64,000 nt of DNA from Clostridia bacterium (GTDB lineage Bacteria; Bacillota; Clostridia; Oscillospirales; CAG-272). The DNA lies in assembly GCA_017461385.1 (NCBI GenBank), contig JAFTXZ010000011.1, positions 1 to 64,000 of the forward strand. The letters run 5' to 3'. The translations under genes and the position numbers were made by a program. Every line of letters starts with the position of its first letter. Positions within the stretch are counted from its first letter, which is position 1. Positions 1 to 64,000 of the stretch are shown piece after piece. The notes under the pieces were generated by a model that was not told where the DNA came from, ran no database searches, and worked only from the letters and a program-made list of their open reading frames with translations.

Positions 1-182
1 CTCACTTTGTTCCCGTGCATAAGTTCCACTAACGAAAACAAGTTTTCGAGTGTCACTTAATCCACCACCCGAGCGTCCCTTTGGCAGGGCGCAACCCTTT
101 TGTCGCTTTGCGACATTTCTGCACAAGGCACGCCACAAGGGTGACCTCACAGGGGAATCGCCTCAAGTGGAAGGCTGTTTTC
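1..182 (-). repeat. Interspersed repeat, copy 1 (cut by window edge)
   Basis: This stretch is nearly identical to 27257-27438. Read on the reverse strand it opens with a CCTTCCACTTGAGG word and contains small internal palindromes such as GTCGCAAAGCGAC and CGAAAACTTGTTTTCG. No open frame in it resembles a protein. Related shorter copies lie at 30121-30219 and 50311-50508. It is a non-coding interspersed element; the left end is outside the window. Confidence 0.8.
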
Positions 183-255
183 TGCGTTGCTTTTCCAGAG
201 GAAATTACCTAAAACAATCTGATTGAGAAGCTCGGCTTGCTTTTTTATATGTTCC

Positions 256-579
256 AATGTACCAAAAACGGTACATTGACACCCATTTATTGCAAAACAT
301 TGATGGATTCTACAAATCGTAGAGGAAAATTTTTGCAGTTTGACTACTTTGCGTTTACTTTTGTCTACTCTCAGTTGACACTGCGCAACTCTGCGTTTCC
401 TTTGCACAACTCTGCGTTTCTTTTTCAGAAGAAAATATCGTAAAACAATCTGATTGAGAAGCTCGGTTTGCTTTTTTCATATTCCAATGTACCAAAAATG
501 GTACATTGGAGCCACTTTTTTCAAACCTAAAGAAAGGGTTGAATCTTGCAAAAAGTCAATGTACCAAAAATGGTACATT
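256..579. repeat. Palindrome array A (3 copies)
   Basis: Three copies of a 22-nt palindrome, AATGTACC-N6-GGTACATT, lie at 256-277, 486-507 and 558-579; the last two are 72 nt apart. The stretch between them carries T-runs and short words (TTTGCGTTT, AACTCTGCGTTTC) that recur in the other repeat islands. On the reverse strand the third copy has an extended stem followed by five T and could work as a terminator. The whole 183-625 stretch is otherwise gene-free. Confidence 0.85.
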
Positions 580-625
580 GACAGCCCTTTTTTACAAAAC
601 TTATTGGAAAAATTTCCGTCATACA

Positions 626-654
626 TTGAAAAACGGGGGGTGGTATGGTATACT
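626..654 (+). promoter_or_regulatory. Promoter of the GH35 operon
   Basis: TTGAAA (626-631), a 17-nt spacer and TATACT (649-654), with TATGG just before the -10 box. It sits 32 nt upstream of the GH35 start codon at 686, which is preceded by an AAGGAG ribosome-binding site. Confidence 0.75.
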
Positions 655-685
655 AAATGTAAATACTAATCACAAGGAGAAAGCT

Positions 686-2428
686 ATGGATTTTAAGATT
701 GTTGGAAACCAATTTGTAAAGGACGGTGTGCCTACCAAAATTATATCAGGTGCCGTTCATTACTTTAGAAATATGCAGGGCACTTGGAGAGATATTTTCA
801 AGAAGCTTGTAGCACTAGGCTGTAACTGCGTTGAAACCTACTGCGCGTGGAATATGCACGAAAAGCAAGTAGGAGTGTTTGATTTTGAGGGAAATCTGGA
901 CATTGCTGAGTTTATAAAAATTGCAGGCGAGGAGGGTCTTATGGTCATCGTTCGACCAGGACCATATATCTGCTCCGAGTGGGAGTTTGGTGGACTTCCT
1001 TGGTGGCTTCAAACAATGGATGATATGGAAATCCGTTGCTGTAACGAAACCTACGTGCGCCACTTTGAAAATTATCTAAAGAACCTGTTCGACCAAATTC
1101 GCCCACTTCTTTTCACAAATGGTGGACCTATCATTATGCTTCAATGCGAAAATGAGTATGGCTACTACGGAGACGATAAGGTTTATCTGAACAAGCTTCG
1201 TGATATGTACAGGGACCTAGGCATTGACGTGCCACTATTCACCTCCGACGGCACAAGCGAAAACAACCTGCTTGATGGAACAATCAAGGGTTGTCTTGCA
1301 ACCCTTAACTTTGGCTCTCGCGTGGAGGAGAACTTTAAGGCTCATGACAAGCTTTTCCCAGATTCACCAAAAATGTGTATGGAGATGTGGTGTGGCTGGT
1401 TTGATGACTGGGGCTGTGGCTTCCACCACAAAACCTCGGCGCAGGATTATGCAAAGGTTGCTGACGATATGCTTCAAAAGGGTAGCTTTAATATGTATAT
1501 GTTCATTGGAGGCACTAACTTCGGTTTTACTAGTGGCGCAAACCACTATGAGAAGTTTAGACCGGACGTAACAAGCTACGACTATGACGCACCTCTTTCA
1601 GAGTGTGGTGATACAACTGAAAAGTATTTTGTTCTTCGTGACGTAATTAAAAAGTACGTAGATAAGGAGTTGCCTCCCGTTCCTGCTAACAGAGAGAAAA
1701 GAGGCTACGGAAGGATTACTCTTGATTCACAGGGTGGCTTCTTTGATAACCTTGATAATTTGTCAAGTCCAATTTTCTCAAACGTTCCAAAGTGTATGGA
1801 GCATTACGGACAGGGCTACGGCTACATAGCTTATACAACTACACTAAACAGAGATTACAAGGATACTCCGCTTCGCTTTGAGGATTTAGGAGATAGAGCA
1901 CAGGTTTACGTAAATCGTACACTCCAGGGCATAGTTTACGTAAATGACGACGAATTAAAGACCACAATCAATGCCCATGCTGGCGATACCTTAACAATCC
2001 TTGTTGAAAATATGGGTAGAGCAAACTTTGGTCCAAAAATGATGCGCAAAAAGGGAATTGCAGGCAGATTGCTCCTTGGCGACAATATAATTCACTTTAA
2101 CTGGCAGGTTTATCCATTGCCAATGGATAATCTTGATAAGGTTGTTTATGGCAACAACGTGACCGAACCAACAAGATTCTATAAGGGCACCCTTATGGTT
2201 GATAAGGTAGCTGATACCTTTATCCGCCTTGATGATTTTACAAAGGGCTTTATTTTGGTAAACGGCTTTAATATCGGTAGATATTGGGAAATAGGTCCAC
2301 AAAAGAACTACTATATTCCTGCATGTCTACTAAAAGAGGGCGAAAACGAAATCGTAATCTTTGAAAGCGACGGAGCAAAGGTTGATTGCCCAAGCGTTGA
2401 ATTCCTTGATAAGCCGGATTTAGGATAA
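686..2428 (+). CDS. Glycoside hydrolase family 35 beta-galactosidase
   Basis: This 580-aa cytoplasmic enzyme is predicted to release terminal beta-galactose from oligosaccharides. The N-terminal TIM barrel carries the GH35 signatures: HYFRN near residue 26, RPGPYICSEWEFGGLPWWL (about 90-108), the acid/base E157 in ENEYG and the likely nucleophile E233 in MCMEMW. C-terminal beta-domains include an NGFNIGRYW motif typical of the family. No signal peptide is seen. The start at 686 is chosen because AAGGAG precedes it and the promoter lies at 626-654; the frame remains open upstream but that part is repeat sequence. It is followed after 4 nt by the LRR gene, so the two are probably co-transcribed. 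Family assignment is firm; galactose specificity is inferred from the family. Confidence 0.9.
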   Translation: MDFKIVGNQFVKDGVPTKIISGAVHYFRNMQGTWRDIFKKLVALGCNCVETYCAWNMHEKQVGVFDFEGNLDIAEFIKIAGEEGLMVIVRPGPYICSEWEFGGLPWWLQTMDDMEIRCCNETYVRHFENYLKNLFDQIRPLLFTNGGPIIMLQCENEYGYYGDDKVYLNKLRDMYRDLGIDVPLFTSDGTSENNLLDGTIKGCLATLNFGSRVEENFKAHDKLFPDSPKMCMEMWCGWFDDWGCGFHHKTSAQDYAKVADDMLQKGSFNMYMFIGGTNFGFTSGANHYEKFRPDVTSYDYDAPLSECGDTTEKYFVLRDVIKKYVDKELPPVPANREKRGYGRITLDSQGGFFDNLDNLSSPIFSNVPKCMEHYGQGYGYIAYTTTLNRDYKDTPLRFEDLGDRAQVYVNRTLQGIVYVNDDELKTTINAHAGDTLTILVENMGRANFGPKMMRKKGIAGRLLLGDNIIHFNWQVYPLPMDNLDKVVYGNNVTEPTRFYKGTLMVDKVADTFIRLDDFTKGFILVNGFNIGRYWEIGPQKNYYIPACLLKEGENEIVIFESDGAKVDCPSVEFLDKPDLG

Positions 2429-2432
2429 GAAA

Positions 2433-3227
2433 ATGAATGATTTTATTGTAAGTGATAACGTGCTTTTGGAGTATAAGGGCACTGAAGAAATCGTAGAAAT
2501 TACAGATGGAATAAAGGCTATTGCTCAAAACGCCTTTAAGGACAACAAGCACATAAAAAGTGTAAAAATAGGCGAGAGCGTGTCTGAATTAGGCGAAAAT
2601 GCCTTTGAAAACTGCACTAACCTTGAGAGCGTAATATTTGAGGGAGACATAATAAGGCTTCCTTGGTGTTGCTTTAAGGGCTGTGAAAGCTTGAAAAGTG
2701 TAATTTTGCCAAGCCTTCTTAGGCGAGTTGGTGATATGTGCTTTAGTGAGTGTAAAGCTCTTGAGGAAATTCAGCTTCCCGATTCCATTACAAAGATTGA
2801 CTTTAACGCCTTTTCCTTTTCCGGACTAAAAAGGGTAAAGCTTCCTGAAAGCTTAACAACAATTCATACAGGTGCATTTTCCTTCTGCGATAACCTTTCA
2901 TATATTAAGCTTGGAAGTGGGTCAGATTGGGAAAACAGAAATATTCGCAAATGGAGTTGGGCGTTTGACAGAGAGCTTCTTCCTATAATTGCCCTTGATA
3001 ATCTATCAAGGAATAGCACCCTTGCAAGGGAAATCGTAAGAGAGCCAACAATTGCAACTGAAAGCCTGATAAAGCGAGGTCGCATAGACCTGCTTGATAA
3101 GCTCCTAGACTACGCAGGCAAAAGAATAACTCCAACCGAGCTTGACTTTATGCTAAAAAGAGCCCAAGACCTAAACAGCAACGAGGCAACTAAAATCCTG
3201 CTGGAGTACAAAAACAACCTTAAATAA
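2433..3227 (+). CDS. BspA-type leucine-rich repeat protein
   Basis: A 264-aa protein with about five LRR_5 (BspA/TpLRR) repeats in residues 20-165, of the form NAFxxCxxLxxVxLPxSLxxIGxxAF. A helical C-terminal tail (about 180-264, ALDNLSRNSTLAREIV onward) resembles ankyrin-like ends of similar clostridial proteins. There is no signal peptide or anchor, so it is probably intracellular, unlike classical secreted BspA adhesins. Its start codon lies 4 nt after the GH35 stop and it ends at a hairpin terminator, so it is the second gene of that operon. LRR_5 repeats usually mediate protein contacts; its partner is unknown. Confidence 0.8.
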   Translation: MNDFIVSDNVLLEYKGTEEIVEITDGIKAIAQNAFKDNKHIKSVKIGESVSELGENAFENCTNLESVIFEGDIIRLPWCCFKGCESLKSVILPSLLRRVGDMCFSECKALEEIQLPDSITKIDFNAFSFSGLKRVKLPESLTTIHTGAFSFCDNLSYIKLGSGSDWENRNIRKWSWAFDRELLPIIALDNLSRNSTLAREIVREPTIATESLIKRGRIDLLDKLLDYAGKRITPTELDFMLKRAQDLNSNEATKILLEYKNNLK

Positions 3228-3229
3228 AC

Positions 3230-3260
3230 AAAAAGCCGACACATAGTCGGCTTTTTTTTA
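3230..3260 (+). terminator. Terminator of the GH35-LRR operon
   Basis: The stem AGCCGAC/GTCGGCT (3234-3252) is followed by eight T. It lies between two convergent operons and overlaps the stop codon of the opposite gene. Confidence 0.85.
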
Positions 3261-3821
3261 ATATCCATAGGGTACAGTCAAATCAATGGGGAAGGGCTTG
3301 CCCTGCCTTTTGTAAACGCAGGTTTCGCTACCACGTATTAGATACTCCGTAACCTTTTCTCTCTCCTTAAGAATTAAGGACGGGTTCTTGTTAATCGCAT
3401 CACGGACACGCCCATAGCTATCAACGTAATAGCCACCACTGTAGCCCTTGTTGAAAACTAAATCAGGCTCCAAGCCAAATAGCTTAAACGGCTCAGGGCT
3501 GTAAAACCCAAAAAATTCCGTGCTATAGGTAATGGCAAGTCTTTCAAATTTCACCTCAAGGGTAAAAATCTCAAGCCTTTGCCCAACTATAATTGAAGTG
3601 GTAAGCTCCTCGCTATTTGAAAGGGACTGATATGAAATCCAGTTGGGACCACCCCTGTATGCGTCCTCAAAATATTCTTGCCTTTTCTTTAATCTGTTCT
3701 CAAAAGCTCGAAGAGTAGACGATGAGGCAAAGCTATTAAGACGTTGCACCTTGAGCCTTATATGATTTATCTGTGCAATTCTTTTGTTAAGGTCGTCCTT
3801 TAATCGTTCAGCTCTTGTCAT
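3258..3821 (-). CDS. Hypothetical protein, last gene of a three-gene cluster
   Basis: I do not recognise this 187-aa protein. The first 75 residues are charged and helical (LKDDLNKRIAQINHIRLKV), suggesting a coiled coil; the rest is mixed with many aromatic residues (EFFGFYSPEPFKLFGL). There is no signal peptide or membrane segment. A ribosome-binding site (TGGAG) precedes the start, which lies 12 nt after the stop of the AAA+-like gene. The three genes 4987 to 3258 are probably translated from one transcript and may act together. Confidence 0.6.
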   Translation of the reverse strand: MTRAERLKDDLNKRIAQINHIRLKVQRLNSFASSSTLRAFENRLKKRQEYFEDAYRGGPNWISYQSLSNSEELTTSIIVGQRLEIFTLEVKFERLAITYSTEFFGFYSPEPFKLFGLEPDLVFNKGYSGGYYVDSYGRVRDAINKNPSLILKEREKVTEYLIRGSETCVYKRQGKPFPIDLTVPYGY

Positions 3822-3833
3822 AAAATCTCCAAA

Positions 3834-4379
3834 TTATTCCTCAAATTTGCTTATGTAGTAAAAGCAGTTCTTTGAATCGGAATTTATTAGCCTTGAAAGT
3901 CCACCGTGCCCCATATCGCCAACTGTGGCTATGGTAAACATAATCTCATCAAGATGTGAATAGCCAGCAACCGCGCTTTTATCAATTACAATACGTTCAT
4001 TTACCAGCTTTAGTAGATAGTACGCTTGTGCGGAGTCGTACTGGTGAAAATCCTCAAGAAACAAAACGGTATGCTTTTTATTCAGAGCATCAATTTCTTC
4101 CTTAGTGGGGGCTATAAAGGAGTCGTCAATATGGTCAATGGTTAATCTTTCCCTGTTTATTGTAATCTCTCCACCGCTTGGAGTAACTACAAATAAATTA
4201 AGATTATTTTCCTTAGCCCATTCCTTTACTAGCTGATTCATTTTTTCAGTGCCACGCTTGTTGCTAAATAGCACGTTTGGCGCGCTTATATTTTTGTAGG
4301 CTGAAAGACGTGGGGTACGACCAATTTCCAGAATTTCATCAAGGGCAGTGTCTAAAATTTCGTAAATTTTCTCTTTCAT
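3834..4379 (-). CDS. AAA+-like protein with degenerate P-loop
   Basis: This 181-aa protein reads like the core of a MoxR/AAA+ ATPase. PNVLFSNKRGTEKMNQLVKE (about 34-53) sits where a Walker A loop is expected but lacks the GxxGxGKT consensus and its key lysine. HTVLFLEDF (about 103-111) resembles Walker B with acidic residues, and EIMFTIATV (about 145-153) resembles sensor 1. There is no C-terminal lid domain and the protein is about half the normal length. I infer a pseudo-ATPase or nucleotide-independent scaffold. The neighbours upstream and downstream (8 and 12 nt away) are of unknown function. An unrelated fold is possible; structure prediction would decide. Confidence 0.5.
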   Translation of the reverse strand: MKEKIYEILDTALDEILEIGRTPRLSAYKNISAPNVLFSNKRGTEKMNQLVKEWAKENNLNLFVVTPSGGEITINRERLTIDHIDDSFIAPTKEEIDALNKKHTVLFLEDFHQYDSAQAYYLLKLVNERIVIDKSAVAGYSHLDEIMFTIATVGDMGHGGLSRLINSDSKNCFYYISKFEE

Positions 4380-4387
4380 AGAACACC

Positions 4388-4987
4388 TTAAACCTTTTTT
4401 AATGTGGTGTAGCCCTTGTCCTTAATCTCGGCTACAAATTGGTTTAGCTCCAGCACACCTAGGTGATTGCCCTCAAGGTTCAATTCGTTGCCATCACGCA
4501 AGGTCTTGTTAAGATTAAGGTGTAGCTTATCCTTATGATTAACAAGCTCAATTTCCACAACGCCCACGATTTCACCATCTGGGTAGTGCATATACGAGGT
4601 AGAGAAGTAAGAATCCCATTTGTCAAGCTCTTGTCCAATGGAATCCAAAAGCTCGAAGTATTTCTTAGAAGCAGAAAGAGGCAGGGACTTATCCCTTTCA
4701 AAGCGATAAAGAGAAGCAACGTTCTGCGCAATTTCAAGAAGCAAAAGCTCTTTTTTGGAAACAGGTAAAATAGTAATAACAGGCTCAAATAAGTAGGAAT
4801 AAGCGCGACCCCAAAGCTCTAGCTGAATAGAGTCGATTTTCCCCTCACTGTAAGCATCAATAAATGAAAGTATGGTGTTCAGGGAATAGGCGCCTCTATC
4901 CCTTTCAACGAGTCCGGCGTTTATCTTGCCCAAAATCTCGTTTAATTCCCCAATGCTAAGTCCGATTTTGCAAATTTTTTCCTTCAT
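4388..4987 (-). CDS. Hypothetical protein, first gene of a three-gene cluster
   Basis: I do not recognise this 199-aa protein. Its first half is helical and acidic (GLSIGELNEILGKINAGLVERDRG; FIDAYSEGK), the second half has alternating strand-like segments ending in HLGVLELNQFVAEIKDKGYTTL. No signal peptide or membrane segment is present. The start is supported by AGGAGGG 6 nt upstream. It heads the cluster running to 3258; no clear promoter consensus is visible in the short gap to the giant gene's terminator. Confidence 0.6.
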   Translation of the reverse strand: MKEKICKIGLSIGELNEILGKINAGLVERDRGAYSLNTILSFIDAYSEGKIDSIQLELWGRAYSYLFEPVITILPVSKKELLLLEIAQNVASLYRFERDKSLPLSASKKYFELLDSIGQELDKWDSYFSTSYMHYPDGEIVGVVEIELVNHKDKLHLNLNKTLRDGNELNLEGNHLGVLELNQFVAEIKDKGYTTLKKV

Positions 4988-5055
4988 AAAACCCTCCTAG
5001 ATGAAGCTACTATTCTTATTATAAATCCTTTACTCTCAAAAATCAAGAAAAAAGA

Positions 5056-5102
5056 GAAAGAGAGGACAAATCGGTTTATAGCCGAAATGTCCTCTCTTTT
5101 TT
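5056..5102 (-). terminator. Terminator after the giant secreted protein
   Basis: A 10-bp stem, AGAGAGGACA/TGTCCTCTCT, contains an inner TCGG/CCGA stem and is flanked by A- and T-rich runs on both sides. It can stop transcription leaving the giant gene and possibly in the other direction. Confidence 0.7.
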
Positions 5103-5107
5103 ATTTA

Positions 5108-8100
5108 TTATTCCTGAGCGTTAGCCAGCTCCTCAAGAGCGTGGCTTAGATAATCTGCGATATATCTATGACCAGCTGAGTTAGGATGCAAGCCATCAGG
5201 CATGTAATATTCTCTCGTTTCCTCGGCACTTGGGTCAAGGTCAAGGTCTTCAAAGAGATTAATTACGTCAACGGAGTAAATATCACATATCTCAACTATT
5301 GCATTTACGTAGTCCTCAAGAGTACAGCCAACACCATTTACCTGTGTATCGTCAGTGAAATCAACACCGGTTTGTGAGTTAGTGCCAAAGCCGTATCTGT
5401 GGAGAGGAGTGATAAATACAAGCTTAGAGCTTGGATATTTCTCAAGCAGTGCAGGGATAATTGTGTTAAGAGCTTCCTTGAAGTCCTCCAACGGAGTATC
5501 GTGACCGTAGTCGTTAGTACCCATAAAGATAGTAATTAAGTCTGCCTCTGGAATTTGCTCGTAACGATTGATAAGTGGGTCGTATTCATTGCCATAGCCA
5601 CTGGAATTACTAATACAGCTTCCAGCAACGCCCATGCCAGTGGTTTCCTTTAGCTTAAGAACCTCACCAAGGATTTCCCAATAGGTTTTTCCCTCGCAGC
5701 CAACACCCTCGGTAATGCTATCACCAACGAATATAGCAGTCTTATCCTGCCATGGACCCTTAGCCTGAATAGCCTCGCTTGCAACGAAGTATTCAGAGAA
5801 TAGAAGTCCACTGGCATCGCTTGTAATCATAACCATATCGTTTGCAATTTCCTCAGGTGTACGTACGTCATTAAAGATGCTAGCAGAGAAAATCTCACCC
5901 TTGAATGGCTGTGTTGAAATTCTCTTATCAGTACCAACGTAGAAATAAGAGTTATCAAATGGAACTGCCTTGTCAAGCGCAATTGACTCAACAAGCTTGC
6001 CATTTACATAAAGTGAAGCAGTTAAGTCCTTAATTGTAAAGGTCAGATGTACCGCCTCATTTGAACGAATATCTACGTTGAACAGGTAAGAGTAGCTTAC
6101 ACCAGCTATCTTGTACCATAGACGAGGTGCACCGTTTGTGTAAATCTCAAGATTCATCTTGTTGCTTGAGGTGCCGTCGTAGTTACCAAGAATTACGCCA
6201 CCTCTGTCATTCCAATCAGGAGATAGCTTAACAAGAAGCTCAAAGGTCATAGGAGTAGAGCCTAGCTTATCCTTAATAATGTAGTAGCTACCGTCCTTTA
6301 GTGAGCTGTCTGTGTTAGTGTAGTCATTGCTGATTGTACCATCAGACTCATAAGGAATACTGCAAATTTCAAATACCTTGCCACAGGCTCTACAAATTAG
6401 CTTGCCTTGACCCTCGGAGTCCTTGGTAGGCTCGGTAATTACCTCAAACACTGTGTCGTGGAATTTCCTTTCGTCAAGAATAGCTTCTTCAAAATATGCA
6501 CTTGAAAGAAGTAATCCAGCCTCATTATCAATTGCAATCATATCCTGCGCAATCTGCTCAGCGCTTCTTGCGTGATCAAAGAGGTTAACGGAGTAAATTG
6601 TTCCCTTGAAGTATTGAGCATTGCCAGGTCTGAAATCACCACCAATATGGTAGCCACTTGTTGATACAGGCAATGGAAGTGCAAGAGTCTTAACCTCTAC
6701 AAGCTCGCCGTTTAGGTATAGAGAAGCCTCCTTGCCATTTACACTAAGTGCAATATGAACAGGCTCATCGGAGCGAACGTCGGTGTCAAACTTACAGTCG
6801 ATTGTAGTTGTGCCGTTTACGAAGTAAAGCCTTAGCTTGCCCTCTTTGAACACCTCAAAGCTTACAATTGGCTTGCTCTTAAAGTTATTGCTAAGGATAA
6901 TACCTCCACGACCCTCGTAATCCTTGTCAAGCTGAATAATAGCCTCAAAGGTTAAAGGAGTCTTGCCTAGATCACAGCTTGTGCCACCGATCTTGCTTTC
7001 GTCAAATTCTTGACCTGCAAAATCCTTAGTAAATCCATTTTCAGTTAGGTAAGTAGAGTATAAAAGTCCCTCTGTACCATTCTTCACAAGGAGAATATCG
7101 CTCTTGATTTCCTCCTCTGTTCTTACGTCTTCAAATAGGTGTAGTGAGTAAATCTTACCCTTGAAGTACTGCTCGTTATTCAAGCGATAATCACCACCAA
7201 GGGCAAAGCCGTCTGTAATTTCGGGCAATGCCATAGTGAGAGTAGTCGACTCAGCAAGCTCACCGTTGATATAAAGCGAAGCAGTAAGGCCATCAATTGT
7301 CAGTGCCAAATTAATTGGCTTATCGGAGCGAATGTCGGTTGTAAAGGTATAGCTGTATCTTGTGCCATTTACTATATAGAATAGTCTTAGCATACCGCCG
7401 GCTAGAACCTCTAGATTAATTGTATCAATTGAGCCATCTGTGTAGTTGCCAATAATTACACCGGCACGATCAGCATAGCTTGTAGGAAGCATAATCGTTG
7501 CTTCGATTGTCTTAAATGGCTTTTCTAGCTTTTCAATTGAGTTGATTTTGTTGGAATCAAAGAAGGAGCCAGATACGGTAGTGCCACTTACAAAGGAAAT
7601 GCCCTCACTCTTTCCAAAGTATTCTACACAAAGAACGTCAGGGGCAGAGGCTGAAACAAAGTCCTTATCAAGAAGAATTTCCTCGTTTGTTCTTACGTCA
7701 CTAAACATACAAACTGAGAATATCTTGCCCATAAACACCTGCTTGCCCTCACGATTATCTCCACCTATCATAAAGCTTCTATCAATAGAAGGCATTGGCA
7801 TTATCACGTCAACGCTTTCTGTGAGCGCGCCATTAACGTAGAGTGAGGCAGTATAGCCGTCAATCGTTACTGCAATATGGACAGGGTCCTTGGAACGAAT
7901 GTCCTTGGAGAATACCACGTCAGTTCTTATACCGTTAGTAATGTAGAATAGTCTTACCTTGCCACCGGTATATATTTCTAGGTTGATTGCATTTTCATCA
8001 TCCATTGATGAGTAGTTACCAACAATTACACCACCACGGGCAAAAATGCTTGGGTCAAGCTGAATTGTAGCCTCAATAGTAAGTGGTGCTTTATTTACTG

Positions 8101-11100
8101 AAACAGGTATGGTTGTGCTTTCTGTAAAGCCTGAGCCTGTGTTATTATCAGGCAAAATTGAGCTACCTGAGAATACTGTTTCCTGTGATTCAATTAGCTT
8201 GTCGCAAACGGTACAAAGCTTGTACTTAATACCATTTTCAGCGGGAGTAGCAGGCTTTTGTGTAATCCACTCACTGCCAAAGTGAAGGGTTTTTGTAACA
8301 ACCTGGTTGCCACAGCACTTGCATTCCTTATAAATGTAGCCGTGCTGATCCTTAGTAGGCTCAACTCTTTGCTCTTTGCCAAAGTCGTGCTCAACCATTT
8401 GTCCGTTTGTTGAGTACTTAGCAACGATAGAGAACACGCTGTTTTCCGAGCATGTCGTTTCCTTAATAACTAGTGCAGAGTTAGATTGGAAGTACATAGA
8501 GCCTGAGTGCAGATTAAGGGAATTGAGAAGTGAAACGTAGTAGCGTTGACCATTCTTAACATAGGAGAACTGTAGGTCCTTATTATGAATAGCGCCAAGA
8601 GGCCACTCGTTAATAGACTTAAAGCCAATATCAACGCCAAGTACTAGATCGTCAAAGGTAGTTGGGTCAAAGGATTCCATATTAGCATAAATCTTGTTCT
8701 TAGGATTTTTATTCTTGTGGAATGCATCAATAAGCATTTGCTCCAGCTGTTGACCTAATGGGAACTTACCGCTATATTCAGCGGCATTCCAGGTGAACAC
8801 AATATAATCCTCGGATTCATAAAGCTCTCTCATGTATTTAGAGTAAGGATTGTAAACCTCGCTCCAGGAGAGAACGTCACCGCCAAATGGTGTAAAGTAA
8901 AGCTCGAACACGTCATCGCTTTCAGTACCGATATAAACTATCTTTTCGCTATCTGCAATTTCGTTGCCACGACCTGCAAGAATCAAGTCAATTTGTCTTG
9001 TAGATTCCTCATTCATATAGTTTTGGAACTCAAGGATTTCCTCCTGACCCTTTAGTGTAGGCATAAGTCTTAAGTAGTTTACAGAAACCTGATAAAGCTC
9101 CTTGTGGTCTGAAACTATTGTAGCTGTTTGAAGCTTCCAGTTAGCATTGTAGCCACCTGCATAGATTCCGTCAAGGTTGGAGCTTGATGTCCAAACTGCG
9201 TTCTTGTGAACAACGCCGTCCTTGTCAAGATAGTGTGAAACTGCACAGAGCTTAGTGTGCATCATATCGCTACCACCCTTTTTGCCCTCACTAAGAGTCC
9301 AGTCAAAGTAAGTGAAGTCAAGGAAGTCGGAAATCTTCTTGTCAGGCTGATACTCAGGATCACAGGGGTCGTTCATATATGTGTTGAAGTATTCAACAAC
9401 GGTTGAAGGAATTTTTGATGAATAGGTAATTGGATAAGCGTCTCTGTGGGAAAGAACGTTTACGTGAATACCCATCTTTGCACAGGATAGAAGCAAATAA
9501 GATACTCTTACAAAGCCAAATTCATCGTATTGCTCATTAACAAGCTGTCTTGTGTAGCCGAAGTATCTGCTATCACGATTAATATTGACTGCTGTTTGAA
9601 CGGAGAAGCGATAGGAGGAAATGTCAACGTAAACCTCCTCCTCGGGGAATGCTTTCTTATAAAGCATAGCCTGATAAATCATAAGCGCCTCACCAACGGT
9701 CATGTTGTGAGCAGTCGAATATTTTGGATATACGAAGGTATCAACGGTTACTGTTTCTCCGTTGATATTTTCAAATACCGTTTCCCCACGAGACATAAAG
9801 TTAGAGGAATTGTCAAGATGTGGGAATTTGTCGTAGGTTGCGTTAATAAAGCCGTCGCTTGAATTTATAGCTAGGTTAAATACGTCATTTACGGATACAG
9901 GCTCCTTAATGGTGTAGGTTTTCTCTGTGCTTGTAGCTGACTTAAAGGTAGGTACAGCTGGAGCCTTAAGAGTTACCTCGTTTACAGTAAGGAGATTATC
10001 AATAGCGTCCTGCCAGTATTCGTCTGTGATTGTTGTATCCAGATCAACGAATTTAGACTTGTCTATATTAAGAACCGCGTTCTTGGTATTACCCCAAATA
10101 ATTGAGCCACCGTCGAGGGAGGTATTGCCTGAAACCGTCGCACCTGCCAAATTAACCACAGTAGATGCAGCAGTTTCATACATAAAGCCACCCTTTGTAG
10201 CGCTATTGCTCTTAGCAATAACATTGTAAAGGTTAGCTATACTCTTACCAGAAACGTAAAGCGCACCACCGGTGCCCTGTGCCTCGTTATTCTCAAAGCT
10301 ACAGCCATTTACTGTAACCTCAGTGCCAAAGGTGTAGATAAACATACCTGCACCGTTTTCAGTAGTTGTATTACCAATAAAATCACTTGAATAAACAGAT
10401 GCAGTAGCACCCTCGTATAGGTAAACGCCGGCACCCATATTGGAGGAGTTATTTCTTATGGTGCTACCGTACATTGTAAGCGCACCAAAGGTATTGTAAA
10501 GGAAGCCACCGTTTGATCTTGCCGTATTTCTTGAGGCAACTATGTTGTTAAGTGTAGCCTCAGCTCCTAAGTTCAGCTGAATAGCGCCACCTGTACCACG
10601 GCTTTCGTTTCTTGTGAATATAACACCATCTGCCACAAGGCTTGATGTGTACATACAAATTGCACCACCTAAGGAGTCGGTTGAGCTTGCTTTGTTAGAA
10701 ACAAAGCTTGAACGCTCAATTCGTGCAGATACGCCACCTGTTAAATTGATAGCGCCACCGTCGTTTTTAGCAGTGTTAGATGCAAAATCCGTATCGTAAA
10801 TACCAAGATTTTGTGCTGTATCACCCTCAATTGCACGCTTGGTTGCGTAAATTGCGCCACCGCTACCATTTGAGTTGTTTTCCTTAATAGTTGAGTTGTA
10901 AATATTAACCTGTGAGTTGCAATCAATACTACTGCTGTAGGATATGTAGATTGCACCGGCATTTTTTGCTGAATAGTTTTTATCAATTGTTGAGGACTCA
11001 ATCGTTAGCTTAGCGCTTCTTACAGAAATTGCACCACCATAAGAGCCGGAGGAGTTTTCTGAAAGAGTAGAATTGTAAAGCGAAACGTTGCTTTCAGCTA

Positions 11101-14100
11101 TGATATAAATCGCACCAGCCTCACTCTCGGCAGTGTTGCCTACAAATGAGGAGTCGTTAACTGTAAGAATTGACTCACGCTCAACGCAAATAGCGCCACC
11201 GGTTGTAGCAGAGTTGGAAACAAGCTCACAGCCTACAAGATTAGCTCTTGCGCCAAATTCGTACTCTGTATCACTACTGTATAGTGAAATAGCACCACCA
11301 TTTGCTGCACTGTTGCCTATAAGCGAGCAATTTTCAAGATAAAGGAAGCGAGGAGTGTAGTCAACTATTCTTGTATTGAAGATAGCGCCACCTCGGGATT
11401 TTGCCACGTTGTCCTTGAAAACCGTATTCTTAATTGTAAAGGAGCTTGATGTATAAATCGCACCACCGCTACCGGTTACTGCCTTGTTGGACTCAAAGGT
11501 AGTATTGCCGTAAATAACGACGCCGTTTAAGGTTGCTGTATAAATAGCACCGCCATTTACCTCAGCGTAGTTGTCCTTAAATAATACAGGAGTTGAGGAT
11601 TTGTAGCCGATATATAATTGTGAGGTGCTATAGGAGGCAGAGTAGTAAACACCTCCGGTTACGGTTGCGTGGTTTCCAATAAAGCTACCGCCGTAAATTT
11701 TCATGATGCCGTAGTTGTAAACGATACCACCGCGGGCACCCTCGTTAGCCTCAAATAAGCCGTTGTAAATTCTTATATTGCCTTCACTGTAGAAAACACC
11801 GCCTATCGTGGAGTTACGACCCTCCTCGGTTGAGGAATCCTCAAGCTTAACGGAGTTGTTTTTGTAAACGCCACCGTAAACATATAAGCCACCGAATGGA
11901 ATAATGGCAACTGCGCCACCGACACGGTTAGGTCTTGACATTCTGTACTGCTCGCCATAGGTCTTTTCGTTGTTAGACTTGTAGCAGTTTATAACTGAAA
12001 GGTTTTCGTATAGCTTAGCTATAGCGCCGTTACAAACGAATATAACAGTACCGTAAACCTCTGTCTGCATATTGTCCTTATTACCGTCAAATGTAAGCAA
12101 GCCTGTGGTTGTAGACTCAGGATTACCAAGAATTAGTAAATCATCAGCAGACTTTAGCATTGAGTTAGTGCCGTCCTTTGCTTCACCTACAACGAAGATA
12201 TCACCGCCAAAGGATGGGGACCTTGTAAGCGTATGGTAAGCAGTAGAGAAGATAGTTACCTTTCTTGTAATATAGAAGGTACGGTCAAGCTCAAAGTCAG
12301 CCACAATTCGAATTACGCTCTTGCCGGCCAAGAGAGCATTTTCTAGCTCCTCAGCGCTTGAAACGTCGGTTGCATTTTCAAGCTTGCCGGAGGGCTCGTT
12401 GCCCTCCTCTGTATATTCAGGAATGCTATCTGTAATTACGTTTAACGTAACTGAATTGTAAATAACACTATTCCAGTAAGATTGAGTAGGATTTGCGTTA
12501 TTTACGTCCTTGTAGTTTTCCTTGCTTAGGTTAAGAATTGCGTTAAGGCTACCATTTACAAATGAGCCGTTTGTTGCTGTGTTAGAGGAAGCTGTAATTC
12601 CGTTAATGGTTAAGGAAGTGTCAGCATCGCTAATATAAGCAACTCCACCCTTGTCCGCCTTGTTAGAGGAGGCTATTATCTCATAAAGATAACCGGTTGC
12701 TTTTTTGCAAAGGTAGATTGCGCCACCGTTGCCATTTGCCATATTGGAGCTTAGCTCACAATCCTGTAGCTTAATGCTTGCGTTAGATCCGTCAACGTAA
12801 ACGGCACCACCGTTTCTTCCTGTCTCGTTACCAATCATTTGCGAAAGGTAGAGCTCAGCATTTGATTTGCCACTAAGGGATATAGCACCACCGTTTATAA
12901 CGGATTCGTTGCTATTAAACGTACAGCTATAAGCCTTAATTTGTGAATCAACAAGGGAGATAGCGCCACCCTCGTTTGCACAGGAGTTAAGATTAAATGT
13001 AGCACCGGAGAGATAGCCACTTGCTAAATAAAGGGCAATCGCACCGCCATTCAGGTCAGCATCGTTTCCTGTAAAGGTAGATGAGTCAACGTAAACGGAG
13101 GTAAGTGTACCATAAATAGCACCACCCTCAGATGCATAGCCATACTCAAAGCTATCCTTAACCGAGGTATATTCGCCACCGCTTACGTATACGATACCAA
13201 GACCTGCCTCGTTTTTAGAAAAAGTATTGTTGCTTGTCTGTGTAGTAGAGTCAAGGGCACAAATAAAGCCACCGTTTTCCTTTGCTTCGTTTGCATTTGC
13301 CTCGCTTGAGTCGATTGACGCTTCAACACCCTTCAGGTAAATAGCACCGCCATTAGTTGCGCTATTTGAAAGGAAGCTACAATCAGAAATTGTAGCATAA
13401 CAGCTCTCTAGGTAAATAGCACCGCCGTTTGTTGCACTGTTTGATACAAAGCTTGCGTTCGTTATATCAAAATCTCTGTTTATTGAATAGATAGCACCAC
13501 CATTTTCAGCGGTATTAGACTTGAAGGTAGAGCCTTCAATTGAGAGGGCTACGTTTTCATTATCAAGGTAAGCACCGCCACCAAGTGTTGCAGTGTTGCC
13601 CTCAACTAAGTAGGAAATAGTAACGTTGCCAGCTAAGGCATAAACGCCACCGCCGAGTAGGGCATTGTTTTCTAGAATTGTACCACCAAGGGACACAGCA
13701 CCACTCTCAACGTAGATAGCGCCACCGTTTTCCGCAGTGTTATTTTCAATTGTACCGCCAGTAATTGTAAGAGTACCAAGGCTGTAAATAGCACCGCCGA
13801 GGGTTGCAGTATTTGCTGAAATTGTACCGCCTGAAATTGTAAGAGTGCCAAGATTGTAAATAGCACCACCATTTTCGGCAGTGTTTTCAGTAATTACACC
13901 GCCACTTATATTAACAGTACCATTATTGTTAATTGCAGAGTCTGAATTGCCCTTAATAGTACCGCCATAAAGGTTAAGTGTACCATTTTCCAAAACGGAA
14001 ATTGTACCTGTCAAGGTTACGTTTTCATAAATGTTAAGCGTTGAATCGCTCGACACCTTAACGTTACCCTCAATTACTAAAAGGTCAGCACTGGGAGAGG

Positions 14101-16435
14101 TTGAAAGACCAAGGGTAAGGCTTGTGGCTTCGTTCTCGCCAACCACAAATAAAGGACCCTCAAATCCCTCAATAGGACTGATTTTACAAGAGGTAGTTGT
14201 AAAGATAATTGTATCTGCAAGTATATAAAGTGTTTTATCAAGAGAAATATCAGAAACTATCTTAATAAGTGGAGCCTTAGACAAAAGAGCAGACTCAAGG
14301 TCGGACTGATCCTTAACTAAAATTGCATTCCAAAGGCCGGAAACGCTTTCGCCACTGTAGTCGGTGTAGCTTGGAATTTGATCCTGTGTTTCAGTTACAG
14401 TCAGCTTATTTGCAATAGCGTCAGACCAATAGTCAGCACCGATTTCAGTATCTAGGTCAACGTGGTTTAGCTTGTTGATAAAAAGCTTAGCGTTCAAGGT
14501 GTTACCCCAAATGATAGGACCGCCTACCGTTGCAGTGTTTGAGGAAACCGTAAGACCGGAAAGAGTAACAACGGTACCGGCAGTAGTTTCGTACATAAAG
14601 CCACCCTTAGATGCACTATTCTCAATTGCAGTAATGTTGTAAAGCTTCAAGCTGCTCTTGCCTGATACGAATATGCCACCGCCAAGACCGCTTGAGGAGT
14701 TTTGTACAAAGGTTGTGGAATGTACTACTACCTCTGTGCCACCCGTATATACGAAAATGGCACCTGCGTTTGAGGTGTTTGTTTCACTACATGCGTTAGA
14801 AATAAAGCTACAGCCATATATTCCTGCCGTTGCACCTGTATATAGGTAAATAGCGCTACCTGCAAAGGAAGTGTTGTTCTTAAACGTGCTATTGTAAAGA
14901 TTGATTGTACTGTTAGCTCCGTAAAGTGCACCGCCCTTTTCTGATGAGGTACAGCCATTTATCTCAAGCTTATTAGCAGTAAGGGAGCTAGGAATATAGT
15001 TCTCAATAGAGCTATCGGTAGTAACGAAAATACCACCGCCGAGGGCAGCCTCGCCTGATGAAATTTTTACATTATCCATTTCAACAACCGAGTTGATTAT
15101 GTAAAATGCACCACCCTCCGAGGTTGCTGTGCTTTCCACAAGGCTTGTATTTCTTACGTAAGCATAAGCACCCTTGGCTATATACACGGCACCACCGTCA
15201 GCAGAGGTGTTTTTTTCAAGGCTACAATTTAGTAGCACTAGGTCGTTGTCAATTTCAAGAGTGTTGTGGGAGGTTGAAAAAATTGCACCACCGTAGGAGG
15301 TTGCGTCATTTGACACAAAGGAGCAATTTGTATAGGACATGGAGGTATAATTACCACCACCATATACGGCACCGCCGGTTTTAGCAGTATTACCCTCAAA
15401 CAATGTATCCTGCGCAGAAATTCTTCCTGTTGCATAAATCGCACCACCATAAGAGGTAGCGGAGTTATTCTTAAATATAACAGAGCCCTCGCCAGAGCCA
15501 ACGTTTCCACCCAGATAAAGCCTAGCACCTGAGCTTGATGGAAGATAAATAGCACCACCGGAGGTTGAGGCAGTATTATTCCTTATCTCAGCAGAGTAAA
15601 TATTAAGCGTACGGTAGTTATAAAAAGCTCCTGCACGAGAAGCAGAGTTGTTTTCAATAATACCACCATAAACGTTAGTTATAGCATAGTTGTAAAACGC
15701 ACCGCCATAAATAGACGCACCTGACGTGTTAACAGAGTTGTAGCTGTAAACACCGCCATAAATGTTTAACTCACTATCCTTACTAACGATAGCAACGGCG
15801 CCACCTATGTTGTTAGGATTTGTGTGCCCATAAGTCTCAACCAAGGTTCTTTCATTACCAACCTTTTTGCAGTTAGTAACTACTAAGCCCTCATAAAGGT
15901 CAGCCTTGGAATTAGGCGCAATAAAAACAACAGTACCTAAAACGTCAACGGTCATGCTTTCACTGTTACCGTTAATGGTGAGCACTCCTGCCTCATCACC
16001 GCTAAAGCCACCTAAATAAAGGGTAGCGGGTTCTTGACAGAGAGCATTTGTCTGGTCAGCACCTACAACGAAAATGTCCCCTGCAAACTCAGGACTACGA
16101 GTAAGTGTAACGTTGCTTTCTGCATAAATAATTGTGTTTTTTGTAACGAATAGGGTACGGTCGATTAAAAAATCACCTGCAATGCAAATGGCATCAATGC
16201 CATCTGCCAAAGCGCCCTCAAGCTCAGCAGAGCTAGTTACGTTTCTTGTTGTGTTCGGGAAGCCTACAAGCTCCTCATCGCCGATGCCTATATCAGGGGA
16301 GTCGATTTCAATATTCTCGCCTGCTGAAGCATCGTTCTCGACAGTCTGTGCAATTGCCTGAAATGGCATAATGGCAATAACCATTAAAAGAGCCAAAACG
16401 AAAGCAAAAACACGGCTTCTTAACCTTGTTTCCAT
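5108..16435 (-). CDS. Giant secreted beta-helix / PLD-like / LamG / SGNH protein
   Basis: At 3775 aa this is the largest gene here. Residues 1-29 form a signal peptide (cleavage after AIA). Three long modules (about 56-695, 698-1350, 1353-2155) each begin with a similar cap (SAELEGAL...DRTLFVTK), continue as dozens of GGAIY/NNTA units like Chlamydia Pmp and other right-handed beta-helices, and end in DLDT-YW-DAI tails. Residues about 2175-2690 resemble phospholipase D: H2393-T-K with TSSSNLD, and H2617-N-K with LLNSLNLHSG; the usual motif Asp is Ser in both. Four LamG-like domains follow (about 2783, 2972, 3155 and 3388 onward), with CxxC ribbons near 2715 and 3340. The C-terminus (about 3565-3770) is an SGNH hydrolase: GDSITEG, GTND, DGLHPN. 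No LPXTG or SLH anchor is seen. It probably binds and modifies surface glycans or lipids; substrate unknown. Confidence 0.85.
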   Translation of the reverse strand: METRLRSRVFAFVLALLMVIAIMPFQAIAQTVENDASAGENIEIDSPDIGIGDEELVGFPNTTRNVTSSAELEGALADGIDAICIAGDFLIDRTLFVTKNTIIYAESNVTLTRSPEFAGDIFVVGADQTNALCQEPATLYLGGFSGDEAGVLTINGNSESMTVDVLGTVVFIAPNSKADLYEGLVVTNCKKVGNERTLVETYGHTNPNNIGGAVAIVSKDSELNIYGGVYSYNSVNTSGASIYGGAFYNYAITNVYGGIIENNSASRAGAFYNYRTLNIYSAEIRNNTASTSGGAIYLPSSSGARLYLGGNVGSGEGSVIFKNNSATSYGGAIYATGRISAQDTLFEGNTAKTGGAVYGGGNYTSMSYTNCSFVSNDATSYGGAIFSTSHNTLEIDNDLVLLNCSLEKNTSADGGAVYIAKGAYAYVRNTSLVESTATSEGGAFYIINSVVEMDNVKISSGEAALGGGIFVTTDSSIENYIPSSLTANKLEINGCTSSEKGGALYGANSTINLYNSTFKNNTSFAGSAIYLYTGATAGIYGCSFISNACSETNTSNAGAIFVYTGGTEVVVHSTTFVQNSSSGLGGGIFVSGKSSLKLYNITAIENSASKGGFMYETTAGTVVTLSGLTVSSNTATVGGPIIWGNTLNAKLFINKLNHVDLDTEIGADYWSDAIANKLTVTETQDQIPSYTDYSGESVSGLWNAILVKDQSDLESALLSKAPLIKIVSDISLDKTLYILADTIIFTTTSCKISPIEGFEGPLFVVGENEATSLTLGLSTSPSADLLVIEGNVKVSSDSTLNIYENVTLTGTISVLENGTLNLYGGTIKGNSDSAINNNGTVNISGGVITENTAENGGAIYNLGTLTISGGTISANTATLGGAIYSLGTLTITGGTIENNTAENGGAIYVESGAVSLGGTILENNALLGGGVYALAGNVTISYLVEGNTATLGGGAYLDNENVALSIEGSTFKSNTAENGGAIYSINRDFDITNASFVSNSATNGGAIYLESCYATISDCSFLSNSATNGGAIYLKGVEASIDSSEANANEAKENGGFICALDSTTQTSNNTFSKNEAGLGIVYVSGGEYTSVKDSFEYGYASEGGAIYGTLTSVYVDSSTFTGNDADLNGGAIALYLASGYLSGATFNLNSCANEGGAISLVDSQIKAYSCTFNSNESVINGGAISLSGKSNAELYLSQMIGNETGRNGGAVYVDGSNASIKLQDCELSSNMANGNGGAIYLCKKATGYLYEIIASSNKADKGGVAYISDADTSLTINGITASSNTATNGSFVNGSLNAILNLSKENYKDVNNANPTQSYWNSVIYNSVTLNVITDSIPEYTEEGNEPSGKLENATDVSSAEELENALLAGKSVIRIVADFELDRTFYITRKVTIFSTAYHTLTRSPSFGGDIFVVGEAKDGTNSMLKSADDLLILGNPESTTTGLLTFDGNKDNMQTEVYGTVIFVCNGAIAKLYENLSVINCYKSNNEKTYGEQYRMSRPNRVGGAVAIIPFGGLYVYGGVYKNNSVKLEDSSTEEGRNSTIGGVFYSEGNIRIYNGLFEANEGARGGIVYNYGIMKIYGGSFIGNHATVTGGVYYSASYSTSQLYIGYKSSTPVLFKDNYAEVNGGAIYTATLNGVVIYGNTTFESNKAVTGSGGAIYTSSSFTIKNTVFKDNVAKSRGGAIFNTRIVDYTPRFLYLENCSLIGNSAANGGAISLYSSDTEYEFGARANLVGCELVSNSATTGGAICVERESILTVNDSSFVGNTAESEAGAIYIIAESNVSLYNSTLSENSSGSYGGAISVRSAKLTIESSTIDKNYSAKNAGAIYISYSSSIDCNSQVNIYNSTIKENNSNGSGGAIYATKRAIEGDTAQNLGIYDTDFASNTAKNDGGAINLTGGVSARIERSSFVSNKASSTDSLGGAICMYTSSLVADGVIFTRNESRGTGGAIQLNLGAEATLNNIVASRNTARSNGGFLYNTFGALTMYGSTIRNNSSNMGAGVYLYEGATASVYSSDFIGNTTTENGAGMFIYTFGTEVTVNGCSFENNEAQGTGGALYVSGKSIANLYNVIAKSNSATKGGFMYETAASTVVNLAGATVSGNTSLDGGSIIWGNTKNAVLNIDKSKFVDLDTTITDEYWQDAIDNLLTVNEVTLKAPAVPTFKSATSTEKTYTIKEPVSVNDVFNLAINSSDGFINATYDKFPHLDNSSNFMSRGETVFENINGETVTVDTFVYPKYSTAHNMTVGEALMIYQAMLYKKAFPEEEVYVDISSYRFSVQTAVNINRDSRYFGYTRQLVNEQYDEFGFVRVSYLLLSCAKMGIHVNVLSHRDAYPITYSSKIPSTVVEYFNTYMNDPCDPEYQPDKKISDFLDFTYFDWTLSEGKKGGSDMMHTKLCAVSHYLDKDGVVHKNAVWTSSSNLDGIYAGGYNANWKLQTATIVSDHKELYQVSVNYLRLMPTLKGQEEILEFQNYMNEESTRQIDLILAGRGNEIADSEKIVYIGTESDDVFELYFTPFGGDVLSWSEVYNPYSKYMRELYESEDYIVFTWNAAEYSGKFPLGQQLEQMLIDAFHKNKNPKNKIYANMESFDPTTFDDLVLGVDIGFKSINEWPLGAIHNKDLQFSYVKNGQRYYVSLLNSLNLHSGSMYFQSNSALVIKETTCSENSVFSIVAKYSTNGQMVEHDFGKEQRVEPTKDQHGYIYKECKCCGNQVVTKTLHFGSEWITQKPATPAENGIKYKLCTVCDKLIESQETVFSGSSILPDNNTGSGFTESTTIPVSVNKAPLTIEATIQLDPSIFARGGVIVGNYSSMDDENAINLEIYTGGKVRLFYITNGIRTDVVFSKDIRSKDPVHIAVTIDGYTASLYVNGALTESVDVIMPMPSIDRSFMIGGDNREGKQVFMGKIFSVCMFSDVRTNEEILLDKDFVSASAPDVLCVEYFGKSEGISFVSGTTVSGSFFDSNKINSIEKLEKPFKTIEATIMLPTSYADRAGVIIGNYTDGSIDTINLEVLAGGMLRLFYIVNGTRYSYTFTTDIRSDKPINLALTIDGLTASLYINGELAESTTLTMALPEITDGFALGGDYRLNNEQYFKGKIYSLHLFEDVRTEEEIKSDILLVKNGTEGLLYSTYLTENGFTKDFAGQEFDESKIGGTSCDLGKTPLTFEAIIQLDKDYEGRGGIILSNNFKSKPIVSFEVFKEGKLRLYFVNGTTTIDCKFDTDVRSDEPVHIALSVNGKEASLYLNGELVEVKTLALPLPVSTSGYHIGGDFRPGNAQYFKGTIYSVNLFDHARSAEQIAQDMIAIDNEAGLLLSSAYFEEAILDERKFHDTVFEVITEPTKDSEGQGKLICRACGKVFEICSIPYESDGTISNDYTNTDSSLKDGSYYIIKDKLGSTPMTFELLVKLSPDWNDRGGVILGNYDGTSSNKMNLEIYTNGAPRLWYKIAGVSYSYLFNVDIRSNEAVHLTFTIKDLTASLYVNGKLVESIALDKAVPFDNSYFYVGTDKRISTQPFKGEIFSASIFNDVRTPEEIANDMVMITSDASGLLFSEYFVASEAIQAKGPWQDKTAIFVGDSITEGVGCEGKTYWEILGEVLKLKETTGMGVAGSCISNSSGYGNEYDPLINRYEQIPEADLITIFMGTNDYGHDTPLEDFKEALNTIIPALLEKYPSSKLVFITPLHRYGFGTNSQTGVDFTDDTQVNGVGCTLEDYVNAIVEICDIYSVDVINLFEDLDLDPSAEETREYYMPDGLHPNSAGHRYIADYLSHALEELANAQE

Positions 16436-16470
16436 AATTTTCTCCTTTTATTATTAAAAGTAATATATAA

Positions 16471-16500
16471 ATTATAACATACTTCAAGTCAGGCTGGCAA
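16471..16500 (-). promoter_or_regulatory. Promoter of the giant secreted protein
   Basis: On the reverse strand TTGCCA (16495-16500), an 18-nt spacer and TATAAT (16471-16476) with TATG before it. The gene's AAAGGAG ribosome-binding site and start codon follow about 35 nt downstream. Confidence 0.65.
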
Positions 16501-16594
16501 TAGCTTGGGTCTTAATCTCAAATTTTTGTGCAACTATAATAAAAAATGAGTATATCTACAAGGATTCAAGCAGGGCGACTCTAAACAAATTAAA

Positions 16595-16626
16595 CAAAAA
16601 AGACAAGCCGAAGCTTGTCGTTGTTT
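16595..16626 (-). terminator. Hairpin terminator beyond the tRNA-like fragment
   Basis: A GACAAGC/GCTTGTC stem with T-runs. It lies downstream, on the reverse strand, of the broken tRNA-like fragment at 16655-16688 and may be the relic of a lost tRNA unit. Confidence 0.6.
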
Positions 16627-16654
16627 TAGTGTAAAGACTATGAAAAGATATTTC

Positions 16655-16688
16655 TGGGAGCTTTCGTATGGACTTGAACCTGTGTGTT
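16655..16688 (-). other. tRNA-like 3' fragment
   Basis: On the reverse strand this reads CAGGTTCAAGTCC followed by an acceptor-like GAAAGCTCCCA, which resembles the T-arm and 3' end of a tRNA. No D-arm or anticodon arm precedes it; the hairpin array starts instead. It could be a tRNA remnant or an attachment-site scar. Identity cannot be fixed. Confidence 0.4.
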
Positions 16689-16855
16689 AATGAAGCATCG
16701 GCTTGCGCCGATATGAAGCACTCGCTACGCACGTATGAAGTATTTGCTATGCAAATATGAAGCGAAGCGCGTGTAACCTCGACTTGAGCCAAAGGCTCGC
16801 TTCATAGGGCGAAGTCCTGCTTCATTTTTCATGCGTCGCAGACGCGCTTCATTGA
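16689..16855. repeat. Variable-hairpin array with ATGAAGC spacers
   Basis: Units of about 22 nt consist of a small hairpin whose stem sequence differs from unit to unit but remains paired (ATCGGC/GCCGAT, ATTTGC/GCAAAT), separated by the constant word ATGAAGC. Four units point forward; three then follow in the opposite orientation as GCTTCAT. This leaves the region between the giant gene and tRNA-Trp without a gene. Confidence 0.75.
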
Positions 16856-16887
16856 AAAAACGACAGGTCGAAACCTGTCGTTTTTTC
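16855..16887 (-). terminator. Terminator of tRNA-Trp
   Basis: The stem CGACAGGT/ACCTGTCG is flanked by AAAAAA and TTTTTT, immediately 3' of tRNA-Trp on the reverse strand. Confidence 0.85.
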
Positions 16888-16963
16888 TGGCAGGGGCGCA
16901 AGGACTCGAACCCTGGACACCCAGTTTTGGAGACTGGTGTTCTACCGACTGAACTACACCCCT
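16888..16963 (-). tRNA. tRNA-Trp (CCA)
   Basis: The cloverleaf is complete: acceptor AGGGGTG/CGCCCCT, anticodon arm CCAGT-CTCCAAA-ACTGG with anticodon CCA, T-arm CAGGG-TTCGAGT-CCTTG and an encoded CCA end. It is 76 nt long. Confidence 0.95.
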
Positions 16964-17130
16964 ATATTTATTTGACCTATGAATTATAGCACAAGTTTTT
17001 ATAAATTGCAATAGTTTTTTCAAATAAAATAAAATTGCAAAAAAGTAAATAAAAGAAATGTAGCGAGAATATACTCTAATATGAATAGTGTTAAAGGAAA
17101 AGAGCCGAAAAAATTTTATAAAAAAAACAC

Positions 17131-17159
17131 TTGACAGAGAAAAAATTGTATGATATACT
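17131..17159 (+). promoter_or_regulatory. Promoter of the tRNA-Leu/tRNA-Met unit
   Basis: TTGACA (17131-17136), a 17-nt spacer and TATACT (17154-17159). tRNA-Leu starts 14 nt further on. Confidence 0.8.
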
Positions 17160-17173
17160 ATACAAGCACACAA

Positions 17174-17260
17174 GCCGATGTGGCGGAATCGGCAGACGCA
17201 AGGGACTTAAAATCCCTCGGGAGCAATCTCGTACCGGTTCAAGTCCGGTCATCGGCACCA
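17174..17260 (+). tRNA. tRNA-Leu (TAA)
   Basis: An 87-nt class II tRNA with acceptor GCCGATG/CATCGGC, anticodon loop CTTAAAA (anticodon TAA), a long variable arm, T-arm CCGG-TTCAAGT-CCGG and encoded CCA. Confidence 0.95.
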
Positions 17261-17283
17261 TTTAAGATTCCTTGTAACAATAT

Positions 17284-17361
<78 letters not shown>

Positions 17362-17392
17362 TAACAAGGCTATAAAAAAGATATAGCCACAA

Positions 17393-17421
17393 GAAACCCT
17401 TGATTTTTCAAGGGTTTTTTG
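17393..17421 (+). terminator. Terminator after the tRNA unit
   Basis: The stem AACCCTTG/CAAGGGTT is followed by a run of T. Confidence 0.8.
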
Positions 17422-17477
17422 ATTTTTATAGCCCGAATATTTAATGTCAAAAATCAAGGATATAAAATAGGTATTTC

Positions 17478-17510
17478 CCTACTTTCGGGGGATTTGAACC
17501 CTCGTACACG
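17478..17510 (-). other. T-arm-like fragment
   Basis: Read on the reverse strand, TACGAGGGTTCAAATCCCCC resembles a tRNA T-arm and is in opposite orientation to the initiator tRNA T-arm. No full tRNA surrounds it. It could be a second attachment-site relic. Confidence 0.4.
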
Positions 17511-17527
17511 CAATTTAATAAAAATGG

Positions 17528-17560
17528 TAGCACGCAGAAAATCCCTTGCGTGCTTTTTTT
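17528..17560 (+). terminator. Terminator-like hairpin 1 in the element
   Basis: The stem GCACGCA/TGCGTGC is followed by seven T. Confidence 0.7.
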
Positions 17561-17573
17561 ACACCCGAAATTA

Positions 17574-17620
17574 AGCCAATCGTTTAAGAGATGATTCTCA
17601 AAAACGGTTGGCTTTTTTTA
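17574..17620 (+). terminator. Terminator-like hairpin 2 in the element
   Basis: The stem GCCAATCGTTT/AAACGGTTGGC (one G:T pair) is followed by seven T. It lies just upstream of the first element gene, showing that translation starts further downstream, at 17654. Confidence 0.7.
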
Positions 17621-17653
17621 TTTCCTAAAAACCAACTGAAAAGGAGAAACAAA

Positions 17654-18037
17654 ATGAAATTCAAGAACAAAAACCATCAGGCAATCTTCAGCTGCGAGTC
17701 GCAGAAGCTCAATCGAAACGACAATGTAAAAATGTCGGTGCTTTACCTTCTCACGGCAGATGTCCGTTTGTGGAATGCAGCCAAGCCTCACATCAGGAAG
17801 GGCTACATTGACCTTGACAACATCAGCGTGAAGAAAGGCAACCTCAAGTCCTATACCTTGTTGTGTGTAGCAAAGGATCTCTGCGACGGAACGCACTATC
17901 TCTCACTCCACGATCTCGCTGACACCGAACTCATCTCTCCGCAGATGCTCGGAACGATCACCACGGCGATCACAATCCGCAGATACGGTCTCAACGGCAA
18001 TAAAAATAATGAGGAAAAGGAGAACGCAGATGCTTAA
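17654..18037 (+). CDS. Element-borne hypothetical protein
   Basis: A 127-aa protein that I cannot assign firmly. It begins MKFKNKNHQAIF and contains a helical middle (NVKMSVLYLLTADVRLWNA) and a C-terminal LHDLADTELISPQMLGTITTAITIRRYG. Similar small proteins occur among genes of clostridial conjugative and phage-like elements. The start at 17654 follows AAGGAG; the frame is open further upstream but that overlaps a terminator. It overlaps the next gene by 8 nt, implying translational coupling. Confidence 0.6.
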   Translation: MKFKNKNHQAIFSCESQKLNRNDNVKMSVLYLLTADVRLWNAAKPHIRKGYIDLDNISVKKGNLKSYTLLCVAKDLCDGTHYLSLHDLADTELISPQMLGTITTAITIRRYGLNGNKNNEEKENADA

Positions 18038-18881
18038 ATTATCCATCAAGAACCCGACCACACAGGAAACCGAAACCTACGATGTGGTAACAGAATTCAA
18101 TCAGTTTTTCGACAGAGCCAAGGAGTACGGACTCATCAATTCCATCTTTTCTCTGAAGGTCAAGGAAATGAAAGCCGAGGATGCTCCCATCCGCCTTCAC
18201 GCAGATAGTGATGTAGGCAACGGTCTGCTCCGAATACTTCCCGATTCGGATAGTCTTTACGACGTGCGAGTTACCGACGAATCGGTATCGGGTGTTCGTG
18301 AGGAACTGCGCGATGACCTCGAAGCAAACCTTGTGAATGAGCAGTATGATACCACAGAGGAACTGTACGCAGACATCAAGGAGATGATGAAATCGCTTGC
18401 AGGCACGAAGATGTCCTTCTTCTGCCCGTTGACCGGTAACCTCTCCGACCACGACGGCGACTACTATGAAACCGATGCCTATATGATCAACAACAATGCA
18501 GATGCCATCGAGGAAGCCATTGCCAAGGAGCAAGCGACCGAAATCAATATGGCTGAGTATGTCGGAGATCACGCAGGCATCAAGGATAAGCTCGTGTTCG
18601 CAGAATGGGGTGTTGAGGAACAACGTGGCACTCTTTATGGCAAGATCGATTGCTACCTCACAGAATCCCTCACTCCCGATGAAACCGAACGCCTCCGTGA
18701 TGCAATCAGCGGTCAAAACAGCGACGGTCTCGGCGAAGGCTTTGAGCAGCGTGAAATCCCTATCGACGAGGGCGACCTCTATGTTTCATTTTGGCATAGC
18801 GGCGACGATTACTTCCTTCACACCGAGGATGAGTTCGACGAATACCTGTCAGAACTCCCTGGGATGAGATTCGGGGGTTAA
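18030..18881 (+). CDS. Element-borne acidic hypothetical protein
   Basis: A 283-aa, very acidic protein without recognised domain. Notable stretches are LRDDLEANLVNEQYDTTEELYADIKEMMKSL and the C-terminal IDEGDLYVSFWHSGDDYFLHTEDEF. No signal peptide or membrane segment. The start at 18030 follows AAAAGGAG and lies inside the end of the previous gene. Acidic proteins of this size are common in conjugative-element accessory regions and sometimes mimic DNA, but nothing in the sequence proves such a role. Confidence 0.6.
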   Translation: MLKLSIKNPTTQETETYDVVTEFNQFFDRAKEYGLINSIFSLKVKEMKAEDAPIRLHADSDVGNGLLRILPDSDSLYDVRVTDESVSGVREELRDDLEANLVNEQYDTTEELYADIKEMMKSLAGTKMSFFCPLTGNLSDHDGDYYETDAYMINNNADAIEEAIAKEQATEINMAEYVGDHAGIKDKLVFAEWGVEEQRGTLYGKIDCYLTESLTPDETERLRDAISGQNSDGLGEGFEQREIPIDEGDLYVSFWHSGDDYFLHTEDEFDEYLSELPGMRFGG

Positions 18882-18883
18882 GC

Positions 18884-19306
18884 ATGACGAACTTTTATGA
18901 AAGACAGCTCAAGAGAATGTTCGGAGAATCCGAGGTTCTCTCGGCAGATACAGTATTTGCAGGCAAAGCGATGGTCAGCAAGATCAGCGATGACCTTCGC
19001 GCCAAGGTAGAATTTGTGACGGCAAGAGTTTCAGGACAATACGAAGGTCTGAAGCTCTCCATCATAAATAAAAATGAAGGGCTTATCGACTCGCAGACCT
19101 TTATGTTCCACGAGATCATCGGACTCAAGGGTGCGGCAAGAGATCGAAAGCCCCATATATGGGATGACAACGGTAAGGCAAGTTGGTTTGGCTACGAACC
19201 GACGGCTACCGAATATGAGAATATTGCATCAAAGGTCGAGGATTATATCGAGATGTACGCCGACCAAGAGATGGGATACGAAGGTCATACAATGGGAGGG
19301 ATGTAA
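18884..19306 (+). CDS. Element-borne hypothetical protein
   Basis: A 140-aa protein of unrecognised family. Features are an N-terminal MTNFYERQLKRMFG helix, a central block DLRAKVEFVTARVSGQYEGLKLSIINKNEGLID and a C-terminal acidic helix followed by GYEGHTMGGM. It starts 2 nt after the preceding stop and ends 3 nt before the next start, so it belongs to the same transcript. Confidence 0.6.
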   Translation: MTNFYERQLKRMFGESEVLSADTVFAGKAMVSKISDDLRAKVEFVTARVSGQYEGLKLSIINKNEGLIDSQTFMFHEIIGLKGAARDRKPHIWDDNGKASWFGYEPTATEYENIASKVEDYIEMYADQEMGYEGHTMGGM

Positions 19307-19309
19307 TAT

Positions 19310-20080
19310 ATGGGTGTCCTATTTTCTGCGGTTAAGTTAACCGCAGGCGAAAAACAATCGGAATTCCTTGTAGCAGGTATTCCAAAAGAATACGGTGACC
19401 TTGAAGGATGGACTCGGTTCGAAGAATTCATGGACGAGCTTGACGAGGAATGCACGGTGAAGGTACACGCCGATGCGTATCTGTACCGCAGATGCACATG
19501 GACAATCAAAGGCGAAAAGCGATATGTGTGGAGATGCATCAACCGCCTTGACTACGGCAAGAAATACTGCCATGAGTCACCAACGGTCGAAGAAACCACT
19601 CTGCACGAAGCGATCATGAGAGCAATTCAAAAGACGGCTCAAATGAATATCGACGTGTTAAAAACACTCAAGCTTCACATCGGAATGGCACTGAACGGCG
19701 AGGAATCCGTAGATAAAACATTCGAAATACAGGTCAGAATCGCAGAGATCGATGCCGAATTTTCAGCCATGCTCAAGACGATATCCTCCGATACCGTCGG
19801 CGAGTTCGATGAAAACAAGGTGAGAGAGCTGATGGATGAAAAAAGCGAGTTGCAACGCCAACTCGCAGATATCACGGAAACCAAACAAAAGAGAGAAACC
19901 ACCGAGTCTCGACTTGACGAAATCTTCACGGTGATCGAGGGCTTAAAGAACCGCCCCATGGAGTATGACGATCAGGTCGTAAGGCAAATAATCGAGTGCA
20001 TAGTGGTCGAGTCAAAAGACCGCATAAAGGTAATATTTATCGGAGGATTGGAGGTGACCGAAGAACTGCTTACCGAATAA
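19310..20080 (+). CDS. Chimeric ORF: unknown N-terminus fused to serine recombinase C-terminus
   Basis: Residues about 55-256 match the C-terminal part of large serine recombinases: the second half of the zinc ribbon (YRRCTW...VWRCINRLDYGKKYCHESPT), a long coiled coil (about 115-215) and the closing QIIECIVVESKDRIKVIFIGG. The catalytic resolvase domain, the recombinase domain and the first CxxC of the ribbon are missing. Residues 1-54 (MGVLFSAVKLTAGEKQSEF...) are unrelated and probably come from another element gene joined in frame by a deletion near 19470. It cannot catalyse recombination. Its stop lies 2 nt before the putative right attachment repeat, the usual place for an integrase gene. 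Confidence 0.7.
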   Translation: MGVLFSAVKLTAGEKQSEFLVAGIPKEYGDLEGWTRFEEFMDELDEECTVKVHADAYLYRRCTWTIKGEKRYVWRCINRLDYGKKYCHESPTVEETTLHEAIMRAIQKTAQMNIDVLKTLKLHIGMALNGEESVDKTFEIQVRIAEIDAEFSAMLKTISSDTVGEFDENKVRELMDEKSELQRQLADITETKQKRETTESRLDEIFTVIEGLKNRPMEYDDQVVRQIIECIVVESKDRIKVIFIGGLEVTEELLTE

Positions 20081-20082
20081 CC

Positions 20083-20099
20083 CGTGAGGTTCAAATCCC
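20083..20099 (+). repeat. Putative att direct repeat, right
   Basis: CGTGAGGTTCAAATCCC, identical to 17332-17348 in the initiator tRNA. What follows (GTAAGCAAAATGG) is not a tRNA acceptor end. Confidence 0.55.
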
Positions 20100-20140
20100 G
20101 TAAGCAAAATGGCAAAAATATCTTTTTTATAGCCCTTGCA

Positions 20141-20180
20141 CAAAAAAATTCCTCGGATTTGTTCCGAGGATATTTTTTTA
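20141..20180 (+). terminator. Terminator after the element
   Basis: The stem CCTCGG/CCGAGG is flanked by AAAAAAA and TTTTTTT. The following 20181-20310 contains ACTTTTCACTCTTCAC-type short repeats and their inverted form, with no gene. Confidence 0.75.
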
Positions 20181-20319
20181 CCTATTCACTTTTCACTCTT
20201 CACTCTTCACTTTTCTCCTTCCGCCGAGGAATTTTTTTGGAGGTAATAGGTAATAGTGAATAGTGAAAAGGTATTAGATGTAGCTTTTCGCTGTGGCGAA
20301 AAGCATTTTTATTTTAAGG

Positions 20320-20349
20320 TTGAAAAAGTTATAGGTTTTATGGTATAAT
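20320..20349 (+). promoter_or_regulatory. Promoter of the four-helix-bundle gene
   Basis: TTGAAA (20320-20325), an 18-nt spacer ending in TATGG, and TATAAT (20344-20349). Confidence 0.7.
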
Positions 20350-20379
20350 TGATATAACAAAGCGAAAGGTGGAAAGGTT

Positions 20380-20733
20380 ATGACTGACAGCCCTTTGATA
20401 GTGAAATCTAAAGCGTTTGCGCTTGAAGTGATACAGGTATGTAAGGAGCTTCGAGTAGCGAAGTGTGAAAGTGCTTTGATAAATCAATTTCTGCGTTCGG
20501 GAACGAGTATAGGCGCGAATATTAGAGAAGCTTTTTACGCTCACGGCAAGGCTGACTTTATTGCCAAACTGCAAATTGCTTTGAAAGAGTGTTCCGAAAC
20601 GGAATATTGGATTGAACTTGTTTTGGAAAGTGGATATTACCACGACAAAACCTTGCTCGATAAATGTACGGAGCTGAAAAGGATTTTAATTTCTTCCCTT
20701 AATACAGCTAAAGCAAACCAAGATAATAAATAA
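20380..20733 (+). CDS. Four-helix bundle protein (S23/IVP family)
   Basis: This 117-aa protein matches the 23S rRNA intervening-sequence / four-helix-bundle family: KSKAFALEVIQVCKELR, SGTSIGANIREA, and KLQIALKECSETEYWIELVLESG. Members are small cytoplasmic helical bundles, often solitary, and are related in fold to Avd of diversity-generating retroelements. No reverse transcriptase or template/variable repeat is nearby, so a retroelement role is not supported. The gene has its own promoter and stands just outside the decayed element. Family assignment is firm; function is unknown. Confidence 0.85.
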   Translation: MTDSPLIVKSKAFALEVIQVCKELRVAKCESALINQFLRSGTSIGANIREAFYAHGKADFIAKLQIALKECSETEYWIELVLESGYYHDKTLLDKCTELKRILISSLNTAKANQDNK

Positions 20734-20805
20734 AATTCCCCAAACCTCTGGACTTTCCGCATTCTTTCGGTATAATGTGTATTACCACCCAAAAGGAGCG
20801 AGAAA

Positions 20806-21021
20806 ATGATAGACTTAAAGCCATATTACCAAGCTGAGTTAACCTTGCTCAGATGTAAAACCTACTTTCTCCACAATTCCCCGAAAAACGTGGATGAAAA
20901 ATACGCTTACGACATCATTCAAAAGGCGTATTGGATAAACCAGAAGAAGATTGATATGCTTGGCTTCAAGAAGAACAAAAAGTCATTAGATGGCTATTAT
21001 AATTATTTCAATAAACGATAA
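20806..21021 (+). CDS. Small hypothetical protein
   Basis: A 71-aa basic protein (MIDLKPYYQAELTLLRCKTYFLHNSP...) rich in Tyr and Lys, with no recognised domain. It has an AAGGAG ribosome-binding site and a TATAAT box at 20771-20776 (its -35 is weak). It lies 17 nt before the DMP19 gene and may share its transcript. Confidence 0.6.
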   Translation: MIDLKPYYQAELTLLRCKTYFLHNSPKNVDEKYAYDIIQKAYWINQKKIDMLGFKKNKKSLDGYYNYFNKR

Positions 21022-21038
21022 AAGGAAGGCTTAAAACT

Positions 21039-21602
21039 ATGGGACTTTTCAGTGCAATAAAAAATATGATCAAATTCAAAAAAGAATTAAAGAAGAGCAT
21101 CAAAGAAGCCAAAGAAAAAGAAAAACGTTACCTTGAAATGACCGTAGAAGAACTGTCTGCTCTTTCCGACGATGAACTTTTTGAGGCGGTAGTAGCAAGA
21201 ACGGAAAGCAAAGTAGATAGCTTTGACGAGTGGGAAGATGGCGTAAATTCGCTGAATCCATCACAGAAAATATTTTACTCTGTTAATTGGCTTGAGATGG
21301 AGGTCAACAACGGAGGACTTTGTCAGTTCTTTGTAAATTCGAGCCGTATGGTTGCGCCACTTGTAAGTGAATATATGGGAATTATCGGTGCAGTCGAACA
21401 CAAAAAGCTGTATGATGACTTTGTAAATAAAAATGGAATTGATTTGACGGAGCTTTCATTTTTTGATGTAAACGAAGTGGAAGAATTTGAAGAAAAAACA
21501 GAAAAATATCCGTTTGACGAATATGATGATGCGTTCTATGATATGGAGCCGTTGGAAACATATTTGAAAAAGTTTATAAGAGAAAACGTAAAGGATTTTT
21601 AA
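21039..21602 (+). CDS. DMP19 / DUF4375 family protein
   Basis: A 187-aa protein with a lysine-rich coiled N-terminus (MIKFKKELKKSIKEAKEKEKR) followed by a DMP19 (DUF4375) domain: YSVNWLEMEVNNGGLCQFFVNSS, the family hallmark, and an acidic C-terminus (EEFEEKTEKYPFDEYDDAFYDME). The family is thought to include DNA-mimic proteins, a role known for a Neisseria member; in this case it is only a possibility, though the acidic surface fits. It is followed by a hairpin terminator. Confidence 0.75.
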   Translation: MGLFSAIKNMIKFKKELKKSIKEAKEKEKRYLEMTVEELSALSDDELFEAVVARTESKVDSFDEWEDGVNSLNPSQKIFYSVNWLEMEVNNGGLCQFFVNSSRMVAPLVSEYMGIIGAVEHKKLYDDFVNKNGIDLTELSFFDVNEVEEFEEKTEKYPFDEYDDAFYDMEPLETYLKKFIRENVKDF

Positions 21603-21637
21603 TCGGCATCCATTTAGGAAGCACAATACAGAATAGC

Positions 21638-21669
21638 AAAAAAGGACACCAAACGGTGTCCTTTTTATT
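21638..21669 (+). terminator. Terminator after the DMP19 gene
   Basis: The stem AAGGACACC/GGTGTCCTT is followed by five T. Confidence 0.85.
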
Positions 21670-21687
21670 TCCAATCATTAAAATCCA

Positions 21688-21717
21688 TTGCAACTAAGGG
21701 GGCGACTGTGGTATAAT
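21688..21717 (+). promoter_or_regulatory. Promoter of the peptidase-GH106 operon
   Basis: TTGCAA (21688-21693), an 18-nt spacer ending in TGTGG, and TATAAT (21712-21717), 34 nt before the peptidase start codon. Confidence 0.75.
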
Positions 21718-21750
21718 CGTTATATACCCACACACCCAAGGAGGCTTAAG

Positions 21751-22488
21751 ATGGACAGAAAGCTGGCGATAGATACGTTAAAGGAGTTTTGCTCCTTTGA
21801 TATAAGCACCTCGAAGGAGGTAATGAAAAAATTTGAGGAGCTACCAGGTGCGATTGCTCACTACGACGGAGGCAAGAACAATTTCGTTTACATACCTGGT
21901 ACAAGAGAGGACAGAGTCCTTTTGGTCTCTCATGCAGATACGGTTTGGGATGAGCAATATAACGAGCAGGACTACAAGCAGGAAATCTTTGAAAGCTATG
22001 GCGCACTTTGGGGAAGAAATAAGGATTGTGGCATTGGCGCAGATGACAGAGCAGGCTGTGCAATTCTTTGGCTTCTAAGAAATAGTGGACATAGCTTGCT
22101 TATAACCGACGGCGAGGAGATTGGTTGTGTAGGCTCAGAATATCTGAGAGACAATTACCCAAAGCTCTTTGACGAGCTGAACGACCACTGCTATATGATG
22201 CAATTTGACCGCAGGGAGTGTGAGAATTACAAGGTTTACAGGCTACCTGTAAGCGATGAATTTATAGAATTTGTTGAGAGGGAAACAGGCTACTACAATT
22301 CAGGCAAAAGCTCATCAACGGACATAACTAGGCTGTGCCGTGATATCTGTGGAGTCAATTTAGGCATTGGCTATTATAATGAACATACGCCAAACGAGGC
22401 AATTGTCCTTGAGGAGTGGCTACAAGTCTTGAATTTAGCCGAAAAAATCCTTAAGGAAAAGCAGAAAAAATATCCCTTGGTAAAATAA
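21751..22488 (+). CDS. Zinc metallopeptidase, M20/M28 type
   Basis: A 245-aa cytoplasmic metalloenzyme. Visible metal ligands and catalytic residues are H61 in VSHADTVWD, D98/D99 in GIGADDRAG, E122/E123 in TDGEEIG, D153 in QFDRRE and H212 in NEHTPNE. This is the two-zinc aminopeptidase/carboxypeptidase pattern. It is shorter than most family members and lacks a clear dimerisation domain, so it is closer to a minimal M28 core. The start at 21751 follows AAGGAGG and lies downstream of the promoter. It precedes the GH106-like gene by 9 nt; the substrate is unknown. Confidence 0.75.
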   Translation: MDRKLAIDTLKEFCSFDISTSKEVMKKFEELPGAIAHYDGGKNNFVYIPGTREDRVLLVSHADTVWDEQYNEQDYKQEIFESYGALWGRNKDCGIGADDRAGCAILWLLRNSGHSLLITDGEEIGCVGSEYLRDNYPKLFDELNDHCYMMQFDRRECENYKVYRLPVSDEFIEFVERETGYYNSGKSSSTDITRLCRDICGVNLGIGYYNEHTPNEAIVLEEWLQVLNLAEKILKEKQKKYPLVK

Positions 22489-22497
22489 GGAGAGAAA

Positions 22498-25086
22498 ATG
22501 GATAAACGACTAATAGATTGCTTAAAATGCAAGGAAAATAACTATATGCTACCGTTTCTGTGGCTACACGGCGAGCCAAAGGAGCGAGTGCGTGAGGAAA
22601 TTCTAGCTATTAAGAATAGCGGAATAACCGAGCTTTGCGCCGAAAGCCGACCCTACGAGGATTTTTGTGGGGATAGCTGGTGGGAGGATTTTGGCTTTAT
22701 TCTCAAAACTGCCCGTGAGCTAGGTATGAGGGTTTGGCTTCTTGATGACCAAAAGTTCCCAACGGGCTACGCAAACGGCTACCTTGAGAGAGAGGAAAAT
22801 GCTCACCTGCGCAAAAGGCTCATAAGGGAATTTCAAATAGACGTGGTCGGCCCTATGAAAAATGCAAAGCTTTTCGTAGGTGGCAGAATTGCAAACGACG
22901 AAAGCCTGTATTCCGTAATTGCCTATAAGCACGCAGATAGTGGCGAGGGACTGGACTACGAAAGTGCCGTTGACCTAACCGAAAAAACGAAAAAAGGAAT
23001 GACCTATTGGGACATTCCAAAGGGCACTTGGCGAGCTTGCGTTTTGGTTGAAACCCAATTTCAAGAAAAGGACTCACGCCTTTTCTACTACATAGATATG
23101 CTGAGCCCCGAATCCTGTCATGCAATGATAGATGCGATTTATCAGCCACATTATGAGCATTTTGCCGAATATTTTGGCAATACCTTTGCTGGCTTCTTTT
23201 CTGATGAGCCTGCATTCTTAAACGTGTATGATACCTACTACAACACCCTTGGGAAAATGTATTCCCCATACCCGTGGGCAAGAGAATTGCCAAGGCTAAT
23301 TGCAAAAAGCGCAGGCATAAGCGAGGATGAGGCAAGGCTATATCTGCCAGCACTTTGGGAGGATTTAGGCAAGGTAACCTCCCTTATGCGTGCTCACTAT
23401 ATGGAGGCAATTACTAAGCTATACAGAGATAATTTCAGCTATCAGCTGGGCAACTGGTGTCGTGAGCATGGAGTAATGTATACGGGACACGTTATCGAGG
23501 ATATGGGCGCCCACATGCGTATGGGATATGGCGCAGGCCACTATTTCCGTGCCCTTGAGGGACAGGATATGGCAGGAATTGACATTGTGCTAATGCAGGA
23601 CATACCAGGCATTAGCGACTCAATTCACAGAGGACCTCTTGCCGACGGTGGACAAGCCGACCCTGCCTTTTTCCGTTATACACTTCCTAAGCTAGCCTCA
23701 TCACATTCCCACATACAGCCCCTTAAAAATGGCAGAGCTATGTGTGAAATCTTTGGCGCCTTTGGCTGGGCAGAGGGACTGCCCTTTATGAAGGGGCTTG
23801 CCGATATTATGCTAGCAGGCGGTATAAATTATTTTGTACCTCACGCCTTTTCTCCTAAGGAGGAGGATCAGGATTGCCCACCGCATTTTTATAACGGTGG
23901 CAAAAATATTCAATACCCAGAGCTTGCAAGGCTTATTGGCTATATGAATCGCTGTGCCCATCTGACAACAGGTGGCACTCACCAAGCCGACGTGTGCGTA
24001 TTTTATAACGCAGAGGGCGAGTGGACAGGTGGCAAAAACCAACTGTTCTTTGAAATATGTAAGACTCTTACCCAAAATCAAATTGATTTTGATATTGTTC
24101 CCTTTGATACCTTGAAAGGCGCGCAGGTAAATGACAATTCGCTTTGTATAAATGGGGAGAGCTATAAGGCACTAATTATTTCCGAAAGCGAAATTTTGCC
24201 AATGGACAGACTAGAGCTATTTGCCAGCCTTAATAAGCGTGGCTTGCCGGTGATTTTTACAGATAGCCTACCGCAAAAAAGCGCAGAGAATATTGACATA
24301 TCAAGTCTGCTTACTTGCTTTGAGGCAATACCCACAAGTAAGCTTACAGCAGTCCTCAGAGAAAGAGACCTTTGTCAGCTTGGCGCAAGTGGAGAAGACC
24401 TTGATGAGCTTCGCTTCTATCACGTTAAGCGAGAAAAATCCCACATATACCTTTTCTCAAACGAGGGCATTAATAAAATAATAAACGCTAAAATTTCCCT
24501 AAAGCAAGCGGGAGAGTGTCTGATTTACGAGCCTTGGGACAATAAAGCATATCGCTACGAGGCAAAAAACGGCGTTCTTGATTTAACAATTGAAAGGGGC
24601 AATATGCTCTTTGTAATTTTTGACGGTGAGGATTACTCTCATCTTCCATATTTCACCCACGAAAGAGAAAGAATCCCCCTTGACCTGAAATTTGATATTT
24701 CCATAAGGGCAGAGGGCGAGGACGATTATAGGCTTCTTGCCAAGGAATCAACCCTCTTTGATATTTCAGCACCCGACTCACTTCCGGATTTTTCAGGAAG
24801 CGTGCGCTATGAAGCTGATTTTAATTCTGTCGATGGCTTTGAGGTAATTGATTTAGGACAGGTTGGCGAGATAGCACAGGTGTATCTAAACGGCAAGGAT
24901 TTAGGCTTGCGCATAAATCCACCGTATAAGTTCAATATGAAAAATAAGCTTGTAGCTGGCAAGAATCACCTGGAGATTATAGTAAAAAGTAATCTTGCCC
25001 ACCGTCGCTCCGATTGGCTAAGTAGCTTCATGCAAATTCCACCCACTGGAATACTTGGTGAAATTGCACTTTGTAGATATTTGTAA
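22498..25086 (+). CDS. GH106-like glycosidase (putative alpha-L-rhamnosidase)
   Basis: An 862-aa protein with the layout of GH106-type enzymes: an N-terminal barrel (RPYEDFCGDSWWEDFGFILKTARELGMRVWLLDD), a central part with FAGFFSDEPAF and HGVMYTGHVIEDMGAHM, an FVPHAFSP segment, and a C-terminal jelly-roll (GEIAQVYLNGKDLGLRINPPYKF) that resembles a sugar-binding domain. No signal peptide, so it probably acts on imported oligosaccharides. GH106 enzymes remove L-rhamnose from plant polysaccharides; sequence divergence means the substrate may differ. Co-transcribed with the peptidase. Confidence 0.65.
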   Translation: MDKRLIDCLKCKENNYMLPFLWLHGEPKERVREEILAIKNSGITELCAESRPYEDFCGDSWWEDFGFILKTARELGMRVWLLDDQKFPTGYANGYLEREENAHLRKRLIREFQIDVVGPMKNAKLFVGGRIANDESLYSVIAYKHADSGEGLDYESAVDLTEKTKKGMTYWDIPKGTWRACVLVETQFQEKDSRLFYYIDMLSPESCHAMIDAIYQPHYEHFAEYFGNTFAGFFSDEPAFLNVYDTYYNTLGKMYSPYPWARELPRLIAKSAGISEDEARLYLPALWEDLGKVTSLMRAHYMEAITKLYRDNFSYQLGNWCREHGVMYTGHVIEDMGAHMRMGYGAGHYFRALEGQDMAGIDIVLMQDIPGISDSIHRGPLADGGQADPAFFRYTLPKLASSHSHIQPLKNGRAMCEIFGAFGWAEGLPFMKGLADIMLAGGINYFVPHAFSPKEEDQDCPPHFYNGGKNIQYPELARLIGYMNRCAHLTTGGTHQADVCVFYNAEGEWTGGKNQLFFEICKTLTQNQIDFDIVPFDTLKGAQVNDNSLCINGESYKALIISESEILPMDRLELFASLNKRGLPVIFTDSLPQKSAENIDISSLLTCFEAIPTSKLTAVLRERDLCQLGASGEDLDELRFYHVKREKSHIYLFSNEGINKIINAKISLKQAGECLIYEPWDNKAYRYEAKNGVLDLTIERGNMLFVIFDGEDYSHLPYFTHERERIPLDLKFDISIRAEGEDDYRLLAKESTLFDISAPDSLPDFSGSVRYEADFNSVDGFEVIDLGQVGEIAQVYLNGKDLGLRINPPYKFNMKNKLVAGKNHLEIIVKSNLAHRRSDWLSSFMQIPPTGILGEIALCRYL

Positions 25087-25123
25087 AAAAATCTTATTTT
25101 GTCACATTTTGCAGAGTTATGTG

Positions 25124-25152
25124 TTGAAAAACACATAGTTAAGTGATATAAT
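25124..25152 (+). promoter_or_regulatory. Promoter of the purine permease
   Basis: TTGAAA (25124-25129), 17 nt, TATAAT (25147-25152). A GTGTT/AACAC dyad overlaps the -35 box. No purine riboswitch is visible in the short leader. Confidence 0.75.
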
Positions 25153-25199
25153 AAAATTACAAATAATCGTCACAGGACGTAAAAGAAGGAGAAAACGAA

Positions 25200-26954
25200 A
25201 TGTCAAACAACACAAATGAAGAATTCGTTAAGTCAACAAAAGACGAACCTATTCAAGAGTCTGACAAGCAAGGCGTAGCGACTCCTGCAAAGAAGGGCAA
25301 CTGGTTTACAAGGCTTGTTGGCTTTGACCCTGAGGCAAAGCAAACAAACGTAAGAACAGAGCTTATCGCAGGTGTAGTTACATTCTTGGCAATGGCTTAC
25401 ATTTTGACAGTTAACCCTAACCAGCTTTTCGGTAGCACAGCAAGTGCATACTGGGCGAGTGCATTTATTGCAACAGCAATCGGTGCAGTTATCGGTACAC
25501 TGTTAATGGCATTCTTTGCTAAAATGCCACTTGCACAGGCATCAGGCATGGGTCTTAACGCAATGCTCGGTGGTATGATTGCCGGAACGTCAGGCTACGG
25601 TGCTAAATTCACACCGGGACAGGCATTCTTCCTAGTTCTTATTTCAGGACTAGTATTTATGCTTCTTTCCGTAATCAAAATCAATGGCAAAACCTTCCGT
25701 GAGCTAGTGTTTGACGGTATGCCTGTTGCAGTTAGAAGTGCAATTTCCGTTGGTATCGGTCTATTTATTGCATTTATCGGCTTCCAAAACGCAGGTATTA
25801 TCGTAACAAACGGCTTTACACAGATTGGATTTGTTGATTTCACAGATTGGGGCTCCCAATTGATTCAAAACGGAGTTCTTCCAGACGGGAAAGATGGCTT
25901 CGCAGTAGCAGTACCTTTTACAGGAGAGGCAGCTAAGACAGCAGCGGTTGCATTTATTGGTCTATTCCTAATCGCAATCCTTGACAAGCTTAAGGTTAAG
26001 GGCTCTGTAATCTTTGGTATTTTGGGTGCAACAGTAGTTGGTATTCCTCTAAAGGTTACAAATCTAAACGTTCTTACAGGCTCTGAGGACGGTATCTCTT
26101 GGAAATTCTGGGAGAACTTCTCAAGATTCTTTACAGCAGGCGCACCTGAGTATGAGCAGGTTATAGAGAACGGCATTCCACAGTTCGACCCTAAAACAGG
26201 CGAAGCAATTATGCAAGAGGTTGCAGGAAGTGGAAGCGTATTCGGTTCATTTATAAACGTATTCACAGGCGAAGGCTTAATTCCAGCAGGCGCAACAATA
26301 TTTACAATTATTATGATTGTTATCACCCTTTGTATGATTGATATGTTCGACACAATGGGTACAATCGTTGGATGCTGCGGCGGTAACAGAGTATTGTCTG
26401 ACGAAAACAACAAGCCACATAACTACGGCAAGATTATGATTGCTGACTCAGTAGCAACCTGTACAGGTGCTATGGTTGGTACATCAACAGTTACAACCTT
26501 CGTTGAATCTGGCGCAGGCGTATCTGCAGGTGGTAGAACAGGTCTTACAGCCTTTACAACCGCATGCCTATTCTTCCTCGCTATGTTTGCAATGCCTGTA
26601 TTTGCAGTAATTCCATCTGCAGCAACAGCATCAGCACTTATCTACGTAGGCGTTCTTATGATGAAGAACAACGTAAAGAACATTGATTTCTCACATGCAA
26701 TCAACGCAACCTCTGCGTTCCTGACAATTGCAGTAATGGTGCTATCATACTCAATTACAACCGGTATCGGTGTTGGTATGATTTCATACACAGTAATGAC
26801 AGCTATCGCATACCTAATCGATATAATTAAGTACGCAATCCAAAAGAAGCAGGGCAAGAGCGTGGAGAAGCCAAGGTGGGAGGTTTCTGTAGTAGCTATT
26901 ATAGTAGCACTACTATTCGTAGCATACTTCTTCGTTCCAGCAACCTTGTTCTAA
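25200..26954 (+). CDS. NCS2 family purine (guanine/hypoxanthine) permease
   Basis: A 584-aa polytopic membrane protein of the AzgA/PbuG branch of NCS2, which imports hypoxanthine, guanine or adenine with protons. Signatures include ELIAGVVTFLAMAYILTVNP near the first membrane segment, ASGMGLNAML, DMFDTMGTIVGC, TSTVTTFVESGAGVSAGGRTGLTA and about 12-14 hydrophobic segments. A hydrophilic N-terminus of about 40 residues and two inserted loops (about 215-245 and 300-345) make it longer than the typical 430-480 aa. It is monocistronic, with its own promoter and terminator. Confidence 0.9.
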   Translation: MSNNTNEEFVKSTKDEPIQESDKQGVATPAKKGNWFTRLVGFDPEAKQTNVRTELIAGVVTFLAMAYILTVNPNQLFGSTASAYWASAFIATAIGAVIGTLLMAFFAKMPLAQASGMGLNAMLGGMIAGTSGYGAKFTPGQAFFLVLISGLVFMLLSVIKINGKTFRELVFDGMPVAVRSAISVGIGLFIAFIGFQNAGIIVTNGFTQIGFVDFTDWGSQLIQNGVLPDGKDGFAVAVPFTGEAAKTAAVAFIGLFLIAILDKLKVKGSVIFGILGATVVGIPLKVTNLNVLTGSEDGISWKFWENFSRFFTAGAPEYEQVIENGIPQFDPKTGEAIMQEVAGSGSVFGSFINVFTGEGLIPAGATIFTIIMIVITLCMIDMFDTMGTIVGCCGGNRVLSDENNKPHNYGKIMIADSVATCTGAMVGTSTVTTFVESGAGVSAGGRTGLTAFTTACLFFLAMFAMPVFAVIPSAATASALIYVGVLMMKNNVKNIDFSHAINATSAFLTIAVMVLSYSITTGIGVGMISYTVMTAIAYLIDIIKYAIQKKQGKSVEKPRWEVSVVAIIVALLFVAYFFVPATLF

Positions 26955-26965
26955 TAAGCACAAAA

Positions 26966-26998
26966 CAAAAAGCCACAGAACAATCTGTGGCTTTTTTA
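26966..26998 (+). terminator. Terminator of the purine permease
   Basis: The stem AAGCCACAGA/TCTGTGGCTT is followed by six T. Confidence 0.9.
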
Positions 26999-27045
26999 TT
27001 ATTCTCGCAAAGCTATTTTATCACTATATCTCAATATGTGCAACC

Positions 27046-27133
27046 TCTTACACATAACCTCTTACACAGGGTACTTCTTATGTGCAACTTCTTACATCTA
27101 GCTTCTTACATCTAACTTCTTACATCTAAGAAG
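27046..27133. repeat. Short tandem ACTTCTTACATCTA-type repeats
   Basis: Several imperfect copies of a 14-15-nt word (AACTTCTTACATCTA, ACCTCTTACACA) in a row. Inverted equivalents occur at 41699-41765. There is no gene from 27000 to 27691; this stretch, the element at 27217-27435 and the palindrome array fill it. Confidence 0.7.
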
Positions 27134-27216
27134 TTACACCCCACCCCCACGGGAGGCTGACTATTGACTACTTTTAGTTTACTTTTGTCCACTCTCAGTT
27201 GACGATTGACTACTTT

Positions 27217-27435
27217 GCGTTGCGTAGACGCCTCTTTAGAGGCTACACCTCTGCGACTCACTTTGTTCCCGTGCATAAGTTCCACTAACGAAAACAAGTT
27301 TTCGAGTGTCACTTAATCCACCGTCCAAGCGTCCCTTTGGCAGGGCGCAACCCTTTTGTCGCTTTGCGACATTTCTGCACAAGGCACGCCACAAGGGTGC
27401 CCTCACAGGGGAATCGCCTCAAGTGGAAGGCTGTT
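27217..27435 (-). repeat. Interspersed repeat, copy 2, with flanking direct repeats
   Basis: About 219 nt, matching 1-182 over its shared part. It is flanked by a 25-nt direct repeat (27192-27216 and 27436-27460, one mismatch), as for a target duplication. On the reverse strand it begins CCTTCCACTTGAGG and ends GAGGTGTAGCCTC...GAGGCG, the same ends as the 50311-50508 copies. Confidence 0.75.
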
Positions 27436-27492
27436 CTCTCAGTTGGCGATTGACTACTTTTAGTTGATAAATTTTAATTCCCACAAAAAGCT

Positions 27493-27661
27493 ATGTACCA
27501 AAAATGGTACATTGAAGCCTGTTTTTTAGCAAACCTAAGAGAAAATTTTAATTCCCGCAAAATGAAATGTACCAAAAATGGTACATTGGAGGCATTTTTT
27601 AACAAACATACAAGAAATCTTAATTCACGTAAAAGGGTCAATGCACCAAAAATGGTACATT
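27493..27661. repeat. Palindrome array B (3 copies)
   Basis: Copies of AATGTACC-N6-GGTACATT at 27493-27513, 27566-27587 and 27640-27661, 73-74 nt apart. The spacers share T-runs and ACAAACMTA words. On the reverse strand the copy nearest the YbaK gene has a 13-bp stem (GGGTCAATGTACC with its partner) followed by TTTT, so it probably terminates that gene. Confidence 0.85.
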
Positions 27662-27691
27662 GACCCCCTATTTTTTCAAAATATATTACGC

Positions 27692-28162
27692 TTATTCCCA
27701 ATCCTTACAAACGTCAACCCATGCAGTGTAGCCCGAATACCTTTCAAGCTCAGCAATCGTTAATTCAATTGCGCTATTGCTACTGCCACAGGCAGGAAAG
27801 ACCGTTTCAAATCGAGTCAAGGACTTGTCAAGATAGACCAAAACCCCCTCGTTTAGAGCAAAGGGACAAACTCCACCTACTGCATGACCCACCAAGGAAA
27901 CTGCCTCGTCTGGAGTAAGCATTTTTGCCTTAGTGCCAAATTGCGCCTTAAATTTTCCGTTGTCAACTCGCGCATCTCCCCCGGCAACAACTAAAATTGC
28001 GCCACCATTTACCATAAAGGAAAGGGATTTTGCAATTCGCTTAGGCTCACAGCCTAGCGCTTGGGAGGCTAATTGCACCGTAGCACTAGACACCTCAAAT
28101 TCTTTGATTCTATGTTCAATTCCAAGGGACTTAAAATATTCTTTAACTCTTTCAATAGCCAT
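27692..28162 (-). CDS. YbaK/EbsC-type aminoacyl-tRNA deacylase
   Basis: A 156-aa protein of the YbaK/ProX editing superfamily, which hydrolyses mischarged aminoacyl-tRNAs, typically Ala- or Cys-tRNA-Pro. Motifs seen: SSATVQLASQALGCEPKRIAKSL, VVAGGDARVD, GHAVGGVCPF and DKSLTRFETVFPACGSSNSAIELT. The start at 28162 is preferred over an ATG 12 nt upstream because GAGG lies 8 nt before it. The gene stands alone, and its 3' side runs into palindrome array B. Confidence 0.85.
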   Translation of the reverse strand: MAIERVKEYFKSLGIEHRIKEFEVSSATVQLASQALGCEPKRIAKSLSFMVNGGAILVVAGGDARVDNGKFKAQFGTKAKMLTPDEAVSLVGHAVGGVCPFALNEGVLVYLDKSLTRFETVFPACGSSNSAIELTIAELERYSGYTAWVDVCKDWE

Positions 28163-28277
28163 AATAAACCTCATATAAAGATATTACTAAAAGTATATCA
28201 CACAAACAGGCCCAAGTCAATTGACAAAGCATTTTTTAATTGAAATAATAATTTTAGAAAAATAAAGGGAGAATTAT

Positions 28278-30170
28278 ATGCTAAACCTTAATACAAGATT
28301 TTTTTATTCTAAGCTGAACAAATACGAAAAAAAGCTATATCGCCAAATGGCAGAAAGCCTGCTAAAGGAAAACTATGTAATAAACCACGACCTAACCTGG
28401 GATAAGGCAAACTTTTTGAAGGTATTCGAGTCGATTGTTGACGATTTCCCAGAGCTTTTTTACGTAAGCTATAGCTATTTAGACTGGTCGAAGCCTTATG
28501 TACTTAAGGTAATGGGCAAAAAATATTATACCCACGAGGAAATAGTAGAAATAAGAAAAGAGCTTGATAAAATTTACCACAAATTTGATAGCATAACCGA
28601 CCCATTTGAATTGCAGGTGGCAGTTACCGATTTTATTTGCAAGGAATATACGTATTGCGGTATCTCTCGTGGGCCTAAAACCAAACAGGAAATGCACTCA
28701 ATAGTAGGACTTATCAAAAGGAAAAGGGGCGTTTGCTCTGCCTTTTCCCAATTAGCCCAATACATATTCCAAAGACGAGGAATACCCACAGCCTATGTTG
28801 TGGGAGAGTCAAAGGATAAGGACATAGACCCTGAAAAAAGCACTCACGCATGGCTCGCTATAAAGCACGAGGGCTCCTACTATCATTGGGACATAACTGC
28901 AATTCTTGGTGAATCAAAGGATGAGGAAACTACCCAATATTGTATGTTCAACGTAACCGACAAGGAAATGCTAGAGGGCTACGAATATACAAATGAGAGC
29001 TACAAGGACCTTGTATGCGATAAAACCGACTATAATTATTATCACAAAAAGGGACTTTATTTTTGGACCTATGAGGAAATAAAAGAGGGCTTTATAAAAT
29101 TCGTAAAGGAAATGGACTACACAAGGGAAATAAATTGGTTTAATTTCCGTATCGCTCCCGAAATAGACAACGAGGAGTCCTTGGAATATACCCTAAGCCC
29201 TGCAGAAATCAACGAATATCTAAAGGGAACAGAATATTTAACAAGCAAATTTAATTGCTTTTCCTATCGCGACGGGCAAGGATACTATCGTTGCAAAATA
29301 GTAACTAGAAAAAAGATAGAAAAAAAGCTAACCATAATTCAACCAAAATTCCATTGGGAGGAAAACCCCTGTAAAAACGTACGAGAATACCTACTCGAAA
29401 AGCTTTCTCACCTTGAAAGGGACGAAATAATGGTGCTTCCCGAATATTCAAACGCAGGTGGCACAAAGGATCCCGAGGTTGAGAAGGAAAACCTAAAATA
29501 TGCAAGGGAAATGAAAAAGGCTTGCTCCAAAATGGCAAAGGAAAGACAAGCCTATGTGGCTGTAAACGTACTTGAAAAGCGAGGAGACAAGATAAAAAAT
29601 AGCACCTACCTGTACGGAAAGGATGGAGAGGTTGTCTTTGTTTACGATAAGGTACACCTGCCCCCTGCTGAAAAGAGCCTAGGTATCGTAAGGGGAGAGG
29701 GCAATTGCACAGTAGAGTGCGACGGCATACGCTTTGCCTTTATGACCTGCTACGACGTTTATTTCAATGAACAAATTGAGCATATAGCAAAATTCAAGCC
29801 AGATATAATAATATTACCAGGCTATCAAAGAGGTGAGCAGGTTGATATAATCAAGGCACAAGCAACGCTTCTTGCTTATAGGTGTAACTCCTACGTGCTT
29901 CGCTCATCCTATACAATGGGTAAGGATAACCTGGGCGGTTGTTCACTAATAGCTTCTCCAATGGGTAAGATTCTTGCCTGTCTTGGAAAGGACGAGGGAA
30001 GTGTCTCAATTACCGAAAATATTAAGCTAAAATGCTATCGTCCCGCAGGCTTTGGTGGAGAATATGTACGCAACGACAAATTCATAGACGACGGACTCTG
30101 CCCCGAGGCATTCAAAGACTCCCCCTCAAGAGGAAGGGGGACCGCAACCGCCAAACAAGACAAAAAATGA
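28278..30170 (+). CDS. Transglutaminase-like / carbon-nitrogen hydrolase fusion
   Basis: A 630-aa cytoplasmic protein with two catalytic modules. The N-terminal half is transglutaminase-like: C153 in RGVCSAFSQLAQYIF, H190 in STHAWLAIK and D205 in YYHWDIT form the expected triad. The C-terminal half is a nitrilase-type amidohydrolase: E389 in MVLPEYSNAG, K458 in VYDKVHLPP and C491 in MTCYDVYF. Between them lies a linker of about 150 aa. I do not recall this combination as a common architecture. The last residues (from about DSPSRGRGT) are encoded by an interspersed repeat at 30121-30219, so the original C-terminus was probably different. Amide chemistry on a peptide or peptidoglycan-like substrate is a guess. 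Confidence 0.75.
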   Translation: MLNLNTRFFYSKLNKYEKKLYRQMAESLLKENYVINHDLTWDKANFLKVFESIVDDFPELFYVSYSYLDWSKPYVLKVMGKKYYTHEEIVEIRKELDKIYHKFDSITDPFELQVAVTDFICKEYTYCGISRGPKTKQEMHSIVGLIKRKRGVCSAFSQLAQYIFQRRGIPTAYVVGESKDKDIDPEKSTHAWLAIKHEGSYYHWDITAILGESKDEETTQYCMFNVTDKEMLEGYEYTNESYKDLVCDKTDYNYYHKKGLYFWTYEEIKEGFIKFVKEMDYTREINWFNFRIAPEIDNEESLEYTLSPAEINEYLKGTEYLTSKFNCFSYRDGQGYYRCKIVTRKKIEKKLTIIQPKFHWEENPCKNVREYLLEKLSHLERDEIMVLPEYSNAGGTKDPEVEKENLKYAREMKKACSKMAKERQAYVAVNVLEKRGDKIKNSTYLYGKDGEVVFVYDKVHLPPAEKSLGIVRGEGNCTVECDGIRFAFMTCYDVYFNEQIEHIAKFKPDIIILPGYQRGEQVDIIKAQATLLAYRCNSYVLRSSYTMGKDNLGGCSLIASPMGKILACLGKDEGSVSITENIKLKCYRPAGFGGEYVRNDKFIDDGLCPEAFKDSPSRGRGTATAKQDKK

Positions 30171-30219
30171 AGCTAATATCAGTGGTGGTTGAGGTGTAGC
30201 CTTGTAAGAGGCGTGCCAA
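30121..30219 (+). repeat. Interspersed repeat, copy 3, overlapping a gene end
   Basis: CCCCCTCAAGAGGAAGGGGG at the left and GAGGTGTAGCCTTGTAAGAGGCG at the right (30194-30216) match the ends of the other copies. It supplies the final codons and stop of the transglutaminase-nitrilase gene. Confidence 0.65.
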
Positions 30220-30224
30220 TGTGC

Positions 30225-30399
30225 AATAAAAAACAAGCCGAGATTTCTCTCGGCTTATTTTTTTTATTAAAGACGGATTTAATTGCGTGCTTGCACGCTT
30301 ACTCCTCATTTTCTTCCTTTTCAATTTTCTTTTTAGTAACAATACACTTTTCAACTCTGTGGTCCTCAAGCTTAGTTACCTTTATGGAAAGAAGCTCTG
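30225..30399 (-). pseudogene. Truncated duplicate of the CNNM/CorC gene 3' end
   Basis: This 175-nt stretch is almost identical (four or five differences) to 33748-33921, which is the terminator and the last 34 codons of the CNNM gene. Coding remains run from 30399 to 30299 on the reverse strand. Homology breaks off abruptly at 30400. The two copies flank the metallopeptidase-lipoprotein pair as direct repeats. Positions 30400-30686 after it are AT-rich and contain no gene that I can see. Confidence 0.85.
30235..30264. terminator. Terminator in the duplicated segment
   Basis: The stem AAGCCGAG/CTCGGCTT is flanked by A- and T-runs; the same hairpin is at 33759-33787. Confidence 0.8.
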
Positions 30400-30686
30400 C
30401 TCATAGCAAAACACCCCAAGGTTCAATTGAAGTATGAATAATTTGTAAACTTTAATATTTTTCCATAAAAAGTGAAGGTTTTTGACACTAAACACACCCT
30501 TTAATAGTAGAAAGGCAAAAATTGAAAATTCCTAAAACTCCATTTTTTCAAAATTTGCTCGTTTATCTTAATAAAAGGATAATATCCTTTATTGAAAAAG
30601 AGGTGTTTCCAATGAACTGTTTGAACTGTTAAAAACCAATAACAATATAGATTTATTAGGCAATAAATGTACCACGGAGGAAAAAT

Positions 30687-33125
30687 ATGAAGAAGAGATT
30701 TTTTGCAATATTTACAGTAATTTTAATGTTACTTTCCCAAATTAAAATTTTTGCTAACGGTAGCGATATAGAATCAACAAATATCAATAATGAAAGCGCT
30801 GAAGCTATGGAAATGAATAATAGTTTTTGTTGTTCAAGCTTTTCTGATGCTACAAAAGAATCATTACGCTTGAGAGATAATGGAGATAGCTTGAATGCTA
30901 CAACAACAAATACAGTGGTATTTGAATTGAATTCTGAGCAGCAAGTAGTGGAGTTGAATTGCGAAAGCGATGGATTGACCGTTGTTTCAAATAACTATCA
31001 AAATGGGCTTGTATATGTGACATTTACATATAATGATAATGTAATTGCTCCAATGCTGACAGTAGCAGTATTGTTGGAAGATGATACGATATTAACTGCC
31101 AATATGTATGGCTATTATTTTGAAGGTCAGCTATTTGTTAGTGGGGCTTCAAAGGATGATGCTTTTGAAAAATATTGCTTGTTTTTATTAAACATTGAAG
31201 CAATAGATGAAAATCAATACAAATCAATTAGAAATACCTATTATAAACAATTCGTTTCGATAACAACAAGTACAGAACTGGCAATGCAAACAATAGTTGC
31301 TCCGGGAACAGCAGAAACTCAGGCTGCTTCTAAAACTACTTATGTAAAAGGATATATAACCTGGAATGACGACAGAGGTATTGAACACCCTTGTCAATAT
31401 GTTAAGGTTAATGTTTATGATAAGGAGGCATGGAACCCTCAACTTCTTGCAACAACATATACGAATGTAGGTGGCTTTTATTCGGTGACATTTGAAAATG
31501 AGGATATTATATGGGAGTTAGGTTGTGACCTATATATAGAGGTTTTTGCTGAGGGTGAAACAGTATCAGTAAAAAACACAAGTGGAGTTGCTTACAGCAT
31601 TAGTACAGTTGATGAGGTTATAAACAACGTAGGTAACGGAACAACAAGTACTATTAGTATTAAGTTCGAAATGATAGACGACGGCTACTTTGTAGGTGGA
31701 GATTTAGCAAAAGCTATGCAAGTATCACAGCCGGCAATTGTTGCTTCAAGGTACGCTAAAGTAATGAACAATTCACAGGCATTGGATCCGGTGGAAGTAT
31801 ACTATCCTGTGGCTGATGGGAGCTGGTATGCGAGCGGAACAAAACGCATATACTTAAGCGGAGACAGTGCTGAATATCCGGGCACTCCAAACGCCTATGC
31901 TTCTTGGGATGTTATTATGCACGAATATGGTCATCATGTTCAAAATGTTATTGGAAATATTTCTGATAATCCAGGAGGAACACATTACGTAAACACGAAC
32001 ATGGCTGATCATTACTATGAAGTTTTTTATAATATACGATTGTGCCAAGATTGCCAAGACGACGGATTAGAAATCGATAGTTTAGACTATTGCAGAAATA
32101 GAGCATTAAAACTATCGTGGGCTGAAGCATGGGCAACGGTATTTGGCTTTATGGCACAAGAATATTATATAAATTCACTACAGAACATTGAGTTTATCGG
32201 AAATGCGAGGTATGATGCATATAATATTGGTTCCTTGAATGGTATTAATTTAGAAACATATGTAGATGATGCTCCTGGAGAAACAAACGAGACAAGTATC
32301 ATAACAATACTATACAATTTATATGATTCAAATAACAATGATTTTGATAATATTTCGTTAGGGCATCAAGGTTTTTGGAATGCAACTGTTAATTCGGAAT
32401 CGTCTGTTTTGTCTGATTTTACATCGTATTTATTAGGCACTAATATCGTAAATGAGGACGATTTGAGTAATTTGTTAGACTATCAGGAAGTGAATGCCAA
32501 ACCACTTCACAATCCGGGGTGTTATACAACTTCTTTACCGACATTTCATTGGGAAGCACGTGGTGGATCATACTATTTTGAAAACAACGCATTTAATCTG
32601 ATATTCTACAATATATATGGTGACGAAGTGCTTGAAACACCAAGAGTAACAGATACTCAATATAAGCTTACCGAAAATGAGTGGCAAACGATACTATCAA
32701 ACTGTGGAGATCAATTCCAATGGGCTGTGATCGCTTATCAGACAGATGGCATGGAAACAGGACTATATAGATCCATTAAATCTGAAACTGTAACTGTGTC
32801 GACGATTCCTTTGAATCTTGACGTTGCTGTTCAGGGAAGTGTAGAGGAGCCTAGTGGATATGATTGGTATAAATTTACTCCTACTAGTAGTGGAACATAT
32901 ACCTTTTATACAACGGGAACCACTGATACTTATGCTGACGTCTTTAACAGAATGGCATATGGCCTTAGAACGGATAATATGATGATTTGCGACGATGACT
33001 CTGGAGATTCAACAAATTTCAAAATATCGTATTGGCTATCTGAAGGCTGTACAATTTATATAAGAGTCAGAGCTTTTTCAACGGAAATTGGTGAATATAC
33101 TCTGTACGCACATAAGGAATCTTGA
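30687..33125 (+). CDS. Secreted zinc metalloprotease with PPC domain
   Basis: An 812-aa exported protein. Residues 1-23 are a signal peptide. About 210-300 resemble a carboxypeptidase-regulatory beta-sandwich (YVKGYITWNDDRG...GGFYSVTF). The protease core carries HEYGHH with H412, E413 and H416, and a probable third ligand E480 in SWAEAWATV. About 610-700 look like a fibronectin-III-type domain and about 710-808 like a bacterial pre-peptidase C-terminal (PPC) domain ending DDDSGDSTNFKISYWLSEG. It likely degrades extracellular protein. Its AT-rich codons (ATA, AAT, GAA) differ from its neighbours, and the gene lies inside a segment bounded by 175-nt direct repeats, so it was probably acquired. 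GGAGG precedes the start. Confidence 0.8.
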   Translation: MKKRFFAIFTVILMLLSQIKIFANGSDIESTNINNESAEAMEMNNSFCCSSFSDATKESLRLRDNGDSLNATTTNTVVFELNSEQQVVELNCESDGLTVVSNNYQNGLVYVTFTYNDNVIAPMLTVAVLLEDDTILTANMYGYYFEGQLFVSGASKDDAFEKYCLFLLNIEAIDENQYKSIRNTYYKQFVSITTSTELAMQTIVAPGTAETQAASKTTYVKGYITWNDDRGIEHPCQYVKVNVYDKEAWNPQLLATTYTNVGGFYSVTFENEDIIWELGCDLYIEVFAEGETVSVKNTSGVAYSISTVDEVINNVGNGTTSTISIKFEMIDDGYFVGGDLAKAMQVSQPAIVASRYAKVMNNSQALDPVEVYYPVADGSWYASGTKRIYLSGDSAEYPGTPNAYASWDVIMHEYGHHVQNVIGNISDNPGGTHYVNTNMADHYYEVFYNIRLCQDCQDDGLEIDSLDYCRNRALKLSWAEAWATVFGFMAQEYYINSLQNIEFIGNARYDAYNIGSLNGINLETYVDDAPGETNETSIITILYNLYDSNNNDFDNISLGHQGFWNATVNSESSVLSDFTSYLLGTNIVNEDDLSNLLDYQEVNAKPLHNPGCYTTSLPTFHWEARGGSYYFENNAFNLIFYNIYGDEVLETPRVTDTQYKLTENEWQTILSNCGDQFQWAVIAYQTDGMETGLYRSIKSETVTVSTIPLNLDVAVQGSVEEPSGYDWYKFTPTSSGTYTFYTTGTTDTYADVFNRMAYGLRTDNMMICDDDSGDSTNFKISYWLSEGCTIYIRVRAFSTEIGEYTLYAHKES

Positions 33126-33154
33126 AAATTAGTATTTTAAGAAAGGGGACTGTC

Positions 33155-33727
33155 ATGAAAAAATTTCTATCGATTACGTTAGCAACCTTTATCCTCTTAG
33201 TTGGCTTGGCTTCTTGCCAAGCTCCAAGCAACGAAAATGATTGCCCCGAGCAAGCTACTGTTGAGGCTGGATTTAGTGGCAGTAACGGTTGTGTTGAAGA
33301 GTGGACGGCGTTGTATTGCGCGTACAGATTTGATAATTGCATTTATGATAGCAAGGAAATTAAATTTACACTTTATTTTGGTGCATCATTGCCCCAACCC
33401 CGGGATAATGAAGCGAAAACACCAATTTATGTTAAGCTGAGAAATAATGATGGAAAAGAAATTATATTACATGAGTTTACAGTAGATGAAATACTTACAG
33501 AAGAATATTCATGTAATTATGATATTGATGCCAAAAGAAAAGTTTTTAATCATAGTGAGGAGATTGTTTTAACAGAAGAGATACTTACAAAAGACAATGG
33601 TCACATAACTGTTCAAATTGAACATGTCTACGAGGAAGGCAAGCGAAATCATGGAACCTCAGCCGTGGGCTTTAACTACAAGATAGAAAACGGCAAAGTG
33701 CGAATATCATCTAAGCAAAATTATTAA
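33155..33727 (+). CDS. Lipoprotein of unknown function
   Basis: A 190-aa lipoprotein: signal sequence followed by the lipobox VGLASC with C21 as the lipidated residue. The mature part has no recognised domain; a central beta-rich region (KEIKFTLYFGASLPQPRDNEAKTPIYVKLRNNDGKEI) looks like a beta-sandwich. The start at 33155 is preferred to an earlier in-frame ATG because a ribosome-binding site and the signal peptide follow it. It begins 29 nt after the metalloprotease stop, shares its AT-rich composition and was probably acquired with it. Confidence 0.7.
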   Translation: MKKFLSITLATFILLVGLASCQAPSNENDCPEQATVEAGFSGSNGCVEEWTALYCAYRFDNCIYDSKEIKFTLYFGASLPQPRDNEAKTPIYVKLRNNDGKEIILHEFTVDEILTEEYSCNYDIDAKRKVFNHSEEIVLTEEILTKDNGHITVQIEHVYEEGKRNHGTSAVGFNYKIENGKVRISSKQNY

Positions 33728-33747
33728 AAAGGTATGAATGTGTACTA

Positions 33748-33921
33748 AATAAAAAAACAAGCCGAGATTTCTCTCGGCTTGTTTTTTATTAAAGACGGAT
33801 TTAATTGCGTGCTTGCACGCTTACTCCTCATTTTCTTCCTTTTCGATTTTCTTTTTAGTAACAATACACTTCTCAACTCTGTGGTCCTCAAGCTTAGTTA
33901 CCTTTATGGAAAGAAGCTCTG
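33748..33921 (-). repeat. Direct repeat, native copy (end of the CNNM gene)
   Basis: This is the in-place counterpart of 30225-30399. It contains the terminator at 33759-33787 and the end of the intact CNNM gene. Confidence 0.85.
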
Positions 33922-35152
33922 TTTCAAGCTCAAAAACTGTTCCGTCATCAGGAATTGCGTCAATAGAGCCTAAAATGTAGCCACCAAAGGTGTCGTAATC
34001 CTCAGTGTCAATAGTAATATCAAGCTCCTTGCACACGTCATCAATTGGGGCAGTACCGGAAATTTCCCACACGTCCTCGCCCTTTTTCTCAATTTCAACC
34101 ACCTTGACGTCGTCCTTATCGTTAAGCTCACCAACAAGCACCTCAAGCAGGTCGTGCATTGTAACAACACCACTTGTTCCACCATATTCGTCAATAACAA
34201 TGGCAAAGTAGTTTCTCGTTTCCTTCATCTTTTCAAAAAGGGTGTCAGCCTTTATAGTTTCAGGCACTAAGAATGGCTTTTCAACGGTCTTTTTTATGGC
34301 AGTTTCTTGGTCCTTGCACTCTGAACGGAAGAACTTTTTAGCATTCAAAACACCCATAATGTCGTCAGTATTGCCACGACAAACAGGGTAGAAGCCGTGC
34401 CTTGTGGAAATAATTGTCTTTTTCCAATCTGCAAAGGAATCGTCAAGATAAAGGAAGGTAACGTCTGTACGGTGAGTACAAATTTCCGACACGGAAATAT
34501 CATCAAATTCAAAAATGTTTTGAATCATTTCGTTTTCGCTTTCATCAATTTCACCACTTAGGGAGCTGGAGTTAACCATAAGTCTGATTTCCTCCTCAGT
34601 AACCTTGGAGTCCTCCTCATCGGGATTGATTCTGAATAGTCTTAAGATTCCATTTGTTGTCTTTGTCAAAATCCAAACAAAGGGAGTAAAGCAAACAGAA
34701 ACAAAGGACAAAAGTCCAGAGATGCCAAGGGCAGTTTTTTCTGGATTCTTCATAGCCATTCTCTTAGGCACAAGCTCGCCAAAAACAATGGAGAAGAAGG
34801 ATAAAATAAGAGTGATAAGCAAAACGCAAACGGATTCAACGGTTGCCTTAGCTGTTTCGTTGGTAACTGAAAGCCAATTTATAACGGCATCACTCAAAAG
34901 CTCACCGAAGCTATCTGCAGCAAAGGCAGAGCCAAGCAAGGAGGCAAGAGTAATTGCCACCTGTATGGTAGATAAAAACTTAGATGGGTTAGAGCTGATT
35001 TTCAAAAGCCTTTTAGCGCTTCTGTTTCCCTCCTCGCCTAGCTTTTCAAGCTTAGCTGAGCTTGAGGAAATAACTGCAATTTCAGCGCTTGCAAAAATTG
35101 CGTTTAGTGAAATAAGAACAATTTGTAATATAATCGGTAATATGTATTCCAT
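33821..35152 (-). CDS. CNNM/CorC-type (hemolysin C family) membrane transporter
   Basis: A 443-aa protein with the standard domain order: DUF21/CNNM membrane domain (about 1-190, with LNAIFASAEIAVISSS and FGELVPKRMAMKNPEK), paired CBS domains (about 205-335, IDEYGGTSGVVTMHDLLEVLVG) and a CorC_HlyC domain (about 345-435, DYDTFGGYILGSIDAIPDDGTVF). Family members are linked to Mg2+ or other divalent cation export and tolerance. Its leader holds a 13-codon reading frame and an intrinsic terminator, suggesting transcription attenuation. The gene's 3' end has been duplicated at 30225-30399. Confidence 0.9.
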   Translation of the reverse strand: MEYILPIILQIVLISLNAIFASAEIAVISSSSAKLEKLGEEGNRSAKRLLKISSNPSKFLSTIQVAITLASLLGSAFAADSFGELLSDAVINWLSVTNETAKATVESVCVLLITLILSFFSIVFGELVPKRMAMKNPEKTALGISGLLSFVSVCFTPFVWILTKTTNGILRLFRINPDEEDSKVTEEEIRLMVNSSSLSGEIDESENEMIQNIFEFDDISVSEICTHRTDVTFLYLDDSFADWKKTIISTRHGFYPVCRGNTDDIMGVLNAKKFFRSECKDQETAIKKTVEKPFLVPETIKADTLFEKMKETRNYFAIVIDEYGGTSGVVTMHDLLEVLVGELNDKDDVKVVEIEKKGEDVWEISGTAPIDDVCKELDITIDTEDYDTFGGYILGSIDAIPDDGTVFELETELLSIKVTKLEDHRVEKCIVTKKKIEKEENEE

Positions 35153-35211
35153 AATGTCGGGGCAAGCCCCTTTTTTAATTCTCCTTTTTAGTAATTTTCA
35201 AAAATAAGCAC

Positions 35212-35253
35212 AAAAAGGCATTACCTGTGAAAAAAGCACAGGCAACGCCTTAT
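35212..35253 (-). terminator. Attenuator-like terminator in the CNNM leader
   Basis: Read on the reverse strand, a 14-bp stem (AGGCGTTGCCTGTG pairing with CACAGGTAATGCCT, two G:T pairs) is followed by TTTTTG. It lies between the leader peptide stop and the CNNM start. Confidence 0.75.
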
Positions 35254-35295
35254 TTACTGAAATTTCAAATATATACGACTGACGCCGTCGTCCAT
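35254..35295 (-). CDS. Putative 13-aa leader peptide (MDDGVSRIYLKFQ)
   Basis: A tiny frame with a good ribosome-binding site (AAGGAG 8 nt upstream) starts 47 nt after the -10 box of the CNNM promoter. It encodes MDDGVSRIYLKFQ and its stop codon lies at the foot of the terminator stem at 35212-35253. The arrangement is that of a leader peptide whose translation controls read-through into the CNNM gene, comparable in concept to mgtL-type leaders. Expression and role are inferred from layout only. Confidence 0.5.
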   Translation of the reverse strand: MDDGVSRIYLKFQ

Positions 35296-35341
35296 GGTGT
35301 TAACTCCTTAATAATTTGCAAATTTTATAATCAACGTAGCA

Positions 35342-35370
35342 ATTATACCATACTATTAATTAAAAGTCAA
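35342..35370 (-). promoter_or_regulatory. Promoter of the CNNM leader and gene
   Basis: On the reverse strand TTGACT (35365-35370), 17 nt ending in TATGG, TATAAT (35342-35347). Confidence 0.8.
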
Positions 35371-35405
35371 TAGTAAATGCATATTGTAAGGAGAGTCTTA
35401 CCTTT

Positions 35406-37355
35406 TTATTCTGTTACTAAGCCTATCAATTTTTCAACCTTGAAATAGGTGTTTGATAGCATATAAATGTAGCCCTCATGCACGAATGCACGCTTAGTGC
35501 TATTTGTGCCAGTGAATAAATAGTCGTCAATTACCACAAAGCCGTCGCTTGTTGCTTGCAGGACTAAGTATTTATCTACGTATGCATTTTTTACCCATTG
35601 AGAATAGCCAAGACCAACAAGCCCAAGGTCTCTGTTTACCATATAGGATTTATAGTCAAGAGAGAAGGAGGCCAAGACCTCATACTTATCAATTGACACA
35701 ACCTCATCGCCTATCTTTTTGTAAAGCTCAATTTTAAGGTATCTGGTGCTTTGTCCGTAGCCAATTCCGACTAGCAAATCATTACCAATATTTATAAGGG
35801 AGGTAGAGTAGCCGTATATTTCATCGGACTCGTAAACCTTAACGCTTTCTAGGTCGCTTAGGTCAATTACAAATACAGGGTCGGTCATTTGTACTGCCGT
35901 ACATACGTAGGCAAGATTTTTGTCAAACCTTACGGAGCGAACGGATTCACCATCTGGAGCAAATCTCTTAAGAGAATAAACAACCCTTAAATAGGTAAGG
36001 TCAATACAATAAAGGCTTGCATTCGTTGGGGTGGAGTAGCCTCTGTTCGTAGTAACCACTCTTAATATACCATTGTACTCGTCAAAGCTGTACTGATTAT
36101 TAATACAGCCCTCAACCCTTACTGTGCCTATGTGAACGAATCTGTCCTTGTAGCCCATTATTGCAATATCTGTGTAATATTTGGAATTTTCGTAAACCAT
36201 ACGCGAAAGATATATTCTGTCCCTTGATACGTAAGTACCCTGTGCCTGGTAGCTTGTGTATGCACAGGCGTCCTTTACCTGGTGAGTGTCCATATCAATG
36301 CTATAAATTGTAGTCAATTCCTTTGTTTTTTCCTTGTCAATGCATATCTTGTCTGCCTCAACTCTTACAAATCCACTGCCATTGTCATACTGTGGAATAA
36401 GTAGCTTGTAAAGAGAAGCATAGTGGCTGGTAAACACTAAAAGCTGATCCCCAACCAGCCTTGAGGTCTGATAATTACCGAATAGAGTAATTACGTTTTT
36501 AATACCGATTTTGCAAGGGTCGGACACGTCAAGAAACATAACGACAGAGGTGGAAATCTTGCTTTCATTCCATAGACCGCCATCTTTTGTGTTTGCAATA
36601 ATTGTCAGCTGCTTTCCATCGCTTGACAAAAGCATTTCCCAATCAGGCGCATTGGAATCTAAAATTTCCTCCTTAAGGGTGTCGTCATCCTCCAAAACGC
36701 TATCTACCTTGTTTGAAATATAATCAAGAATGTACTTGATTTCAAAGGTATTTACAAGCCTACTTTGGTCCTTGTTAATATCATAAACTGCTAAATAATT
36801 GCCACGTATGTGGAAAATATGGGTATCTGTCCTTTTTACAAGGTCGCCCTCAATAACACCTGCAACCTGATTGTCGGTTATATCATTTGAGCTATTTCCG
36901 ACACTGTCCTGCTCGGCTTTATCAGTCGCGTCCTCTAGCTCGTCGTTTATTTCATCCTTGTCACTACCAACGTAAAAAACATCAAGTAGCTTATCGTAGC
37001 TACTGTCAGGGGTGCTGACGTTTGGCAAGAAAGAGCTTCCGTGATAAATTTCGTTACCATTTTCGTTATCTGGTGGGACTATCTCAACTATTCCGTCACC
37101 ATTACCACCGGTGCCACCAATATCGCCCCCCTCGCTTGCAGGCGGAGTAGTATTTCCGCCGGGGCCTTGTTTTATAAGAGGAATTATTGTTACAATGTTT
37201 GTAATTAAAAGAGCAGCGCACAGCCCTGTGGCAATATAGGAAATAATTTTAGGCCGTTTTATTTTGTCCCAAAATGAAAATTTTTTAGGGTTAGCCTCAT
37301 CAATGTACTTCTCATCAACAAGGTCAAGCATTTTGTCTAAATCCTGCCTTTTCAT
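35406..37355 (-). CDS. Membrane-anchored beta-propeller protein (PF09826-type)
   Basis: A 649-aa protein with a cytoplasmic N-terminus of about 35 aa (MKRQDLDKMLDLVDEKYIDE), one membrane segment (about 38-60), a Gly/Pro-rich linker and a large extracellular domain resembling the secreted beta-propeller family (GVIEGDLVKRTDTHIFHIRGNYLAVYDI, QMTDPVFVIDLSDLE, DGFVVIDDYLFTGT). Its start overlaps the sigma-factor stop by 4 nt. Members next to ECF sigma factors may act as anti-sigma or sensor partners: the short cytoplasmic tail could bind the sigma factor and the propeller could sense an envelope signal. That role is inferred from position. Confidence 0.8.
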   Translation of the reverse strand: MKRQDLDKMLDLVDEKYIDEANPKKFSFWDKIKRPKIISYIATGLCAALLITNIVTIIPLIKQGPGGNTTPPASEGGDIGGTGGNGDGIVEIVPPDNENGNEIYHGSSFLPNVSTPDSSYDKLLDVFYVGSDKDEINDELEDATDKAEQDSVGNSSNDITDNQVAGVIEGDLVKRTDTHIFHIRGNYLAVYDINKDQSRLVNTFEIKYILDYISNKVDSVLEDDDTLKEEILDSNAPDWEMLLSSDGKQLTIIANTKDGGLWNESKISTSVVMFLDVSDPCKIGIKNVITLFGNYQTSRLVGDQLLVFTSHYASLYKLLIPQYDNGSGFVRVEADKICIDKEKTKELTTIYSIDMDTHQVKDACAYTSYQAQGTYVSRDRIYLSRMVYENSKYYTDIAIMGYKDRFVHIGTVRVEGCINNQYSFDEYNGILRVVTTNRGYSTPTNASLYCIDLTYLRVVYSLKRFAPDGESVRSVRFDKNLAYVCTAVQMTDPVFVIDLSDLESVKVYESDEIYGYSTSLINIGNDLLVGIGYGQSTRYLKIELYKKIGDEVVSIDKYEVLASFSLDYKSYMVNRDLGLVGLGYSQWVKNAYVDKYLVLQATSDGFVVIDDYLFTGTNSTKRAFVHEGYIYMLSNTYFKVEKLIGLVTE

Positions 37356-37909
37356 ACACGTATCCCCTCCTTTTCTAAGTGCTTTTTTAATTTGTCTCTT
37401 AGACGAGATAGAATCACCTTAACGTTGCTTTCACTTAAGCCTTGATTTTTTGCAATCTCCTTAATCGAGGCAAAATACCAATACCTTTGAAGGAAAATAA
37501 TTCTTTTTTCCTTGTCCAAGCCCTCAAGAAAGGAATTTATCGCTTGCTTAAGCAATAAAGAGTCAATGGGACTCTCCTCCTCTGATTCTGAAAGAATAGC
37601 CTCTAGCTCACAAAGTGGTACCTCAGCGCTTGCGCCACCACGCTTTTGCGCTCTTTGTGCATTGTACCTGTCCAGCGCTAGGTTTCTTGTAATTTTACCA
37701 AGAAAAGCTCCCAGCTTGGTGGGCTTGTGAGGTGGAATACAGCCCCAGGCGCGAGAATACGTATCGTTTACACATTCCTCACTGTCGCTATCGGAGGCTA
37801 ATATGTTTTTTGCAATGTAGCTAAGATATTTGCCATACTTCTTGTCGCTTTCGCTGATTGCGCTTTCGTCTCGCTTCCAAAAAAGCTTAACTATTTCCAA
37901 ATCATTCAT
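37352..37909 (-). CDS. ECF-type RNA polymerase sigma factor
   Basis: A 185-aa sigma-70 family protein. Region 2 runs from about 20 to 100 (KYLSYIAKNILASDSDSEECVNDTYSRAWGCIPPHKPTKLGAFLGKITRNLALD) and region 4 from about 128 to 180 (LPEK-type RIIFLQRYWYFASIKEIAKNQGLSESNVKVILSRLRDKLKKHL, a helix-turn-helix). Its partner gene overlaps it by 4 nt. The promoter at 38015-38043 looks like a housekeeping promoter, and divergent transcription of the lipoprotein at 38121 makes that gene a candidate member of the regulon. Confidence 0.9.
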   Translation of the reverse strand: MNDLEIVKLFWKRDESAISESDKKYGKYLSYIAKNILASDSDSEECVNDTYSRAWGCIPPHKPTKLGAFLGKITRNLALDRYNAQRAQKRGGASAEVPLCELEAILSESEEESPIDSLLLKQAINSFLEGLDKEKRIIFLQRYWYFASIKEIAKNQGLSESNVKVILSRLRDKLKKHLEKEGIRV

Positions 37910-38014
37910 AGCCTCACATCCCTTCAGCAGGTGTCATTCGTCTGTTGCAGAGCTCTTGTGCCCTGCAATAATAAGGACGAGAAAAGGTAAGGGGCGGTTA
38001 CACCCTACAAAAAT

Positions 38015-38043
38015 ATTTTATCATTACGAGAGCATATTTTCAA
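38015..38043 (-). promoter_or_regulatory. Promoter of the sigma/beta-propeller operon
   Basis: On the reverse strand TTGAAA (38038-38043), 17 nt ending in AATGA, TAAAAT (38015-38020). Confidence 0.65.
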
Positions 38044-38060
38044 GTGTGTGCATTTATTAC

Positions 38061-38089
38061 TTGAAAAAAGGAGGCTTATATGGTAGAAT
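38061..38089 (+). promoter_or_regulatory. Promoter of the TSP3-like lipoprotein
   Basis: TTGAAA (38061-38066), 17 nt ending in TATGG, TAGAAT (38084-38089). It is divergent from the sigma promoter, with -35 boxes 17 nt apart. Confidence 0.7.
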
Positions 38090-38120
38090 ATCTATGTAAA
38101 TCATTTCTAGGAGATATGTA

Positions 38121-39452
38121 ATGAAAAAAATTAAGCTATTATCAATTATTTTGTGCGTGGTAATGCTTGCATGCTTGGCGCTTGCCTCCTGCGATGGTGG
38201 CACTGCCCCCTGTGAAAAGCATAAGGACTCCGACAAGGACGGTATTTGTGATACCTGTCAGACAGAAATTCCACCATGCGACCACGTTGACCTAAACAAG
38301 GACTACGTGTGCGACACCTGCCGTGAAAAGCTTGAAATTCCAAAGGTAAGCTATCAATTTACCATTAAGGATGAAAACGGTGCAGGCGTTAAGGACGCAA
38401 CAATTTCCTTAAAGGATAGCGAGGATGAAATCGTAGCTGACCTTGTAACAGACAAGGACGGCGTTGCAACAGGACAAGTGGTTGAGGGCAGATACGTAGT
38501 TATTATCGAGGGACTTCCTGAGTATTGGTACTGCAACGAAAGCTATTCAACAATCACAATTTCAGAGGATGAAAAGGACTTTAGCTACGTGGCTATAAAC
38601 AATGCTCCGGACGGCACAGAAAGAAAGCCTTATCCTGCTGAGAACGCAGAAACAGGCGAGGCAACGGCGCTTACGTTCCCTGCAAACCAAACCTATAACT
38701 TTATCACAAAGAGCATTGTAAAAAGATATCTTGTAATCAACAACGAATACGCAAGGGTTATCTATAAGGGCACGGAGTATAACGCTGAGAGTGGCGTTGT
38801 TAAGGTGCTGATTGAGGCAACAAGCTCAAATAGCGCAACTAATTTTCAGGTTGTAAATTTACTTGATAGCGAAAATGAGATTGCCCTAAGCTTTGAGTCC
38901 GTGCCTGGCACAGCTGACAATCCAATTGAAATTTCATATCACTACGTTAATAAAATCAGCCTGATTAAGGGTGAGACAATTTACTACAAGGTAATAGCAA
39001 CTCAAACAGGATATGTTATAGTTCACTGCCCAGACGAGCTTAATAATATTTCAGTAAGCAATCTAACAACCTATGAATCAGCTAATGCATCGGTTGGTGG
39101 TAAGGCTATCTACATTAAGGCAAACGCAGGGGACGAAATCAGCATTTGTGTTGAGCTTTTGCCATCAGCACAGGAATCTACTCCAATTGAGCTAAGCGTA
39201 ATGGTTGAGGAGCGTCTTGGTGAGGAATTTAACAGAGTTGTTCTTTACGAAACGGAGACCTTTACCCTTGAGGCAGGTCAGACAATTTACTTTGCAACAG
39301 GCAATCCTGTAAATCTTGAAATCGACTCAGACGGAAGCTTTTTGCTTGATGGTGAGGAGAAGACTACCCTTGAGGGCGTAGATAACTTCTTTGTAACAAA
39401 TCAGGGCGACGAGGCTATTGAGGTTACTCTTGAAATAGAATTTGTCGAGTAA
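38121..39452 (+). CDS. Lipoprotein with Cys-rich Ca-binding-like repeats
   Basis: A 443-aa lipoprotein with a signal sequence and lipobox LALASC (C24). Next come two short Asp/Cys motifs, KHKDSDKDGICDTC and HVDLNKDYVCDTC (about 33-68), resembling thrombospondin type 3 or dockerin-like calcium loops. A prealbumin-like fold follows (about 78-150, FTIKDENGAGVKDATISLKDSE), then two or three beta-sandwich segments to the end. It is probably a surface binding protein; its ligand is unknown. It is divergent from the sigma-factor operon and ends at a strong terminator. Confidence 0.75.
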   Translation: MKKIKLLSIILCVVMLACLALASCDGGTAPCEKHKDSDKDGICDTCQTEIPPCDHVDLNKDYVCDTCREKLEIPKVSYQFTIKDENGAGVKDATISLKDSEDEIVADLVTDKDGVATGQVVEGRYVVIIEGLPEYWYCNESYSTITISEDEKDFSYVAINNAPDGTERKPYPAENAETGEATALTFPANQTYNFITKSIVKRYLVINNEYARVIYKGTEYNAESGVVKVLIEATSSNSATNFQVVNLLDSENEIALSFESVPGTADNPIEISYHYVNKISLIKGETIYYKVIATQTGYVIVHCPDELNNISVSNLTTYESANASVGGKAIYIKANAGDEISICVELLPSAQESTPIELSVMVEERLGEEFNRVVLYETETFTLEAGQTIYFATGNPVNLEIDSDGSFLLDGEEKTTLEGVDNFFVTNQGDEAIEVTLEIEFVE

Positions 39453-39462
39453 AGTGAGAACA

Positions 39463-39502
39463 AACAACAAAAATGGCTTGAATCATTCAAGCCATTTTTT
39501 TA
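39463..39502 (+). terminator. Terminator of the TSP3-like lipoprotein
   Basis: The stem AATGGCTTGAA/TTCAAGCCATT is followed by a T-run. Confidence 0.9.
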
Positions 39503-39531
39503 TTTACAACCAGAAGAAAATATAGTATAAT
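39503..39531 (+). promoter_or_regulatory. Promoter of bcp
   Basis: TTTACA (39503-39508), 17 nt, TATAAT (39526-39531). Confidence 0.7.
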
Positions 39532-39561
39532 AGGCTTAAAGAAAACAAGAGAGGTAACGTT

Positions 39562-40014
39562 ATGCTAAAAATTGGAGATAAAGCACCAGCTTTTACGTTA
39601 AAGGACCAAGAGGGCAAGGAAATTTCCTTGTCAAGCTTTCTTGGGAAAAAGGTAGTCTTGTATTTTTATCCAAGGGACAACACCCCTGGCTGTACAAGGC
39701 AGGCTTGCGCCTTTCGCGATTTATACAAGGGCTTTCTTGATAAAAACATACAGGTAATCGGCATTAGCCGTGATAGCGTGGAAAGCCACAAGAAATTTGC
39801 AGAAAGGTATCAGCTTCCATTTATTATCTTATCCGACAAGGAGCTTGAGGTAATTAAAGCCTACGACGTATGGAAGGAAAAGAAATCCTGTGGCAAGGTG
39901 TCAATGGGAGTTGTGCGCACCACCTATATAATAGATGAAAACGGCACGATCCAATCAGCTATGGAGAAGGTAAAGCCTGATACCAACCCACAAGAAATTT
40001 TAAGTATGCTTTAA
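39562..40014 (+). CDS. bcp: Thioredoxin-dependent thiol peroxidase (Bcp/PrxQ)
   Basis: A 150-aa atypical two-cysteine peroxiredoxin that reduces hydrogen peroxide and organic peroxides using thioredoxin. The signature YFYPRDNTPGCTRQACAFRD gives peroxidatic C44 and resolving C49. GISRDSVESHKKFAERYQLPF and the C-terminal RTTYIIDENG also fit. Full length for the family and cytoplasmic. A serine hydrolase gene follows after 9 nt, probably in the same transcript. Confidence 0.93.
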   Translation: MLKIGDKAPAFTLKDQEGKEISLSSFLGKKVVLYFYPRDNTPGCTRQACAFRDLYKGFLDKNIQVIGISRDSVESHKKFAERYQLPFIILSDKELEVIKAYDVWKEKKSCGKVSMGVVRTTYIIDENGTIQSAMEKVKPDTNPQEILSML

Positions 40015-40023
40015 GGAGTAGCT

Positions 40024-41490
40024 ATGTTTGAAAAGGTAACACCCGAATCTGTTGGAGTTGCCTCCAGCAATATTTTAAGATTCGTTAAAAAGCTAGAAAA
40101 AAGAGGCTCTAAAACACACGGCATTTTGCTTGCAAGGCACGGCAAAATCATTTACGAGTCCTATTATAAGCCCTATACCGTTGGCTCACTTCACAGAATG
40201 TACTCTCAAACCAAAAGCTATGTGTCAATTGCAATAGGACTGTTAGAGGCTGAGGGTAAGCTAAGCCTGAGTGATAAAATCGGAAAGCATTTTCCCGACA
40301 AAATAAATAAGGAAATTGAATATTTACAGGAGCAAACCATAGAGGATATGCTTCTTATGTCAACAGCTGGCAAACCTAAGGAGTGGTTTTCCGTTGAGGA
40401 AAAGGACAGGACCAAGCACTACCTGAGCAGTGAAAGAAAAACCCACCCCTCAGGCACTATTTGGGACTACGATAGCACAGGGTCGCAGGTGCTTTCCTCG
40501 CTTGTGGAAAGGCTAAGTGGCAAAACACTTTTTGACTACCTAAACGAAAGGGTATTTTCCCACCTTGGCACCTTTGAAAATGCAAAAATCCTAAAAGCGC
40601 CAAACGGAGATAGCTGGGGGGATTCAGCACTTATTTGCACCCTTCGCGATATGTATTCCTTTGGTCAATTGCTTTTGCAAGGGGGCAATTATCAGGGCAA
40701 GCAGTTAGTCCCAAGGGACTATATCGAGAGGGCAAGTTCAAAAATAGTTGACAATCGTGGCACGCACGAAAGCAACTACCACCGTGGCTATGGCTACCAG
40801 ATATGGCGCACAATAGGAGATGGCTTTGCCTTTGTGGGAATGGGCGATCAGCTTACTGCCTGCTTTCCCAATGGAATAGTATTTTGCTGTGTGTGCGACA
40901 ATCAAGGCAATGACACCATTCGTGAAATAATCTTCGACGCTCTTGAGGAATATATTTTAAGCACCGTAAGGACAGCTCCCATTTTGGAAAGTCAAGGGGC
41001 ACAAGCCGAGCTTGAAAAATATGCCAGCACAAGGGAGCTTTATTCAGTAAAGGGAATACCCCTGTCCCCATTTATAAAATCCATAAGTGGCAAAAAATAT
41101 ATCTGCAAGGAAAACGAAATGGGCATAAAATCCCTGTCCTTAACCTTTGACGGCGACTGTGGAATCCTTGCCTACGAAAATGCACAGGGCAAGAAAAAAA
41201 TACCCTTCGGCATTGATAAAAACGTCTTTGGCAACTTTCCACAATATGGCTATTCACAGGAGTACGGAAGAACAAAAACCACCGACAAATCAACCTATAA
41301 GGACGCAGTATCCCTTTGCGCCCTTGAGGAAAAGAAGCTATTTATGTATGTTCAAATAATAGACCAGTACTTAGGCAATCTTGCAATCCAATTCGGCTTT
41401 AAGGACGACTTGCTATACGCAACCTTTAATAAAAACGCCGAGGACTTCCTAAACGAATACCAGGGAAGCCTAGTAGCAAAGCAAAAATAA
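40024..41490 (+). CDS. Serine hydrolase, class C beta-lactamase fold
   Basis: A 488-aa protein with the active-site S61-Q-T-K64 motif (RMYSQTKSYVSIAIG) and Y149-D-S in WDYDSTGSQ; VGMGDQL near 275 may replace the third KTG-type motif. The fold is that of esterase/DD-peptidase-like beta-lactamase relatives. No signal peptide, so it probably acts in the cytoplasm. The last third (from about 330) is an extra domain. Its final codons (VAKQK) are the first unit of a 33-36-nt tandem repeat that continues past the stop. Confidence 0.8.
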   Translation: MFEKVTPESVGVASSNILRFVKKLEKRGSKTHGILLARHGKIIYESYYKPYTVGSLHRMYSQTKSYVSIAIGLLEAEGKLSLSDKIGKHFPDKINKEIEYLQEQTIEDMLLMSTAGKPKEWFSVEEKDRTKHYLSSERKTHPSGTIWDYDSTGSQVLSSLVERLSGKTLFDYLNERVFSHLGTFENAKILKAPNGDSWGDSALICTLRDMYSFGQLLLQGGNYQGKQLVPRDYIERASSKIVDNRGTHESNYHRGYGYQIWRTIGDGFAFVGMGDQLTACFPNGIVFCCVCDNQGNDTIREIIFDALEEYILSTVRTAPILESQGAQAELEKYASTRELYSVKGIPLSPFIKSISGKKYICKENEMGIKSLSLTFDGDCGILAYENAQGKKKIPFGIDKNVFGNFPQYGYSQEYGRTKTTDKSTYKDAVSLCALEEKKLFMYVQIIDQYLGNLAIQFGFKDDLLYATFNKNAEDFLNEYQGSLVAKQK

Positions 41491-41698
41491 CAAACCTAAA
41501 GAAATCCTAGCAAAGCTAAAATAACAAACCTAAGAAACCCTAGCAAGGCAAAAATAACAAACCTTAAGAAACCCTAGCAAAGCAAAAAACAACAAACTAC
41601 AAGAAGCTCTAGCAAAGCAAAAATAACAAACCTAAAGAAGCCTTAGCAAAGCTAAAAAACAACCTTAAGATACCCTAGCAAAGCTAAAACAAAAGAAG
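41469..41698 (+). repeat. 33-36-nt tandem repeat seeded by a gene end
   Basis: About seven imperfect units, each of the form CCTAGCAAAGC-AAAATAACAAACCTAAGAAA. The first unit contains the last codons and stop of the serine hydrolase gene, and the rest are non-coding. Confidence 0.8.
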
Positions 41699-41960
41699 GT
41701 GTAACTTCTTAGATCTAAGAAGTTACACCTGTAAGAAGTTATGTGCAAGAAGTGACACATAAGAAGTGCCCATTTTCTCAAAAAGTAATGCAAAGTTGCG
41801 CAAAGGAAACGCAGAGCTGCGCAGTGTCAACTACGAGTGGACAAAAGTCAACCAAAAGTAGTCAATCGTCAACTAAAAGTAGTCAATCGTCAACTAAGAG
41901 TAGTCAACCGTCAACTAAAAGTAGACAAAAGTCAACGCAGAGCAGTCAAACTGCAAAAAA
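41699..41960. repeat. Short repeat cluster (ACTTCTTA and AGTCAACTAAAAGTAG words)
   Basis: An inverted pair around AACTTCTTAGATCTAAGAAG (41703-41724) is followed by several 21-nt tandem units of AGTAGTCAATCGTCAACTAAA type (about 41845-41925) and CGCAAAG/CGCAGAG words. The reverse complement of these words appears at 330-420 and 27160-27215. No gene. Confidence 0.75.
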
Positions 41961-42010
41961 TCTCTCTAAAATTTGCAGAATTACATAAAGCTTTTCAAAA
42001 GGAATCCCCC

Positions 42011-42180
42011 AATGTACCAAAAATGGTACATTGGGGGGATGTTTTTTATAAAATGCTTCAAAACACTTAGTCTTCCAAAAAACCAATGTACCAAAAATGG
42101 TACATTGAGGGGGTGTTTTTTATAAAATGCTTCAAAACACTTAGCCTTCCAAAAAACCAATGTACCAAAAATGGTACATT
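42011..42180. repeat. Palindrome array C (3 copies)
   Basis: Copies of AATGTACC-N6-GGTACATT at 42011-42032, 42086-42107 and 42159-42180, 73-75 nt apart; here the spacers are almost identical, making a true 73-nt tandem repeat. On the reverse strand each is followed by T-runs, so the array probably terminates the GH43 operon. Confidence 0.9.
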
Positions 42181-42208
42181 GAGGGGGTGTTTTTTCAAAA
42201 CATTAGCC

Positions 42209-43804
42209 TTACTTATCTAACACCTTATATTCCATAAGCTCAAAATCAGCATAAGCACGACCGTTTTCAGTGCCTGTGCCACCGGTAAGGTCGGTACAAG
42301 CCATTCCAACAAACGTGCCTGTGTGTCCCTCGTGGTTTATATCGCAATACGCTTCATCTGTAAGATTAGAGCAGTCAAGAGTGGGACCAATCTCAAGAAA
42401 ATCAACACCATCTAAGGAATAGTAAAACTGCAGAGTTAAGTCCTCTTTGATTCTTACCCTTAGCCAAGCAGTGGTATTCTTGCCAATTGACACGTAGCCA
42501 ACAGGATTATAAAAGTTAAAATTATCTCTTACGATAATTCTTAGCACGTTGTCCCCACACTCGTCAATTGACATATACAAATAGAAGAAATTATAGGTAT
42601 CGTAAATTACGTTTAACCCTGCCATTTGCTGAAAGGTCTTTGGCTCGAAGCTCATTTTAATCGTAGCCTCAGCATTGAAGTGCTGAAGTCGTCTTGCTAC
42701 TAAGGCTTGCTTGTTCCAGCTAGTAGGCGCCTCATAGCCGTATAGCCTTAAGTAGCCCTCATTCTCGGTTAAGCTACCAAATTCCTCAAGGGGAATTCTT
42801 AAGGTTTTGTATTTGTGAGGAAGCGTACCCTTGAAAAAGTCAACCCCAGTGTCGCATTTTTTATCATTTTGAGGCAAATTAACAGAATATGTAAGAGGTG
42901 GAGTGGTAGTTTCTGACTCTGCTAATCTTAACCATCCATCAACCCATTTAACCTTGGCAATACAGGTTTCACGACCAAGTATACACCTTTTTTTATCTCC
43001 TGTAGGTCTGCCACAAAGGTAGGCAACGTACAAATCCCCCTCGGGAGTTTCCACAAGAGAGCCGTGTCCCGTTCTTTGAAGATAGCTTTCCTTATCGTCT
43101 CTTACAGTTAAAAGAGGGGCGTCAGCCTCATAAGGACCTAAAAGATTTTTAGACCTGGCAAGCAAAACACCATGATTATACATAGTGCCACCCTCTGCAA
43201 CCATTAGGTAATAATATCCATTTTTCTTGTAAATGTGAGGTGCCTCGGTTGCACCTATTTGTGTACCCTTAAAAATTTCATAGACAGGGCCAACGAGCCT
43301 CTTTTCCTTTTCGCTATATTCCTGAAGCAGAATGCCAGAAAAGTCATTTTTTTCCATTCTGTGATCCCAGCGCATATTGACAAGATATTTTCGCCCGTCA
43401 TCATCGTGGAAAAGCGAGGGGTCAAAGCCACTTGAATTAAGATAAATAGGCTCGCTCCAAGGACCGTTTATATCAGTTGCTGTAACTAAATAATTATGAG
43501 TGTCCTTAAAGATTCCATGAAAGTTTTTAACGTTTGTGTATATCAAATAATATGTTCCGTTACAGTATGAAAGACAAGGCGCCCACACTCCACCCGAGTT
43601 GGGATTTCCACGCATGTCTAATTGAGATACACGATTTAGAGGTGAGGGGAGCACCTCCCAATTTATAAGGTCCGTTGAGTGATAAAGCTCCACACCAGGG
43701 AACCATTGAAAGGTCGAGGTTGCAATATAGTAATCGCCACCTACTCTTAAAATACAAGGGTCGGGGTGAAAGCCTGTTAAAACTGGGTTTTTTCCTAAAA
43801 TCAT
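42209..43804 (-). CDS. Glycoside hydrolase family 43 beta-xylosidase/arabinofuranosidase
   Basis: A 531-aa cytoplasmic enzyme with the XynB-type architecture. The five-bladed propeller (1-about 310) carries general base D15 in GFHPDPC, D128 in SSGFDPSLFHDDDG and general acid E187 in GATEAPHIY. A C-terminal beta-sandwich (about 330-528, ARRLQHFNAEATIKMSFEPKTFQQMAGLNVIYD) is typical of xylosidases of this group. It cleaves xylo- or arabino-oligosaccharides after uptake. The ribokinase gene lies 9 nt upstream, so the two form an operon, consistent with pentose use. Confidence 0.9.
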   Translation of the reverse strand: MILGKNPVLTGFHPDPCILRVGGDYYIATSTFQWFPGVELYHSTDLINWEVLPSPLNRVSQLDMRGNPNSGGVWAPCLSYCNGTYYLIYTNVKNFHGIFKDTHNYLVTATDINGPWSEPIYLNSSGFDPSLFHDDDGRKYLVNMRWDHRMEKNDFSGILLQEYSEKEKRLVGPVYEIFKGTQIGATEAPHIYKKNGYYYLMVAEGGTMYNHGVLLARSKNLLGPYEADAPLLTVRDDKESYLQRTGHGSLVETPEGDLYVAYLCGRPTGDKKRCILGRETCIAKVKWVDGWLRLAESETTTPPLTYSVNLPQNDKKCDTGVDFFKGTLPHKYKTLRIPLEEFGSLTENEGYLRLYGYEAPTSWNKQALVARRLQHFNAEATIKMSFEPKTFQQMAGLNVIYDTYNFFYLYMSIDECGDNVLRIIVRDNFNFYNPVGYVSIGKNTTAWLRVRIKEDLTLQFYYSLDGVDFLEIGPTLDCSNLTDEAYCDINHEGHTGTFVGMACTDLTGGTGTENGRAYADFELMEYKVLDK

Positions 43805-43813
43805 AAAAATCTC

Positions 43814-44686
43814 CTACTTCAAATACTCGAGCACCTGCTCAAGGCTTGGAACGCTTTGCTGTGCGCCTCTTTTTGTGCAAGCAAGGGAGGCAGCAACTGA
43901 GCCAAAGCGCATAGCACGCTCAAGCTCCCAGCCCTTTGAAAGACCAATGCAAAGCCCCGCTGTAGCAGTGTCGCCTGCTGCAGTTGTATCAAGGACGTCA
44001 ACCTTAATACAAGGGTAAATCGAAGAATTGTCCTTAGTTGCAATTTCATAGCCAGAGCCACCCAAGGTGGTAATAACCGTCTTAATACCCTTATCAAAAA
44101 GCACGTTTTTGCCACCCAAAAGCTCAAGCTCGGTTTCATTAGGCGTTATAATATCGACGGATTCAAGATATTTTACTATATCAAGAGAGGCAGGAGCAGG
44201 ATTCAAAACAACTATCATACCCTTTTCCTTAGCCCTAGAAAGACCATAGCCGATTATATCGATTGGGTTTTCAAGCTGAGTCAGATATATATCGCCCTCA
44301 TTTGCGCCCTCAAGGAATAAATCAATATCGTTTTTGGTCAAAAGACCGTTTGCACCACTATCAATAATAATGCGATTTTCACCCTCAGTAACTACAATTA
44401 CAGCCACTCCTGTGGGCGTTTTTTCAATTTCACGGATATATTTGGTATTTACCGAGACTCCCTCAAGGTTGCATTTGGACATCTTGCCAAAGTCGTCCTT
44501 GCCAACACAGCCACACATATAAACCTTGCCACCAAGCTTTCCGCAGGCGTAGGCTTGATTTGCACCCTTACCACCACAGTTAGTCATAAAGCCGTCTCCA
44601 CGAATAGTTTCGCCACCAAGGGGCATATATGGCGCGTTTATTACAAGGTCAGTATTCAAGCTACCAACAACAAAGATTTTTTTCAT
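43814..44686 (-). CDS. rbsK: Ribokinase (PfkB family)
   Basis: A 290-aa sugar kinase. PfkB signatures: GSLNTDLVINAPYMPLGGETIRGDGFMTNCGGKGANQA at the N-terminus and DTTAAGDTATAG with catalytic base D239. It would phosphorylate ribose or a related pentose with ATP. It is the first gene of an operon with the GH43 enzyme, so the pentose released there is a plausible substrate, which makes a non-ribose specificity possible. Promoter at 44718-44746. Confidence 0.85.
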   Translation of the reverse strand: MKKIFVVGSLNTDLVINAPYMPLGGETIRGDGFMTNCGGKGANQAYACGKLGGKVYMCGCVGKDDFGKMSKCNLEGVSVNTKYIREIEKTPTGVAVIVVTEGENRIIIDSGANGLLTKNDIDLFLEGANEGDIYLTQLENPIDIIGYGLSRAKEKGMIVVLNPAPASLDIVKYLESVDIITPNETELELLGGKNVLFDKGIKTVITTLGGSGYEIATKDNSSIYPCIKVDVLDTTAAGDTATAGLCIGLSKGWELERAMRFGSVAASLACTKRGAQQSVPSLEQVLEYLK

Positions 44687-44717
44687 AAGCCCTCCTTTAA
44701 TGTAACAATCTAATATA

Positions 44718-44746
44718 AGTATATATTAGAATTAAAAATACTTCAA
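44718..44746 (-). promoter_or_regulatory. Promoter of the rbsK-GH43 operon
   Basis: On the reverse strand TTGAAG (44741-44746), 17 nt, TATACT (44718-44723). Confidence 0.65.
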
Positions 44747-44758
44747 GTAAATACTTGA
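44743..44758. promoter_or_regulatory. Dyad between divergent -35 boxes (possible operator)
   Basis: TCAAGTA-AA-TACTTGA, a perfect 7-bp inverted repeat, overlaps the -35 boxes of both the rbsK and the SLC13-type promoters. A bound regulator could control both directions. Confidence 0.5.
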
Positions 44759-44783
44759 CAAAAATTAAAATAAATAGTATAAT
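44755..44783 (+). promoter_or_regulatory. Promoter of the SLC13-type transporter
   Basis: TTGACA (44755-44760), 17 nt, TATAAT (44778-44783), an ideal consensus. Confidence 0.85.
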
Positions 44784-44814
44784 GCCACAGGACAAAAAAC
44801 GAAGGGAGAGCGTT

Positions 44815-45987
44815 ATGAGAGCAACAGGCTATAAGCATCATGGCTTTAACGTAAGAGAATTGCTTTTGCGCATAAAGGGTGTAGTGTTACCCTTTGCCAA
44901 GAAAAACGTTGTTATGATAATTGCAGGATTATGTGCGCTTGTAACCTGCTTCATAGTACCACCTGATAGTGAATATCTTGACTATTTTGACTTAAAGACC
45001 CTTTCGTGCCTATTCTGCGTTTTGGCAGTGGTTTGCGCCCTTAAAAACATTAAGTTTTTCTTTTCTATTGCAAGACGCGTGGTAGAAATCTTCAAAAATA
45101 CCAGAGCAAGCGTTTTGGCACTTGTTTACATAACCTTTATTGGCTCAATGCTGATAGCTAACGATATGGCACTTTTAACCTTTTTGCCTCTTGGCTATAT
45201 TGTTTTGAAGGAAACAGGCAAGGAAAAGTATATGGCATTTACCTTTATTATGCAGAACATTTCTGCAAACCTCGGTGGAATGCTGACCCCCTTTGGCAAC
45301 CCTCAAAATCTTTATCTTTATTCAAAATTCGCCATTGACAATTTGGAGTTTATGGGAATAATGCTCCCACCCTTTTTGCTTTCCGTTGCGCTTATCACTC
45401 TTTGTACCCTTATCTTTGTAAAAAAGGAAGCAATCGAAATAAAGGGGGACAGGATAAGCCTACCACCTGTCAGATTAAGCGTTTACCTTGCGCTTTTCCT
45501 TTTGGCGATTCTCATAGTATTCCGTGGCATACCCTATCAAATCGGACTGATTTTGATTCCAATTGTCCTTTTATTTATGGACAGACGCGCTCTTTTGAAG
45601 GTGGATTATCCCTTGCTTTTAACCTTTGTATTCTTCTTCATATTTTCTGGAAATATGGCAAGAATAGATGGGGTAGCATATTTGCTAGAGGGCTTTTTAC
45701 AGCTTGATACGATGATAGCCTCAGCATTGTCCTGTCAGGTCATCAGTAACGTGCCAAGCGCAATCCTGCTCTCCCAATTCACAACAGATTACAAGGGACT
45801 TTTGCTAGGTGTTAATATCGGTGGTGTCGGCACTCTTATTTCGTCCCTTGCCAGCTTGATTACCCTAAGAGAGTACGCAAAGCATAATCCACAGGGCACA
45901 AGGGACTATATTTTGAAGTTCTCCCTGTTTAATTTTGGATTTTTAGCAATCCTTATTGGATTTATGTGTATTTTAAGACTATTTTAA
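44815..45987 (+). CDS. SLC13/citrate-transporter-like permease
   Basis: A 390-aa membrane protein with about ten hydrophobic segments. The central NDMALLTFLPLG and QNISANLGGMLTPFGNPQNLYLYS match the ion-transporter superfamily (CitM/ArsB/NhaD-like), and a second half-repeat has SNVPSAILLSQF and GGVGTLISSLASLI. The substrate is probably an anion or carboxylate, but the sequence does not settle it. The start at 44815 follows AGGGAGAG; the in-frame sequence upstream is promoter. It is divergent from the rbsK-GH43 operon. Confidence 0.75.
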   Translation: MRATGYKHHGFNVRELLLRIKGVVLPFAKKNVVMIIAGLCALVTCFIVPPDSEYLDYFDLKTLSCLFCVLAVVCALKNIKFFFSIARRVVEIFKNTRASVLALVYITFIGSMLIANDMALLTFLPLGYIVLKETGKEKYMAFTFIMQNISANLGGMLTPFGNPQNLYLYSKFAIDNLEFMGIMLPPFLLSVALITLCTLIFVKKEAIEIKGDRISLPPVRLSVYLALFLLAILIVFRGIPYQIGLILIPIVLLFMDRRALLKVDYPLLLTFVFFFIFSGNMARIDGVAYLLEGFLQLDTMIASALSCQVISNVPSAILLSQFTTDYKGLLLGVNIGGVGTLISSLASLITLREYAKHNPQGTRDYILKFSLFNFGFLAILIGFMCILRLF

Positions 45988-45990
45988 GGC

Positions 45991-46019
45991 TTGAAAATAA
46001 TAATTAAATATGGTACAAT
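45991..46019 (+). promoter_or_regulatory. Promoter of the small membrane protein
   Basis: TTGAAA (45991-45996), 17 nt ending in TATGG, TACAAT (46014-46019). Confidence 0.7.
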
Positions 46020-46041
46020 ATTTTGGAAATGAGGTGTTGCT

Positions 46042-46371
46042 ATGAAATCTAGAAGCAAAAAGCTTTTGAACGCTTCCATTAAAAGAATGTCAAGACAGGA
46101 GCTAAAGGAGCAGGTTTCTCAATCTAAAAAAACAATTATAAAGGCAGGCGTAATTCCAGCTGTTTTGTGGGGCTTGCTTGATATTGGTGCAATAATTGCC
46201 CTTGTGCTTTATTGCGAGGTTCATATTGCACTGTACATTGGCTTAATGGTAGCCATTGGACTTTTGTCCCTTTTCGTATTTATCTCACTTATGAAAATGG
46301 TAACAAGGCTCAATCGTGTAAACGGCGACCTTAAGGACGCAGGCGTTGACCCAAAATCATTAAAGAAATAA
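46042..46371 (+). CDS. Small two-helix membrane protein
   Basis: A 109-aa protein with a basic N-terminus (MKSRSKKLLNASIKRMSRQELKEQ), two membrane segments (about 38-58 and 63-83) separated by a short loop, and a charged C-terminus. No known family is recognised. It has its own promoter, a GAGGTG ribosome-binding site and a shared bidirectional terminator. Confidence 0.6.
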   Translation: MKSRSKKLLNASIKRMSRQELKEQVSQSKKTIIKAGVIPAVLWGLLDIGAIIALVLYCEVHIALYIGLMVAIGLLSLFVFISLMKMVTRLNRVNGDLKDAGVDPKSLKK

Positions 46372-46408
46372 AAAAAGGTCTTAGCGAAAATGGCTAAGAC
46401 CTTTTTGT
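46372..46408. terminator. Bidirectional terminator
   Basis: The stem AGGTCTTAGC/GCTAAGACCT has A-runs and T-runs on both sides and lies between convergent genes. Confidence 0.85.
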
Positions 46409-46418
46409 TTATAAATAG

Positions 46419-47243
46419 TCATTGTGTAATAAAGTGCGTGTCGTATTCTTCAATATCGTAAACATCTACATAATCAATGTAAGTAAAGCTGTTACTGTCA
46501 AAATCATACTCATAGGTTAAAACAACACCACCCAAAAAGTTATCAGCAGCGACAAATTGAAAATATATTTTGCCATCAATTACAAATGCTTTGTAGTATC
46601 GAAGCTTTGAAATGTTATTAATTTCATTTGCGTGAGTTGCTTGCAAAATTAAAGACAGATCATCTTCACACAAAGCAATGGTTTCGTTTGTAGATAGACA
46701 CGTAATTTCGTAATAATAGGGCTGAAAATTTTCGTATCTAACCTTATTTACCGTATAATCACAATTTGATTTTTCCATAATAAGCTCTTTAACCTCTTTT
46801 GGTGACAAGCCCTTGACCTCTTCAAGCTCTCCGAGGCTAAAATAATATATAGCTTGACTTTTGTTTTCCTCAAAGAAGGCTATTGCATAATCGAAATAGG
46901 TATATTTGGCGACAGTGTTATCAAAGCTAATTATTTGTTCAATGGAGTTTCCGTAATAGTCCTTTTTTACTAAAGAGTTGTTTTCAAAGACAAAAGCATA
47001 ATCTTTATCTAAATGAACAATCCATCCACCATTCCAGTCAATCTCCTTGTCCTGCAAATATATTGTGTGGTAAGAGGAGTAGACAACGTTTTTATTCTTA
47101 GGTACGTTCTCAAAATAATGCAATACCTCATTGTATTTTTGATGTTCCATGGAAAGATTAGCAGCAAAAACACCGACTATGGTCAGTAAAATAGTGATAA
47201 CGATAAAAAATGCAATAATTCCGAGACGTTTCTGCTTTGTCAT
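46419..47243 (-). CDS. Membrane-anchored hypothetical protein
   Basis: A 274-aa protein with a single N-terminal membrane anchor (about 7-29, LGIIAFFIVITILLTIVGVFAA) and an extracytoplasmic part rich in Tyr, Phe and acidic residues, with repeated strand-like segments (GGWIVHLDKDYAFVFENN, AIYYFSLGELEEV). No family is recognised; a beta-propeller-like fold is possible. AGGAGG precedes the start. It lies 14 nt after the GH2 stop and is the last gene of the MFS-GH2 operon. Confidence 0.6.
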   Translation of the reverse strand: MTKQKRLGIIAFFIVITILLTIVGVFAANLSMEHQKYNEVLHYFENVPKNKNVVYSSYHTIYLQDKEIDWNGGWIVHLDKDYAFVFENNSLVKKDYYGNSIEQIISFDNTVAKYTYFDYAIAFFEENKSQAIYYFSLGELEEVKGLSPKEVKELIMEKSNCDYTVNKVRYENFQPYYYEITCLSTNETIALCEDDLSLILQATHANEINNISKLRYYKAFVIDGKIYFQFVAADNFLGGVVLTYEYDFDSNSFTYIDYVDVYDIEEYDTHFITQ

Positions 47244-47257
47244 TCAAAATACCTCCT

Positions 47258-48943
47258 TTATATCCTTAGCTTCCTTGCAAGCGCAACCATTTTGTCCTTG
47301 TCAACCTTGCAAATCTCTCGGTCGTAGGTCAAAAGGCCGTTTGTTTCGTCCTCAACGTCGGAAAGCTGAGTAAGAATTGCACCGCAAAGTCCAGCCTTGG
47401 CAAATGGGATAATCTCGTTTTCGTAAAGCTCTATAAGAGCATTTTCAAATTCTCCCTTATCCTTAAATAGCCTGTAGCCGTAGGTCTTTTTCTCGTTTGC
47501 CACGTGCCCGTCAACCTTGTAGGAATAGCCACCAAACTCGCTTAACACAATAGGCAAATCGCTTTTTATTATCTTGACAGGCTTAAAGTAAACGTGCAAG
47601 GATTCCACCTGACTTTTCTTTTTCTTAAACCAGCCAGAGGTTGTGTCAATAATTCTTGTTTTGTCAAGGGCGTAAAGCTCCTTGTATGCTTCATCGCTTG
47701 CAAATTGACCCCAGCCCTCATTGAAAATAGTCCAATAGAGAATACAGGGGTGATTATATAGCTGTGCAACAGTGCCACGCATTTCCTTTAGGAAATACTC
47801 TCTTTCCTTTTTGGAACGCCTTTTTTCTGGCAAGCTCTTAAGTCCAATTGTAGGCAGAGCAGTATCGTAAAGGAAGCTATACCTTCCGTTGTTTACCATA
47901 TCCTGAAAAACAACCATACCCTGCTTGTCGCACTCATAATAAAACCACTCAGGCTCAATTTTAATATGCTTTCTTAGGGTATTGAAGCCTAAATCCTTCA
48001 TCGCCTTAACGTCCTGCCTATATAAATCAGGACTAGCAGGGGTGTAAATTCCATCACTAAAGTAGCCTTGGTCTAAAACACCGTTAAAGAAGTAGGGCTT
48101 GCCGTTCAGACAAAGCCTTTTTACCCCGTCAACCTCGCGCACGTCAATTGTGCGAAGGGCGAAGTAGGAGCTTATCTGGTCGTTTTTACCCTTAACTGTA
48201 AAATAGTAAAGGTGAGGACACTCAGGAGACCAAAAAACAGGATTTTCAAGCTTGATTTTCACTCCGCCAATTTGGTCAAGCACCTTGGTAATTGGGAATA
48301 TTAGGCTCTTTTCATCAAGGCTAAGGGTTAGCTCACCCTCCTCGATTCCGTAAACTAAAATCTCCACCATGTCGCCTTGCGGGGTGATTTTTAACGACTT
48401 AATATAGTGGTATGGCACGGATTCAAGCCATATACTTTGCCATATACCAGAAATCGGAGTGTACCACATGCCACCACGCTTATGGCGTTGCTTGCCGTAG
48501 GGCAAAGCATGCTTGCTGAGCTGGTCGCTTACCCTTATTTCAATTTTGTTTTCCTCCTCTAAGTAGTCGGTTATATCAAGAGAGCTTGAAAGATAACCAC
48601 CAACAAGAGAGCCTGCGTGCTTGGAATTAATAAAAATAGAGCACTTTTGGTCAATTGCGCCAATGTTCAAAATAACTCTATCCTTGACAAAGCCCTGTGG
48701 CAGAGTAAAGGTGCGTGTGTAAATTAAAATATCCTTTTCAGAAAATTCTCTGCCAACGCCCGACAAAATAGACTCTGGTGGGTAGGGCACAAGGATTTTC
48801 ATTTTTTCCTCCCTGACCTGTAGATTCCACTCGCCATTTAAGGAGAAAAAGGATTCACGCCTCAATTGAGGTCTTGGATAAAGGTCGTATTCGTTTCCCT
48901 TTAATTCCTTGCCCTGTTTAGTTAATAAATGCTTTATTTTCAT
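47258..48943 (-). CDS. Glycoside hydrolase family 2 enzyme
   Basis: A 561-aa enzyme with the GH2 order: sugar-binding jelly roll (about 30-180, SLNGEWNLQV and VLNIGAIDQKCSIFIN-type strands), immunoglobulin-like domain (about 182-265) and TIM barrel (about 275-560). Acid/base E409 is in TIFNEGWGQF and the probable nucleophile E469 in IVLSEFGGYS. It lacks the long C-terminal domains of LacZ, so it is closer to the beta-glucuronidase or small beta-galactosidase group. No signal peptide. Its start overlaps the MFS transporter stop by 4 nt, implying that the transporter imports its substrate. Confidence 0.88.
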   Translation of the reverse strand: MKIKHLLTKQGKELKGNEYDLYPRPQLRRESFFSLNGEWNLQVREEKMKILVPYPPESILSGVGREFSEKDILIYTRTFTLPQGFVKDRVILNIGAIDQKCSIFINSKHAGSLVGGYLSSSLDITDYLEEENKIEIRVSDQLSKHALPYGKQRHKRGGMWYTPISGIWQSIWLESVPYHYIKSLKITPQGDMVEILVYGIEEGELTLSLDEKSLIFPITKVLDQIGGVKIKLENPVFWSPECPHLYYFTVKGKNDQISSYFALRTIDVREVDGVKRLCLNGKPYFFNGVLDQGYFSDGIYTPASPDLYRQDVKAMKDLGFNTLRKHIKIEPEWFYYECDKQGMVVFQDMVNNGRYSFLYDTALPTIGLKSLPEKRRSKKEREYFLKEMRGTVAQLYNHPCILYWTIFNEGWGQFASDEAYKELYALDKTRIIDTTSGWFKKKKSQVESLHVYFKPVKIIKSDLPIVLSEFGGYSYKVDGHVANEKKTYGYRLFKDKGEFENALIELYENEIIPFAKAGLCGAILTQLSDVEDETNGLLTYDREICKVDKDKMVALARKLRI

Positions 48944-50271
48944 TTGCCTTCCTCACTGGATTTTTTGCTTAGATGGCGCACTAGGAAAATCGCACCGACA
49001 AGAAGCAGACAAAGCACAAGAGCAACTATAAGTGCACCCATAAATATGTTTGCATTAGGTATAAAGGTGGAAACACCGTCGATTACTTCCTTTTCAGCAC
49101 CACTTAAAACAAGTGCACCGATTGCAGGACCAACAATGCCGGGGATTAAAACCTGACCAACAATTCTAAGGCCTTGGAACATTCCTGCCTTGTTTTCAGG
49201 AGTGTTATCTCTTATAACTGCACCGAACACTGCGTTTCCGGAAAGGAAGCCACACATCATAAGAAGCGAGCCGATAAATACAGGCACGTAGTCCCTTGTA
49301 AAGAATAGCAAAATATAGCCTAGTATTAAAAGAGCTATGCTAGGAATAATAGATTTGTTGAATTTCCATCTGTCGTAAAATCTACCCCAAAGGGCAGTGA
49401 ACACACCTGCCAAAACAATGGCTGGAGCCATAATAAATACGTAGTCGGTCATTTGAAGTCCACGCTCGTAGTAGATAATTAGATAAGGCATAAACACCTG
49501 AATTGAAATGCCGAATACGGTAAATAGCAACAAATAAATGTATAGCTTAGGATTTTTCTTAATTACAGATGGCTTAAAGCCGTAAATTATGTTTCCAAAG
49601 TAATTTTGGTTACCCTGTGTCTCAATTTCAGGGTCTTTAATAATAAAGAAGCCTAAGGCACCAATCAGAATTACAAGTCCGCCGATTACGCAAAAGACAA
49701 TAGTCCAATAGTTAATCTCGGTATTCTTAATTGGTATTAGCATTGCACCACCGAAAACTACTAAAATAGCCATAAGAGGCATCATTGCGTTAATGCCCTC
49801 TGCCATACCTCTGTTTTTCTCAGTGGTTGAGTCAGTAAGCCAAGCATTGAAGCAGGCATCGTTTGCACTTGAGCCGAAGAAGGTCATTATACAGTCTAGA
49901 ATAATGGTAATAGTTATACATATAGCACTAACAGATGCAACTGCTGGGAAAATAGCTCCCACGATATCTGCTCTTACTAGAGCAAAGGCTAAAATAGACA
50001 CTCCCCAAAGGATATAGCCAAGGCAAATGAAAATTTTCCTCTTACCAAGCTTGTCGCTTAACGCACCTATTAAAACCGTTGTAAGAGTTGCTGCCACAGA
50101 GGAGGCACCAACCATCAATGAAATTTGGGTTTCGCTTGCACCGAACATATTGTAAATAAATACGTTAAAGTACATATTTTCAACAACCCAAGCCACCTGA
50201 CCAATCAGGCTGAATATTATTAGAGTAGCAAGAAACTTGCCACTCCTTTTTTCTTTAATCTTCTTATCCAT
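48940..50271 (-). CDS. MFS transporter, probably sugar or oligosaccharide
   Basis: A 443-aa polytopic protein with about 12 membrane segments. GALSDKLGKRKIF (about 63-75) is the MFS loop 2-3 motif. The pattern resembles the glycoside-cation symporter/SLC45-like branch of MFS. The neighbouring GH2 enzyme, overlapping by 4 nt, suggests import of a beta-linked glycoside. No strong promoter is seen upstream; the 234-nt gap to the YitT gene is taken up by two short repeat elements that may have separated it from its original promoter. Confidence 0.8.
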   Translation of the reverse strand: MDKKIKEKRSGKFLATLIIFSLIGQVAWVVENMYFNVFIYNMFGASETQISLMVGASSVAATLTTVLIGALSDKLGKRKIFICLGYILWGVSILAFALVRADIVGAIFPAVASVSAICITITIILDCIMTFFGSSANDACFNAWLTDSTTEKNRGMAEGINAMMPLMAILVVFGGAMLIPIKNTEINYWTIVFCVIGGLVILIGALGFFIIKDPEIETQGNQNYFGNIIYGFKPSVIKKNPKLYIYLLLFTVFGISIQVFMPYLIIYYERGLQMTDYVFIMAPAIVLAGVFTALWGRFYDRWKFNKSIIPSIALLILGYILLFFTRDYVPVFIGSLLMMCGFLSGNAVFGAVIRDNTPENKAGMFQGLRIVGQVLIPGIVGPAIGALVLSGAEKEVIDGVSTFIPNANIFMGALIVALVLCLLLVGAIFLVRHLSKKSSEEGK

Positions 50272-50291
50272 AAAAACCTCAGTTTATTTAC

Positions 50292-50310
50292 ACAATTCTA
50301 AATCCCTTAC
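50292..50310 (+). repeat. Direct repeat of the YitT gene end, copy 1
   Basis: ACAATTCTAAATCCCTTAC, a 19-nt word that also occurs at 50388-50406 (one change) and at 50509-50527, where it encodes the last residues of YitT. The three copies bracket the two elements as target duplications. Confidence 0.8.
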
Positions 50311-50387
50311 AAGCCTTCCCCTTGAGGGGAAGGTGGCTGCAAAGCAGGCGAATGAGGTGTAGCCTCGCACCGAGGCGTACAAACTAT
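50311..50387 (+). repeat. Interspersed repeat, copy 4 (77 nt)
   Basis: Begins with CCTTCCCCTTGAGGGGAAGG, a perfect hairpin, and ends GAGGTGTAGCCTCGCACCGAGGCG. Flanked by 19-nt direct repeats. Confidence 0.85.
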
Positions 50388-50406
50388 ACAATTCTAAATC
50401 TCTTAC

Positions 50407-50508
50407 AAGCCTTCCCCTTGAGGGCACCCTTCAGGGCGTGCCTTGTGCAGAAGGTGGCTGCAAAGCAGGCGAATGAGGTGTAGCCTCGCACCGAGGCGTA
50501 CAAATTAT
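50407..50508 (+). repeat. Interspersed repeat, copy 5 (102 nt)
   Basis: Same ends as copy 4, with about 25 nt more in the middle (ACCCTTCAGGGCGTGCCTTG), a word also present in the long copies at 1-182 and 27217-27435. Flanked by 19-nt direct repeats. Confidence 0.85.
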
Positions 50509-51482
50509 ACAATTCTAAATCCCTTACCTAGTATATCCGTTGAGTTTGTAATGATACTAAAGGCGTGGGGGTCGTTGACTCTGATAAACTTCTTAAGCAA
50601 AGACGCCTGCTGACGATTCAAAACGGTAATTATCATACGCTTGTTATCGTGGGTAAAGGAGCCTGTGCACATAGAAACAGTCGCGCCTCTATGTAGCTCG
50701 TTATTGATAAAGGCGCAAATTGCCTCGTCCTTATCTGTAACTATGATGAAGCACTTGTTTAGGTTAATGCCGTCGATTACGTTATCAACAATGAAGGACT
50801 TAATAACAAGACCGCAAAGGGAATAAAGACCTATTTCAATTCCAAAGGCGATAGCACCTAAAATAACCAAAACCACGTCGGTAATTAAAAGGGCAGTGCC
50901 AATATTTACACTGGTAAACCTTTTAAGAATCATAGCTATAATGTCAGTACCACCGGAGCTTGCGTCCTGACTAAACAAAATAGCACTGCCAATTGCTATA
51001 CCACCAATGGTGAACAAAAGCTCAAGGAACTTGTCGCCTGTCAGGGACTCAGTAATTGGATAAATGTACTCCATAGCAAGAGTGGAGGCTGACAAAAGCA
51101 GGCTGGAATAAACAGTTTTAATAGCAAAATCCTTACCAAAAATAATTAGCGCCACAATTAGCAAAAGCACGTTTGCAATTGCCATAAAGGTTGATTCGTT
51201 TATGGCTGGGAAATAGTGGGTAAGCACAACGGAAAGGGAGCTGACTCCGCCAACTGTAAAGTGGTTAGGGAACTTAAAGAAGTAAACGCCACAGGCAACG
51301 AAAAGCGTGCCAATGGTTATTAAAATATAAGACCAAAGCCCACGCAAGAACCTACCCATTTTTGTAGCAGGAACTACGTTTACGTCGGGCGTTCCCTTGA
51401 TTATTTTAGTCTTAGCTAGGCTTGGCTCAATATTCGTTTCCTTTAGCTCCTGCTGGTTTTTAATTTCAAGCTCTTGACTCAT
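50505..51482 (-). CDS. YitT family membrane protein
   Basis: A 325-aa protein with a hydrophilic N-terminus (about 1-45), five or six membrane segments (about 48-235) containing FKFPNHFTVGGVSSLSVVL and FSQDASSGGTDIIAMIL, and a C-terminal DUF2179 domain (about 240-320, CFIIVTDKDEAICAFINNELHRGATV and MIITVLNRQQASLLKKFI). The family is widespread in Bacillota; function is not established. It lies 16 nt after cysK and shares its promoter. The last residues (GKGFRIV) are duplicated twice downstream as part of repeat insertions. Confidence 0.88.
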   Translation of the reverse strand: MSQELEIKNQQELKETNIEPSLAKTKIIKGTPDVNVVPATKMGRFLRGLWSYILITIGTLFVACGVYFFKFPNHFTVGGVSSLSVVLTHYFPAINESTFMAIANVLLLIVALIIFGKDFAIKTVYSSLLLSASTLAMEYIYPITESLTGDKFLELLFTIGGIAIGSAILFSQDASSGGTDIIAMILKRFTSVNIGTALLITDVVLVILGAIAFGIEIGLYSLCGLVIKSFIVDNVIDGINLNKCFIIVTDKDEAICAFINNELHRGATVSMCTGSFTHDNKRMIITVLNRQQASLLKKFIRVNDPHAFSIITNSTDILGKGFRIV

Positions 51483-51498
51483 AATATCTCCTTAAGAC

Positions 51499-52422
51499 TT
51501 AATTGAAATAGCCGTCAACGGATAAATATCTAAGACCTGTGTCTGCCAGCAAAACTACAATGCTTTTCCCCTCCTGCTCCTTAGCAAGCTTAACACCTGC
51601 ACAAAGGGCGCTACCAGAGGAAATTCCTACACTTAGTCCCTCTTTTTTTGCAAGAAGGCTTCCGTAATAGTACGCATCATCATCGCTTACAGTAATAATT
51701 TTATCAATAATTCCCGTGTCTAAAAGCTCGGGCTTGAAGTTTGCACCAATTCCTTGTATTTTGTGAGGGCCTGCCACACCCCTTGAAATTAGCGGAGAGG
51801 ACTCTGGCTCAACACCAACAATTTGAATGTTATTGCTTTGCTCCTTCAGGTATCTGCCAACGCCTGTGATAGTACCACCTGTGCCAAAGGCAGAAACAAA
51901 ATAGTCAAGCTGACCGTCAAGCTGTGAATAAATTTCAGGACCTGTTGTTTCGTAATGGGCAAGGGCATTGTCTTGATTATCAAATTGTGATGGTATAAAG
52001 CTATTTTCAAGCTGGGAGGCAAGCTCCTTAGCCCTTTCGATTGCACCACTCATGCCCAAAGAGGCAGGAGTCAAAACAACCTTAGCGCCATAAGCCTCAA
52101 TTGATAAAATTCTTTCCCTTGACATATTATCAGGCATAACGATAATAACGCTATAGCCCTTTTTTGCACCAATCATAGCAAGACCAATGCCTGTATTTCC
52201 AGAGGTTGGCTCAATAATAGTGGAGCCCTTTTTCAAAAGCCCCCTTTTCTCAGCGCCCTCAATCATATAAAGTGAAGCCCTGTCCTTAGTTGAGCCACCT
52301 GGATTAAAAAGCTCAAGCTTAGCAAATAGCCTTGACTTAAGACCAAGCTCGCTTTCAAGGGAAACAAGCTCAACAAGTGGAGTTTTTCCAATAAGCTCCA
52401 GACAAGATTTGTAAATTTCCAT
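51499..52422 (-). CDS. cysK: Cysteine synthase (O-acetylserine sulfhydrylase)
   Basis: A 307-aa PLP enzyme that makes L-cysteine from O-acetylserine and sulfide. K46 in NPGGSTKDRAS is the PLP lysine; PTSGNTGIGLAMIGA binds the phosphate-side substrate loop, GTGGTITGVGRYLKE the cofactor phosphate, and ISSGSA the pyridine nitrogen. The start at 52422 follows AAAGGAG; an earlier in-frame ATG lacks such a site. First gene before YitT on the same transcript. Confidence 0.93.
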   Translation of the reverse strand: MEIYKSCLELIGKTPLVELVSLESELGLKSRLFAKLELFNPGGSTKDRASLYMIEGAEKRGLLKKGSTIIEPTSGNTGIGLAMIGAKKGYSVIIVMPDNMSRERILSIEAYGAKVVLTPASLGMSGAIERAKELASQLENSFIPSQFDNQDNALAHYETTGPEIYSQLDGQLDYFVSAFGTGGTITGVGRYLKEQSNNIQIVGVEPESSPLISRGVAGPHKIQGIGANFKPELLDTGIIDKIITVSDDDAYYYGSLLAKKEGLSVGISSGSALCAGVKLAKEQEGKSIVVLLADTGLRYLSVDGYFN

Positions 52423-52459
52423 AAATGCTCCTTTCATAAGAACACAATTATCCAACATA

Positions 52460-52488
52460 ATTTTATCATAGCGACGATAAAATTACAA
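52460..52488 (-). promoter_or_regulatory. Promoter of cysK-YitT
   Basis: On the reverse strand TTGTAA (52483-52488), 17 nt ending in TATGA, TAAAAT (52460-52465). No S-box or T-box leader is visible in the short 5' region. Confidence 0.6.
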
Positions 52489-52604
52489 GTGCATTTATAT
52501 CCTTGTATGTAATTTAATGGAATAAAATATGTGGAAAAAACACTTTAATTATTAAAAATAATATGTTATAATAGGATATATTCTGTGAAACGGGAGGAAA
52601 TGCT

Positions 52605-53495
52605 ATGGTAAAGGCAGTTATATTTGACTTAGACGGCACGCTTGTTGATACAATGGACGACCTTGGCACGGCTATGAACCGTATGCTTGTAAGGCTCGGC
52701 TATGACAAGCGCACGAAGGGTGAGCTTATTCGTTTTATCAATAACGGCGCAAGGAACTTTGTTCGTCTTTCCTTGCCAGAGGAGCTACAAAGCGTGGAGT
52801 TTGTTGTAGATAGCGCCCTTTCCACCTATGAGGCAGAGTATTCCCAATGCTATCTTGAGCAATCTGAGAGCTATGAGGGAATGAAGGAGGCTCTTTGGGG
52901 TCTTTCCGATAGAAAAATAAAGCTTGGAGTTTTGTCAAATAAGCAGGACAAATTTGTAAAGAAAATAGTCGAAAAGATATTTGGAAAAAAGCTCTTTAAG
53001 TTCGTGCAGGGCAATTTAGATAGCCTTCCTAAAAAGCCTGACCCACAGGGGGCGCTATACGTGGCAAAGCAGCTTGGCGTAAAGCCAGAGTGTTGCGTTT
53101 TTGTAGGAGATAGCGACATAGATATAGAAACGGCTAAAAATGCAAAAATGACCTCCGTTGCCGTAAGCTGGGGCTACCGTGCAGAGCAGGTTTTGAAGGA
53201 TGCAGGGGCAGACTACATAGTCCACGACACAGGCGAGCTTATTTACGCAATAGAAAAGATTTTCTATGATATGCTACCTGAAAAGAAAAAGAAAAAGCAA
53301 GCACCGCCAATGGGCGCAAACCTGATTAAGCCTGAAAAGAGCAAGGCTCAAGAGGAGCCTTCCGAGCCAATGGTGGATGAGCCAGCTCCTGCATCGGTGG
53401 CAGATGAAGCACCAAAGGAACAGCCACAAGTGGAGGTAGCTGACGCTCCACAAAAGCAACACCCACAAATAAAAGCAACAAAGCGAAAAAAATAA
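52605..53495 (+). CDS. HAD phosphatase (phosphoglycolate-phosphatase-like) with disordered tail
   Basis: A 296-aa protein. Residues 1-225 form a HAD hydrolase of Gph type: nucleophile D8 and D10 in FDLDGTLVDT, LSNKQDKFVKKIV as motif II/III region, KPDPQGALYVAKQL and FVGDSDIDIETAKNA as motif IV. It would remove phosphate from small metabolites such as 2-phosphoglycolate. From about 226 the chain becomes a low-complexity tail of Lys, Pro, Glu, Gln and Ala ending KATKRKK, which is not part of the family. TATAAT at 52567-52572 and a GGGAGG ribosome-binding site support the start. Confidence 0.85.
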   Translation: MVKAVIFDLDGTLVDTMDDLGTAMNRMLVRLGYDKRTKGELIRFINNGARNFVRLSLPEELQSVEFVVDSALSTYEAEYSQCYLEQSESYEGMKEALWGLSDRKIKLGVLSNKQDKFVKKIVEKIFGKKLFKFVQGNLDSLPKKPDPQGALYVAKQLGVKPECCVFVGDSDIDIETAKNAKMTSVAVSWGYRAEQVLKDAGADYIVHDTGELIYAIEKIFYDMLPEKKKKKQAPPMGANLIKPEKSKAQEEPSEPMVDEPAPASVADEAPKEQPQVEVADAPQKQHPQIKATKRKK

Positions 53496-53499
53496 AAAA

Positions 53500-53527
53500 G
53501 AGTGAGCCACGGCTCACTCTTTTTATA
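53500..53527. terminator. Bidirectional terminator
   Basis: The stem AGAGTGAGCC/GGCTCACTCT, with A-run and T-run sides, between convergent genes. Confidence 0.85.
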
Positions 53528-54719
53528 TTAAGTAAATAACAAAAATCACTAGTGATACAACAATTAAGGCTAAGGAAACAAAGCTAGCTATGTTAAACAT
53601 AGACCTTTCCTCGTCGTCGCAACTATAAAATGATGGAATGGCACTTGGGTCTGTGTCTATGTCCTTGCTCTTAGTCCATGCTATTTTCTGACGCATCTCC
53701 TTGCAATGCTTTATAAATAGCACACAGGAAACAATAACACCAATTAAGCCAATAGCACATGTCGCAACCATAGCGAAGCCAAGGTCGTCCTTTTCCGGCT
53801 TGTAAATCCCAGGCACCTCAAGTATTAGTAAAAGAGATAAGATTACACCTATCAAAAGACTTGGGAAAAGGGAAATGAGAAGAATGCTAGAAAACTTATG
53901 TTTCTTTGCTTGATAGATTTCGCATTCTTTTGCATACTCAATGATTTTCACACTATTGAAAATAGGTAGGTCTTGATAAGAATCAACTCCGTCGTAGGAA
54001 AAGCTAAGGCTAATATCCTTTCCTCTGTATGTAAGGGAAAGGGTGTACAAGGGGAACACAATAGATACTAAGCCATCTTCGTCGTAGTCGGAAATGGAAA
54101 AGCTATCGCTTCTTCCGTTTAACTGATAGTCGTAATATTTTTTGTCCTTGATAGCCTCTGTGCTTGCACCTGGGTGAAGCACCTTTTTGAACTCCTCTAG
54201 CACCTGGTGGTCGATTGCAAGCTCTGTTAATGCTTCAACTCCAACAATAGGTGTAGAGACGCAATCCTCCTCGTCTGGAGGCCAGAATCTCTTTCCCAAT
54301 GTGCTATATTCGTCGCTTGGCTGAAATTTACCTGCCTGGGAAATAACAATTGCTTCCTCCTTGAAGTTACCACTTATAGTGCCCTTTTGTGAGTAGGAAA
54401 TGCTTTCAACCTCTGGCGTAAACTCAACGCTATAATCACCATTTGATTTCTTATTTGTAGAAAGCCCATAGCCTGTTACAATCTTTTCGCTTTTGCTTGC
54501 ACTCCAGCTTGTAGAGTAGCTTCCCTTGCAGGGCAGGGAGAAGGATTGAAAGTATCTTACCTCAAGAGTGTAGTTGTCTGGATTTTTTATATAGCTAAGA
54601 TATTCCTGGTCAACGTCCTCACTCTTGCGATTAATAGTTGCATTTTTTATTGTCTTGGAGGAAAGCTCCTTTACTATTTCTTGCTTTGAAAGGAACTTAT
54701 TGTAGTATAAAACCTTCAT
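53523..54719 (-). CDS. Hypothetical membrane protein
   Basis: A 398-aa protein with a soluble N-terminal part (1-about 275) rich in Ser, Tyr and acidic residues and three membrane segments near 285-308, 325-347 and 377-397. No family is recognised. The start at 54719 follows AAAGGAG; the frame is open for 16 more codons but without such a site. It stands alone between the HAD terminator and the probable rplJ-rplL terminator. Confidence 0.6.
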   Translation of the reverse strand: MKVLYYNKFLSKQEIVKELSSKTIKNATINRKSEDVDQEYLSYIKNPDNYTLEVRYFQSFSLPCKGSYSTSWSASKSEKIVTGYGLSTNKKSNGDYSVEFTPEVESISYSQKGTISGNFKEEAIVISQAGKFQPSDEYSTLGKRFWPPDEEDCVSTPIVGVEALTELAIDHQVLEEFKKVLHPGASTEAIKDKKYYDYQLNGRSDSFSISDYDEDGLVSIVFPLYTLSLTYRGKDISLSFSYDGVDSYQDLPIFNSVKIIEYAKECEIYQAKKHKFSSILLISLFPSLLIGVILSLLLILEVPGIYKPEKDDLGFAMVATCAIGLIGVIVSCVLFIKHCKEMRQKIAWTKSKDIDTDPSAIPSFYSCDDEERSMFNIASFVSLALIVVSLVIFVIYLI

Positions 54720-54790
54720 TTTATCTCCTTTGCTGTCTTTTGTTTTTTCATAAGGATAGTTTATCATAAATTAAAGTGAGTGTCAAGAAA

Positions 54791-54828
54791 ATAAAAAAGA
54801 GATAACCAATCGGTTATCTCTTTTTTTG
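54791..54828. terminator. Terminator, probably of the rplJ-rplL operon
   Basis: The stem AGAGATAACC/GGTTATCTCT is flanked by A- and T-runs. The IS200-type element lies between it and rplL. Confidence 0.75.
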
Positions 54829-54896
54829 TGTCAACGAAAACCACGCGATAGTCGCGTGGTTCAAAGGAGGCTAAAGCCGGTGAGGAAAAAATAAAA

Positions 54897-54959
54897 CTCC
54901 TAATGTGATATAATAGGAAGTGCGACCTGCCAGTTGCACAAAGGGAATCACATTAGGAG
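54897..54959 (+). promoter_or_regulatory. Transposase promoter and SD-sequestering inverted repeat
   Basis: TATAAT lies at 54909-54914. A 13-bp inverted repeat, CTCCTAATGTGAT (54897-54909) and ATCACATTAGGAG (54947-54959), would hide the AGGAGG ribosome-binding site only in transcripts that start upstream of the element. Confidence 0.65.
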
Positions 54960-54969
54960 GACATTAAAT

Positions 54970-55431
54970 ATGAACGAAAATAATGTCAATAATAGTTTAG
55001 CACATACAAAATGGAATTGCAAGTATCATATAGTGTTTGCCCCAAAGTATAGACGAAAGGTATTTTACGAAGAAAAAAGAGCAGAAATACGAGAAATAAT
55101 ACGACAATTATGTAAATGGAAAGGTGTAGAAATAATAGAGGGAGAAGTCTGTCCCGACCACATACACCTACTATTGAGCATACCGCCAAAAATGAGCGTT
55201 TCGGGATTTATGGGATACCTCAAAGGAAAAAGTAGTTTGCAGATATTTCAAAAATGGGGAAACATGAAATTTGCATACCGAAACCGCGAATTTTGGTGTA
55301 AGGGGTACTATGTGGACACAACAGGGAAAAATACAGCGGTAATCAAGCAATACATAAAAAATCAATTGGAACAGGATAAGGAAGCGGAACAAATAAGCTT
55401 ACCAGACCCACGTGACCCATTTAATGGGTAG
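54970..55431 (+). CDS. tnpA: IS200/IS605 family transposase TnpA
   Basis: A 153-aa HUH-type Y1 transposase that moves single-stranded DNA. H64-I-H66 in CPDHIHLLLS forms the metal-binding HUH motif and Y128 in VIKQYIKNQ is the expected attacking tyrosine. The protein is full length and uninterrupted, so the copy may be active. The start at 54970 follows AGGAGG; an upstream in-frame ATG lies inside the 5' control region. It is transcribed against the flanking ribosomal protein genes. Confidence 0.92.
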   Translation: MNENNVNNSLAHTKWNCKYHIVFAPKYRRKVFYEEKRAEIREIIRQLCKWKGVEIIEGEVCPDHIHLLLSIPPKMSVSGFMGYLKGKSSLQIFQKWGNMKFAYRNREFWCKGYYVDTTGKNTAVIKQYIKNQLEQDKEAEQISLPDPRDPFNG

Positions 55432-55565
55432 CAAGTAAAACATGCGTGACTGGCAGGTCCTTTTTGGACGCACTTGTGCGTAGCCTGTAGTATTAGGGTT
55501 ATACCCGAAAATGAAATACCCCACGTTTTACGTGGGGATTTTTATTAAGGAAATTGTTTGTTAAA

Positions 55566-55937
55566 TTACTTAAGCTCAGCCTTTGCGCCAGCGTCTGTGA
55601 GTTGCTTAACAATGCCTTCAGCTGTTTCCTTAGAAACTGCTTCCTTAATTGTCTTTGGAGCGCTTTCAACAAGCTCCTTAGCTTCCTTAAGGCCAAGACC
55701 TGTAAGTTCACGTACAACCTTGATAACGTTAAGCTTGGAAGCACCAGCCTCAACAAGAACAACGTCAAATTCTGTCTTCTCCTCAACAGGAGCAGCAGCA
55801 ACAGCAGCACCTGCAACTGCAACTGGAGCAGCAGATACGCCGAATTCTTCCTCAACTGCCTTTACAAGGTCAGCAAGCTCAAGAATAGTAAGAGTTTTGA
55901 TTTCTTCAACGATATTTGTAATCTTTTCGTTAGCCAT
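55566..55937 (-). CDS. rplL: 50S ribosomal protein L7/L12
   Basis: A 123-aa protein of standard length. The N-terminal dimerisation helices ([30 protein letters not shown]), the Ala-rich hinge (about 36-50) and the C-terminal domain ([36 protein letters not shown]) are all present. It forms the ribosomal stalk with L10 and recruits translation factors. It follows rplJ by about 90 nt; the IS200-type element lies just beyond its 3' end. Confidence 0.97.
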
Positions 55938-56030
55938 GATTAATAATCCTCCGTAAATTTAGAATTTAATATAAACTTAATTTTTTTACATTTTTGCCTT
56001 GCTTATTGCAAGAGGATAAATGTCGAAACC

Positions 56031-56543
56031 TTACTCGGCAGCAGCCTCGCCACCCTTGCTATCGATAACAGCCTGAATAGCACGAGCAAAGCCTGAAATA
56101 GGACCTTGAATGCTTCCCAAGAATCTTGCAAGAAGAACCTCTCTTGAAGGAATATCTGCAAGTGCCTTGATTGTGTCAGCGTTAACAACAGCGTTGTCAA
56201 GGAATCCACATTTGATTTCAAAGGTTTCAACCTTGTCTGCATATTCTTTTGCAATCTTTGCAGGAGCAATTGGATCATCATAACCGAAAGCGATAGCGCT
56301 CATACCGTTAAGATTTTCCTTAATAGCAGCGTAACCAACCTCATCACAAGCACGACCAATGAGTGTATTCTTAACAACCATGTAGTCAACACCTGCTTTT
56401 CTGAAAGCAGCACGCATCTTTGTATCATTATCAACAGTGATACCCTGATATTGAACAATAACGCCTGATTGAGCTCTCTTCATTTTTTCAACGAGGTCAG
56501 CAACAACGGCTTTCTTTTGTTCAAGAACTGAAATGCTTGGCAT
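56031..56543 (-). CDS. rplJ: 50S ribosomal protein L10
   Basis: A 170-aa protein of normal length: KKAVVADLVEKMKRAQSGVIVQYQGITVDNDTKMRAAFRKAGVDYMVVKNTL and SREVLLARFLGSIQGPISGFARAIQAVID. It anchors L7/L12 to 23S rRNA and, with L12, represses its own operon by binding the leader at 56575-56716. Start preceded by AGGAGG. Confidence 0.97.
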   Translation of the reverse strand: MPSISVLEQKKAVVADLVEKMKRAQSGVIVQYQGITVDNDTKMRAAFRKAGVDYMVVKNTLIGRACDEVGYAAIKENLNGMSAIAFGYDDPIAPAKIAKEYADKVETFEIKCGFLDNAVVNADTIKALADIPSREVLLARFLGSIQGPISGFARAIQAVIDSKGGEAAAE

Positions 56544-56574
56544 AAAACAACCTCCTTAGTTATTTCCAGATAGC

Positions 56575-56716
56575 AGATAAAAAAGAAAAAATCTTTCCTC
56601 GGAAAAACATAAAATATGCATACCGAAAAAAGATTTAATTATTGAAAATATAAACTCTTTCCTCGGTAGGGAGCATACAAAATGCAATTACCGTAACCCA
56701 CTGTCTTTGGATTAGC
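56575..56716 (-). ncRNA. Ribosomal protein L10 leader
   Basis: The reverse strand carries the L10-leader words CCAAAGACAGTGGG and CCTACCGAGGAAAGAG, followed by a terminator hairpin (about 56582-56637, AAATCTTT...CGG with CCG...AAAGATTT) ending in T-rich sequence. By analogy with the B. subtilis leader, L10-L12 binding would favour termination before rplJ. Confidence 0.8.
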
Positions 56717-56722
56717 GTTGAT

Positions 56723-56751
56723 ATTATAGCATACAAGAAATAGCTTGTCAA
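56723..56751 (-). promoter_or_regulatory. Promoter of rplJ-rplL
   Basis: On the reverse strand TTGACA (56746-56751), 17 nt ending in TATGC, TATAAT (56723-56728). Confidence 0.85.
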
Positions 56752-56769
56752 TAGCTTTTTCAAATTTTT

Positions 56770-57720
56770 TTACTTTTTTAATTTCCTTATATCGTTACCG
56801 GTGAAAACGATAATAACGAACTCACCGAAAAGACGGCTTGTTATTCTGTCATTATAGATTTTGCGAATATCGTTTGAGGAAAGGTTAGTGCTTAAAATCG
56901 TTGGCTTTCCTTCATTTATTCTAGTATTTATAAGATTATAAAGACAGGAAACAGAGTATTGAGTAACAGCCTCAGCACCTAAATCATCAATTATTAAAAG
57001 CTCACACTCTAGGTATTTGTCGCAGATCAGGTCGCTTTCGTCCTGAGCAAATCTTTCCTTATTATAATTAGAAAAGATATTTTCAGCGCTTTCGCAAATA
57101 ACGAAGTGTCCCTTGCTGATAAGCTCCCTTGCCACAGAGGCAGAAAGGTGAGTCTTGCCAAGACCGGTGCCACCTACAAGCAAAACGCTATCGGAGCTTA
57201 GTGAAAATGAGCTTGCATATTCTCTTAAATATTCAAGCGCCTCAGCCATTTTCTCCTTATCCGGGTAATAATTAAGGTCGAAATTATCAAAGCTACATTT
57301 TTCAATAACTCTTGAAAAGCCCGACATTTCTATTTGAGCCTTGATTAATGCGTTTCTGTAGCAGGAGCAAATAGTACCGTTTTTCAGCTTGCCCGTATCA
57401 TTACAAAGGGAGCAATCGTACTTCATTTCAAGATAGTCAGCGCCAAAGCCTGCCTTAGCAAGAAGACTAGCTCTTTTTTCTTGAAGCGCAAGATTTTCAT
57501 CCTTAACTGCCTTAATTCTCTCACTAAGCGTAGAGGGGTCGCCAAAGGAAGCCTTAAAAATCTTTATTCCGGTTTTGCCAAGCTCTGCATTTACAGAAAT
57601 AAGCTCAGGGACTCTTAGCTCAGCCTCAGAGATTCTTGCCTGTTGCTCACTCTTTTTCTGCGAAAGCTTTCTGTCAAATTCCTCACGAACCTGACTAACA
57701 ACCTTTTTTGAAAAGCTCAT
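56770..57720 (-). CDS. Helicase loader ATPase (DnaI/DnaC-like)
   Basis: A 316-aa AAA+ ATPase. A coiled N-terminal region is followed by a zinc finger (C103, C106, C118, C120 in CSLCNDTG...CSC), Walker A GGTGLGKT (183-190), Walker B LLIIDD (241-246) and an arginine-finger region TSRLFGEF. It would load the replicative helicase DnaB/DnaC at origins or stalled forks. It lies 14 nt after the dnaD-like gene; the pairing of DnaD and DnaI-type genes is usual in Bacillota. Confidence 0.88.
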   Translation of the reverse strand: MSFSKKVVSQVREEFDRKLSQKKSEQQARISEAELRVPELISVNAELGKTGIKIFKASFGDPSTLSERIKAVKDENLALQEKRASLLAKAGFGADYLEMKYDCSLCNDTGKLKNGTICSCYRNALIKAQIEMSGFSRVIEKCSFDNFDLNYYPDKEKMAEALEYLREYASSFSLSSDSVLLVGGTGLGKTHLSASVARELISKGHFVICESAENIFSNYNKERFAQDESDLICDKYLECELLIIDDLGAEAVTQYSVSCLYNLINTRINEGKPTILSTNLSSNDIRKIYNDRITSRLFGEFVIIVFTGNDIRKLKK

Positions 57721-57734
57721 ATTTTGCTCCTTTC

Positions 57735-58679
57735 TTATTTTTTATGGATTTTCTCTGCCGAGCGCTTTACGGCAGATTCAAAGAAATCGTTTGTGTCAAA
57801 GGATGACATTTGAAGCTTGCTGTTTTTGCGGCTTTCAAGTAGCCTTTCAGCATCCTCAAGGCTTCTTACACCGCTTGCAAGCCAGTTGTCAACAACCTTT
57901 ACAGTGTAGGCAAGAGAGGGCGCGCCTGTATTATCAACAGAAACCTCATAAGCCCTCTTGATTATATCAAGCTTAACCTTAAGGGAATCAATCTTTTCAA
58001 AATACTGCTTTTCCTTTTGGGAAAGCTCTCTTTCGCCAATTCCAAAAAGCTTTCTAAGCTTGTATTCAAGGGAGCGCTTGTTTTTGCGTGCAGCAAAGTG
58101 CTCCTCAAGCCTTTCGTAGGTATCAATGCCCTCGTCATAAAGGGTACGCGCAGTTTTTCTTATGTAAGCCCAGGTTGGCTTCTCACACTCAACACAATGG
58201 GCAAGAAGCAAAAGAATATATTCATCAGAGAACTTGTAGTAGCTCTTTAGGAACAAAACCGCGTTATAATCATGGGTGTTAAATTCCTTACCAAGCACAC
58301 CCTGACAGCTTTTGAAAAGCGTACCAATATCCTTGTTTTCTCTTACAAAGGCTTCGATTTGCTTGCCTGTATAGGTAGGCACAGAGTTCTTTTCAGCGCT
58401 CTCGATTTCAATAGCTTTTGCCATATCGCCATCAAGCCCCTCAACGTGGATAACTCCAGCCTTATGCCAAAAGGCAAGGGCGCTCTTAATATCCTCAATT
58501 GAAAGCTCTAGATTATCTGCCATTAGCGGAATGCACCTTTCAAAGGCAGAAAGTGAGCCAATATAGCCCAAAATTCCAAGTATAACCTTAAGCTCACGCT
58601 CGCCTGCATCCTTAAGATGCTCGGTTACACTGGCAGGAAGATTCAGAATACTTCCTTGATACTTTATCTCAATTTTCAT
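57735..58679 (-). CDS. DnaD domain protein
   Basis: A 314-aa primosome protein. The N-terminal part (1-about 90) is a DnaD-N-like winged helix (LKVILGILGYIGSLSAFERCIPLMADNLELSIEDIKSALAFWHKAGVI). Two DnaB_2/DD2-type domains follow (about 105-185 and 225-300), with KPTWAYIRKTARTLYDEGIDTYERLEEHF and the YTVKVVDNWLASGVRSLEDA signature. It helps remodel DNA and recruit the helicase loader encoded next to it. Positioned 13 nt after tsaD. Confidence 0.85.
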   Translation of the reverse strand: MKIEIKYQGSILNLPASVTEHLKDAGERELKVILGILGYIGSLSAFERCIPLMADNLELSIEDIKSALAFWHKAGVIHVEGLDGDMAKAIEIESAEKNSVPTYTGKQIEAFVRENKDIGTLFKSCQGVLGKEFNTHDYNAVLFLKSYYKFSDEYILLLLAHCVECEKPTWAYIRKTARTLYDEGIDTYERLEEHFAARKNKRSLEYKLRKLFGIGERELSQKEKQYFEKIDSLKVKLDIIKRAYEVSVDNTGAPSLAYTVKVVDNWLASGVRSLEDAERLLESRKNSKLQMSSFDTNDFFESAVKRSAEKIHKK

Positions 58680-58692
58680 TTATATCTCCAAG

Positions 58693-59694
58693 TCAGCTAG
58701 GAAAGGCATTAAGAGTCTCGTCAGCCCTTTTGCCGTCCAAAAATTCATAGTAGCCCTGCGCGCCAATCATAGCGCCATTATCTCCGCAAAGGGAAAGGTC
58801 TGGGGCAAAGAAGCTTGCGCCATGCTTTTGGCAAACCTCGTCAATACCTGCACGAATGTGGCTGTTTGCACTAACCCCACCGGCAAGCACAATAGTATTG
58901 TAACCTGTTTTCTTAAGTGCCATTTCAACCTTTTGCTTAACTGCCTCAACTATTGCGTGAGTTGCGCTTGCACAAACGTCCTCACGGCAAATCTCCTCAC
59001 CCTTTTGCTTTTTAGTGTTAAGGTAGTTAATAACTGCAGTTTTAAGACCGCTAAAGGAAAAATTCAGCGTGTCCTTGGAAATTGCAGGAGAGGGGAAGGG
59101 TATTGCCTGTGGGTTTCCCTTATGTGAAAGCTTGTCCATTGCGCTTCCGCCTGGGTAAGGAAGCCCCATAACTCTACCGATCTTGTCGAAGCATTCACCT
59201 GCCGCATCGTCCTGCGTCGAGGCAATTTCCTCAAAATCAGTATAGGATTTTACGTCAAAAAACGAGGTGTGCCCTCCCGACATTACAAGGGCAAGGAAGG
59301 GAGGCTTAAGCTCCTTGTGGCAAAGGTAATTAGCAGCCACGTGTCCCTTAATGTGGTCAACGGGCACCAACGGAATACCTCTTGCAAAGGCAAGCGCCTT
59401 AGCAAAGCTAACTCCTACCAAAAGAGCACCGATAAGACCAGGACCCTGAGTTACGGCAATAGCCCCTATATCATCAAGGGTAACGCCTGCCACTTCAAGC
59501 GCCTCATAGGTGATTTTGGAAATAGCCTCGATATGGGCACGGCTAGCAATCTCTGGAACAACTCCACCGTAAAGGGCGTGTATATCTACCTGAGAGGCGA
59601 TAATATTCGATTTTATTTGGCGAGTGTCCTCGCTCATTTCAACAACTGCACAGGCAGTTTCATCACATGATGATTCAAAGGCTAGAATATACAC
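58693..59694 (-). CDS. tsaD: tRNA N6-adenosine threonylcarbamoyltransferase
   Basis: A 333-aa protein that transfers the threonylcarbamoyl group to A37 of ANN-decoding tRNAs. Signatures: LAFESSCDETACAVV, IASRAHIEAI with metal-binding histidines, VDHIKGHVAANYL (HxxGH), MSGGHTSFF, GECFDKIGRVMGLPYPGG, FSFSGLKTAVINY and LAGGVSANSHIR. Full length. It forms a TsaBDE complex; tsaB and tsaE are not in the window. rimI lies 13 nt upstream. Confidence 0.97.
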   Translation of the reverse strand: MYILAFESSCDETACAVVEMSEDTRQIKSNIIASQVDIHALYGGVVPEIASRAHIEAISKITYEALEVAGVTLDDIGAIAVTQGPGLIGALLVGVSFAKALAFARGIPLVPVDHIKGHVAANYLCHKELKPPFLALVMSGGHTSFFDVKSYTDFEEIASTQDDAAGECFDKIGRVMGLPYPGGSAMDKLSHKGNPQAIPFPSPAISKDTLNFSFSGLKTAVINYLNTKKQKGEEICREDVCASATHAIVEAVKQKVEMALKKTGYNTIVLAGGVSANSHIRAGIDEVCQKHGASFFAPDLSLCGDNGAMIGAQGYYEFLDGKRADETLNAFPS

Positions 59695-59707
59695 AAAAAA
59701 GCACCTC

Positions 59708-60151
59708 TTAATCTAAAATTAAACTCATAAGCAAAGCGTTTTCAAGGGGCTTGGAATAGTGATTTTTAGACACTCCGTCCCTTGAAAAGCCACATTTTTC
59801 ATATAGCTTGATTGCTGAAAGGTTCGATTCTCTTACCTCTAAAAAGAATTTTGTCGCACCTCTTTTTTTGGCTTGAGAAATCATTTCCTCGACTAGAGCA
59901 CTGCCAAGACCAAGCCCACGGCACTCTGGAAAAACTGCCACGTTGCAAATCTGACATTCATCAAAATTTACGTAGTAGCTTATATAGCCAAGCAGCTCAT
60001 TCTCGTGGGTAGCCACAAGAAAGCTCCAAAGAGGGTTTTCAAGATAGGACAAAATATCCTGCTTCTTAAAGGGAACGGAGAAGCAAAGCTCCTCAAGCCT
60101 TACCACCGAGTCAACGAGCTGTGGCTCAAGTGGCTTAATAACAAAGCCCAT
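59708..60151 (-). CDS. rimI: Ribosomal-protein-alanine N-acetyltransferase RimI-like (GNAT)
   Basis: A 147-aa GNAT acetyltransferase. The acetyl-CoA loop is CRGLGLGSALVEEMI, with VRESNLSAIKLYEKCGF and a C-terminal GVSKNHYSKPLENALLM typical of RimI, which acetylates the N-terminus of ribosomal protein S18 or others. The start at 60151, 1 nt after the deaminase stop, gives the usual length; an earlier start would overlap that gene. Its position next to tsaD is a classic arrangement. Confidence 0.88.
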   Translation of the reverse strand: MGFVIKPLEPQLVDSVVRLEELCFSVPFKKQDILSYLENPLWSFLVATHENELLGYISYYVNFDECQICNVAVFPECRGLGLGSALVEEMISQAKKRGATKFFLEVRESNLSAIKLYEKCGFSRDGVSKNHYSKPLENALLMSLILD

Positions 60152-60152
60152 A

Positions 60153-60641
60153 TTAATAACCGAACTTGCCGGAAAGACTGTCGTCGTTGGAAATCCAATC
60201 TGCCACGTCAACAATCTTATACTCAAGCTTTGTATTTCTGATAATAACTCTTTCAATGCCTGCGTTGATAATCTGACGCTTGCACATCATACAGCTATTC
60301 ATACCACCGATAATCTCCTCGGTTTTAGGGTCAGTACAGCACATATAAAGAGTAGCGCCGAGCATCTGCTCACGGGAGGCAGAAATAATAGCGTTAGCCT
60401 CTGCGTGTACGCTTCTGCAAAGCTCGTACCTTTCACCCTTAGGAATACCAAGGTCATCACGGGTACAGCTACCAATCTCACAGCAATTTCTTCTTCCGCG
60501 GGGCGCGCCGTTATAGCCTGTGGAAACAATAACGTCATTTTTTACAATAATAGCACCGAATCTGCGTCTTATACAGGTGCTTCTTTCTGATACTGTCTGG
60601 GCAATATCCAAATAATAATTGTGCTTAGAAACTCTTTCCAT
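60153..60641 (-). CDS. Deoxycytidylate (dCMP) deaminase family
   Basis: A 162-aa zinc deaminase. H79-A-E81 and C117-x-x-C120 form the catalytic zinc site. TGYNGAPRGRRNC is the dCMP-deaminase/ComEB signature. It would convert dCMP to dUMP for thymidylate synthesis. The C-terminus (DVADWISNDDSLSGKFGY) is somewhat extended. First of a string of closely spaced genes leading to tsaD. Confidence 0.9.
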   Translation of the reverse strand: MERVSKHNYYLDIAQTVSERSTCIRRRFGAIIVKNDVIVSTGYNGAPRGRRNCCEIGSCTRDDLGIPKGERYELCRSVHAEANAIISASREQMLGATLYMCCTDPKTEEIIGGMNSCMMCKRQIINAGIERVIIRNTKLEYKIVDVADWISNDDSLSGKFGY

Positions 60642-60678
60642 TTTATATCTCCAATAAATTTATTTCGCCAGAGTATAG

Positions 60679-62784
60679 TCAAAAATCAAATACAACCTTG
60701 CCGTCCTGTAGCTTCAACACCGCATCAAAGGACTTTTTATTCTTAGAAACAAAGCCCTTGATTTTGCTTGTTTTGCCTGTGGCAAGTAGCATTTTTACGT
60801 TTGAAATTGAAATAGTACGGGAGCAAATTGTCTTGTTAATAGAGAACTTACAGCCGTTTCCCTCCTTGTAGCCGGTACAGCCATAGCCATACTTAGTTCT
60901 GACCACGTCATGGTCGCAGAGAGGACATTTTCCGACAACCTCCCCAAAAAGACCAATGTTTATATCAAGCTCAGGATTCACGTCTGTGGATTTATCAAAA
61001 ATCTCCTTGATTTCCTCTTGCGCAAGACCAACACTATCAAAAATCGTACACTCCCCACGGAAAACTCGCTTAAGAGCTTGACCCATTTGAGAGGTTTTGT
61101 ATTTGTCCATAATAATGCCAAGCTGTGAAAGCGCCTCAATGAGATATTCACCGTCAGGCAGAATATGGTAGGAGTCCTTTTTCAGCATAATGTAGGCACT
61201 CTTGCAGGCGTTTTCAATAATGCCCGTTCTTGTTGCCTCAGTGCCAAGCTCTAAGCCCTCGAAGATTGCCTTGTAATCCTCGTCGTCGCTTTCGTCGGCA
61301 CTTGCCTTATCCTCCTTAAATGGATTTTTAAGGTAGTTATTAAGCGTTTCGATAGTATAATGCTTAGGTGGAGTAGTTTCCTTTTCAACAGGCTTGAAAA
61401 GAGTGTTAACCTTATCTCCCTTAGCCAGCTTTGGTAGAATTTTGTCCTTAGGAGTGTAGTCGTCAAACTTAGTCCAGCCGGGCTGGGTGATAACTGTGCC
61501 CTTTAGTACAAATTCCTCTAGCTTGCCAACCTCAATTTTAATTTCAGACCTTTCAATCAAGCAATCGTCAGCGCAGAATACTGCAACAAATCGCCTTAAA
61601 ATAGTAGAATAAACCTGCTTTTCTCTTTCGTTGAGATTCTTAGGGTCGGGGATTTTATAGGTTGGGGTCAGCGCAGAGTGGGATTCAATCTTTGAATCGT
61701 CAAAAATCGACTTTGCAAACTTAAACTTAACAGGGTAGCCGAGCTTCCCCACGTTTGTAATAATAGTTTTGATTTTTCCCTGCTCAGCAGTAGCCAAATA
61801 TTCGGAGTTGGTACGTGGATAAGTTACGTAGCCCTCCTCATAAAGCTTTTGAACCGTTGCCAAGGAATCGTCCATTGACATTTTATATTTCTTTCCTAAA
61901 TAGCTTTGCAATTTAGAAAGAGAGAATAGCTTAGGTGGGGAAAGGGTGTCCTTTTTTGTCTTTACGGAGGTAACGATTGCGTCCTCCTTGTTGTAAAGCT
62001 CGCAGGCATCAAGCGCCTTTTGATATTCGTCCTTTGTAAATTTGTTCTTTGAGGTCAAATCTACAAACTCATCGTTAGTTTGCTCGTGCGAGCTGATTAC
62101 GTAGTATTTTTCAGGAACGAAATTTCTAATAGCTAGATCCCTGTCGTAAATCGCCTTGACAATAGGCACAATAACACGGCCAACACGAAGTAGCTTTCCA
62201 GTCTTAAGGGTTGCAAAGCGAGTGAGGTTTACACCGTAAAGCCAGTCGATATATGTTCTTGCAAAGCCCTCGTTGGCAAGGTTATCATATTCCACCTCGT
62301 TCTTCATATCCAAAAGACCGGCGGAGATAGTTTCAGGGGTTTGGTCAGGCAACCAAAGTCTAACAAGGTTTTTAGTGCCCTCAAGGGCATGCTCAACACA
62401 AAGTCGGACAATAATTTCACCCTCGCGGTCAGAGTCGCCTGCGTTTACAATGGTGTCCACGTCCTTGCGATTGCAAAGATACTTAATTGTATTAAACTGC
62501 TTTTGAACGCCGGCATCAACCTTTTTGTCAGCGCCAGCCTTTAGGTTAAACTTGAATTTTTGGGGAAAGCAGGGAAGATTGTCCATTTCCCATCTACCCG
62601 ATTTTGATGGAGAATATTCCTCAATATCGGCAAGAGAAAAAAGATGACCAAAAACCCAGGTAACAATATAATTGCCACCCTCATAGTAACCGTTTTTCTT
62701 AGCCATTTCGTCCTTTTGAAGCCTTGCAATGCCTTGTATAATGTTTCTTGCAAGCGATGGCTTCTCGGCAATAATCAGTTGCAT
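60679..62784 (-). CDS. topB: DNA topoisomerase III
   Basis: A 701-aa type IA topoisomerase. The Toprim domain (LIIAEKPSLARNIIQGI and NAGDSDREGEIIVR), the catalytic tyrosine Y322 in YVTYPRTNSEYL and a C-terminal zinc ribbon (CPLCDHDVVRTKYGYGCTGY) identify it. It relaxes and decatenates DNA. Length and motifs fit the chromosomal TopB group. GGAGG precedes the start; promoter at 62829-62857. Confidence 0.95.
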   Translation of the reverse strand: MQLIIAEKPSLARNIIQGIARLQKDEMAKKNGYYEGGNYIVTWVFGHLFSLADIEEYSPSKSGRWEMDNLPCFPQKFKFNLKAGADKKVDAGVQKQFNTIKYLCNRKDVDTIVNAGDSDREGEIIVRLCVEHALEGTKNLVRLWLPDQTPETISAGLLDMKNEVEYDNLANEGFARTYIDWLYGVNLTRFATLKTGKLLRVGRVIVPIVKAIYDRDLAIRNFVPEKYYVISSHEQTNDEFVDLTSKNKFTKDEYQKALDACELYNKEDAIVTSVKTKKDTLSPPKLFSLSKLQSYLGKKYKMSMDDSLATVQKLYEEGYVTYPRTNSEYLATAEQGKIKTIITNVGKLGYPVKFKFAKSIFDDSKIESHSALTPTYKIPDPKNLNEREKQVYSTILRRFVAVFCADDCLIERSEIKIEVGKLEEFVLKGTVITQPGWTKFDDYTPKDKILPKLAKGDKVNTLFKPVEKETTPPKHYTIETLNNYLKNPFKEDKASADESDDEDYKAIFEGLELGTEATRTGIIENACKSAYIMLKKDSYHILPDGEYLIEALSQLGIIMDKYKTSQMGQALKRVFRGECTIFDSVGLAQEEIKEIFDKSTDVNPELDINIGLFGEVVGKCPLCDHDVVRTKYGYGCTGYKEGNGCKFSINKTICSRTISISNVKMLLATGKTSKIKGFVSKNKKSFDAVLKLQDGKVVFDF

Positions 62785-62828
62785 TTTTCTCCTCCCCTCA
62801 AAATTTCATTAAAAGTCGATACAAGGTC

Positions 62829-62857
62829 ATTGTACCACAACTCTTTCCTTATTTCAA
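62829..62857 (-). promoter_or_regulatory. Promoter of topB
   Basis: On the reverse strand TTGAAA (62852-62857), 17 nt ending in TGTGG, TACAAT (62829-62834). Confidence 0.75.
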
Positions 62858-63035
62858 GATAAATATTATTTATATAAAATATAAACGCCATAACCTAACG
62901 TCTATACCCAACGTTTACCCACACCCTCATATCTATACCAACACTTATCACGTAACATGTGCTAACCGCCAAAATCCAACGCAAAGGAAAGGTCGAGCTG
63001 CACAAAGGAAAGGTCAAGTGTTAATGTTAAAAAGA
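62858..63035. other. Gene-free spacer with short repeated words
   Basis: No gene is seen. AACGTCTATACCC and AACGTTTACCC-type words recur, and GCACAAAGGAAAGGTC-like words (62985-63015) echo the repeat islands elsewhere. Confidence 0.5.
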
Positions 63036-63076
63036 TAAAAGGTCAGTGTGGTTTTTCCACACTGACCCTTTTTTTA
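63036..63076. terminator. Terminator after mnmA-DUF896
   Basis: The stem GGTCAGTGTGG/CCACACTGACC is flanked by AAAA and TTTTTTT. Confidence 0.9.
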
Positions 63077-63093
63077 TAAATGAAAATGACTGA

Positions 63094-63294
63094 TTATTTC
63101 TTCTTTAGCTTTGTTTTGCTTCCGTCTGGATTTTGAATTGTAATGCCGCCCAGTGAGGATTGAAGATTCCTACGATAGCCTGCAATATATTCCTTATAAA
63201 GCTCTTGTTGCTCAGCTAGCTCATCTGGGGTTAGTCCCTCAGCCTTTTTCTTCTTAGCAAGAAAGTTTATTCTTTCGATTTTCTCTTGTGTCAT
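63094..63294 (-). CDS. DUF896 (YnzC-like) small protein
   Basis: A 66-aa protein: EKIERINFLAKKKKAEGLTPDELAEQQELYKEYIAGYRRNLQSSLGGI, a two-helix hairpin typical of UPF0291/DUF896, small cytoplasmic proteins of Bacillota without settled function. The start at 63294 overlaps the mnmA stop (ATGA), so translation is coupled. Confidence 0.88.
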   Translation of the reverse strand: MTQEKIERINFLAKKKKAEGLTPDELAEQQELYKEYIAGYRRNLQSSLGGITIQNPDGSKTKLKKK

Positions 63295-64000
63295 TTCACA
63301 CCTCTTATTATTTTTCCACCGCCTACAACTATATCGCCGTCGTAAATAACAACGCTTTGACCCTTGCAAATAGCCCTTTGTGGCTCATCAAATACCACGT
63401 GCAAAAGACCGTTTTCTATGCTTACCATAGCAGGTGATTCCTGTTGCTTATAGCGAATTTTTGCGGATAAGTGCAGGGGAGTGTCTATTTTATCAAGTGC
63501 AATAAGGTTAACCTGGTCTGCCCAAAGCTCTCTTGACATAAGGTCAGGGGTGTCTCCGATTATTACTTGATTTGCTTCAAGATTTTTATCAACCACATAC
63601 ATTGAATGGTCAAGAGCAAGCCCAAGCCCCTTTCTTTGACCTATTGTATATCGTATTATGCCCTTATGCTTTCCAAGAAATTTGCCATCAGTTGTTACAA
63701 AATCTCCCACAGGGTAGGACTTTTTTGTGTATTCCTCGATAAATTTAGCGTAATCACCATCTGGCACAAAGCATATATCCTGACTGTCCTTTTTCTGCCC
63801 GAGAGAAATACCGCTTTTGTCAACAAGCTCTCTTGCTTCGCTTTTTGACAGAACAGAGCCGAGTGGAAAAATAACTCTTTTTAGCTTTTCCCTTGAAATG
63901 CGATAAAGCACGTAGCTTTGGTCCTTAGATAAATCCAAGGATTTTTTCAAAACTATACGGTCATATTTCTCATCATATTCAACCCTTGCGTAATGCCCCG
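63291..64000 (-). CDS. mnmA: tRNA-specific 2-thiouridylase MnmA (5' end outside window)
   Basis: About 236 C-terminal residues of MnmA are present; the frame runs through the window edge (GHYARVEYDEKYDRIVLKKS) so the N-terminal half, with the ATP pyrophosphatase motif and the first catalytic Cys, is not seen. Visible signatures are KDQSYVLYR, KKDSQDICFVPDG with the second catalytic Cys, HKGIIRYTIGQRKGLGLA and VIYDGDIVVGGG. It makes 2-thiouridine at position 34 of Lys, Glu and Gln tRNAs. Confidence 0.95.
   Translation of the reverse strand, partial: GHYARVEYDEKYDRIVLKKSLDLSKDQSYVLYRISREKLKRVIFPLGSVLSKSEARELVDKSGISLGQKKDSQDICFVPDGDYAKFIEEYTKKSYPVGDFVTTDGKFLGKHKGIIRYTIGQRKGLGLALDHSMYVVDKNLEANQVIIGDTPDLMSRELWADQVNLIALDKIDTPLHLSAKIRYKQQESPAMVSIENGLLHVVFDEPQRAICKGQSVVIYDGDIVVGGGKIIRGVK

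Follow-up and report, generated by a model that had tools for sequence, protein, structure and literature searches.

The window, a stretch of 64,000 nt from a Clostridia bacterium genome (contig JAFTXZ010000011.1), carries a gene for a giant, probably secreted protein in which a Pmp-like beta-helix is joined to a phospholipase D (PLD)-like domain. These two parts are a recurrent core pair, linked in all 23 loci found (10 fused, 13 as tandem genes), and the fused forms lie together on a single branch of the PLD-like domain tree. On balance, the giant protein probably represents a two-part surface system fused into one chain, composed of a beta-helix that would act as scaffold or target binder and a PLD-superfamily-like phosphodiesterase.

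The giant gene and its beta-helix region

The gene occupies positions 5108..16435 on the minus strand, which the earlier note had left unstated, as one unbroken ORF of 3775 codons running from an ATG at 16435 down to 5108, with an AGGAG sequence just 5′ of the start codon (read by eye). On the opposite (plus) strand of this interval, the one frame tried contains many stops. Giant ORFs with a similar overall layout are found in nine further genomes, which rules out a chance reading frame or an assembly artefact. The protein starts with a signal-peptide-like stretch, followed by three Pmp-like beta-helix modules and then a PLD-like segment, and it ends in four LamG domains and an SGNH hydrolase domain. 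A Pfam scan returned five families at E ≤ 1, and those above the curated cut-offs were Chlam_PMP (10 stretches), Laminin_G_3 (4 stretches), Lipase_GDSL_2, Lipase_GDSL and Laminin_G_2. A regular-expression check of N-termini places a putative signal peptide, lacking a lipobox, at residues ~1–30 (16346..16435, minus strand), with cleavage near AIA↓QT, and export of the protein via this N-terminal signal is likely. The intact ORF and signal-peptide-like start agree with the earlier note, which had described a single 3775-aa secreted chain with no LPXTG, SLH or other known anchor. The last point also held: LPxTG is absent from the sequence, and neither Gram_pos_anchor nor SLH was among the five Pfam families at E ≤ 1. 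Residues 2705–2744 (8204..8323, minus strand) contain two CxxC pairs resembling a zinc-ribbon-like linker by eye, and have no Pfam match.

The beta-helix region comprises about 2100 aa. Chlam_PMP (PF02415) matched the giant protein with 106.7 bits over its 10 stretches, the NCBIfam model POMP_repeat matched 16 stretches, and residues 1–2160 contain 49 GG-type motifs with a median spacing of 26 residues, compared to a mean of 4.9 and a maximum of 11 in 200 shuffled sequences. The region is divided into three homologous modules, 34–45% identical over aligned positions, that share recurring start and end pieces. Modules 1 (aa 61–690; 14366..16255) and 3 (aa 1353–2155; 9971..12379) were delimited by Chlam_PMP matches and module comparison, and module 2 (aa 701–1345; 12401..14335) by module comparison, all on the minus strand. 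The patterns of the end pieces mark all three modules in six of the ten giant proteins found, and two of the three in the other four. A single module gave no convincing match to PDB. The three-module, Pmp-like beta-helix of the earlier note was thus upheld by the two repeat models, the GG spacing and the module comparison.

The repeats are of the GGA(I/V) type found in chlamydial Pmp proteins (PF02415, TIGR01376), scoring above the curated cut-off, and by analogy the giant protein is expected to form a long beta-helix and to be exported to the surface. It differs from the chlamydial proteins in having no autotransporter barrel among the five Pfam families at E ≤ 1, in its Clostridia host, and in that an enzyme-like domain accompanies the repeats, either in the same chain or as a partner. 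In the open-licence literature, no paper describing an enzyme that partners Pmp-type repeats in Clostridia was found, and nothing relevant to this architecture, or to Pmp repeats in gut Firmicutes, was seen by title and abstract start. The tight genetic linkage to a candidate phosphodiesterase offers a testable idea of what beta-helix proteins of this type do in Gram-positive gut bacteria.

The PLD-like domain

The PLD-like domain spans residues 2195–2683 (8387..9853, minus strand), as delimited by an HMM of its own family and by invariant motifs. Twenty-two full-length domains were compared, with relatives 37–82% identical to that of the window. Two HxK…N motifs are invariant in all 22 (H2393, K2395, S2400, N2420 and D2422 at 9170..9259; H2617, K2619, D2620, Y2625 and N2641 at 8513..8587; both minus strand), including the H, K and N of each. 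This is the arrangement of the PLD superfamily (cardiolipin synthase, Nuc, Tdp1), where two HxK motifs are each followed by a conserved Asn of the GSxxN type. The family departs from it in having HxKxxxxS/T in place of HxKxxxxD: the Asp of the HKD motif is replaced by the invariant Ser2400 in the first motif (22/22), and by Ser or Thr in the second (13-row alignment).

Matches to known PLD models were weak. Five of the 22 members matched PLDc_2 (PF13091) at E ≤ 0.1, the best at 6.2e-4 and 20.1 bits against a cut-off of 27. In the four members where the match was located, it fell on the first half of the domain in L029 and L095 and on the second half in L026 and L094, as would be expected of a duplicated PLD domain. 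The window's own segment had no PLD match in Pfam and hit CHASE2 alone (E 0.0018–0.0022); as CHASE2 (E about 0.002) was matched by one of the 22 members, this was taken to be a chance match. When searched against PDB as a single sequence, the segment retrieved three unrelated chains (E 0.039–0.78) and no PLD, while family profiles of 7 and 13 rows gave no match up to E 10.

Profile comparison was made with 24 proteins from related genomes, at loci retrieved by a PF13091 search, which we take to be cardiolipin-synthase-type from their length and motifs. Aligned to these by hhalign, the 13-sequence family gave no significant result; the best alignment (3.5%) covered 15 columns outside the motifs, and the second (1.0%) had both motifs in register. 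Half-domains, built from 21 of the 22 family sequences, reached at most 12.6% against reference half-domains, again over 15 columns outside the motifs, with decoys at 0.1–0.6% (family versus decoy) and up to 1.4% (reference versus decoy). The two halves of the family did not match each other (0.9%), whereas those of the reference PLDs did (97.7%). With HMMs built from the references, shuffled sequences ranked as high as the family. A profile link to the cardiolipin-synthase-type proteins was thus sought in three ways, none giving significance, and the family is not covered by any Pfam model used here. The earlier note had called this domain PLD-like and had proposed HMM searches for each domain. 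These placed the Pmp, LamG and SGNH regions above cut-off, and PLDc_2 below cut-off in relatives and unmatched in the window. What stands of the PLD assignment is the pair of HxK…N motifs in 22/22 sequences and the weak PLDc_2 matches in 5/22, with no significant profile or PDB match, and a PLD-like fold for residues 2195–2683 is likely rather than shown.

The loss of the HKD Asp from both motifs, together with the lack of a significant profile match to active PLDs or between the domain's own halves, would suit a domain that had lost PLD activity, or never had it, and whose role is structural or in binding, the whole protein being an adhesin. We regard this as rather unlikely, because a site no longer in use would be expected to change, as happened to the serine of the SGNH domain (see below), whereas the H, K and N of each motif are the same throughout 22 sequences that are 37–82% identical to the window. 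Tdp1 is reported to have an HKD motif that differs from that of other PLDs and still to hydrolyse its substrates (PMC7786179).

Fused and two-gene forms

The search for PLD-like relatives covered genome contigs, 96 near relatives, and samples of 395 genomes of the family, 394 of the order, 391 of the class and 398 of the phylum. After removal of false matches, the PLD-like family comprised 23 loci in 22 genomes. All were full length except L012 (genome G006), which is truncated at the end of its contig. No further credible member came from the class and phylum samples, so the family looks narrow, and even in the family sample the gene is sporadic (19/395 genomes). The matches removed were those of L013 in genome G017 (E 7.8e-4), a 143-aa ORF beside a cas1-like gene (by eye); L084 (E 4.4e-4), where the ORF reads by eye as a histidine kinase; and L085 and L086, which are short frames with stops. 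The L013 locus itself appears by eye to be a type II-A CRISPR locus, with cas1 and a csn2-like ORF.

Ten loci in ten genomes are giant fusions (the window, L014, L023, L024 and L087–L092). The domain order given in the earlier note was correct, but it is not unique to the window, since the full order with four LamG domains and SGNH occurs in five of the ten giants (the window, L014, L023, L087 and L088). Three others (L089–L091) have five LamG domains and no SGNH, and L024 and L092 show one LamG domain. In the remaining 13 loci, the PLD-like ORF is the next gene after a Pmp-repeat ORF that runs in the same direction, and −4 to +23 bp separate the stop of the first from the chosen start of the second; start codons and N-terminal signals were picked by simple rules, and in L032 the chosen start is not an ATG. 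The linked beta-helix was recognised by PF02415 in 21 of the 23 loci, and by GG motifs and reading in L014 and L012. This recurrent pair, and its existence as tandem genes elsewhere, could not be seen by the earlier note.

Among 30 chosen genomes, Pmp repeats were present in 20/20 with the PLD-like gene and in 0/10 of the same genus without it, and all Pmp repeats listed at E ≤ 0.001 in the former 20 sit in PLD-linked ORFs. Within a family sample of 246 genomes, Pmp repeats were found in 15, these being 10/10 with the PLD-like gene and 5/236 of the others (Fisher p 1.6e-14, with genomes treated as independent though they are related); the figure of 5/236 assumes that the 246 lie within the family sample of 395, as the listed handles suggest, with 211 not listed. 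The stretches fetched from the five genomes with Pmp repeats and no PLD-like gene, which omit one contig of G955, contained no PLD-like, LamG, SGNH or phosphoesterase match at E ≤ 0.01; this absence of the PLD-like gene is weak in G880 and G992, where the repeat ORF is cut by a contig end and the G992 assembly is 53% complete. Large Pmp-repeat ORFs with no PLD-like partner were seen at L117:4221-16127 (3969 aa, G955) and L115:6875-12775 (1967 aa, G836). As all 23 PLD-like loci are linked to a beta-helix, and 5 of the 15 Pmp-positive genomes are unpaired, the PLD-like gene is always seen with a beta-helix while the beta-helix can stand alone. The beta-helix and PLD-like domain are firmly established as the core of the system.

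In a maximum-likelihood tree of the 22 full-length PLD-like domains, a branch supported at 100/100 separates all ten fused forms from the two-gene forms. Because the root was set at the midpoint, the tree is compatible with either direction of change, fusion or splitting. The nearest rows to the window, by path, are L023 and L087, from two genomes of other genera of the same family, while five other members of the window's own genus have the two-gene form, making transfer between genera, or repeated loss, likely. A mobile-element origin was considered and set aside, as the PLD-like domain had no match in plasmids and phages (tblastn) or in viral contigs. One of the relatives is the 'Clostridia bacterium' RGIG1646, from goat cecum, which carries the L014 giant. 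Two ORFs noticed by eye behind that gene resemble a TIR-domain protein (L014:14991-16859) and an SGNH-like protein (L014:16859-17614). In four loci of the window's genus (L007, L009, L010 and L011), the two-gene pair is followed by a convergent ORF that resembles, by eye, a membrane acyltransferase.

Accessory modules, anchoring and proposed function

Four LamG domains follow the PLD-like domain in the window's protein, at residues 2776–2925 (7661..8110), 2967–3115 (7091..7537), 3153–3300 (6536..6979) and 3387–3535 (5831..6277), all minus strand, as placed by Pfam and the domain scan of relatives. Laminin_G_3 (PF13385) scored 209.6 bits over four stretches, above the cut-off, and the earlier count of four LamG-like domains was confirmed; one of them gave no convincing match to PDB. 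The repeats are those of LamG/ConA-like surface proteins, with the difference that in the giants they stand behind a PLD-like domain in 4, 5 or 1 copies.

The C-terminal SGNH hydrolase domain (aa 3561–3775; 5111..5755, minus strand) was matched by Lipase_GDSL_2 (PF13472) with E 3.7e-21 and 76.8 bits, compared to a cut-off of 32.9, and has PDB relatives 7bxd and 3dc7. Its motifs are intact (GDSITEG, MGTND, DGLH), providing the GDS, GTND and DGLH blocks of SGNH/GDSL hydrolases, so the terminal SGNH domain noted earlier is well founded. NCBIfam matches to lysophospholipase L1 (E 3.8e-4) and acetylxylan esterase AxeA1 (E 0.0028) were both far below cut-off. With intact motifs, a Pfam score well above cut-off and these weak NCBIfam matches, the protein could be seen as an esterase or glycan-degrading surface protein in which SGNH supplies the main activity and the remainder is a binding scaffold. 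This is very doubtful, and SGNH is ruled out as the core of the system, because the domain is an optional C-terminal module: five of the ten giants lack it, none of the 12 scanned two-gene PLD-like ORFs has it, and its catalytic Ser is replaced by Gly in two of the five giants that have it (L014 and L087), where the other motifs are kept. The replacement requires at least two changes on the tree, as L087 is sister to L023 (Ser) with 99/98 support and L014 lies outside this pair.

A different hydrolase accompanies some of the two-gene forms. In 4 of the 12 complete two-gene PLD-like ORFs (L026, L027, L028 and L093), the protein continues into LamG and a calcineurin-like phosphoesterase, recognised by Pfam in L026 and L027 and by our own HMMs in all four, with the motifs GD, GNHD and GHDP. 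Its position behind the PLD-like domain agrees with a phosphodiester substrate. A search for the subtype gave weak and mixed matches, and the L026 phosphoesterase had no PDB match up to E 0.1.

Signals for anchoring are unevenly distributed. Of the two-gene beta-helix partners with complete N-termini (11), nine carry a lipobox by a loose pattern and five by a strict one; the corresponding numbers are 4/12 and 0/12 for the two-gene PLD-like partners, and 1/10 (L089) and 0/10 for the giants. No LPxTG was found in any of the ten giants, and when those of the window, L023 and L024 were scanned with Pfam, no anchor family was matched. The lack of anchors, and the linkage of the two parts in 23/23 loci, would also be consistent with an adhesin and its processing enzyme, the PLD-like domain modifying or attaching its own beta-helix partner, for example by phospho-histidine transfer. 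We consider this unlikely, since many of the two-gene beta-helices (9/11 loose, 5/11 strict) have their own lipobox-like site and need no attaching enzyme, and the calcineurin-like phosphoesterase in four loci suits a breakdown function better.

For the preferred reading, a beta-helix paired with a phosphodiesterase, a mechanism can be proposed from PLD chemistry as described in PMC7786179, in which the phosphate is attacked by one histidine while its counterpart acts as proton donor. The signal peptide would export the giant chain, and the beta-helix and LamG domains would dock on a glycan or cell surface, where the LamG domains could hold the fused chain on the glycan. The histidine of one HxK motif would then form a phospho-enzyme with a phosphodiester of a surface lipid, a teichoic-acid-like polymer or nucleic acid, after which the other HxK motif would finish the hydrolysis. 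An accessory hydrolase may trim the product (SGNH in the window, calcineurin-like phosphoesterase in the four two-gene relatives). Attachment to a host or bacterial surface and cleavage of lipids or phosphodiesters, as the earlier note had proposed, are possible activities of the giant. A more general form of this proposal, which we hold tentatively, is that an unnamed, lineage-restricted PLD-type branch (HxKxxxxS/T) operates with Pmp-like beta-helices, such that the rod picks the target, the enzyme cuts phosphodiesters, and the second hydrolases are exchangeable. The variants seen in nature, in which the two parts are fused or split and SGNH, a serine-less SGNH or phosphoesterase may be added, can serve directly for comparison.

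The giant gene is adjoined by genes for a GH35 beta-galactosidase and a BspA-type LRR protein, and three tRNA genes lie upstream. Downstream, at 3258-4987 (minus strand), are three consecutive co-directional ORFs (199, 181 and 187 aa) with no Pfam match at E ≤ 0.01. None of these neighbours was shown to be part of the giant-protein system. Elsewhere in the window, positions 28278-30170 (plus strand) encode a 630-aa protein that combines a transglutaminase-like core with a carbon-nitrogen hydrolase domain.
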